This document shows positions 1 to 33,128 of a DNA stretch of 33,128 nucleotides, piece after piece. The notes beneath the pieces are model-generated. The model was not told the origin of the DNA, did no database searches, and worked only from the letters and a program-made list of their open reading frames with translations. Every line of letters begins with the position of its first letter. The stretch's first letter is position 1. Origin of the DNA: an uncultured Bacilli bacterium (GTDB lineage Bacteria; Bacillota_I; Bacilli_A; RF39; UBA660); assembly GCA_944332675.1 (NCBI GenBank), contig CALVKJ010000007.1, positions 1 to 33,128 on the forward strand. The letters are read 5' to 3'. Position numbers and translations under genes: made by a program.

Positions 1-25
1 ATCTCCTTAATTTAATTATAACAAA

Positions 26-65
26 ATAAAAGTAGATCACATTCTTTTTTTGTGTCTACTTTTAT
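26..65 (-). terminator. Rho-independent terminator after the ABC exporter gene
   Basis: An 11-bp perfect stem (26-36 with 55-65) is extended inward by 4 more pairs across a one-base bulge, with a loop rich in T. It lies 34 bases past the ABC exporter stop and ends the mutS-ABC transcription unit. It is A/T-symmetric, so it may also work on the other strand. Confidence 0.75.
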
Positions 66-98
66 TTTATCATTTCATCAAAAGTTGATTTACTTCTT

Positions 99-1823
99 TT
101 AGTTTTCATTGTTATATAATGTTTTATATATTTCATTATTTTTTAATAATTCTTTATGAGTTCCACTAGCAACTACTTTACCATTATCAATTAAATAAAT
201 AATATCAGCATCAATTATTGTAGAAAGTCTATGAGCAACAATTATAATTGTATGATCTTTCACTAAATTATCAATGGCTTGTTTTATCTTACTTTGATTT
301 TCATTATCTAAAGCGCTAGTAGCCTCATCAAATAAAATTATTCTACTATCCTTTAACAATGCTCGTGCTATTGCTAATCTTTGTTTTTGACCACCACTAA
401 GATTTACTCCACCTTCTCCAATTTTAGTATCATACTTATCTGGTAAACTCATAATATAATCGTCTATTTCTGCAATTTTACAAGCATTCCTAATTTTACG
501 TAAAGATAAATAAGGATCCAAAATATGAAAGTTTTCTAAAATAGTTTTATTGAATATAAATGGATCTTGACGAATTATTGCAATATTTTGATGAAATGCA
601 TCTTCATCAAAGTCTTCAATTGGATAATCATCAATTAAAATAACTCCTTGATTAGGTTTAAAATACCGTAATAATAAATTAAATATTGTGCTCTTTCCTT
701 GCCCGCTCTTACCAACTATTGCAATTTTTTTATTACTAGGTAAATACAAATTGAAATTTTCTAAAACATTTCCTTCTTCTTTACTATAGGCAAATGTTAC
801 ATTTTTAAATTCGATATTACCAACAATATCCGTCTTATGAAGATCACCGAAAACCTCATCTTTATATAATCTATTACCAAGTATTTCATCAACCCGTTCA
901 ATAGCAACTCGCATCTTTTGCACTGATGAGCTTAAATTCATTACCCATTCTACTAAAAATGTAAAACGATAAACATAATAAGTCATTGCCATAAAAAAGC
1001 TTATATCACTCTTACCCAAACCAATTAATATTATACAAGTAACAAATACTACTACTTCTAAACAAGCACTTAAAGAAAAAGCAATACTATAATAGTTTTC
1101 TTCATCTACCATTTGTTTTTTAGTTTTAAGAAACATTATATTAATTATCTTCTTAACATTAGCATTTATACTTTTTCTTATACCTAAAGCTCTGATTTCT
1201 CTTATTCCTCGAACAGTTTCATTAACTTCTGCAACAGTTTTATCTTTATCTGCTGATATTTCCTTTTGACTTTCCTTAATCAAAGGTAAAAACTTTTTAG
1301 AAAATAAATAGAAAACTACGAAATAAATTAAAATTTCTAAAGCAACTATCCAGGAATTAAATAAAACAAAGATAAATATGAGCAATGCCGTAAAAAGAGT
1401 TGTTACAACATTTATAAACTGTCTAAAAGTTTCTGTTATTGTCGAAGAATCATTTACTATTCTATTTATTAACTCCCCACTAGTTTTTTCTTCAAATGCT
1501 CTTGCTGGAAGTAATCCTACTTTATAATAAACTTCATAGCTTATTCTCTCCATTATATTACTACAAGCTTTTTTAATAGATATTTTACCTATCCGATCAA
1601 AAATTAAATTATCAAGTAAAGCAAGCAATAAATATACAATCAAAACTAAAACAGCAATAAAGAAGTGTCCATTTGTAGCATACTGGGTAGCTTCTCCGAT
1701 TAAATAGCCAAAAATAACACCAACTACAGAACTAAGAAATATAAAAATAAAAGATTTAATAAGAAGCTTTTTTTCATATTTAAAATACCTCTTAAAAAAT
1801 CTTATAATTTCTTTAAACTTCAT
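99..1823 (-). CDS. ABC exporter half-transporter (fused membrane and ATPase domains)
   Basis: This 574-residue protein is a type IV ABC exporter half-unit that would work as a homo- or heterodimer in the cytoplasmic membrane. An N-terminal membrane domain with several hydrophobic segments (about 20-300) is followed by an ATPase domain. That domain has Walker A GKSGQGKS at 371-378, Q-loop Gln419, signature LSGGQ at 475-479, Walker B ILFDE near 495-500 and H-loop His531. All catalytic motifs are intact, and the length is typical of MsbA/BmrA-type exporters. The start follows the mutS stop after 2 bases, and its ribosome site lies within the last mutS codons, so the two genes are probably co-transcribed. 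The substrate cannot be deduced; drug, lipid or peptide export are all possible. No partner half-transporter is adjacent. Confidence 0.93.
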   Translation of the reverse strand: MKFKEIIRFFKRYFKYEKKLLIKSFIFIFLSSVVGVIFGYLIGEATQYATNGHFFIAVLVLIVYLLLALLDNLIFDRIGKISIKKACSNIMERISYEVYYKVGLLPARAFEEKTSGELINRIVNDSSTITETFRQFINVVTTLFTALLIFIFVLFNSWIVALEILIYFVVFYLFSKKFLPLIKESQKEISADKDKTVAEVNETVRGIREIRALGIRKSINANVKKIINIMFLKTKKQMVDEENYYSIAFSLSACLEVVVFVTCIILIGLGKSDISFFMAMTYYVYRFTFLVEWVMNLSSSVQKMRVAIERVDEILGNRLYKDEVFGDLHKTDIVGNIEFKNVTFAYSKEEGNVLENFNLYLPSNKKIAIVGKSGQGKSTIFNLLLRYFKPNQGVILIDDYPIEDFDEDAFHQNIAIIRQDPFIFNKTILENFHILDPYLSLRKIRNACKIAEIDDYIMSLPDKYDTKIGEGGVNLSGGQKQRLAIARALLKDSRIILFDEATSALDNENQSKIKQAIDNLVKDHTIIIVAHRLSTIIDADIIYLIDNGKVVASGTHKELLKNNEIYKTLYNNEN

Positions 1824-1825
1824 AT

Positions 1826-4378
1826 TTACTCACCCTTTTTAATCTTTTCTTTTAGCTCAAATAGAAAGTTTAATGCTGCGATTGGTGTTGTATTCATCAA
1901 ATCTAACTTTTCTATTTCCTTCTTTATTATATCATCTTTATGAGTTTCTTGGAAGAAATCCATACTAAGTTGCACTTTTTCCTCAGGATTTTTCTTCTTA
2001 GCATTTGTTTCATATTCATTTAGTATTTCATTTGCCCGTTTTAACAACTCATCAGGCATTTTAGCAAGTCTTGCTACATGAATCCCATAACTTTTATCAA
2101 CAGCACCATTTTTAACTTTATGTAAGAAAGTTATTGTATCACCATTATCAACAGCGCTAACATGGATATTTTTTATATTTTTAAATTTTTTATCTAGTCT
2201 TGTAAGTTCGTGATAGTGAGTCGAAAATAAAGTATAAGCTTTAATATTTTCACTAATATATTCAAGTATTGCTTGAGCTAAACTCATACCATCATAAGTA
2301 GCAGTTCCTCTACCTAATTCATCAAATAAAATTAGGCTATTACTAGTTGCATTACTAATAGCATTACGAGCTTCCTTCATTTCAATCATAAATGTTGATT
2401 CTCCACTAACTAAGTCATCACTTGCTCCAATTCTCGTGAAAATCTTATCAATAATTGGCAAATTAGCACTACTTGCTGGCACAAACGAACCAATTTGAGC
2501 CATAATAACAATTATTGCAAGTTGCCGCATATAAGTCGACTTACCACTCATATTTGGGCCTGTAATTAAAAGAGTATTAATCCCACCATCCATAACACAA
2601 TCATTTGGAACATATTCACTTTTACTGACTATTTCAACTACAGGATGTCTACCATCTTTAATATTAATTATTCCCTCATCATTTATATTGGGCTTAACAA
2701 AATTATATTCTTCACTACATATAGCTAGTGATACTAAACAATCGATTTCACTTAAAGCATCAGCAGTTTTTTGTAATGCCGGAACTTCTTGTTTAATTTT
2801 ATTTCTTATATCACAAAATAAATTGTATTCTAGATCGATAATATTTTCTTCAGCATTCAAAATAAGTGATTCTTTTTCTTTTAAATCCGGCGAAATATAC
2901 CTTTCACAATTCGTTAATGTTTGTTTACGATACCAATTAAATTCATCTTTAACTAAATTTTTAGAACCATTTGGTACTTCAATATAATAACCAAAAACTT
3001 TATTAAATCCTACTTTTAAATTCTTTATTCCAGTTTCTTCTTTAATTTTTGCTTCAAAACTAGCTACAAAATCCTTACCACCACTCCGAATACTTCTAAG
3101 TTCATCAAGTTCGGCATTATAACCAGTCTTAATTATATATCCTTCACGTACACTAATCGGTGGATCTAAAGCAATAGAACTATCTAACAATTCATAAATT
3201 TCTGTATGCGCATTTATTTCATATGCAAACCCTAACTTTTCAATTATTTCTTTAACATTTGGCAAAACCGCTAAACTATTTTTAAGTTGCAACAAATCCC
3301 TAGCATTTAAACTACCATTTATTACTTTACCAGCTAATCTTTCAATATCATAAACTTCGTACAATAAATTTTTAAGTTCATCTTTTAAAATAAATTCATT
3401 ATTTAATTTTTCTATCTTAGCATATCTATCCAAAATAACACTTTTATTCTTAAGAGGATTAAGTATCCAACTCTTAAGCTTTCTGCTTCCCATAGCTGTT
3501 TTACATTTATCTAACAACCAAACGAGAGAATAAGTTCTTTCTTTCAAGCGAATTGTTTCTACCAACTCTAAATTTCTAACCGTATGGACGTCCATTTCTA
3601 CATAATCATTTTTCACAAGTTTTTCTATATGATCAATATGACTCAAATCTTTAAGTTGTCTTACACTTAAATAATAAAATAAGTGTTCTACTCCGCTTTT
3701 AACTCTTACATCCGGAATAGTGTTTAAAAAACTTTCATATTCATCAGTTAAAAATTCACTACTAATAGTTACTTCAATATTATAAGTATTTTTAAGTAAA
3801 TCAATCAATGCTGTATTAAGGTTATCTAAAAGTACAACTTCTTTAATATTATAATTAAGTATTTCATTTAAAAGAGCATCAGTATTATTTTCTATACTAA
3901 GTGATGCTAAATAACCAGTTGAAATATCTAATATCGTTATATTAATAATATCTTGGAAAAATAAAACTCCCGCAATATAAGATGAATCTCTTTCATTAAG
4001 TAAGTCATTATCTGCAACTGTTCCTTTACTAATTACATCGACAATTCCACGTTTTACCATTCTATTACCGGTAGTTTTAGGATCTTCCAACTGTTCACAA
4101 ATAGCAACACGATAACCTTTATTAACTAATTTTTCAATATAAGCTTTAACATTATTGTGTGGAACTCCACACATAGGAACTCGTTCTTCTAGCCCTGCAA
4201 CACGACCAGTAAGAGTAAGTTCTAATTCGCGGGATGCAATTAAAGCATCATCAAAAAACATTTCATAAAAGTCCCCTAAACGATAAAAAACCAGTTCTTC
4301 TGGATACTTATCTTTTATTTCCATATATTGTTGCATCATAGGACTTAATTTATTTCTATCAACTTCACTACGTTTCAT
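1826..4378 (-). CDS. mutS: DNA mismatch repair protein MutS
   Basis: MutS finds base mismatches and small loops and starts mismatch repair. The 850-residue length is normal for MutS1. The mismatch-reading Phe-x-Glu motif is in GDFYEMF (Phe37, Glu39). The connector, lever and clamp regions follow, then the ATPase with Walker A GPNMSGKST at 607-615, the GASD motif at about 651-654, Walker B LILFDE near 682-687 and the FSTHYHEL motif at about 718-725. The start ATG has an AGGAG site, and a TTGAAA-N18-TATAAT promoter lies just upstream (4403-4432). mutL is not in this window; instead an ABC exporter gene follows immediately. There are no signs of damage. Confidence 0.98.
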   Translation of the reverse strand: MKRSEVDRNKLSPMMQQYMEIKDKYPEELVFYRLGDFYEMFFDDALIASRELELTLTGRVAGLEERVPMCGVPHNNVKAYIEKLVNKGYRVAICEQLEDPKTTGNRMVKRGIVDVISKGTVADNDLLNERDSSYIAGVLFFQDIINITILDISTGYLASLSIENNTDALLNEILNYNIKEVVLLDNLNTALIDLLKNTYNIEVTISSEFLTDEYESFLNTIPDVRVKSGVEHLFYYLSVRQLKDLSHIDHIEKLVKNDYVEMDVHTVRNLELVETIRLKERTYSLVWLLDKCKTAMGSRKLKSWILNPLKNKSVILDRYAKIEKLNNEFILKDELKNLLYEVYDIERLAGKVINGSLNARDLLQLKNSLAVLPNVKEIIEKLGFAYEINAHTEIYELLDSSIALDPPISVREGYIIKTGYNAELDELRSIRSGGKDFVASFEAKIKEETGIKNLKVGFNKVFGYYIEVPNGSKNLVKDEFNWYRKQTLTNCERYISPDLKEKESLILNAEENIIDLEYNLFCDIRNKIKQEVPALQKTADALSEIDCLVSLAICSEEYNFVKPNINDEGIINIKDGRHPVVEIVSKSEYVPNDCVMDGGINTLLITGPNMSGKSTYMRQLAIIVIMAQIGSFVPASSANLPIIDKIFTRIGASDDLVSGESTFMIEMKEARNAISNATSNSLILFDELGRGTATYDGMSLAQAILEYISENIKAYTLFSTHYHELTRLDKKFKNIKNIHVSAVDNGDTITFLHKVKNGAVDKSYGIHVARLAKMPDELLKRANEILNEYETNAKKKNPEEKVQLSMDFFQETHKDDIIKKEIEKLDLMNTTPIAALNFLFELKEKIKKGE

Positions 4379-4402
4379 ACTACAAAACTCCTAAGTAGTA
4401 CT

Positions 4403-4432
4403 ATTATATCACGTATTTTTACATATTTTCAA
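4403..4432 (-). promoter_or_regulatory. Predicted sigma-A promoter for mutS
   Basis: On the minus strand TTGAAA (4427-4432) and TATAAT (4403-4408) are separated by 18 bases, about 25 bases before the mutS start codon. It fills the gap between the surface-protein stop (4435) and mutS, so the two genes appear to be separate units. Confidence 0.6.
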
Positions 4433-4434
4433 AT

Positions 4435-6135
4435 TTATTTTTGTATTATTTTTTTCTTAGGTACAATAAATTCTGCTATTTCATAACTAATATTAGTATC
4501 GGGAACAAAAACTTTAATAGGTTCATTAGTAACAGTAATAGTTACGTTTTTCTTATCACTAGTTATATCAAACTCAATTCTTTCTTCTAGTATTTGATAT
4601 CCTAAACTAGTTTTAGTTTCTTCTAAATAATATTTTCCTAACTTTAAATCTTCAATATATATTTTTCCTTCATTATTAGTTGCTTCTCTAGCCACTTCTT
4701 CCATATTTTCATTATATAGCGTAAATTCTACATCTGGTATAGGATTATTATCCGGATCAACTTTAACAATTTCTAAATTTCCTTTTTGATAATAATTAAT
4801 TACTTTAACTATTTGCATTTCTATTGCATTATCACTATTTAACTTTAATTCAATATCATATTCTTGTTCATCTAAGACATATCCAGAAACCGTTTCTAAT
4901 TCTTTTAATTTGTATTTTCCAGCTCGCAAATCAGTAAATAAAGCTTCTCCATCTTCATCAGTTTTGATAATATTAACTAAATTACTACTTTCATCATACA
5001 AGCCAAAAGTAACACCAGGAATCACTAAATTATCCTCATTTAGTTTTATTACTTTTAATTCACCTGTTACATATTTATTAGCATATTCAATAACAATTTC
5101 TTCTTGCTTGCTCACTTCAAAATATATTTCTTCTTTACTTACTTCATAACCAGGTATTACTTGATCCTGTGCTTCAACTATTTTATATCTTCCTTTACAT
5201 AGTACATAATTACTTTCAAAAACACCAAATTCATTAGTTACCCCCTCTAAAACTAATTCATTAGTATTAGCATCATATATCAAAAACTTAATATCTGCGA
5301 TATTTACTGTTTCTTTAGTTATAGCATCAATCTTAACAATTTTTATTTTACTACCTACTACCTCAAAACTAACTTCCGCATTTATATCTGGTAACTTTCC
5401 TACTGCCAAAACATTTTGACTAGCTGGATCAACATAAACTATCGGAGCACATTCATAATTATTACTTTCTCTTTTTAACACTACTTTATTAGTTCCTAGC
5501 TGATTACCACTAACAACTAAATTATTATCATTAATCGAAGCATTATCACCTATAACATCAAAATTATTTAAAACACTATTTTTATCAAGCAAAGTTATGG
5601 TATCTCCTAGTAAAATGGTTGCTTCTTCAAACTCTGGCACCGTTTGATGTAATCTTACTAATTCTGCAATTTCTAAAATTTCTTCCGCATACAAATCTGG
5701 ATTATTAACTCCTCCCAGTGTTGATGTAAAATAAAACTCAGCATCAGGATCAATTTCTCGCCATATCATAACTTGAGTAATATAATACCAATAATCCTCC
5801 TGATGATCTGCATATTTATAACCATAATAAGCAATCAAAGATATTTTCTCCCAAGTACTTTTAGATATACCTAAGTATTCATATTGATTATTATCATAGC
5901 TATTATAAGTATGATTATTTACCAAAGAAATAAAAGGCTCAACACAATAAACAAATTGATTATCACTACTTCTTCTTATAAAAAGCCCTTGTTTAACTTT
6001 TTCTTCTCCATCACTAGAAACTTTTCTAATATATACATCCGGAATCTTTTCCCCAATATATATTTTATCCATACTAGCATCCACTGAATTAACCCCTACT
6101 AAAAATAGAATAATTGCTATAATTATTTTTTTCAC
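4435..6135 (-). CDS. Secreted surface adhesin: thioester domain plus three SpaA/Cna-B-like domains
   Basis: Likely a host- or matrix-binding surface protein. Numbering is from the GTG start, chosen because GGAGG lies 8 bases before it (a TTG two codons earlier is only 2 bases from the site). A signal peptide covers about 1-21. A thioester-domain pattern follows: Cys64 in YCVEPF and Gln121 in ITQVMIW, the pair that forms the internal thioester in TED adhesins. After a linker come three SpaA/Cna-B-like repeats with the expected isopeptide residues: Lys268/Glu321/Asn353, Lys364/Glu412/Asn447 and Lys458/Glu506/Asn537. The end is odd. VPDTN at 544-548 resembles a sorting motif, but only about 18 residues follow, without a clear membrane helix. 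The adjacent bases in this frame do not restore one. Anchoring is therefore uncertain. The roles of the key residues are family knowledge; covalent binding is inferred. Confidence 0.85.
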   Translation of the reverse strand: MKKIIIAIILFLVGVNSVDASMDKIYIGEKIPDVYIRKVSSDGEEKVKQGLFIRRSSDNQFVYCVEPFISLVNNHTYNSYDNNQYEYLGISKSTWEKISLIAYYGYKYADHQEDYWYYITQVMIWREIDPDAEFYFTSTLGGVNNPDLYAEEILEIAELVRLHQTVPEFEEATILLGDTITLLDKNSVLNNFDVIGDNASINDNNLVVSGNQLGTNKVVLKRESNNYECAPIVYVDPASQNVLAVGKLPDINAEVSFEVVGSKIKIVKIDAITKETVNIADIKFLIYDANTNELVLEGVTNEFGVFESNYVLCKGRYKIVEAQDQVIPGYEVSKEEIYFEVSKQEEIVIEYANKYVTGELKVIKLNEDNLVIPGVTFGLYDESSNLVNIIKTDEDGEALFTDLRAGKYKLKELETVSGYVLDEQEYDIELKLNSDNAIEMQIVKVINYYQKGNLEIVKVDPDNNPIPDVEFTLYNENMEEVAREATNNEGKIYIEDLKLGKYYLEETKTSLGYQILEERIEFDITSDKKNVTITVTNEPIKVFVPDTNISYEIAEFIVPKKKIIQK

Positions 6136-6141
6136 TAACAA

Positions 6142-6284
6142 AACCTCCTTTAAAAATAAATAATAGCCTTAATGTTTCTTATTATTACCTCCTTCCCTAT
6201 ACTTTTTAATCCTTACCTTTCGCTATATATATTTACTTTTTTTCCTCATTTTCCTTTTTTTATTTTAAAAAAATTTAAAATTTT
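6142..6284 (-). other. Leader region of the adhesin gene with two ribosome-site-like motifs
   Basis: This AT-rich stretch is the probable 5' untranslated region of the adhesin. The proximal GGAGG serves the GTG at 6135. A second strong site, AAGGAGGT, lies at about 6190-6197 on the minus strand with no ATG, GTG or TTG at usable spacing. No convincing -35/-10 pair was identified. Confidence 0.4.
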
Positions 6285-6324
6285 ATTAAAAAAGAAAAAA
6301 ACTCTATTCAAAAGAATAAAGTTT
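6285..6324 (-). terminator. Rho-independent terminator of the ppdK transcript
   Basis: The stem 6299-6309 with 6314-6324 has 10 of 11 positions paired and a 4-base loop. On the minus strand it is followed by a long T-rich run (complement of 6285-6298). It lies about 150 bases after the PPDK stop, so the transcript has a long 3' untranslated region that includes the tandem repeat. Confidence 0.7.
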
Positions 6325-6338
6325 CCAACATTTTCCTT

Positions 6339-6430
6339 CGGAATCATTTATTACTCGCACCATCCGTAAGCGAGAAACATTGTCGACCGGAATCATTTAT
6401 TACTCGCACCATCCGTAAGCGAGAAACATT
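6339..6430 (-). repeat. Tandem 43-nt direct repeat with hairpin in the ppdK 3' UTR
   Basis: Two identical 43-base copies, 6339-6381 and 6388-6430, are separated by the 6 bases GTCGAC. Each is less AT-rich than its surroundings and contains the inverted arms CTCGC/GCGAG around an 11-base loop. On the RNA-like strand the loop holds CGGA, and the 3' end of each copy holds UCCG, so a small pseudoknot is possible. The repeats lie between the PPDK stop (6476) and its terminator, so they should be transcribed. They match no riboswitch or RNA family I recognise. Confidence 0.75.
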
Positions 6431-6475
6431 TTCATATTATTGAGTATACACTAATTATATTTGCAAATTAGAATA

Positions 6476-9106
6476 CTATTTATCTCTTTTTCTTCTTATT
6501 GCAGCTTGCGCAGCAGCAAGTCTAGCAATAGGAACTCTAAATGGTGAACAAGATACATAATTAAATCCTAAAGAATCACAAAATGCTATACTTGATGGAT
6601 CTCCACCGTGTTCTCCACAAATTCCAAGGCTTAAATCTTTTCTAGTCTTTCTGCCCTTGGTACTAGCAATACGCATAAGTTCTCCAACACCTTCAGTATC
6701 AACCTTAGCAAATGGATCTGATTCAAAAATGCCTTTTTCATAGTAAGATTCTAAGAACTTACCAGCATCATCTCTACTAAATCCATAAGTCATTTGGGTT
6801 AAGTCATTTGTACCAAAGCTAAAGAATTCTGCAACACTAGCAATCTTATCAGCAAGTAAAGCTGCTCTTGGAATTTCAATCATTGTTCCAACTTCGTATT
6901 TTAAATCAACACCAGCATCTTTAATAATTTCATCAGCAACTTTAGTAACAATTTCTTTTACGTATTTAAGCTCTTTTACATCACCAACAAGTGGTATCAT
7001 TATTTCAGGAGTTACATTTATACCTTTCTTACCAACATTAATAGCTGCTTCAATTACAGCTCTAGTTTGCATTTCAGCAATTTCTGGATAAGTTATTGCC
7101 AAACGACAGCCTCTATGTCCCATCATTGGATTAAATTCTTTCAATGATTCAATTATTCTATTTAACTCTTCAACACTCTTACCTAAATCATCAGCAAGTT
7201 CTTTAATTTCTGCTTCAGTTTTTGGCAAGAATTCATGTAGCGGTGGATCCAAATATCTAATAACTACACTATAAGGAGCCATAGCTTCAAATAAACCTTC
7301 AAAATCTTTTCTTTGATATGGTAAAATCTTTTCTAAAGCTGCTTTTCTTTCTTCAAGAGTTGTAGCACAAATCATCTTTCTAAAGTTAAAAATTCTATCT
7401 TTTTCAAAGAACATATGTTCTGTACGGCATAATCCAATTCCTTCTGCTCCAAATGTTCTAGCTTGTTTAGCATCTCTAGGAGTATCAGCATTGGTTCTAA
7501 CTTGTAAATCTCTTGCATCATCAGCCCAAGACATAAATGTTTCAAAATCCCCACTAATAGATGCTTCTTGCATTTCTAATTTGCCAGCATAAACATTACC
7601 AGTAGAACCATCAATAGAGATATAATCTCCTTCCTTAAATTCTTCACCATCACCAGTTCTAAGAATTTTTGCATCTTCATCAATACTAAACGTACCAACC
7701 CCTGATACACAGCAAATACCCATACCACGAGCAACTACTGCAGCATGGCTAGTCATACCACCCCGAAGTGTTAAAACTCCCTTACTTGAATTCATACCTT
7801 CGATATCTTCTGGTGAAGTTTCAAGTCTAACAAGTATTGCATCTATTCCTTCATTTTTAGCTTTTATTACATCTTCTGCAGTAAAGTAAATATGTCCAGT
7901 TCCAGCACCAGGTGATGCCGCCAAACCTTTACCTATTACTTTACCCTTTTTTATAGCGTCCCCAGTAAATGTTGGGTGTAAAAGCGCATCCAAACTCTTA
8001 GGATCAACCATTAAAACAGCATCTTCTTTAGAAATTCTACCTTCATTAACTAGGTCAACCGCAATTTTTACAGCTGCACTAGCAGTACGTTTACCATTTC
8101 TTGTTTGTAGTATGAATAATTTACCATTTTCAATAGTAAATTCCATATCTTGCATATCATTATAATGGTCTTCTAATCTTTGAGCAATTTTAGCAAATTC
8201 CGCGTAAACTTCAGGCATTTCACTTTTTAAAGTATCAATTTCTGAAGGTGTACGAATACCTGCAACAACATCTTCACCTTGAGCATTAATTAAGTATTCT
8301 CCGAATAATTTCTTTTCTCCAGTCGCAGGATTTCTTGTAAATGCTACCCCAGTACCAGAAGTATTACCACTATTACCATAAACCATTTCTTGAACGTTTA
8401 CAGCAGTACCCCAACTAGATGGAATATCATTTATTCTTCGATAATATATAGCTCTTTCATTATTCCAACTTCTAAATACTGCCTTAACAGCTTCAATAAG
8501 TTGCGTAAATGGTTCTTGTGGGAAATCTTCTCCAGCAAATTCTTTATATGCAGCCTTAAACTTTTCAGTTAAAGATACCATATCAGCCTCATCAAGTTCA
8601 ATATCATCTTTAACACCTTTTTCGACCTTTACTTCATCGATGATACTCTCAAACTTACTTTTTGAATATCCTTTTACTACATCAGCAAACATTTGAATAA
8701 ATCTTCTATATGAATCATATACAAATCTTTTATTATTAATTTTCTTAGCAAAAGATTCTGCTATTTCATCATTCAACCCAAGATTTAGAACTGTATCCAT
8801 CATCCCTGGCATACTTGCTCTAGCACCACTTCTTACACTTACTAAAAGGGGATTTTCTAAATCTCCAAATTTCTTGCCAGTCTTTTCTTCTAGTTTTGCT
8901 AGATTACTTTTTATTTCTTCGATAATAGAATCCGCAAGTACTTTTCCATCATCATAGTATTTGTTACAAGCTTCTGTTGTAACTGTAAACCCACTTGGAA
9001 CAGGCAAACCAATATTAGTCATTTCTGCTAAATTAGCACCCTTACCACCAAGTAAGTTTCTCATATCTTTGTTTCCTTCACTAAACAAATACACGTATTT
9101 TTCCAT
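6476..9106 (-). CDS. ppdK: Pyruvate, phosphate dikinase
   Basis: Interconverts ATP, phosphate and pyruvate with AMP, pyrophosphate and phosphoenolpyruvate in the cytoplasm. Numbered from the ATG at 9106 it has 876 residues, close to the 874 of Clostridium symbiosum PPDK. That start is chosen over an upstream in-frame codon because GGAGG lies just ahead of it. The N-terminal ATP-grasp domain is followed by the swivelling phosphohistidine domain with GGMTSHAAVVARGMG, where His454 is the phosphorylated residue. The C-terminal PEP/pyruvate barrel contains CRTEHMFF and the catalytic-Cys motif GICGEHGGDP. The gene is monocistronic, with its own promoter (9124-9153) and terminator. No PPDK regulatory kinase is adjacent. 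In anaerobes it can act in glycolysis or gluconeogenesis; the direction here is not known. Confidence 0.98.
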   Translation of the reverse strand: MEKYVYLFSEGNKDMRNLLGGKGANLAEMTNIGLPVPSGFTVTTEACNKYYDDGKVLADSIIEEIKSNLAKLEEKTGKKFGDLENPLLVSVRSGARASMPGMMDTVLNLGLNDEIAESFAKKINNKRFVYDSYRRFIQMFADVVKGYSKSKFESIIDEVKVEKGVKDDIELDEADMVSLTEKFKAAYKEFAGEDFPQEPFTQLIEAVKAVFRSWNNERAIYYRRINDIPSSWGTAVNVQEMVYGNSGNTSGTGVAFTRNPATGEKKLFGEYLINAQGEDVVAGIRTPSEIDTLKSEMPEVYAEFAKIAQRLEDHYNDMQDMEFTIENGKLFILQTRNGKRTASAAVKIAVDLVNEGRISKEDAVLMVDPKSLDALLHPTFTGDAIKKGKVIGKGLAASPGAGTGHIYFTAEDVIKAKNEGIDAILVRLETSPEDIEGMNSSKGVLTLRGGMTSHAAVVARGMGICCVSGVGTFSIDEDAKILRTGDGEEFKEGDYISIDGSTGNVYAGKLEMQEASISGDFETFMSWADDARDLQVRTNADTPRDAKQARTFGAEGIGLCRTEHMFFEKDRIFNFRKMICATTLEERKAALEKILPYQRKDFEGLFEAMAPYSVVIRYLDPPLHEFLPKTEAEIKELADDLGKSVEELNRIIESLKEFNPMMGHRGCRLAITYPEIAEMQTRAVIEAAINVGKKGINVTPEIMIPLVGDVKELKYVKEIVTKVADEIIKDAGVDLKYEVGTMIEIPRAALLADKIASVAEFFSFGTNDLTQMTYGFSRDDAGKFLESYYEKGIFESDPFAKVDTEGVGELMRIASTKGRKTRKDLSLGICGEHGGDPSSIAFCDSLGFNYVSCSPFRVPIARLAAAQAAIRRKRDK

Positions 9107-9123
9107 AACTTTCCTCCATCTTA

Positions 9124-9153
9124 ATTTTATCACACTTACCCTTTTTTTATCAA
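9124..9153 (-). promoter_or_regulatory. Predicted promoter for ppdK
   Basis: TTGATA (9148-9153) and TAAAAT (9124-9129) on the minus strand have an 18-base spacer. The pair sits directly after the terminator hairpin of the upstream surface-protein cluster and ahead of the GGAGG-preceded ATG at 9106. Confidence 0.5.
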
Positions 9154-9182
9154 TTGAAAAAGAAAGTTTTTACAAACTTTCT
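9154..9182 (-). terminator. Terminator closing the surface-protein/ruvA cluster
   Basis: A 9-bp perfect stem (9161-9169 with 9174-9182) has a 4-base loop and is followed on the minus strand by TCTTTTTC. It lies 5 bases after the stop of the degenerate prepilin copy, so the duplicated cassette still ends in a terminator. Confidence 0.65.
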
Positions 9183-9186
9183 AACG

Positions 9187-9330
9187 TTAATAATCTAATA
9201 CCGCATAAACAACATTACTTTCTAAATAAATATATACATTTAAAACTTTAGCATAATAATTAGGATCATATTCAAAAAAAGATTCATTTATAATTGTTTT
9301 TTCACTTTTAAAGGCAATACAGTTATTTAC
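9187..9330 (-). pseudogene. Remnant of a second prepilin gene (3' end only)
   Basis: Read on the minus strand, this stretch encodes segments such as EKTIINES, DPNYYAK and LNVYIYLESNVVYAVL. These match the last 50 or so residues of the intact prepilin at 10654-11100 (EETIINES, DPNYYAN, LNVYIYLENNVVYAVL). The 5' two thirds, including the leader and the transmembrane helix, are missing. The fragment is joined directly to the 5' end of a second ruvA copy. It is the tail of a degraded tandem duplicate and should make no functional pilin. Confidence 0.85.
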
Positions 9331-9455
9331 ACCATCTTCACCAATCTTATAACCAAAAGGATTAGACGCATATATTAAGCCAAAAACCTATTACATTTTA
9401 AACCTATATTATTACTATTAATCTCACCTATATTACCAATTATATAACTATACAT
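9331..9455 (-). pseudogene. Remnant of a second ruvA gene (5' end, frameshifted)
   Basis: From the ATG at 9455 the minus strand reads MYSYIIGNIGEINSNNIG, nearly identical to the start of the intact RuvA (MYSYIIGNVSEINSNSIV). A one-base deletion at about codon 24 shifts the frame into a stop, after which shifted ruvA sequence continues to about the KIGE codons. There it joins prepilin sequence; the RuvA gene has a similar AAGATTGGTGAAGA string twice, which may mark the breakpoint. No RNA or protein function is expected. Confidence 0.85.
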
Positions 9456-9486
9456 AATTTCACATACAAATTAATTAACTAGTTAT

Positions 9487-10653
9487 TTATATTGGTTCAC
9501 AAAAACCACTTACCTTTTCTTGAATATACCTTTCTGTACCATCAAGTGTAGTTTCAGGAAAAGAATATCCATCATCATCATTCAATTCTTTTACCAACAA
9601 ATTATTTTTATCATAAATATTAATTCTTCTAGTAGAACAAGCTTGTGTATGTACATACTTCAAAACATCACCAACATTATAAACAATTCTTTCGTTTATT
9701 CTGTTACTAATATCTATACCATTTAAAAGCAACGTAGAATTTTCAAGTTCATCGGTAATAATAAGATAATTTTCAGAACCTGTCAAAATTTTATTTTGCA
9801 AAGTATATACACCAGAAGCATTTCCAATGCTATCAACAACATATACAGTAATAGAATACTCCGTTTCGGGTTCCAATTCACTAAATGTATACGTATTATT
9901 TGTACTTTCTACGTAACTTGTTCCACCGTTATTACTAAAATAGTATTTTGCTATTGCATTTTCTCCTGCTACAGCATTTACTGTTAATGTTATACTATCA
10001 GTAGTGATATTACTAGTAGTTACATCATTTATAGTTGCGAATTCATAATCATATGATTTAATAGCAATACCAGCATTAAATGTCTTACCCATTGTTGATG
10101 CATCTGTTACTTCACTATCTACATATAAATATAAATCGTAATCATCTTTTTCTCCACTTTGAATGCCATAACTATAAACTTTATAAATTGTTCCAAATGT
10201 TCCATTTATGCCAATATTTAATTGATTTTGATCATCACTTGTAAATTCTGCTAAAGCATTTGTTGCATCACTAAGTATTCCTTCTGTTAAAATATCTTTT
10301 GAACCTTGTTTAGTTATTATATAATGAATATTGCTAGCATCTAAAGTATTTGTATTAAGTGTTGCTAAATAAATATTAAAACCAACACCATTATCACAAC
10401 TTGATGTAACTGTAAATGTATATGGCGTTGTTTGTAATGCTCTATTCTTACTTATAGGATTTGTATTATTTAAATTTATTGATGCACCCGTATCACTCAA
10501 AGTAATTTTTGCACAACTTGATAAACTTACCTCTGTTACTGATGATGTATCTATATTTGCTTGCATAAATGAGTATGTTACTCCTAAAACTATAGTTACT
10601 ACTATTAATATTGATATTACACTCAAAAGTATTATTCTTGTTCTTGCTTTCAT
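9487..10653 (-). CDS. Membrane-anchored surface protein B: shared N-terminal half, fibronectin III-like C-terminal half
   Basis: This 388-residue exported protein has an N-terminal signal anchor (about 7-27). A beta-rich region (about 30-200) is almost identical to that of protein A (11727-13124), including the run KITLSDTGASINLNN. The C-terminal half is unrelated to A: about 205-290 looks like a fibronectin type III domain, with ELEPETEYSITVYVVD as the hallmark strand, followed by a roughly 100-residue tail with two Cys. The anchor-plus-beta layout recalls TasA/camelysin-type proteins, but I cannot assign a family firmly. The start ATG follows the prepilin TAA directly, and its AGGAG site lies in the last prepilin codons, so the two are translationally linked. 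It is the duplicate of A with an exchanged C-terminal half. It is likely a cell-surface or pilus-associated adhesin; the function is inferred. Confidence 0.75.
   Translation of the reverse strand: MKARTRIILLSVISILIVVTIVLGVTYSFMQANIDTSSVTEVSLSSCAKITLSDTGASINLNNTNPISKNRALQTTPYTFTVTSSCDNGVGFNIYLATLNTNTLDASNIHYIITKQGSKDILTEGILSDATNALAEFTSDDQNQLNIGINGTFGTIYKVYSYGIQSGEKDDYDLYLYVDSEVTDASTMGKTFNAGIAIKSYDYEFATINDVTTSNITTDSITLTVNAVAGENAIAKYYFSNNGGTSYVESTNNTYTFSELEPETEYSITVYVVDSIGNASGVYTLQNKILTGSENYLIITDELENSTLLLNGIDISNRINERIVYNVGDVLKYVHTQACSTRRINIYDKNNLLVKELNDDDGYSFPETTLDGTERYIQEKVSGFCEPI
10049..10652 (-). repeat. Direct repeat copy 1 (shared 5' half of surface genes A and B)
   Basis: These 604 bases align without a net length change to 12520-13123. 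The bases encoding the first 90 or so residues are nearly identical, and divergence rises toward the C-terminal side. The alignment stops abruptly after the Ile-Lys-Ser-Tyr-Asp codons. Confidence 0.85.
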
Positions 10654-11100
10654 TTAATCTCCTTCTAATACTGCATAAACAACATTATTTTCTAAATAAA
10701 TATACACATTTAAATCATTAGCATAATAATTAGGATCATCTTCAGGAACAGATTCATTTATAATTGTTTCTTCACTATTTATACAATTACTATTTTCATC
10801 ATATTTCACACATCTTTCTTCATCTGTTGGCACATAATTACTTTTAATTAAGTCATCTACTTTTAAAGACGTACAATTACTTACATTACTTCCATCAATA
10901 CTACAAGTTCCTGTAAGAAGATTTTTATTATCTTCTCCATAAGCTTCTGCTCCACTTAAAATAGCATCAACTTTCCCATCCCACAAATTTTCTTTAATAT
11001 TTTGTTGTACTGCTGTAATACCTGTATAACCAATCATTGTAATTATAGCCATTATTACAATAACAACCATTAATTCAACTAGTGTAAATCCCTTATTCAT
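10654..11100 (-). CDS. Type IV-like prepilin / pseudopilin
   Basis: This 148-residue protein begins MNKGFTLVELMVVIVIMAI, a textbook class III signal. The short leader MNKG would be cut by a prepilin peptidase before Phe5, with Glu10 at position +5 of the hydrophobic assembly helix. The rest is a small hydrophilic domain with several Cys that could pair. It could build a type IV pilus, a competence pseudopilus or a related filament; no assembly ATPase, platform protein or peptidase is in this window. It starts 8 bases after the ruvA stop and ends directly against the ATG of surface protein B, so the three are likely one transcript. A degraded second copy of its 3' end lies at 9187-9330. Confidence 0.9.
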   Translation of the reverse strand: MNKGFTLVELMVVIVIMAIITMIGYTGITAVQQNIKENLWDGKVDAILSGAEAYGEDNKNLLTGTCSIDGSNVSNCTSLKVDDLIKSNYVPTDEERCVKYDENSNCINSEETIINESVPEDDPNYYANDLNVYIYLENNVVYAVLEGD

Positions 11101-11108
11101 AGTTACCC

Positions 11109-11666
11109 CTACTTCATTAATAATTTTAATGCTTCTTTTACTTGATCTTCTAATGTTTTACTCTTATCTACATTTCCAACAACTTTTTTAATTTCACTAG
11201 ATTTATATCCTAGTGCAGTTAATGTATCAATTAAATCTTCTGTTTCATCATTTATTAATTCTTCACTAACTTCAAAATTTAGTTTACCCTTTAAATCCAA
11301 TATTATTTGGCGCGCTAACTTATCCCCAATTTTGGGAAACTTAGTTAAATACAATATATTTTCTCTATCTATTGCATCAACAATACCAGCAATAGAACCA
11401 GTTGCTAAAATCGGCAAAGCAAGTTTAGCACCTAACCCCTTAACACTAATTAACTTAAGAAATAGTTCATATTCGTCTTTAGTCTTAAAGCCATATAAGC
11501 TATATTCATCTTCACCAATCTTATTATAAACATATACTTTATATTCTTCACCAATCTTATAACTAAAAGGATTAGGTACATATATTAAGTACCCAATCTT
11601 ATTACATTCCAAAACTATACTATTGCTATTAATCTCACTTACATTACCTATTATATAACTATACAT
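11109..11666 (-). CDS. ruvA: Holliday junction branch migration protein RuvA
   Basis: RuvA binds four-way DNA junctions as a tetramer and loads the RuvB motor. The 185-residue protein has the N-terminal OB-fold (MYSYIIGNV... through about 60), the helix-hairpin-helix region (ISVKGLGAKLAL near 73-84, and FPKIGDKLARQIILDLKG near 109-126), and the C-terminal RuvB-binding domain (LTALGYKSSEIKKVV). The length is slightly below the usual 190-205. The start ATG has a GGGAGG site. ruvB does not follow as it does in most genomes; a prepilin gene does. In B. subtilis ruvAB also lies in the obg neighbourhood, so the location is ancestral and the pilin/surface genes look inserted or expanded around it. 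Confidence 0.95.
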   Translation of the reverse strand: MYSYIIGNVSEINSNSIVLECNKIGYLIYVPNPFSYKIGEEYKVYVYNKIGEDEYSLYGFKTKDEYELFLKLISVKGLGAKLALPILATGSIAGIVDAIDRENILYLTKFPKIGDKLARQIILDLKGKLNFEVSEELINDETEDLIDTLTALGYKSSEIKKVVGNVDKSKTLEDQVKEALKLLMK

Positions 11667-11726
11667 AATACCTCCCTATTTTTTATCATTGTATAAGACT
11701 TCACCATACAATAAGACTTTTTTATT

Positions 11727-13124
11727 TTAAGCTATTCGATATGGATCCGATTGTGTACCAGTTCCTCCAATATATGCTGCACTAGTTTCTAGCGAAAAGG
11801 AAGGATAAATACCATAACTAGAAGATACTCTATAACTATCATTAACATAACCATCAGAATCTACATAAAAGGTATATTCTGAATTACTGTTAACCCTAGA
11901 AATTGTCCACATTGTATCTTCAATATATAACCAATTATTACCAATATTTGGACTGGAATCATAATCGAATAAATTAGTTGTCCAACATTCTGGAATCGCA
12001 GCATAACCATATTCTGATGCATAAACCAAACCTATTTTCATTGTTTCTGTATAACCAGTGTGATTTACTCCCAATTCGCTATCGTATGCTTGTTTTGCAG
12101 TTAAATCTGAACTACTCATTCCTCCAACTTGCCACGTTGTTTCTGCTATTAAATTTTGCCATTTACTTCCTAAGGAATTATAGTAAGTTGTATTCAATGT
12201 TGTATATACATCCGGTTTAGTACTTCCATCCCAAGTATTGCTATTTCCACTATCCCAAGCATAGTTTCCATAACTCGTTGCCTTTATCAGTTTTACTTCT
12301 GAACCAAACACCCCAATAATTCGATATAGATTATCATCTGGACAAGTTGCCTCATCACTTCCGAAACATACATAATTATTTGGGTTTGCACCACTATATC
12401 TGTATGAATTATCTGCTGCCCCATTTGCTAAATCGGCATCGTGATAATAAAGCCCGTTATCTCCATCTGTTGTATAAAGACTAGTTATATAACTAGCAAA
12501 TGCAGGACCTGCTTCTCTATCATATGATTTAATAGCAATACCAGCATTAAATGTCTTACCCATTGTTGACGCATCTGTTACCTCACTATCTATATATAAA
12601 TATAAATCATAAGATACTTCACCTTGTAAAGGAATATCATCATTATACAATTTATAAATTGTTCCAAATGTTCCATTTATACCAACATTTAATTGATTTT
12701 GATCATCACTTGTAAATTCACTTAATGCATTTGTAGCCTCACTAAGTATTCCCTCTGCTAAAATATCTTTTGATCCATTTCTAGTTATTATATAATGAAC
12801 ACTTGAATCTACCAAAGTATTAGTATTAAGTGTTGCTAAATATAGATTAAATCCTACATATGATTCACAAGAACTTGTAACTGTAAATGTATATGGTGTT
12901 GTTTGTAATGCTCTATTCTTACTTATAGGATTTGTATTATTTAAATTTATTGATGCACCCGTATCACTCAAAGTAATCTTAGCACAACTTGATAAGCTTA
13001 CCTCTGTTACTGATGATGAATCTATATTTGCTTGCATAAATGAGTATGTTACTCCCAAAATTATAGTTACTACTATTAATATTGATATTACACTCAAAAG
13101 TATTATTCTTGTTCTTGGTTTCAA
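11727..13124 (-). CDS. Membrane-anchored surface protein A with C-terminal GGTGT-x-x-DPY module
   Basis: This protein of about 465 residues has a signal anchor at about 7-27 and a beta-rich region at about 30-205 that is nearly identical to protein B. Its own C-terminal module (about 210-465) is rich in Tyr, Trp, Ser and Asn. That module has the strands LYRIIGVFGSEVKLIKA, WQNLIAETTWQVGG and IGLVYASEYGYA, and ends in GGTGTQSDPYRI. The same strand order and ending occur in the protein at 27567-28775. The TTG start at 13124 is preferred because AGGTG lies 6 bases upstream and it matches the ATG of copy B; a GTG three codons upstream overlaps that site. A TTGAAA-N17-TATTAT promoter precedes it, so it probably heads the transcript A-ruvA-prepilin-B. 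It is likely exposed on the cell surface; the biochemical role is unknown. Confidence 0.75.
   Translation of the reverse strand: MKPRTRIILLSVISILIVVTIILGVTYSFMQANIDSSSVTEVSLSSCAKITLSDTGASINLNNTNPISKNRALQTTPYTFTVTSSCESYVGFNLYLATLNTNTLVDSSVHYIITRNGSKDILAEGILSEATNALSEFTSDDQNQLNVGINGTFGTIYKLYNDDIPLQGEVSYDLYLYIDSEVTDASTMGKTFNAGIAIKSYDREAGPAFASYITSLYTTDGDNGLYYHDADLANGAADNSYRYSGANPNNYVCFGSDEATCPDDNLYRIIGVFGSEVKLIKATSYGNYAWDSGNSNTWDGSTKPDVYTTLNTTYYNSLGSKWQNLIAETTWQVGGMSSSDLTAKQAYDSELGVNHTGYTETMKIGLVYASEYGYAAIPECWTTNLFDYDSSPNIGNNWLYIEDTMWTISRVNSNSEYTFYVDSDGYVNDSYRVSSSYGIYPSFSLETSAAYIGGTGTQSDPYRIA
12520..13123 (-). repeat. Direct repeat copy 2 (shared 5' half of surface genes A and B)
   Basis: Partner of the repeat at 10049-10652, of equal length (604 bases). 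With the ruvA and prepilin remnants at 9187-9455 it defines a tandem duplication of a cassette of about 2.5 kb. Confidence 0.85.
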
Positions 13125-13149
13125 TTTTATCACCTATTCCTATAATAAA

Positions 13150-13178
13150 ATAATATCATTAAATTAATAATTTTTCAA
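13150..13178 (-). promoter_or_regulatory. Predicted promoter for the surface protein A-ruvA-prepilin-B cluster
   Basis: TTGAAA (13173-13178) and TATTAT (13150-13155) on the minus strand have a 17-base spacer, about 25 bases upstream of the TTG start of protein A. Confidence 0.5.
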
Positions 13179-13198
13179 TTACTAACATATAATTTATT

Positions 13199-13465
13199 AT
13201 GAATATAAATGTAAATAAAATATATAGAAATAAAAATAGTTTCAATACATTCTTTAGCAATAATAATGATTACATCGTAATTAACAATAAAAATAATGCT
13301 ATTTTATATATTTACAGGAACTTACCTAAGTATAAATATATTAAAGTTTTAGAAGATAATAAAAATACTAGTATTTTAGTATTACCTAAAGATACTAGTA
13401 TTGGTTTAAAAATTGGAGATGTATTAAATCTAAAACAGATCACTATGACTACCAGTATCAACTAA
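13199..13465 (+). CDS. Doubtful small ORF, Asn-rich
   Basis: An open frame of 88 codons on the plus strand with no visible ribosome site and an Asn/Lys/Ile-rich, mostly low-complexity first half. Its end (VLPKDTSIGLKIGDVL) looks more protein-like. It overlaps the 3' end of the YafQ-like pseudogene on the other strand. I do not recognise it. It may be chance in AT-rich DNA or the end of a decayed gene; nothing else is visible between 13179 and 13430. Confidence 0.2.
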   Translation: MNINVNKIYRNKNSFNTFFSNNNDYIVINNKNNAILYIYRNLPKYKYIKVLEDNKNTSILVLPKDTSIGLKIGDVLNLKQITMTTSIN

Positions 13466-13714
13466 CAACAACATTAATTGATTGTCATTATATTGATAAA
13501 TTAATAACCAATCCGGTTCAATATGACATTCACCACAATTTTTATAATAATTATCATACTACCAAATATGATTATGATATTTAGGTTCTAATTCTTCTTT
13601 ATTTGCTAATCTCTCCACAACAAATATCAATTTGTTGATGTCCTTACCCCGCTTAATAATTTTCTTAAGTTTTTTCTTAAAAGTGCTAGAATATCTCACG
13701 ATATATTTAGTCAT
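13430..13714 (-). pseudogene. YafQ-family mRNA interferase toxin broken by one in-frame TAG
   Basis: The minus strand from ATG 13714 reads MTKYIVRYSSTFKKKLKKI and, after a TAG at codon 52 (13559-13561), continues in the same frame with ECHIEPDWLLIYQYNDNQ and GSHSDLF to a stop at 13430. ECHIEPDWLLIY and the final HSDLF are diagnostic of YafQ toxins, which cut mRNA on the ribosome. The total of 94 codons is normal. The residues expected for catalysis (His64, Asp68, Trp69, His90, Phe94) all lie after the stop codon. The ATG overlaps the antitoxin stop (ATGACTAA), the usual coupled antitoxin-toxin arrangement. TAG also ends tldE in this window, so reassignment is unlikely. The toxin is probably dead by a single substitution; a sequencing error is possible. 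Confidence 0.88.
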
Positions 13715-13994
13715 CTGATAATAAAGCTTCTTTAAGTTTATCCATATCTCTAAATCCTGGGTATTTATCAGGATTATTTACTATCTTTTCTGCTTCTTTT
13801 AAGGCCTTACGTAATTCTTTGCTGGGTTTTGGATTAACAACTTCAAAAGGTAGACCATCTCTTTTAACAACTTGTTTTAAAAACAAATTAATTGCTGCAC
13901 TCATACTCAAGCCTAAATCATTTAAAATAGCAGTAGCCTCTTTTTTAGTAGCGCTATCAACTTGAACATTTATTGCACTAGTTAAATTAGACAA
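13707..13994 (-). CDS. DinJ/RelB-family antitoxin
   Basis: This ribbon-helix-helix antitoxin of the DinJ type would bind its own promoter and neutralise a YafQ-like toxin. From the TTG start at 13994 it has 95 residues: an N-terminal beta strand SAINVQVD, the two helices (KKEATAILNDLGL, SMSAAINLFLKQVV), then GLPFEV, typical of the family, and a charged toxin-binding tail. The TTG is preferred because GGAGG lies 8 bases before it; an ATG ten codons upstream would include that site in the coding region. A TTGACA-N17-TAATAT promoter precedes it. The cognate toxin, overlapping its 3' end, carries a nonsense codon, so this is now probably an orphan antitoxin. Confidence 0.9.
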   Translation of the reverse strand: MSNLTSAINVQVDSATKKEATAILNDLGLSMSAAINLFLKQVVKRDGLPFEVVNPKPSKELRKALKEAEKIVNNPDKYPGFRDMDKLKEALLSDD

Positions 13995-14024
13995 GATTAT
14001 CACCTCCGTTTTCCTTATATTCAC

Positions 14025-14053
14025 ATATTATCATATTAAAATATGCCTGTCAA
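14025..14053 (-). promoter_or_regulatory. Promoter and candidate autoregulatory operator of the dinJ-yafQ unit
   Basis: On the minus strand TTGACA (14048-14053), a 17-base spacer and TAATAT (14025-14030). The spacer contains the inverted arms CATATT/AATATG (14032-14045), well placed for binding by a ribbon-helix-helix antitoxin. Promoter fit is strong; the operator role is inferred. Confidence 0.65.
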
Positions 14054-14214
14054 CAAAAACTACAAAAACACTACAACATTACTACATATTATTATATGCA
14101 AAAAAATAAATTTAGACAAAAAAACATTTGATATAAATGATATGCAAAATCATTATTTCCTTATTCTAGGAATAATTAGAATGTTTTCACTAAATTGTCA
14201 ATGACATTGTCAAA

Positions 14215-14253
14215 AAAAATAGTATTTTAGAAATATACCAAAACACTATTTTT
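14215..14253 (-). terminator. Rho-independent terminator after obg
   Basis: A 14-bp stem (14215-14228 with 14240-14253, one G-T pair) is followed on the minus strand by a run of T. It lies 2 bases after the obg stop. Apart from this and the dinJ promoter, 14054-14214 shows only AT-rich sequence with a short TGTCA/TGACA inverted repeat near 14196. Confidence 0.75.
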
Positions 14254-14255
14254 AA

Positions 14256-15536
14256 TTATTTATCATATTCGTCGTCTTTAAATGTAAACATATAATCAAG
14301 TATTTGCACTTCATCTCCTGGCTTTGCCCCCAATGATTCTAGTTCATCTTCAATTCCCATTCCTTTAAACTTACGAGCAAACCTAAGCGCCCCTTCATCT
14401 TCTTCAAATTTAGTCATTTTAAGAAGGGTTTCTATCTCTTTACCACTAACTATCCAGATATTACCATCTCTTTTTATCGAATACGGTTTTTCATCTTCAA
14501 ATTTGTATAATTTAAAATCACTTTCTTCATATAATTTTACTTCTGGAATATTTTCTAACTCTTTAGCTAATGTTTCAATTAAATTATCAATTCCTGTATT
14601 ATCCATACAACTTATTTCAATTATTTGTGCGTTTTTAAATTCTTTCTTAAAATTTGCTAAATTTTCTTGAGATCCAGGCAAATCCATTTTATTAGCTATA
14701 ATTACTTCTTTTTTCATTTTTAAAGTATCGTTATACTTTTCTATTTCGCTTCTTATAGTTTTATAATCATCAATTGGGTTTCTGCCTTCACTAGCTCCCA
14801 TATCAATTACATGAGCAAGTATTTTGGTACGCATTGCATGTCGCAAGAATTCATGTCCTAAACCTACACCAACACTCGCTCCTTCAATTAAACCAGGTAA
14901 ATCTGCCATAACAAAAGATGAACCATTTTTAAGTTTTACTACACCTAGATTTGGTGAAAGTGTCGTAAAGTGATATGCGGCAATCTTGGGCTTAGCACTA
15001 GAAATAATCGATAAAAGAGTTGATTTTCCAACACTTGGCATACCAATTAAGCCAACATCCGCTAAAACTTTTAATTCAAGTCTAACAGTTATTTCTTCGC
15101 CTGGTTCACCTTTTTCGCTAAACTTTGGCGCTGGCATATCATGAGTTGCAAAAGATTTATTTCCTTTACCACCTCTGCCTCCACGAGCAACAACAACTGA
15201 TTCATCATCTGCAGTTAAATCAGCAATCACTTCATTAGTTTCGGCATTATATATAGTAGTACCAGCTGGAACATTAATAATTATATCCTCGGCATTCTTT
15301 CCATATTTATTTGATCCCTTACCATTTTCCCCCTTTTCTGCCTTAATAATTTTTCTGTAACTAAGATCAATCAAAGTCTTTAAACTTTTATCCACTTTAA
15401 AAATAATGCTAGCTCCCCGGCCACCATTTCCACCATCTGGTCCACCCATCGGCACATACTTTTCTCTTCTAAAAGAAGTACAGCCATCTCCACCCGGACC
15501 AGCCATAAGTTTTATAGTTAGTTCATCAACAAACAT
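14256..15536 (-). CDS. obg: GTPase Obg (ribosome assembly / stress GTPase)
   Basis: This essential GTPase acts in 50S subunit maturation. From the ATG at 15536 (AGGTGA five bases upstream) it has 426 residues; an in-frame codon 15 positions upstream lacks a ribosome site. The Gly-rich Obg fold (about 1-158) includes GPGGDGCTSFRREKYVPMGG. The G domain has G1 GMPSVGKS (165-172), G3 DLPG (212-215) and G4 NKMD (282-285). The C-terminal OCT domain (about 345-426) ends with an acidic tail. All motifs are intact. In B. subtilis obg follows rpmA (with spo0B between); here an ATPase, trmB and a rhuM-like gene lie between rpmA and obg. Confidence 0.98.
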   Translation of the reverse strand: MFVDELTIKLMAGPGGDGCTSFRREKYVPMGGPDGGNGGRGASIIFKVDKSLKTLIDLSYRKIIKAEKGENGKGSNKYGKNAEDIIINVPAGTTIYNAETNEVIADLTADDESVVVARGGRGGKGNKSFATHDMPAPKFSEKGEPGEEITVRLELKVLADVGLIGMPSVGKSTLLSIISSAKPKIAAYHFTTLSPNLGVVKLKNGSSFVMADLPGLIEGASVGVGLGHEFLRHAMRTKILAHVIDMGASEGRNPIDDYKTIRSEIEKYNDTLKMKKEVIIANKMDLPGSQENLANFKKEFKNAQIIEISCMDNTGIDNLIETLAKELENIPEVKLYEESDFKLYKFEDEKPYSIKRDGNIWIVSGKEIETLLKMTKFEEDEGALRFARKFKGMGIEDELESLGAKPGDEVQILDYMFTFKDDEYDK

Positions 15537-15560
15537 ACAATCACCTATGTATATATTAAC

Positions 15561-15590
15561 ATAATACCTTTCAAAAAACAATTATTCCAA
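15561..15590 (-). promoter_or_regulatory. Possible promoter for obg
   Basis: TTGGAA (15585-15590) and TATTAT (15561-15566) on the minus strand with an 18-base spacer, just upstream of the obg start and after the rhuM-like stop. A modest match only. Confidence 0.35.
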
Positions 15591-15598
15591 TTATACCA

Positions 15599-16591
15599 TT
15601 AATTATTCTCTTCTATTTCCTTGAGTCCTATATTCATAATTTCTAAATAATCCTTTTCAGCCTTAGTTAAATGTTCTTTCATATATTTATCATATTCTGC
15701 ATGAGCCTTTTTTAAAGCCTCTTCATGAAAAACAGTTCCTTTTGTACGTAATATATCATTATGGGTCATCGTTAAAAAACTATCTAGTTCATTAATCCAA
15801 TCTTGCATAGTCATTGCCTTTCTCTTTAACGCATTAATTTCAGCAATGTCTAAATAAGCAGATACTAATCTATTTAAAACCTGTAATTCTTCATGCGTTA
15901 AATAATTTTTAGCAATTTCTGTTTCTTTTCTGGTAGGCATATCCCCTTTAAAATTTGTAAGTCCTATATTATCCTTATTACTGTCGACCCTATTATAAAC
16001 AATTTCAGCAGCAGTATTATTAGAAACTGCATAATGCATCTTATTTTGAATAGTCCTAAAAAAATTAATAGTAATTTCTTTCTCTGGATTATAATCGATT
16101 GAGGTTGCATATATATCTAATATTTTTCTCCAGAAAACTTTTTCGCTTGATCTTATATCCCTAATTTTATCAAGCAATTCATCAAAATATGGATCATTAC
16201 CATTATTTTTAAATCTTTCAACATTTAGATTATAGCCTTTTACTAAATATTCTTTTAATTTTTCATTAGCCCATATTCTAAATTTGGTTCCCTCTTCAGA
16301 TTTAACTCTAAAACCTATAGCAATTATCATATCTAAATTATAATAATTAGTTGGTTTAGTAGAAAATTCGGAATTTCCGAATTTTCTCATAGTATTTGCT
16401 TCTGATAATTCCCGTTCTAAATAAATATTCTTTATATGTTCATTTATTGTAGATTTAGCTTTATTATAGAGTTTACTAATCTGTTCTTGGGTAAGCCAAA
16501 CATTTTCTTCTTCCAAGATAACATCAACTTTTATATCATTATCTCTTTCATATATTAAAACACTATTCTCTATTACATCTTTGCGTTCCAA
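15599..16591 (-). CDS. RhuM-family protein
   Basis: This 330-residue protein resembles the virulence RhuM family, which occurs in genomic islands and has no proven biochemical activity. Family signs are an N-terminal winged-helix-like region with VWLTQEQISKLYNKAKSTI (about 31-49), then the conserved block TNYYNLDMIIAIGFRVKSEEG, RIWANEKLKEYLVKGYNL, and the charged C-terminal part with MTMQDWINELDSFLTMTHNDIL. The start is TTG with GGTGA five bases upstream; no internal ATG is better placed. It lies alone between divergent trmB and obg in a stretch that also holds an AAA/DUF4143 ATPase and a toxin-antitoxin pair, so it was probably gained by transfer. A role as DNA-binding regulator or defence-related protein is possible but not shown. 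Confidence 0.88.
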   Translation of the reverse strand: MERKDVIENSVLIYERDNDIKVDVILEEENVWLTQEQISKLYNKAKSTINEHIKNIYLERELSEANTMRKFGNSEFSTKPTNYYNLDMIIAIGFRVKSEEGTKFRIWANEKLKEYLVKGYNLNVERFKNNGNDPYFDELLDKIRDIRSSEKVFWRKILDIYATSIDYNPEKEITINFFRTIQNKMHYAVSNNTAAEIVYNRVDSNKDNIGLTNFKGDMPTRKETEIAKNYLTHEELQVLNRLVSAYLDIAEINALKRKAMTMQDWINELDSFLTMTHNDILRTKGTVFHEEALKKAHAEYDKYMKEHLTKAEKDYLEIMNIGLKEIEENN

Positions 16592-16649
16592 TTAAATCAC
16601 CGCCCTTACTTTAATTAATCTCAAATTCCAACATCACTAACTTGTGTAT

Positions 16650-16678
16650 ATATTACCATAATCCCTTTTAAAAAACAA
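16650..16678 (-). promoter_or_regulatory. Possible promoter for the rhuM-like gene
   Basis: TTGTTT (16673-16678), a 17-base spacer and TAATAT (16650-16655) on the minus strand, in the 120-base divergent gap between the rhuM-like gene and trmB. Control of trmB from the other strand probably overlaps it. Confidence 0.35.
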
Positions 16679-16711
16679 TTGCTCGTGGTAAAATATTAAT
16701 GGGAGTGAGTT

Positions 16712-17350
16712 ATGGAATATAATGTAGTAAAAAATGCCAGTGGTATTTTAAATAGTAGTAAATATTATGTGAGCAATCCTACTAAATATAAAGGAAAATG
16801 GAGTGATTTTTTTAGTAATAAAAATCCAATTCATTTAGAACTGGGAACTGGTCGGGGGGAATTCATCATCCAAATGGCTAAGAAGTACCCTGAATATAAC
16901 TTCATCGGCTTGGAACTTAATGAATCTCAAATTGCCACCGCCGCTAAAAAACTAGAAAGAGAAAACATCAAAAATCTAAAACTAATCAAAGATGATGCTA
17001 GAAATATTATTAATATCTTTGGTAAAGAAATCGATACTATCTATTTGACTTTTTCTGAACCTTGGCCTAAAAAACGTGATGAAAAGAATAGATTTACTCA
17101 CGAATCATATTTAAAACTGTATGATAGAATATTTAAAAAAGATAAACACATTATTTTAAAGACTGATAATAAAGGTTTATTTGCTTATTCACTAGAAACA
17201 CTTTCGCAATATTGGTATGTATTTGATACAGTTAGCTTGGATTTACATAATGATGAAAGATGCATACCAAATATAATGACTGATTTCGAAATGCAATATT
17301 TCAAAGAAAAAAGACCAATTTATTACTTAGATGCTAGTTTTAAAAATTAA
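16712..17350 (+). CDS. trmB: tRNA (guanine-N7-)-methyltransferase TrmB
   Basis: Uses S-adenosylmethionine to make m7G46 in the variable loop of tRNAs. The 212-residue protein has the SAM-binding motif HLELGTGRGEF (41-51), the acidic strand FIGLELNES, the family-defining SEPWPKKR (115-122, here Glu for the more usual Asp), TDNKGLFAYS, and the C-terminal TDFEMQYFKEKRPIYYL. The ATG follows a GGGAG site. It is one of only two well-supported genes on the plus strand and is flanked by accessory genes on both sides. A bidirectional terminator closes it. Confidence 0.96.
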   Translation: MEYNVVKNASGILNSSKYYVSNPTKYKGKWSDFFSNKNPIHLELGTGRGEFIIQMAKKYPEYNFIGLELNESQIATAAKKLERENIKNLKLIKDDARNIINIFGKEIDTIYLTFSEPWPKKRDEKNRFTHESYLKLYDRIFKKDKHIILKTDNKGLFAYSLETLSQYWYVFDTVSLDLHNDERCIPNIMTDFEMQYFKEKRPIYYLDASFKN

Positions 17351-17352
17351 AG

Positions 17353-17390
17353 AAAAAACAGCTATTTAAAAAACGAGATAGCTGTTTTTT
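17353..17390. terminator. Bidirectional terminator between trmB and the AAA/DUF4143 gene
   Basis: A 13-bp perfect stem, 17353-17365 with 17378-17390, is flanked by A and T runs so it works on both strands. It starts 3 bases after the trmB stop and reaches the first base of the stop codon of the convergent ATPase gene. Confidence 0.85.
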
Positions 17391-18577
17391 TATTCTTCCA
17401 ATAAGAAATCTATTATATTTTGAATTTTTATTCCATCAATAACTGTATTATCATATTTATCATTAGTAATTATGATTTTTTCATAATTATCATTTAATAA
17501 TAGTAATGATCTTTTTTCTCTTTCCAATACCTCATTATCAGAAATATTTCTACATACTTGATAATATTTTGTTTCATTAGGACTTATGGCTATAAAATCT
17601 ATTTCTACATCACGATGTTTTCCTACATACACTTGATATCCCCTTCGTAATAGTTCTATATAAACAATGTTTTCAAAAGCACTACCACTATCATAGCTAG
17701 CAAATCCATTAATTACATTTCTAATACCTTGATCAACAAAATAATATTTACCTTGAGTTTTAAGCAAATTCTTGCCATCTAATGAATATCTTGGTACCCT
17801 ATAAATTATATATGCATTTTCTAACATTTTAAGATAACTATCAACAGTTTCATTATGGATTTTTCTCCCTGATTTATTTAAATAGTCAGTTATATTAGTA
17901 GCGGAAGTCAAATTGCCAATAACAGAAGAAGTAAATTGTAATAAATTGTCAAGTAAAGCGATATCCTTTATGTTATTTCTACTTATAACATCGTTTTTTA
18001 ATACTACGTCCTTTATATCTAACAAATAATTAGTAATTAATTCTGAATCATTTAAACTGGTAACCAAAGGCATACCACCATATTTTAAATAGTTTGCAAA
18101 ATTTTCTTCTTTAGAATTATTACTTTTAACATCATTATATTCTTTAAATGAAAAAGGGTAAAGTCTTAATGTTAAAACCCGACCAGCCAAAAGCGTAGTG
18201 AGTTCACTCGATAGAATATATGCATTTGAACCAGTTACATAAATATCACAATCAATATCTACTAATAATGAATTTAAGGATTTTTCCCATTTTTCTACAT
18301 TTTGAATTTCATCTAATAAAATATATAATTTTTTATTATTATACTTACCTTTAATATATTGAGTTAATTTCTTATAATCAGTAATTTCATACCAATCAGA
18401 ACTTTCAAAATTCATATAAATAATATCATCTTGACTAATATTTGATTCTAACAAATAATCTTTAAATTGCAATAATAAGGTTGATTTTCCGCACCTTCTA
18501 ACCCCAGTAATAACTTTAATAAGATTAATATCCTTATATTTTTTTAAGATATTTAAATATCTTTCCCTACGATACAT
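17390..18577 (-). CDS. AAA (AAA_14) ATPase with DUF4143 C-terminal domain
   Basis: This 395-residue ATPase belongs to a family common in archaea and anaerobic bacteria whose function is not settled. Walker A GVRRCGKST lies at 25-33, Walker B ILLDE at 86-90, followed by the conserved LTTLLAGR region. The C-terminal DUF4143 part (about 200-395) has YFVDQGIRNVINGF, FENIVYIELLRRGYQVYVGK and EIDFIAI. That Glu-x-Asp pattern resembles a PD-(D/E)xK nuclease-like fold, which is a family observation and not proof of cleavage. The start ATG has a GGTGATG site. A consensus promoter lies upstream and two inverted repeats abut it, suggesting tight, perhaps self-exerted, control. It interrupts the usual rpmA-obg order and is likely mobile cargo. 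Confidence 0.92.
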   Translation of the reverse strand: MYRRERYLNILKKYKDINLIKVITGVRRCGKSTLLLQFKDYLLESNISQDDIIYMNFESSDWYEITDYKKLTQYIKGKYNNKKLYILLDEIQNVEKWEKSLNSLLVDIDCDIYVTGSNAYILSSELTTLLAGRVLTLRLYPFSFKEYNDVKSNNSKEENFANYLKYGGMPLVTSLNDSELITNYLLDIKDVVLKNDVISRNNIKDIALLDNLLQFTSSVIGNLTSATNITDYLNKSGRKIHNETVDSYLKMLENAYIIYRVPRYSLDGKNLLKTQGKYYFVDQGIRNVINGFASYDSGSAFENIVYIELLRRGYQVYVGKHRDVEIDFIAISPNETKYYQVCRNISDNEVLEREKRSLLLLNDNYEKIIITNDKYDNTVIDGIKIQNIIDFLLEE

Positions 18578-18595
18578 TTGTTCATCACCATTTAA

Positions 18596-18624
18596 ATTGT
18601 AACAAAATTAATTGTGTTTGTCAA
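18596..18624 (-). promoter_or_regulatory. Promoter of the AAA/DUF4143 gene
   Basis: TTGACA (18619-18624), a 17-base spacer and TACAAT (18596-18601) on the minus strand. The -35 box overlaps by two bases the perfect palindrome at 18623-18650. Confidence 0.75.
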
Positions 18625-18650
18625 CTTTTACGGTTATAACCGTAAAAGTT
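18623..18650. promoter_or_regulatory. Perfect 28-bp palindrome, candidate operator of the AAA/DUF4143 gene
   Basis: The half-site AACTTTTACGGTTA is followed directly by its exact reverse complement. It overlaps the end of the -35 box of the ATPase promoter. A related element, with the same TTTTACGG/CCGTAAAA core, lies 39 bases further upstream (center to center). Confidence 0.75.
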
Positions 18651-18661
18651 TCATTTTTTAC

Positions 18662-18689
18662 AAGTTTTACGGCCACAACCGTAAAACTT
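18662..18689. repeat. Second inverted repeat related to the 28-bp palindrome
   Basis: Arms AAGTTTTACGG (18662-18672) and CCGTAAAACTT (18679-18689) form an 11-bp stem with a 6-base center. The core equals that of the palindrome at 18623-18650. On the plus strand it is followed by a T run and could also act as a terminator. Confidence 0.7.
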
Positions 18690-18698
18690 TTTTTGCAA

Positions 18699-18717
18699 CA
18701 AAAAAGCGCTTACGCTT
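18699..18717 (-). terminator. Short terminator of the rplU-prp-rpmA operon
   Basis: The stem AAGCG/CGCTT (18713-18717 with 18704-18708) has a 4-base loop and is followed on the minus strand by TTTTTG. The rpmA stop codon (18710-18712) is in the loop and first stem base, so the hairpin and the gene end overlap. Confidence 0.55.
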
Positions 18718-18994
18718 CGTAAACACTTACTTTCTTTCTATTTTTACCAGATCTTTCATATTTAACCACACCAGCAATTTTTGCAAATAATGTGTGATCC
18801 TTACCCATTCCAACATTTGTACCTGGATAAATCTTTGTTCCTCTTTGACGATAAATAATAGATCCAGCACTTACCATTTGTCCATCACTAGCTTTAGCAC
18901 CTAAACGACGACCTGCAGAATCACGACCGTTTTTAGTTGAACCTTGAGCTTTAACGTGCGCAAATAATTGGATGTTTAACTTCATGAATTTCAT
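18710..18994 (-). CDS. rpmA: 50S ribosomal protein L27 with cleavable N-terminal extension
   Basis: L27 lies at the peptidyl-transferase centre. The 94-residue precursor starts [13 protein letters not shown]; the Firmicutes-type extension ends at Phe11 and is removed by the protease Prp before Ala12. The mature part shows [17 protein letters not shown], the QRGTK motif, [15 protein letters not shown] and GVVKYE. GGAGG seven bases ahead of the ATG supports this start over the Met at position 4. The ATG overlaps the prp TGA (ATGA), so protease and substrate are translationally coupled. Confidence 0.98.
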
Positions 18995-19293
18995 CTGTCT
19001 TCCTCCTTTACTATTTTGATATTTTTTTTATAAGTTTTTGCTAGTTCTTCTAGCATAGAAATCATATTTTCGATTATCGATTTAATATTTTCATCATTAC
19101 TTTTAATATCGATTGTCAGTTTATCTTTTTCTTCCTTATATTCTAAAGATTGCGAATCTAATCTAAGACAAACATTAATACTAGTTATAACAATACTAGA
19201 TGCACTTGCACAAACGATATCTTTGCCATAATCAGCATAATCAGCATGACCAGTAACAATAATTTGATTGTTTTTAATATTAACTTTTATCAT
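18991..19293 (-). CDS. prp: Ribosomal-processing cysteine protease Prp
   Basis: Prp removes the N-terminal extension of L27 and is needed for ribosome assembly in Firmicutes that have that extension. The 100-residue protein shows the catalytic pair His16 (in [17 protein letters not shown]) and Cys28, and the usual small alpha/beta fold length. It lies between rplU and rpmA, the conserved position (B. subtilis ysxB). Its ATG overlaps the rplU stop by one base (TAATG) and its TGA overlaps the rpmA ATG. The matching cleavage motif in L27 (QLF/A) is present. Confidence 0.96.
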
Positions 19294-19589
19294 TAACCAA
19301 TCTTCTTTACTACTAACTTAGTATATGGTTGACGATGTCCTTGAGTCTTACGATATTTCTTCTTTGGTCTGTACTTAAACACTTTGATTTTTTTACTCTT
19401 ACCTTGTTTTTCAATAGTACAAACAACACTCTTATTATCTACATAAGGATTTCCTGCAACGCCATCGCAAAATAAAACTTTATCAAATTTTACTTCACTA
19501 CCAACTTCAGCATCTAATTTTTCCACATAGATAACATCACCAACAGACACATAGTATTGTTTTCCACCAGTTTCAAATATAGCTTTCAT
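19293..19589 (-). CDS. rplU: 50S ribosomal protein L21
   Basis: This large-subunit protein binds 23S rRNA. The 98-residue sequence begins [18 protein letters not shown] and ends with the conserved basic block [20 protein letters not shown]. It is the first gene of the rplU-prp-rpmA operon, preceded by a consensus promoter and an L21 leader RNA, so expression is probably feedback-controlled by a ribosomal protein. Confidence 0.98.
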
Positions 19590-19672
19590 TTCATACCTCC
19601 TTAACTTTCGAAGTCGCGCCCTTAAGGTACTAATAATAGTTTATAACCTTTTTAGTGCGGTTTTTTAAGAAA
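19590..19672 (-). ncRNA. Ribosomal protein L21 leader
   Basis: The leader of about 85-95 nt between the rplU promoter and start codon has the conserved Firmicutes L21-leader features on the minus strand: AACCGCAC...AGGTTATAA, AGTACCTTAAGGGCGCGAC, then the GGAGG site. It is far less AT-rich at GGGCGCGAC than its surroundings. The identification is by sequence pattern and position; a covariance-model search would settle it. Confidence 0.82.
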
Positions 19673-19690
19673 TTACTTAAAAACATATAA

Positions 19691-19719
19691 ATTATACCCA
19701 AAATTATATTACTTGTCAA
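19691..19719 (-). promoter_or_regulatory. Consensus promoter of the rplU-prp-rpmA operon
   Basis: TTGACA (19714-19719), 17 bases, TATAAT (19691-19696) on the minus strand: a perfect sigma-A promoter. Its -35 overlaps the last codons of spoIVFB. Transcription from here would give the L21 leader of the expected length. Confidence 0.85.
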
Positions 19720-20449
19720 ATCTTTCCTGCAATTTTTTGTTTTCTCCCACTATTTTTTCATTTTCTTTAAAATATTGATAAGTATCAAGTTTTAAAATAT
19801 CCAAATTTCCTTCTTTTGTACTTATATATTTAAATTCATACTTATTTAAATATCTTTCTAACAAAAATTTATTAAATATATAATTATAATTTTTATAAGC
19901 ATAATAAGTTTTAAGCACAAATAAAGTTACAATCAAATAATTATTTAAAGATAGCCAATAATTACTAAGTAAATAAAATACTATTCCTAAACAAGAAACA
20001 AAAAAGCTTATATAATAAGAAGTTTTAAATGAAAAAAGTTTATTTAATAAAGCTTGTAAAATAATACTGCCATCGAGAGGTATTATAGGTAGCATATTAA
20101 AAAAAATTATACTTAAATTATATTTATACATTAAATTCTTAGTCAAAGGAGATACCGGCAAAAAATGGATGATAATAAATAATAATAATTGAAATAATAT
20201 TCCGCCACTAGCTATTAATACTTCCCTTTTAACTGGAGTATTTATATCTTTAAAAACTCTAGTAACCCCACCGAAAGGATATATTGTAATATCAAGTATT
20301 TTATATTTAAATAATTTAATAAAAAAAACGTGCCCTATCTCGTGAATTACTACAATTAAAAATATAATTAAACCGATCTTTAAATACCCACAAAAAAATA
20401 GCAATAACAAAAAATATATAGTTAAAAAATTAACTTTGATAATCTTCAT
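19709..20449 (-). CDS. SpoIVFB-like site-2 intramembrane metalloprotease (M50)
   Basis: This 246-residue polytopic membrane protease has the zinc motif HEIGH (His36, Glu37, His40) in an early helix and the third ligand region NMLPIIPLDG (Asn118, Asp126) in a later one, as in the SpoIVFB group of site-2 proteases. In sporulators SpoIVFB cleaves pro-sigma-K in the mother cell. It lies after a SpoIVFA-like gene, overlapping it by 20 bases, and upstream of rplU, exactly as in B. subtilis. The pair is strong evidence of a sporulation-type module, but this window shows no other sporulation gene except possibly the SPOR protein. A different substrate in a non-sporulating relative is possible. The C-terminal CBS domain is absent or very short. 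Confidence 0.9.
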   Translation of the reverse strand: MKIIKVNFLTIYFLLLLFFCGYLKIGLIIFLIVVIHEIGHVFFIKLFKYKILDITIYPFGGVTRVFKDINTPVKREVLIASGGILFQLLLFIIIHFLPVSPLTKNLMYKYNLSIIFFNMLPIIPLDGSIILQALLNKLFSFKTSYYISFFVSCLGIVFYLLSNYWLSLNNYLIVTLFVLKTYYAYKNYNYIFNKFLLERYLNKYEFKYISTKEGNLDILKLDTYQYFKENEKIVGENKKLQERFDK

Positions 20450-21032
20450 ATTTAATATATTCGTTATCTTTTTTTATTACTAAATATAAATGTTCATCTA
20501 TTGTACTTCCTATGATCGTATCTGATTCCAAATAATCATAAAGACTAACAGAAACGTTTTCTAAATTGCCATACCAAATATCCGCCCCATCAATCCCTTG
20601 TATTATTACTGTATTCCCATATCCTTCTTTTTCTCCAGAAAAAACAACTACTCCACTAGTTAAGCTATTAACTAAAGACTTACTACTTACAGTAAGCACT
20701 TCCCCATCTAAATAATCATCGATTTCTTTATAAACTAACTTCCCGCTCATTACTGTTTGGGTATTATCACTTTTAGGTAAAACACTACCAAATAAGTCTT
20801 CATACCATCCTTTAATTTTGGTAAATGGTAAAGATTCCGTTAAAACATATTCCTTATATAAAAGCAAATTTTTATCGCTCATATTAGTAAAAATTATACT
20901 AGCCAAGAAAAAAATAACTGCTAACATAAACCTCGTTAGATATTTATTCAATATTTTTTTCTTATTACTACTATCAGGTGAAACAGCAAATCCTTTTTTC
21001 TTATTCTTATGCATTTTTAAATATTCATCCAT
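20430..21032 (-). CDS. SpoIVFA-like M23-fold regulator of the membrane protease
   Basis: This protein of about 200 residues has one membrane helix (about 32-52) and a C-terminal LytM/M23-like domain: SGVVVFSGEKEGYGNTVIIQG followed by WYGNLENV. The zinc-binding His residues of true M23 peptidases are missing, as in SpoIVFA, whose role is to hold and inhibit SpoIVFB. The ATG at 21032 follows AGGTG at 6 bases and is preferred to a GTG three codons upstream. It overlaps the spoIVFB start and follows mreD by 14 bases, so all are probably one operon. Identification rests on domain plus position. Confidence 0.82.
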   Translation of the reverse strand: MDEYLKMHKNKKKGFAVSPDSSNKKKILNKYLTRFMLAVIFFLASIIFTNMSDKNLLLYKEYVLTESLPFTKIKGWYEDLFGSVLPKSDNTQTVMSGKLVYKEIDDYLDGEVLTVSSKSLVNSLTSGVVVFSGEKEGYGNTVIIQGIDGADIWYGNLENVSVSLYDYLESDTIIGSTIDEHLYLVIKKDNEYIKYEDYQS

Positions 21033-21046
21033 GAATATCACCTAAT

Positions 21047-21427
21047 CTATTTTATGTCCAACGCCAATCTTTTATAACTTATTGCTACAAATACCCCATT
21101 TATAATTAAAACATTTAAAATACCAATAATTGTAACGCTTGAAAATAACAATGAATTAACTAAATAATAAAGAAAAATAATTCCCAAATTAAAACAAACA
21201 TAAATATAAAAATTATGATAATTAAATTTAAATAGATATTTTTTTAAAAAATATAATATTGTAACCCAAAGAGCTGTTAAAAGTGGAATATGTAAAATCA
21301 AAAAATCAATTAATAAGGCAATACTAATATTATAAATATAACTCTTATTATTTAAATTAACTAAGAAAAAATAAGATAAATACGGTGTATAATTATAAAT
21401 AATTAAATCTAAAAATAAATAAAACAT
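21047..21427 (-). CDS. mreD: MreD-like rod-shape membrane protein
   Basis: This 126-residue, almost entirely hydrophobic protein has about four membrane segments and Tyr/Asn-rich loops. MreD sequences are poorly conserved; the assignment rests on its size class, hydrophobicity, and position one base after mreC and before spoIVFA/B, as in B. subtilis. It is shorter than typical MreD (about 165), so the first or last helix may be missing. It would join the elongasome that guides peptidoglycan synthesis. Confidence 0.75.
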   Translation of the reverse strand: MFYLFLDLIIYNYTPYLSYFFLVNLNNKSYIYNISIALLIDFLILHIPLLTALWVTILYFLKKYLFKFNYHNFYIYVCFNLGIIFLYYLVNSLLFSSVTIIGILNVLIINGVFVAISYKRLALDIK

Positions 21428-21428
21428 A

Positions 21429-22079
21429 TTACTCTACCACCAACACATAGTTAATATTTTTTAACTCTACCGCTGGGTTTACATAAGCAAACATTTCAAT
21501 CTCAGTATTATTTAAGTTAGTAGCACTTACCTCACCAACATAAATATCTCCTGGCAAATTACCCAGCCCAGAAGTATACACTTTATCTCCCACTGAAATA
21601 TTAGAACTAGCTTGTAAATCACTTACCACCAATTCACCTTGAACTACTTTTAAAATTCCATAATTATCATTAATTTTAACTGAAATATTACTATTTTTAC
21701 TAGTAATTAACTCTACTACACAAGCCTCTTTATCAGTTTTCTTAATAACACCAACCAGTCCTAAATTATTTATTACTGCCATACCCTCTTCAATACCGGA
21801 ATTACTCCCCTTATAAATTGTTAAGCTATCACTAAAAGAATATATATCTCGCAAATAAACTTTACTCATAATTAAATTAAGTTCAGAATCATTTTTAAAA
21901 TCATTAATTTCTAATAAAGCATTATAATCACTTTCCAAAGATACACAATAATCATTTGTAATATTATCTATATCTAAATCATTATTTAAGGCATATAAAA
22001 ATCTATTTATATTTGTACTAAATATAATAAGTAAAAAAGATGCTAACAATATTATATAATCTTTATATTTTCTTATCAT
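21429..22079 (-). CDS. mreC: Rod-shape-determining protein MreC (short form)
   Basis: MreC couples MreB filaments to wall synthases outside the membrane. The 216-residue protein has an N-terminal membrane helix (about 9-27), a short linker where a coiled coil is usual, and the two beta domains with hallmarks IYKGSNSGIEEGMAVINNLGLVG and GDKVYTSGLGNLPGDIYVG. It is shorter than the usual 270-290 residues, mainly in the coiled coil and the C-terminal tail. No strong ribosome site precedes its ATG, which lies 19 bases after the SPOR gene stop. mreB is not adjacent. Confidence 0.93.
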   Translation of the reverse strand: MIRKYKDYIILLASFLLIIFSTNINRFLYALNNDLDIDNITNDYCVSLESDYNALLEINDFKNDSELNLIMSKVYLRDIYSFSDSLTIYKGSNSGIEEGMAVINNLGLVGVIKKTDKEACVVELITSKNSNISVKINDNYGILKVVQGELVVSDLQASSNISVGDKVYTSGLGNLPGDIYVGEVSATNLNNTEIEMFAYVNPAVELKNINYVLVVE

Positions 22080-22098
22080 ATTTTTATTATGGTTTCTT

Positions 22099-22542
22099 TT
22101 AACTTAAATATGTTAAAAATAACTTAAGCATTGAAGAATTGACATTATCAATTACCTCAGGTTCGCTTGACTCGATCATTACTAGTTCATAATTAGTAAG
22201 GCTACTTACAAATTCTTCATTCATTTTTATTGTTTTAATGTAATAATTAATATTATTATTAGTAAAATAAGACTCAAGCTTTACCTTATTTTCTTTATGG
22301 TAAGCAAGACCTATAATAACTCTAAAATATTCCCCGTCTTCATAAATAATAGATTCCTTAAAATTATTTTGAAAATTTATTGCATTATCTTTATTTTTAA
22401 AAACACCTGCCTGAAAAAGATTAACTTCATATTCTTTATTAGTTATAGCAATTACTTCTGAAGAAATATCCTTATAAAAAAGATAAGCAAAAACGCCACC
22501 AATTAAAATGGCCCCAATAACTATTTTAAGATAGACCTTCAT
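22099..22542 (-). CDS. SPOR-domain membrane protein (SpoIIB-like position)
   Basis: This 147-residue protein has one N-terminal membrane helix (about 4-22) and a SPOR-like domain (about 38-110) with the strands YEVNLFQAGVFKNKDNAINF and YFRVIIGLAYHKENKVKL. SPOR domains bind peptidoglycan lacking stem peptides at division sites. It precedes mreC, and in B. subtilis the SPOR protein SpoIIB lies in the same neighbourhood (spoIIB-maf-radC-mreBCD). It may be a shortened SpoIIB counterpart or a general septal protein. The ATG has a GGTGAT site. Confidence 0.75.
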   Translation of the reverse strand: MKVYLKIVIGAILIGGVFAYLFYKDISSEVIAITNKEYEVNLFQAGVFKNKDNAINFQNNFKESIIYEDGEYFRVIIGLAYHKENKVKLESYFTNNNINYYIKTIKMNEEFVSSLTNYELVMIESSEPEVIDNVNSSMLKLFLTYLS

Positions 22543-22583
22543 AATATCACCAACGATACTATATCACAAATAGTTTAAAAATG

Positions 22584-22612
22584 TTGTCAAATGAAGTCGA
22601 TACTGTTATAAT
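22584..22612 (+). promoter_or_regulatory. Strong promoter for the plus-strand 229-residue gene
   Basis: TTGTCA (22584-22589), 17 bases and TATAAT (22607-22612), followed by a GGAAGGA site and the ATG at 22636. A minus-strand TTGACA (22586-22591) overlaps the -35 and might serve the SPOR gene in the other direction, though its -10 is weak. Confidence 0.75.
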
Positions 22613-22635
22613 ACTTTAAAAAAGGAAGGAAATAT

Positions 22636-23325
22636 ATGCAAAACAATAAATTTTCGGATTTAAAAATTACCGTAGATCAATTAGATAACCCCAAATATAA
22701 AGAAATAACTATTGGTTATCCGGATCATAACAATACTCAAATTTACTATCGATTTCAAGGAACTTTTACCTATGAACTACTAGACTTTTCTAATGTTTTA
22801 ATTATAGAAACAGAAGATATGAACCACCAAACTTGTCCTCGCTTAACGATATTTTCAAGAATTCCTGAAGGACACCGTATTAATTCATTTCCTATAATTG
22901 CAAAAGTCCCTAAAAGGAGCGCTGGTTTAAGAAGTATTAAAAAAATTATTATCCCTGGATATCAAAAATACTTTGTCTACTCTTATGAATTCGGTATAAT
23001 TTGTTCTGCTTGTTACGATCAAATACAATTTGATGAAGAAACTAAAACATTTGATGTTTCCTATCGCAAACCAACCGAATATGGCGAAATTAAACTTACT
23101 GGTACACTAGATAGTGAAGGACATCTTATAGATGATACCTTATACTTCCCTGGCATTAGATGTTCTTATCTAGTTGATGAACATAATTTAGATAATTCAA
23201 TTGAAGATAAGGTTCCTAAAATTGAAAGAGATATTGCTAAAAATATTCGAAAACAAAAAGCAAATGAATATGCCACTTGGGAAAATGAATGTTATTTAAA
23301 AAGAAAAAAAAGTTTGGAAAAATAA
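22636..23325 (+). CDS. Unknown protein, 229 residues
   Basis: I do not recognise this protein. It has no signal peptide or membrane helix, so it is probably cytoplasmic. The first 170 residues alternate charged and beta-branched residues (for example KEITIGYPDHNN and VLIIETEDMNHQ), suggesting a beta-rich fold. A pair of Cys occurs in IICSACYD and another Cys in GIRCSYL. The last 45 residues are a highly charged helix (KIERDIAKNIRKQKANEYATWENE). It is a real gene: it has a consensus promoter, a good ribosome site, ordinary codon use and a terminator. It is one of two clear plus-strand genes here and stands alone between convergent and divergent neighbours. Confidence 0.8.
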   Translation: MQNNKFSDLKITVDQLDNPKYKEITIGYPDHNNTQIYYRFQGTFTYELLDFSNVLIIETEDMNHQTCPRLTIFSRIPEGHRINSFPIIAKVPKRSAGLRSIKKIIIPGYQKYFVYSYEFGIICSACYDQIQFDEETKTFDVSYRKPTEYGEIKLTGTLDSEGHLIDDTLYFPGIRCSYLVDEHNLDNSIEDKVPKIERDIAKNIRKQKANEYATWENECYLKRKKSLEK

Positions 23326-23338
23326 TCCAAACTTTTTT
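23306..23338. terminator. Bidirectional terminator enclosing two stop codons
   Basis: A perfect 13-bp stem (23306-23318 with 23326-23338) has a 7-base loop and A/T flanks. The stop codon of the plus gene (23323-23325) lies in the loop, and the minus gene stop (23337-23339) lies at the edge of the stem. Confidence 0.88.
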
Positions 23339-23498
23339 AATTCATTTTTTTGGCAATCATATTTTCGGCGCCATCCATTGCTTTTACCATCTTTTTACCA
23401 ACGTTCGTTCTGGCATTTTTATTATTCATCAAATAAACACCACCACCTACTAAAGCTAAGGCTGTAATGGCACCTGCTACTTTAAACATATTTTTCAT
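23337..23498 (-). CDS. Small single-pass membrane protein, 53 residues
   Basis: From the ATG at 23498 (AGGTG six bases upstream) the product is 53 residues: a short start, one hydrophobic helix VAGAITALALVGGGVYLM, then a basic tail with KNARTNVGKKMVKAM. An in-frame codon further upstream, inside recD2, lacks a ribosome site. It is the last gene of the operon with recD2. Similar short membrane peptides (YtxH-like) are common in Firmicutes, but I cannot name it. Confidence 0.7.
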   Translation of the reverse strand: MKNMFKVAGAITALALVGGGVYLMNNKNARTNVGKKMVKAMDGAENMIAKKMN

Positions 23499-23517
23499 GA
23501 ATTCACCTCTATCCTTA

Positions 23518-25710
23518 TTATGGCTGTTTAATGGAATTATATACTTCAATTATCTTTGTTTTTAAACTAGTTTTGCGATTAGCAGAATAATTATTTCCTA
23601 CAGCCCTAACAAAAGAATAAGGATCCCCCACAATTGTTAAAGTTTTCTTAGCCCGACTGACACCTGTATAAATAAGTTTATTATAAAGCATTTTATAATA
23701 ACTATTACTTATTGGCATAATTACGTGTTCAAATTCACTACCTTGCGACTTATGAATAGTTATTGCATAAGCGTGTTTAATTTGCTTTAAATTCTTCTTT
23801 TCATACTCTACTCTATTGCCTTCAAAATCAATACTTACTGTTTTACCATTAATTGCCTCAATATAGCCAATATCACCATTAAATACATTATTATCTAAAT
23901 CATTAACTAATTGTAATACTTTATCTCCAACACGATATATTACATCACCATAATTAATTTCTTCTTTTTTATCACTTACAGGATTATAAATATTTTGTAA
24001 AACTACATTTAAATTATCAATACCATTTTCTCCCTTATACATCGGTGCCAAAACCTGCATATGACGTTCATCAATACCTTTTTCTAAAGATATTTTAATG
24101 ATTTGTTCAATTGCCCCCTTAATTTGATTGGACTTCGTTTGAAAAAATGAATAATCATCTCTTTTATTTAAAAACTCTTCACTTAAATCATTATTCTTAA
24201 TTTCCTTTGCAAGATATGGAATATAAGAATTATCACTCTGACGATAAATTTGATTTAAAGGTACATAATTAAAATAATCACTACTAATGATGTCATCTAA
24301 CACAAGACCTGGGCCAACACTAGGAAGTTGGAAAGTATCACCAACCAAAATAAGTTTAACTCCAGGAGAAATTCCATTTAATAAAGCATTAAATAAGTCA
24401 ATATCAATCATACTTACTTCATCGACAATTATAAGACGATGATTAGTCTTATTATACTCATTATAGAAAAAATCATTACTATCTTTGTACCATTTCAAAT
24501 ACCTATGAATTGTATATGCCGGAAGACTCGTTGATGATGCCATTTTCTTGCTAGCTCTACCAGTCGGAGCTAAAAGTGCAATAGTTTCCATAATATCCGC
24601 AGGACCCAACTTTTTATCTTCAATATAAAGCTTAGTAATTGCATTAATTATCGTTGTTTTACCAGTACCAGGACCTCCCGAAATAATAGTTATATTATTG
24701 TTAAGTGCCCCAATTATAGCTTTTTCTTGATCACTATTATAATCAATTCCTAATCTTTTTTCTAAATCTTTAAGTTTTTCCTCTAAATTAGCAATTGTAT
24801 CTGGTTTCTTAGCATCGATTTTCTTTAAAGTAGCTGCAACATTTTCTTCCTCTTCATAATATTTAGCTAAATATATCTTACGATCTACTAATACGATATC
24901 TCCGCGATCTTTAAGTTCATCAATTATCCCATCTAAAACCTCTTCGGATAATACTATATTAAATTCTTTATCTAAAAGCCCTACAATTTCTTCCCGATAA
25001 TAATAAGTATCACCATTAAAATTACTAAGCATCTGCATAGTTTCTAAAAAACAAGCATAAATCCGTACATTAGTATCAATTCCAAAATTAGTTATATAAA
25101 TACTATCCAGCTTTTTAAAATAGATAATTTCTTTTAAATCATAAAATGCATCCCCAAGTATTTCTTCAATTCGATCCTTAAACTTATTATAAATACGAGA
25201 ACATTCTTCAATTGTAAATCCCAAATTTTGAAATTTTAATATAGCATCACTACTTTTATTATAATTTTGTAATGAATTATATATTTTTGCAGCCTTAATT
25301 GTAGTCATACCATCAATTTCTAATAAATTATCTCTATTTTCTTTGATTTTTTCTAAAGTTTCTTCTCCAAAATGGTCGACGATTTTTTTAGCAGTCTTCT
25401 CACCACATCCATCAATAAAAGAACTAGCTAAGAACTCAATTATAGCTTCTTTCGTAGTGGGCATATCCATTTCATAAGAATCAACTGCATATTGCATACC
25501 AAAGCGATCATTATTAACATATGAGCCATACAAAGTCATCGATATATCAATATTTACATCTGTAAATACCCCCGTTACTGTAATACTTTTATTTATCTTA
25601 TCTTGCATAGCAACATCATTAGTTTCTTTAACGCGAAACAAAGCTACAACGTAGCCCGAATCATTATTATGAAATATGATTCTTTTTAATTTACCTTTAA
25701 TATAATTCAT
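23518..25710 (-). CDS. recD2: RecD2-type DNA helicase
   Basis: RecD2 is a 5'-3' superfamily 1B helicase working without RecBC, linked to replication-fork maintenance and repair. The 730-residue protein has an N-terminal OB-like part, helix-hairpin-helix region (DGCGEKTAKKIVDHFG, about 100-115; LLEIDGMTTIKAAKI), Walker A GGPGTGKT (345-352), Walker B VDEVSM (429-434), the motif GDTFQLPSVGPG and the C-terminal UvrD-like block YAITIHKSQGSEF. The length is at the short end for the family (about 730-830). The ATG overlaps the mtaB TGA by ATGA, so the genes are translationally coupled. Confidence 0.97.
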   Translation of the reverse strand: MNYIKGKLKRIIFHNNDSGYVVALFRVKETNDVAMQDKINKSITVTGVFTDVNIDISMTLYGSYVNNDRFGMQYAVDSYEMDMPTTKEAIIEFLASSFIDGCGEKTAKKIVDHFGEETLEKIKENRDNLLEIDGMTTIKAAKIYNSLQNYNKSSDAILKFQNLGFTIEECSRIYNKFKDRIEEILGDAFYDLKEIIYFKKLDSIYITNFGIDTNVRIYACFLETMQMLSNFNGDTYYYREEIVGLLDKEFNIVLSEEVLDGIIDELKDRGDIVLVDRKIYLAKYYEEEENVAATLKKIDAKKPDTIANLEEKLKDLEKRLGIDYNSDQEKAIIGALNNNITIISGGPGTGKTTIINAITKLYIEDKKLGPADIMETIALLAPTGRASKKMASSTSLPAYTIHRYLKWYKDSNDFFYNEYNKTNHRLIIVDEVSMIDIDLFNALLNGISPGVKLILVGDTFQLPSVGPGLVLDDIISSDYFNYVPLNQIYRQSDNSYIPYLAKEIKNNDLSEEFLNKRDDYSFFQTKSNQIKGAIEQIIKISLEKGIDERHMQVLAPMYKGENGIDNLNVVLQNIYNPVSDKKEEINYGDVIYRVGDKVLQLVNDLDNNVFNGDIGYIEAINGKTVSIDFEGNRVEYEKKNLKQIKHAYAITIHKSQGSEFEHVIMPISNSYYKMLYNKLIYTGVSRAKKTLTIVGDPYSFVRAVGNNYSANRKTSLKTKIIEVYNSIKQP

Positions 25711-26939
25711 AATTCTCTTGTTACTATTTGTCCTTTTTCTATAGTTTCAACAACACTTACATATAAATAATTACTAGTGTGTCCAAAACTAATACCATTA
25801 TCGCATTCTTCAATTAAAACATCAAGCTTTTTCCCTCTAAATTTATCATAATATTCTTTTTCTAAACTATTAGATAATTCTATCAATCTCTTTACTCGTT
25901 CCCTCTTAATTTTTTCATCAACTTGCAAAGGCATTCTAGCTGCTGCTGTACCTTCTCTTAAAGAATATGGAAACACGTGAATCTTACTAAACTTAATCTT
26001 CTTAGCAAAGTCCAAACATTCCTCAAAATTTTCTTCAGTTTCAAAAGGATGACCAACAATAATATCAGTTGTAATCGATATATCTGGACGAATACTTCTT
26101 ATTTCGGCAATCTTACTCTCAAAAAAAGCTAAATCATATTTGCGATTCATTTTCTTTAATATTTCATCACTTCCCGATTGCAAAGGAATATGTAAATGAT
26201 CACAAACTTTCGGATTATTTTTTAAAACTTCCATAAATTTATCTCCGAGTTCTGTAATCTCAATACTAGATATTCTAATTCTTTTTAAAGTATCAATTTT
26301 AGCTAATTCATTAATTAAATCCGCTAAATCAAAACCAGAATCATTATATCTACCAGTATGAATACCCGTTAGTACTATCTCTGCGTGATTATTATCAGCT
26401 AATACTTTAGCTTCTTCAATTACTTTATTAAAATTTTTACATCTAACAGAACCCCTAACATAAGGAATAATACAATATGAACAAAAATTATCACAACCAT
26501 CTTCAATTTTTATAAAAGCTCTCACGTGATTAAAAGACTTAATCATCATATCTTCAAATTCTAAATTTCTCTCATTATAAAACTTAACATATCTATTATG
26601 TGTTTTTAAATATTCTTCAAGTAATTCAGCAACCTGACTTTTATCCTTATTACCGAGCAATATATCAATATCTAATGTCTTATATAAATCTTGCTTATTT
26701 TGACTACTACAACCTGCAACAACTAAAATTGCTCTAGGGCATTCTCTTTTTAAATGTCTAATCATCTTCAAGCACTTTTTATCAGCAACATTAGTAACAC
26801 TACAAGTATTAACTATTAATATATCACACTTACTTAAAACTTCTTCATAAGAAAAATTATGATGAAGCATACTTTCCTTCATCATATTTGATTCATATTG
26901 ATTTACTTTACAGCCAAAAGTAATTATATTAAATTTCAT
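25707..26939 (-). CDS. mtaB: tRNA t6A37 methylthiotransferase MtaB
   Basis: This radical-SAM enzyme turns t6A37 of tRNAs reading ANN codons into ms2t6A. The 410-residue protein has the auxiliary-cluster Cys10, Cys46 and Cys77 (FGCKVNQ, VNTCSVTN, VAGCSSQ). The radical-SAM triad is Cys149, Cys153, Cys156 in GCDNFCSYCIIPYVRGS. Other marks are HIPLQSGSDEILKKMNRKY and TDIIVGHPFE. The C-terminal TRAM-like part is short (B. subtilis YqeV is about 40 residues longer). FGCKVNQ with Lys-Val marks the MtaB rather than the MiaB group. In B. subtilis it lies near dnaK-dnaJ, as here. Confidence 0.96.
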   Translation of the reverse strand: MKFNIITFGCKVNQYESNMMKESMLHHNFSYEEVLSKCDILIVNTCSVTNVADKKCLKMIRHLKRECPRAILVVAGCSSQNKQDLYKTLDIDILLGNKDKSQVAELLEEYLKTHNRYVKFYNERNLEFEDMMIKSFNHVRAFIKIEDGCDNFCSYCIIPYVRGSVRCKNFNKVIEEAKVLADNNHAEIVLTGIHTGRYNDSGFDLADLINELAKIDTLKRIRISSIEITELGDKFMEVLKNNPKVCDHLHIPLQSGSDEILKKMNRKYDLAFFESKIAEIRSIRPDISITTDIIVGHPFETEENFEECLDFAKKIKFSKIHVFPYSLREGTAAARMPLQVDEKIKRERVKRLIELSNSLEKEYYDKFRGKKLDVLIEECDNGISFGHTSNYLYVSVVETIEKGQIVTREL

Positions 26940-26943
26940 AACC

Positions 26944-27426
26944 TTACCCCAATTCTTTTTGTAACTGTTTTAACGCTTGCAAGAAAGCCTCTTCTTTAGC
27001 GAAACTAATTACACGTACATCAACTTTTGGTGATGCTTCTCCACTTTTATTAACTAAGTCATCTAAATTAACTTTTTTAATGGAAACATCATCTTTCATT
27101 TCCTCTGCTTCATAATTTAGACTATAATTATTTCCTTTATTTAAAAGTTCATCATAACTAATTATAGCTTTATCTTCCTGGTCCCTTTCATATTCTGTAA
27201 ACTTCACATTATTTTCTTCTTTCCCTAAGTTTTCTTGTATTTCTCTAGCAATTTTCATTTCTGCAGTTTCCTCAAGTTTATCCTTTGGCTCTTCATCATT
27301 ATTAATCCTAATAAAATAAATAAGAGTTACAATTAAAACCATCAATATTAATACAGCAAAGAAAAACACAATATCTACAAAATTTAATGTTCTCAAAAAC
27401 TCCCCGATATCTGAAAATAACTTCAT
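26944..27426 (-). CDS. Single-pass membrane protein of unknown function, 160 residues
   Basis: An N-terminal segment of about 15 residues is followed by a long hydrophobic helix (about 17-41, VDIVFFFAVLILMVLIVTLIYFI) and a charged cytoplasmic tail rich in Glu, Lys and Asn. The end (FAKEEAFLQALKQLQKELG) is predicted to be a helix. I do not recognise the family. It stops 4 bases before mtaB and shares its promoter with mtaB, recD2 and the 53-residue protein. Its neighbours are RNA and DNA enzymes, which gives no clear hint. It could be a membrane tether or scaffold. Confidence 0.75.
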   Translation of the reverse strand: MKLFSDIGEFLRTLNFVDIVFFFAVLILMVLIVTLIYFIRINNDEEPKDKLEETAEMKIAREIQENLGKEENNVKFTEYERDQEDKAIISYDELLNKGNNYSLNYEAEEMKDDVSIKKVNLDDLVNKSGEASPKVDVRVISFAKEEAFLQALKQLQKELG

Positions 27427-27488
27427 TCTCTACCACCACAATATCATTTTATCACGTTCCCTTTTACATATTAAGGGTTTATCACTTA

Positions 27489-27509
27489 TTTGACACAACA
27501 GTTGTCAAA
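27489..27509. promoter_or_regulatory. Inverted repeat TTTGACA-N7-TGTCAAA, candidate operator
   Basis: Seven-base arms (27489-27495 and 27503-27509) flank a center that holds its own small palindrome CAACAGTTG. The site lies just downstream of the promoter at 27521-27549, about at the transcription start, where a repressor could block initiation. No regulator is encoded nearby, so the binding protein is unknown. Confidence 0.5.
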
Positions 27510-27520
27510 TATTGACACCT

Positions 27521-27549
27521 ATTATAACACTATATAGAATTTAAGTCAA
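27521..27549 (-). promoter_or_regulatory. Promoter of the membrane protein-mtaB-recD2 operon
   Basis: TTGACT (27544-27549), 17 bases, TATAAT (27521-27526) on the minus strand. The 5' untranslated region would be about 85 nt and begins in the inverted repeat at 27489-27509. Confidence 0.75.
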
Positions 27550-27550
27550 A

Positions 27551-27575
27551 GAAAATGAGCTAAAAATTAGCTCAT
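27551..27575 (-). terminator. Terminator of the 402-residue surface-protein gene
   Basis: A perfect 9-bp stem ATGAGCTAA/TTAGCTCAT (27555-27563, 27567-27575) is followed on the minus strand by TTTCTTT. The gene stop codon (27567-27569) is within the stem. The next promoter starts immediately after it. Confidence 0.65.
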
Positions 27576-28775
27576 AATAATTTGATAAGGATCTTCAACA
27601 GTTCCACTACCAGTAACTTTAGCAGTCTTAATTATATTAATAACTGGTCTTACTCCGCGCACTAAAGTACCACTGGTATTATATTCAAGTGAACCATCAG
27701 TATCAACTAAAAATGGATAAAATTGTTCATTATAAACTCGCGCATTAGTCATTGTGTAATATGCCGTTTCAATACCAGAATTATATAGATAAAAGTTATT
27801 GTTAGCATCCATACTTCCTCCAGCCATAACCACTTCATCTGCTGTAAGAAGTCCAATCTTGCCATTTTCAGAATACCCTAAACAGACAAATGTCGGAATC
27901 TTATTAGTAACAATTCTACTATAAGACGTATAATTTGTTCCATTTTGTTCTAAAACTGTATCATTACAATATTTATAATACGCTATATAACTACTATAAT
28001 CCACCAAATTAGTATCATACCAAGATTCTAATACACTTTTAATATTCGATTCATTAAATGATGAAGAATTTTCATAATAACTACTAAGTTCATCAATTAT
28101 CCCATTTAAAACCAATTTTACTGACCCATCACCATTGATTTTTACAATTTTCCAATTATACCCCGCAAAAGAAACATTATTATTAGTTACTGCCCCTCTA
28201 AAATAGTAAGCTACTCCCAAATCATCTTGACTTTCGAGTAATCCTTCATCTAAAGTAGCAGATTCTCCAAAAGATGTTAAAGGTGCACTACTAATATTAT
28301 TATTTGTAAGTATTACATCCGCAAAAGAGTTTTCTTCATTAGTTCTTAACCCTATTCTTATTACTCCTGAATAATTTTCATTGTTCGCACTTTTAAAATT
28401 CAAAGTATAATTAATAGTTTCATTACTATTAATTGCCACTTGATTATAGATAATATCGGATTTTAGTGTATTAGATACATCTAAATTATCTGAAGAAGTA
28501 AGTTCATAATTAACACCATTAGCATAAACATCCGATAACTGAATATAATAATATCTTTGTTCATCACTATTATTAGTTACGGAAAAAGCAATTGTTGCAT
28601 CACCGTTTAAATCAAATTTATCGCCATTTATAAAATTAATAGTTAAATCACCATCAACCACTACATTAGATCGATCAACTACTTCATTATAAAATAAATA
28701 GCCAATCCCCACTGTTGCACAAGCAATTATCAAAATAAATATGAAAACTAAAACTGATTTAAATCTCAACCGCAT
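27567..28775 (-). CDS. Membrane-anchored surface protein C with G-x-GT-x-x-DPY ending
   Basis: A protein of 402 residues from the ATG at 28775 (AAAGGA nine bases upstream; a TTG three codons before is less likely). A signal anchor lies at about 6-28, a beta-rich region at about 35-150, and a C-terminal module at about 190-402 with WKIVKINGDGSVKLVLNG, KIGLLTADEVVMAGGS and VRPVINIIKTAKVTGSGTVEDPYQI. The same strand order and ending occur in protein A (11727-13124), so they are homologues in the C-terminal half although the N-terminal halves differ more. It is monocistronic, with its own promoter (28804-28833) and a terminator overlapping its stop. It is likely exported and cell-bound; function unknown. 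Confidence 0.75.
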   Translation of the reverse strand: MRLRFKSVLVFIFILIIACATVGIGYLFYNEVVDRSNVVVDGDLTINFINGDKFDLNGDATIAFSVTNNSDEQRYYYIQLSDVYANGVNYELTSSDNLDVSNTLKSDIIYNQVAINSNETINYTLNFKSANNENYSGVIRIGLRTNEENSFADVILTNNNISSAPLTSFGESATLDEGLLESQDDLGVAYYFRGAVTNNNVSFAGYNWKIVKINGDGSVKLVLNGIIDELSSYYENSSSFNESNIKSVLESWYDTNLVDYSSYIAYYKYCNDTVLEQNGTNYTSYSRIVTNKIPTFVCLGYSENGKIGLLTADEVVMAGGSMDANNNFYLYNSGIETAYYTMTNARVYNEQFYPFLVDTDGSLEYNTSGTLVRGVRPVINIIKTAKVTGSGTVEDPYQIIMS

Positions 28776-28803
28776 TATAATCAATCCTTTATTTCTTAAG
28801 ATA

Positions 28804-28833
28804 ATTATACTTTAATAAAACAAATATTGTCAA
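28804..28833 (-). promoter_or_regulatory. Promoter of surface protein C gene
   Basis: TTGACA (28828-28833), 18 bases, TATAAT (28804-28809) on the minus strand, 28 bases before the ATG. Confidence 0.7.
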
Positions 28834-28892
28834 TAAAATTACTAAATATCAGAAAAATTTCATAATCAAACATATTTTCTGAACAAAACTTA

Positions 28893-28920
28893 AAAAGGCT
28901 AACTGATAAGTTAACCTTTT
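28893..28920 (-). terminator. Terminator of the dnaK-tldD-tldE-dnaJ unit
   Basis: An 11-bp stem (28893-28903 with 28910-28920, one G-U pair on the minus-strand RNA) has a 6-base loop, followed by TTAAGTTTT. The dnaJ stop codon (28919-28921) lies at the outer end of the stem. Confidence 0.75.
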
Positions 28921-30049
28921 AGTTTAAATATTTTTTAAAGTTTTTAAATTCGACAGAATCTTCCAAATCTGTTTTTGCTAAATCTTGCAATAAACTTTTT
29001 TGTTTTCTATCAAGTTTAGTTGGAATTATTATATTAACAACTGCATACATATTACCTCTACCAAATGAATTTGGAGTTTTAATTCCTTTGCCTTTTAATT
29101 TTAATTTTGTATAATTTTGAGTACCAGGTTTAATATCCAAAATAACATTTCCATTTAATGTAGGTATTTCTTTTTTACATCCTAAAGCCGCATCAGTAAT
29201 AGTAACTGGCACTTCTAAATAAATATCAGCACCATCTCTTTCAAATAATGGATGTTCTTTTATTTTAAATTCAATAAATACATCACCACTGGCTCCGCCA
29301 TTTACACCGGCATTACCTTTGCCACTAAGACGAAGTTGGAAGCCTTCATCAACACCTTCCGGAATAGTAACAGTAAGAGTCTTAGTCTTAGATACTACAC
29401 CTTTACCACGACATTCATCACAAATCGTTTCAAAACTTTTACCAGCTCCTCGACAATCAGGACAAGTCTTTTGCGTTTGCATATAGCCAAATATCGTTTG
29501 TTGTTGTTCAAGTACTCGGCCAGCTCCACCACAAGTTTTACAAGGCTTTTCTCCAAATCCACCTTTACCATGGCAGTGAGAACATTCAGCAGTTAAATCG
29601 AGTTTTATATCTTTTTCACAACCAAAAGCCGCTTCTTCAAAAGTTAGATTCAATACCACTCTTATATCCTTACCACGACTAGCTCTAGCACTACTGCTAC
29701 TTCTAGAACGACTTCCACCAAAGCCAAAGCCTCCAAAAGCTCCCCCAAATAGATCATTTAATATATCATCTAAATTAATATCACTAGCATCAAATCCATA
29801 AAATCCTCCGGCTCCGCCACCACCATTTTGGAAGGCAGCATGGCCAAATTGATCATATTGTTTTCTCTTTGCAGGGTCAGACAATACAGCATAAGCTTCA
29901 CCAATTTCCTTAAACTTTTCTTCTGCACCTGGCTCTTTATTTATATCAGGGTGATATTGTTTAGCAAGCTTACGAAATGCTCTTTTTATTTCTTCATCAG
30001 TTGCAGTCTTACTAACACCCAATATTTCATAATAATCCTTCTTATTCAC
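28919..30049 (-). CDS. dnaJ: Chaperone protein DnaJ
   Basis: This Hsp40 co-chaperone stimulates DnaK ATPase and delivers unfolded proteins. The 376-residue type A protein has a J domain with His33-Pro34-Asp35 and a Gly/Phe-rich linker (about 75-115). Four zinc motifs follow: CSHCHGKG (156-163), [16 protein letters not shown] and CDECRGKG, then the substrate-binding C-terminal domain. All are intact. The start codon is GTG, with AAAGGAG nine bases upstream inside the tldE 3' end. It follows tldE by 6 bases, so it probably depends on the dnaK or tldD transcript. Confidence 0.98.
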
Positions 30050-30055
30050 GAATAT

Positions 30056-31324
30056 CTACTCCTTTCCAGCAATAGTTATATTATTAAGTAGTAGTGATGG
30101 TGCTGATATTGAAGGAGAACTTTTAGATAAATCATTACCAACACTAACAACATTTGTAAACAATTCAAAAATATTGGTAGATAAAATAATCATTGTTAAA
30201 CCTTTAGTTATCTTACCATCTTCAACGAGTAACCCTTCAGCTTGAACAGAGATATTGCCACTTTTAACATCTATACCTGAATGAAGCCCCATAACTTCAT
30301 CAATTATAATACCATTATTTAATTTACTTACTAAATCTTCAAATGTATCATCACTAGGCTTAATAAATAAATTATTTACCCCATAAGCATTTCCAGTTGC
30401 TTCTTCTTTAGATTTTAATGCGTATTCAACATTGTTAATTCTTTTTGTAAATACACCACTATCTACTATTACTTTATAATTAGTTTTAGTTCCCTCACTA
30501 TCAAAGCTGCGTTTTAATATAGCACTATCCCCATTAGGATCTTCTATTATTGTTATTTTATCACTAAATACTTTTTTCTTATATTTATCTACTAATACAG
30601 ATTCATTTAACATTATATTTTCTGTATCAAACATACTAGCAAATGTTCTCAAAATATCTGATACTGCTGTATTTTTTAAAATAATATCATATTTTTTAGT
30701 GATACATGAATTACCATCAAGTTTCTTAATTAATGATTCTACACGTTTTAATATATAATTATAAAATTCTTCAAAATTATATTTTTTAGAATAAAAACTT
30801 ATATAACTTACTTTATTTGTATTATTTTCGCTTGCAGTAATACCTACACTATACTCATTGTAATATCCTTCATCTACCATTTTACAATTCTCATTATCGA
30901 TGAAATATCCTTTATCATAATGGGAATAATTTATTTCTACATTAATAATTTCTGGATATTTTTCTTTTAAAGAATTTAAACTTAGTAAATCCCTTTTTAC
31001 TTGATTATAATCTAATTTTTCGCTGTTTTTCTCTTTATTATTGATATACCCTTTACTTAAATTATTTTCATTATCATTATCTTGAATAGCAAATATTGTT
31101 TTAATATTTTCGATTACCTTACTAGGATTTTTAATACTACCCGTTGCAAATTTAATGCATTTACCATTTATAATAGCTTTAATTATATAGTTAGAGGTAT
31201 TAACTATTTGAAATAGTTTTTCTTCTTTATTTAATAAATTAATATCCGTTCTCTTAGTTTTAGTTTCATAAATTTCTAACTCAATACCTTCTTGCTTAGC
31301 AAGTTTAATTAATTTATTCTTCAC
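30056..31324 (-). CDS. tldE: TldE/PmbA-family subunit of the TldD/TldE metalloprotease
   Basis: Partner of TldD in the heterodimeric peptidase that trims peptides such as leader-bearing modified peptides (microcin B17 in E. coli). The protein of about 422 residues carries the PmbA/TldE fold: an N-terminal substrate-channel domain and a C-terminal part with GNAYGVNNLFIKP, IIDEVMGLHSGIDVKSGNISVQAEGLLVEDGKI and LSKSSPSISAPSLLLNNITIAG. It lacks HEXXXH, as expected for TldE. I favour the GTG at 31324 because GGAGG lies 8 bases before it, giving an 11-base overlap with tldD; a TTG five codons upstream would include that site. Confidence 0.92.
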   Translation of the reverse strand: MKNKLIKLAKQEGIELEIYETKTKRTDINLLNKEEKLFQIVNTSNYIIKAIINGKCIKFATGSIKNPSKVIENIKTIFAIQDNDNENNLSKGYINNKEKNSEKLDYNQVKRDLLSLNSLKEKYPEIINVEINYSHYDKGYFIDNENCKMVDEGYYNEYSVGITASENNTNKVSYISFYSKKYNFEEFYNYILKRVESLIKKLDGNSCITKKYDIILKNTAVSDILRTFASMFDTENIMLNESVLVDKYKKKVFSDKITIIEDPNGDSAILKRSFDSEGTKTNYKVIVDSGVFTKRINNVEYALKSKEEATGNAYGVNNLFIKPSDDTFEDLVSKLNNGIIIDEVMGLHSGIDVKSGNISVQAEGLLVEDGKITKGLTMIILSTNIFELFTNVVSVGNDLSKSSPSISAPSLLLNNITIAGKE

Positions 31325-32690
31325 TTTCTTCACCTCCAACTAAGATACTGCTAATCTTTATTGTGGGTTCCCCTACATTTACAGGTACAGAACCAGATAT
31401 GGAACCACACATACCTGGACCTAATTCTAAATTCGATCCTACCATTTCGACTTTTTGTAATATCTCCTTAGTATTACCGATAAGACTTGCTGACTTAACA
31501 CTTTCGGCAATTTTACCATCCCGAATCATATAAGCAAGGTCGCACGCAAAGTTAAAATCTCCAGTTTCCGTGCTAACTTGTCCACCACCTAATTTTTTAG
31601 CATAAAGACCATAATCAATACTTTTTATCATATCTTCAATAGAATCATACCCCGGCATAAGATAAGTATTATTCATTCTTGAAGTCGGAGCATAAAGGTA
31701 AGATTCTCTTCTACCACTTCCGGTAACACCCATATGCATCTTCCGATCATTTAATTCATCAATTAAAAATCCTACCAATACACCATCTTTAATCAAAGTA
31801 TTTTTTCTAGTTTCGCATCCTTCATCATCGATTTTTGTACTTCCCCATTCTTTATCGATGGTTCCATCATCGACGATTGTTACCTTACTTGATGCAATAC
31901 TTTTTCCTAAATCATAAGATAAAACAGACATTCCATCCGCAACAGCAGTAGCTTCCATTGCATGACCACACGCTTCGTGGAATATTACTCCCCCAAAACC
32001 TGGACCAATTATGACTGGCATAACTTTACCAACACAAGGCTTAGCATATAGTTTATCTAAACCATCTTTGATTAAATCAGCAATCACTTCATCAAAATCA
32101 ATCGTATCAAGCAAATCAGCACCAGTAGTTAAACCTTTACTATAATAGATATTAGCTAACTTTTCCCCATCTTTAAAATTGATAGTAATAAATATTCTAC
32201 TTCTAATTCTATTTTCTGCCTTATATAACCCAGTATGATTAGCAATTGTAACATTTTGTTCAATATTTTGTAATATTATACTTACTTGACTAATTCTTTT
32301 ATCTTTATTCCAAATCTTATCATCTATTTCTTTTAATTTAGCTTTGATATCTAAATCCGTATAATGCGTATTTGTATCATTGCGATATTTTTTTAATCTA
32401 TTAAGTTTAATATTTTCATACTTCACTTTACTATTTATATTATTGGTTAAATTGCTAATTACTTCTTTAATGCTTTTTTTAGAAAAGTCATTAGTAGCTC
32501 CATAATAGACTTGATTATCTAAAGCAATTCTTAAACCTACTCCACTACTATCACTTATAGTTAAGCTATCTAACTTTCTATCAATATAATCAAATACTTT
32601 AGTTGTTTTATCTTCTAAGAATACTTCTGCAAAATCAGCTCCAGTAGAAGTTAACTCATTAAGTATCGTTTCTATTCTTTCTTTTTTCAT
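31314..32690 (-). CDS. tldD: TldD metalloprotease subunit
   Basis: This catalytic zinc subunit of the TldD/TldE peptidase has 458 residues from the ATG at 32690 (TAGGAGA site just upstream; a TTG five codons earlier overlaps that site). The zinc motif HEACGH is at about 238-243 within GVIFHEACGHAMEA. Other family marks are GVGLRIA, RRESYLYAPTSRMNNTYLMPG and GGQVSTETGDFNFACDLAYMI. The C-terminal end ILVGG is typical. It follows dnaK after a hairpin and precedes tldE with overlap. No obvious modified-peptide cluster is in the window, so the substrates are unknown; it may have a broader role in degrading peptides. Confidence 0.96.
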   Translation of the reverse strand: MKKERIETILNELTSTGADFAEVFLEDKTTKVFDYIDRKLDSLTISDSSGVGLRIALDNQVYYGATNDFSKKSIKEVISNLTNNINSKVKYENIKLNRLKKYRNDTNTHYTDLDIKAKLKEIDDKIWNKDKRISQVSIILQNIEQNVTIANHTGLYKAENRIRSRIFITINFKDGEKLANIYYSKGLTTGADLLDTIDFDEVIADLIKDGLDKLYAKPCVGKVMPVIIGPGFGGVIFHEACGHAMEATAVADGMSVLSYDLGKSIASSKVTIVDDGTIDKEWGSTKIDDEGCETRKNTLIKDGVLVGFLIDELNDRKMHMGVTGSGRRESYLYAPTSRMNNTYLMPGYDSIEDMIKSIDYGLYAKKLGGGQVSTETGDFNFACDLAYMIRDGKIAESVKSASLIGNTKEILQKVEMVGSNLELGPGMCGSISGSVPVNVGEPTIKISSILVGGEESEE

Positions 32691-32707
32691 GTATCTCCTA
32701 ACCAAGT

Positions 32708-32732
32708 AAAGAGAGAGTTAAGCTCTCTCTTC
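32708..32732 (-). terminator. Hairpin between dnaK and tldD, possible attenuator
   Basis: The stem AGAGAGAG/CTCTCTCT (32710-32717 with 32723-32730), extendable by one A-T pair, has a 5-base loop. On the minus strand only a short T stretch (TTTACTT) follows, so it may be a partial terminator or attenuator or an mRNA-stability element rather than a full stop. Confidence 0.55.
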
Positions 32733-32750
32733 CTTAAAAACTTCTATTTA

Positions 32751-33128
32751 TTATTTTTCTTCATAAGTTGCATCTTCAACTTTTTCGTGATCATCATCAT
32801 TATTATTGTTATTATCTTCAGATGCTTTTTCTTGAGCTTCTTTAGCAGCTTGTTCGTATACTTTACCAGCTAAATCCATTGCAACTTTATTTAATTCTTC
32901 AGTTTTCTTCTTGATTTCATCAGTATCAGTTCCTTCAAGAGCTTTTTTAACTTCTTCCATCAATTTTTCTGCTTTTTCTTTATCTTTCTTATCAACTTTA
33001 TCTCCAAGATCATTTAAAGCCTTTTCAGTTGCAAACACACTAGAATCTGCTTCATTTCTAATTTCTGCTTCTTCTTTACGTTTTTCATCAGCTTCCTTAT
33101 TAGCTTCAGCTTCTTTAACCATCTTATC
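32751..33128 (-). CDS. dnaK: Chaperone DnaK, C-terminal part (cut by the window edge)
   Basis: This is the C-terminal helical lid and tail of Hsp70. The frame is open to the window end and reads DKMVKEAEANKEADEKRKEEAE, then SSVFATEKALNDLGDKV, the typical lid helices, followed by an Asn/Asp/Glu-rich disordered tail ending VEDATYEEK. Nucleotide- and peptide-binding domains lie outside the window. The gene is intact as far as visible and precedes tldD, tldE and dnaJ. Confidence 0.95.
   Translation of the reverse strand, partial: DKMVKEAEANKEADEKRKEEAEIRNEADSSVFATEKALNDLGDKVDKKDKEKAEKLMEEVKKALEGTDTDEIKKKTEELNKVAMDLAGKVYEQAAKEAQEKASEDNNNNNDDDHEKVEDATYEEK

What the first reader, a model, noticed from the sequence alone, without database searches (positions are those of the whole stretch)
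18596..18689. Two related palindromes abutting the AAA/DUF4143 promoter
A perfect 28-bp palindrome overlaps the -35 of a consensus promoter, and a second inverted repeat with the same TTTTACGG core lies 39 bp upstream. Such spacing suits cooperative binding. Control of DUF4143 ATPases is poorly known; if these sites recur before other family members, the family may be self-regulated or bind this DNA as its target.
Basis: partly seen in the sequence, partly recalled or inferred. Interest (0 to 1): 0.55.

Follow-up and report, generated by a model that had tools for sequence, protein, structure and literature searches.

The report
Self-addressed ATPase genes with private operators
The paired palindromes are most likely the landing sites of the very ATPase whose gene they precede: related genes in many bacteria carry the same layout with different letters, and the letters change together with one amino acid in the protein's DNA-reading helix.

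Summary
A perfect 28-bp palindrome (18623-18650) overlaps the -35 of the AAA/DUF4143 gene; a second copy lies 39 bp upstream. They are the only two copies (up to 2 mismatches) in the 1.05-Mb partial genome. A same-genus genome keeps both copies and the spacing. By palindromy alone, 76 of 148 related DUF4143 upstreams score over a threshold that 1.2% of shuffles and 5 of 161 neighbour-ORF upstreams reach. The layout is rigid: extra half-site 39-41 bp upstream, N6 palindrome, then a near-consensus promoter. The letters differ by clade, and paralogues in one genome have different ones. Residue 243, at the start of the predicted recognition helix of the protein's winged helix, co-varies with the half-site (lowest permutation p of 395 columns at three cluster cut-offs); Asn243 goes with TGAAAAAA in four separate clusters, Glu/Asp243 with CG. 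So the ATPase itself most likely binds its own promoter, probably to repress it. A fixed-code test on new loci gave 20 of 37 first ranks among 10 codes. A sister DUF4143 branch has private direct repeats 32-33 bp apart. The protein matches PADLOC PDC-S01, an abundant, untested defence candidate. No binding was measured.

The parts
17390..18577 (-). AAA_14/DUF4143 ATPase gene (395 aa), PADLOC PDC-S01 type
   Evidence: Pfam AAA_14 1.8e-36 and DUF4143 3.4e-19; PADLOC PDLC04787 PDC-S01 1.3e-148
18623..18650 (.). proximal operator, perfect 28-bp palindrome, half-sites TTTTACGG / CCGTAAAA
18662..18689 (.). distal operator, inverted repeat with the same half-sites, 39 bp from the first
   Evidence: both sites and the 39-bp spacing kept in a same-genus genome
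18619..18624 (-). -35 hexamer TTGACA, overlapped by the proximal operator
   Evidence: same offset from the operator in 70 of 87 relatives
18596..18601 (-). -10 hexamer TACAAT, 17-bp spacer
   Evidence: -10-like hexamer at the same offset in 64 of 83 relatives
18584..18589 (-). likely ribosome-binding site GGTGAT
   Evidence: read from the sequence; inference
17738..17902 (-). codons 226-280: winged helix-turn-helix
   Evidence: AlphaFold2 model, mean pLDDT 91.5: helices 226-235 and 242-254, strands 258-265 and 270-280
17816..17854 (-). codons 242-254: predicted recognition helix; Glu243 (17849-17851) co-varies with the half-site
18128..18577 (-). codons 1-150: AAA+ ATPase domain; G25, G30, K31, D89, E90, R133 without exception in 215 aligned relatives
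17399..17686 (-). codons 298-393: PD-(D/E)XK-like domain; D327 and Q340 without exception, the position of the usual lysine is C here and A/T/S/C in nearly all relatives
   Evidence: fold assignment from the literature passage and recall
18703..18728 (-). terminator-like hairpin of the upstream rpmA gene, separate from the operators

Best explanation
The palindromes are the operator of the downstream ATPase gene, and the ATPase itself binds them. Shown by sequence: the operator is fused to the gene's promoter across relatives, its half-site differs by clade and between paralogues in one cell, and it co-varies with residue 243 at the start of the predicted recognition helix of the encoded winged helix. 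Inferred: two subunits hold the palindrome and a third (here also a fourth) the half-site 39 bp upstream. Inferred: bound protein covers the -35 of a near-consensus promoter and represses its own synthesis, with ATP state or assembly of the AAA+ domain setting occupancy; a signal such as infection could release it. Each gene thus carries a private address.
For: Palindromy score with no consensus bonus: 76 of 148 DUF4143 upstreams at 17 or more; 1.2% of shuffles, 1.7% of 591 coding segments, 5 of 161 neighbour-ORF upstreams; 14 of 69 in a second, wider set against 0.65% of shuffles. Right arm a median 49 nt from the start codon. Third half-site, 7 or more of 8 letters, 39-41 bp upstream in 72 of 87, against 28 with arms dealt out at random. 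Promoters: 62 of 87 match sigma-A consensus at 10 or more of 12 positions, against 4 of 348 coding segments. Exact copies of the TTCC type in 31 genomes: 25, of which 24 at the gene; TTGC type in 20 genomes: 14, of which 13 at the gene. Residue 243 has the lowest permutation p of 395 columns at 34, 31 and 22 clusters, 0.00025 each, the floor. Asn243 goes with TGAAAAAA in four clusters. Acidic 243 goes with CG in both arms in 6 of 9 clusters against 2 of 30, Fisher p 0.0006. Residue 243 begins helix 242-254 of a winged helix in the model.
Against: No binding, footprint or expression data. 72 of 148 upstreams fall below the threshold; some close relatives (L067, L076, L092) lack an obvious palindrome. 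By size of the statistic, column 125 in the AAA domain exceeds 243 in two of three clusterings, and in a pairwise analysis the best 9-residue window was 122-130, although 243 was the best single column. In the fixed-code test 17 of 37 new loci did not rank first: 11 of 13 Asn-Glu, 4 of 4 Ser-Lys, 1 Val-His, 1 tied Ile-Asp; 49 of 86 new loci had no code. TTGC-type near-matches away from the gene (16 places) exceed the backward control (3), though the control pattern contains the rare CG. Asn243 also occurs with other half-sites in four clusters. The sign of regulation is not shown.
Confidence: 0.7

Rival explanations
1. The protein binds its own sites, but not to repress: it activates its promoter from the -35-proximal site, or uses the DNA as an assembly platform or sensor, as Cdc6/Orc1 initiators use origin repeats.
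For: The proximal palindrome abuts rather than covers the promoter, a place also used by activators (recall). Closest folds include Cdc6/Orc1 bound to origin DNA and STAND assemblies. A sister branch has direct repeats 32-33 bp apart.
Against: The promoters are near consensus already (62 of 87 with 10 or more of 12 matches), which leaves little for an activator to add.
Confidence: 0.18
2. A separate transcription factor encoded elsewhere binds the sites.
For: A palindrome at -35 is a usual site for any dimeric regulator; no binding was measured.
Against: Paralogues in one genome have different half-sites (G088: CCGAAAAA, TACAAAAA, TGAAAAAA, CGTACTAA before L014, L070, L091, L126), which would need one regulator each; the half-site tracks residue 243 of the ATPase.
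Confidence: 0.07
3. The repeats are terminators, an RNA element or chance.
For: The scan lists them as terminator-like on the plus strand.
Against: On the minus strand, along which rpmA and this gene are read, no T run follows; rpmA has its own terminator-like hairpin; no Rfam match; they lie upstream of the predicted -10; conserved across relatives.
Confidence: 0.02
4. They are ends of a mobile unit, or a target in invading DNA.
For: The gene is patchily distributed: 149 of 386 family genomes have a relative at E 1e-20 or better.
Against: No further copy elsewhere in the own genome; 16 exact matches in 2.9 million viral contigs, none with a DUF4143 relative in the DNA held.
Confidence: 0.03

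Closest known systems
PADLOC PDC-S01 / Pfam AAA_14 + DUF4143 ATPases
   Same: The protein matches these models; described as ATPase fused to a PD-(D/E)XK-superfamily part (PMC12988326, passages)
   Different: I found no report of operators, DNA reading or self-regulation in the held library; in this branch the lysine position of the nuclease motif is not a lysine
Archaeal AAA+ ATPases SSO1545 (2fna) and PABY2304 (2qen)
   Same: Best structural matches, Z 17.5 (rmsd 3.4, 261 aligned) and 17.4 (rmsd 3.2, 260 aligned), residues 1-291
   Different: 16-18% identity; I know of no DNA-site data for them (recall)
Cdc6/Orc1 origin initiators on DNA (2qby)
   Same: Also an ATPase joined to a winged helix that binds DNA sites; Z 12.7
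   Different: The sites here sit on the gene's own promoter; no sign of an origin was tested; the fit is loose (rmsd 9.7, 262 aligned)
WYL-type regulators of defence systems, BrxR and CapW (PMC9122601, PMC9122588: search listing and start of abstract only)
   Same: Transcription factors tied to defence genes; winged-helix binding and self-control are recalled
   Different: Those are separate regulators; here the regulator is most likely the ATPase itself
Plasmid iteron/Rep self-repression (recalled)
   Same: A winged-helix protein binding repeats at its own promoter; the sister branch has direct repeats 32-33 bp apart
   Different: No replication function tested; palindromes rather than direct repeats in the present branch

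Membership tests
Self-binding (autoregulated) operator | Symmetrical site at a fixed place in the gene's own promoter, kept in relatives | tested here: met
Self-binding (autoregulated) operator | Encoded protein has a DNA-binding domain | tested here: met
   winged helix in the AlphaFold2 model; a prediction
Self-binding (autoregulated) operator | Site sequence follows the protein's DNA-reading residues | tested here: met
   partial in the fixed-code test, 20 of 37
Self-binding (autoregulated) operator | Protein binds the site and changes transcription | not testable with these tools
   needs gel shift and reporter
AAA_14-DUF4143 / PDC-S01 | Profile match over the curated cut-off (Pfam) and near full length (PADLOC) | tested here: met
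AAA_14-DUF4143 / PDC-S01 | Anti-phage activity | not testable with these tools
   PMC12988326 passage: validation pending for most PDCs
Active PD-(D/E)XK nuclease | Complete catalytic motif ending in lysine | tested here: not met
   position 342 is A, T, S, C or V in all 215 aligned relatives; a displaced lysine is not excluded
STAND / ORC-like NTPase with winged helix | AAA+ fold followed by a winged helix | tested here: met
   clade-defining sequence motifs were not tested
Intrinsic terminator | T run after the hairpin on the transcribed strand | tested here: not met

The most novel reading that the evidence does not exclude
DUF4143 ATPases are self-addressed machines: every gene carries a private DNA address, read by a compact code at residues 242-243, so that many paralogues live side by side without cross-talk, and the AAA+ domain assembles on that address. 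The promoter then serves as storage place and tripwire: invading DNA or its proteins that free the ATPase from its address both raise its synthesis and release it to act.
Probability: 0.2. Interest if true: 0.92.

Novelty: new variant of a known kind. Interest (0 to 1): 0.77.

Why it matters
PDC-S01/DUF4143 proteins are among the commonest unexplained candidate defence genes (fourth most common across prokaryotes by PMC12988326; most frequent single locus in a rumen survey, PMC13356809; passages), and what they act on is not established in anything I found. A predicted DNA target and candidate specificity residues give the family a simple assay, and the many private half-sites offer a set of possibly orthogonal repressor-operator pairs. 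The sister branch with 32-33-bp direct repeats suggests the rule may extend over much of the DUF4143 superfamily.

Tried and rejected
Terminator or RNA element: no T run on the transcribed strand, no Rfam match. Target in invaders: 16 viral contigs with the exact pattern, no DUF4143 relative in the DNA held; the viral scan for close relatives of the protein found none. Stray exact copies: G070:C5:29388 lies within an ORF that looks like pgsA, and G240:C73:310 in a short ORF next to ABC-transporter-like and ftsX-like genes (names from reading the sequence); taken as chance.

A first score that rewarded the known consensus was replaced by pure palindromy. The spacing-free 6-letter version of the code test blurs codes that are one-letter shifts of each other; 20 of 37 first, 28 of 37 first or second. 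PHROGs and NCBIfam gave no useful name. Rows dropped: repeated proteins and truncated upstreams (L068, L096, L114; others); of 106 late loci 18 had been seen and 2 were short.

Full report
The observation. Site 1 (18623-18650) is a perfect 28-bp palindrome, the longest of the window by 10 bp, with 0.0014 expected by composition. Site 2 (18662-18689) has the same half-sites 39 bp upstream. On the minus strand site 1 runs into a near-consensus promoter, TTGACA-17-TACAAT, of a 395-aa AAA_14/DUF4143 gene. In the 1.05-Mb partial genome, the core with up to two mismatches occurs only at these two places. Among 145 family genomes searched with up to one mismatch, 4 have a match: this one; a same-genus genome with two copies at the same 39-bp spacing and altered central letters, in the same place between rpmA and the gene; G012, where one copy lies before a DUF4143 gene in another neighbourhood; and G007, with a 1-mismatch match on a contig where no DUF4143 relative was listed.

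Relatives. I read the upstream DNA of 30 relatives and then about 120 more from the family and class. Most close relatives show the same design with other letters: an inverted repeat with an N6 centre ending one base before the -35, and an extra half-site further up. Main right-arm types are CCGTAAAA, TTGCAAAA, TTCCAAAA, TACAAAAA, TGAAAAAA and TGCAAAAA. Scored by palindromy alone, 76 of 148 upstreams reach 17, against 1.2% of shuffles and 1.7% of 591 coding segments, and 5 of 161 upstreams of neighbouring ORFs. In a second set from many phyla it is 14 of 69 against 0.65% of shuffles. The geometry is rigid: 74 of those 76 have the N6 centre and the right arm ends a median 49 nt before the start codon; a further half-site with 7 or more of 8 letters lies 39-41 bp upstream in 72 of 87 (28 expected with arms dealt at random), and the -10-like hexamer is at one offset in 64 of 83; 62 of 87 promoters match consensus at 10 or more of 12 positions, against 4 of 348 control segments.

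Private addresses. In 31 genomes chosen for the TTCC type, 24 of 25 exact copies lie at the DUF4143 gene; in 20 genomes chosen mostly for the TTGC type, 13 of 14 (my count of the listed places). Places elsewhere, near-matches included, were 8 against 5 for the backward control in the first search and 16 against 3 in the second; the second control contains CG and is rarer for that reason, so a few weak extra sites cannot be excluded. One genome, G088, holds six sampled paralogues; four have clear and different half-sites and a fifth (L128) a perfect 36-bp palindrome of its own.

The protein reads the site. The AlphaFold2 model (149 sequences, mean pLDDT 91.5) shows helices 226-235 and 242-254 followed by two strands, a winged helix. 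Mutual information between 395 protein columns and half-site letters in 94 loci, corrected for each column's general variation, puts E243 first, and the best 9-residue window is centred on 244. A test on cluster consensus sequences from 107 loci, with overall identity outside the winged helix regressed out and labels permuted, gives column 243 the lowest p at 34, 31 and 22 clusters (0.00025, the floor); column 125 has a larger statistic in two of the three. At a first clustering of 23, 243 was the only column with p at or below 0.001, though fifth by size of the statistic. In a pairwise analysis 243 was again the best single column, but the best window was 122-130. The rule is legible: Asn243 with TGAAAAAA in four clusters, one of them Selenomonas, and with other half-sites in four more; Glu or Asp243 with a CG in both arms in 6 of 9 clusters against 2 of 30 others (Fisher p 0.0006).

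A test on new loci. I fixed ten residue-pair codes and gathered 106 further loci; 86 were new and usable, 37 had a coded pair. With the N6 frame preferred, the right code ranked first in 20 of 37 (about 4 expected). All 6 Asn-His, 3 Asn and 3 Val-Pro loci and 5 of 6 Val-His loci passed. Eleven of 13 Asn-Glu loci failed; nine of these belong to a clade whose operators read ACGG-N4-CCGT or close to it, a similar half-site with a shorter centre (read). With spacing left free, 10 of 13 Asn-Glu loci rank first, and overall 20 of 37 are first and 28 of 37 first or second. All 4 Ser-Lys loci failed; they resemble the own-genome paralogue L144. This test is therefore positive but partial, many new loci are close to earlier ones, and the spacing remark was made after seeing the result.

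The sister branch. A different DUF4143 gene in the same genome (G000:C63) has an EVK motif in its nuclease-like part and, before its -35, direct repeats instead of a palindrome. Of 30 relatives, 22 have a direct repeat with 12 or more of 14 letters, and in all 22 the period is 32 or 33 bp; 19 reach 13 of 14, against 0.8% of shuffles and 0 of 120 coding segments. The repeat sequence again differs between genes.

What it is and how it works. The closest solved folds are the archaeal ATPases 2fna and 2qen, then STAND immune and apoptotic ATPases and Cdc6/Orc1 on origin DNA. PADLOC calls the protein PDC-S01, a candidate whose antiviral role is not yet validated (PMC12988326, passages) and which is abundant in rumen genomes (PMC13356809, passages). 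A Thermus DUF4143 gene appears in a table, in a section on expression changes with plasmid DNA, noted there with HTH motifs (PMC4406477, one passage). I conclude that the ATPase most likely binds its own promoter through its winged helix. Binding at the -35 of a strong promoter points to repression; that sign, the oligomeric state, the role of ATP and the trigger are inferred.

Limits. Everything rests on sequence and a predicted model. The operator is clear in about half of all sampled relatives by a strict score. I did not build a full tree model of co-variation. The literature library holds only open papers, so absence of earlier reports is limited to the searches named.

Noticed in passing
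L356-L385 (G000:C63:2379-3704 and relatives): A sister DUF4143 branch with an EVK nuclease motif has gene-private direct repeats 32-33 bp apart before its promoter, iteron-like, in 22 of 30 loci.
   Followed up: partly
window 14256-18994: DUF4143, a trmB-like methyltransferase and a RhuM-family gene lie between rpmA (L27) and obg, genes that are usually neighbours (recalled); an accessory insertion in the rplU-prp-rpmA-obg cluster.
   Followed up: no
window 17399-17686, residues 298-393 of the protein: D327 and Q340 occur in all 215 aligned relatives and E302/E325 in 213, but the usual catalytic lysine position is C/A/T/S/V; the nuclease-like part may be inactive or use another residue.
   Followed up: partly
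L144 (G000:C4:37737-39518): Own-genome paralogue with the palindrome GCCAATATATTTTCC-TGCG-GGAAAATATATTGGC before its gene; its clade (Ser-Lys at 242-243) breaks the simple code.
   Followed up: partly
L268, L330: Asn-Glu members with CCGCAAAA half-sites facing outward around the promoter instead of inward, as read by eye.
   Followed up: no
protein column 125 (AAA domain), window 18203-18205: Co-varies with the half-site nearly as strongly as residue 243; cause unknown.
   Followed up: no
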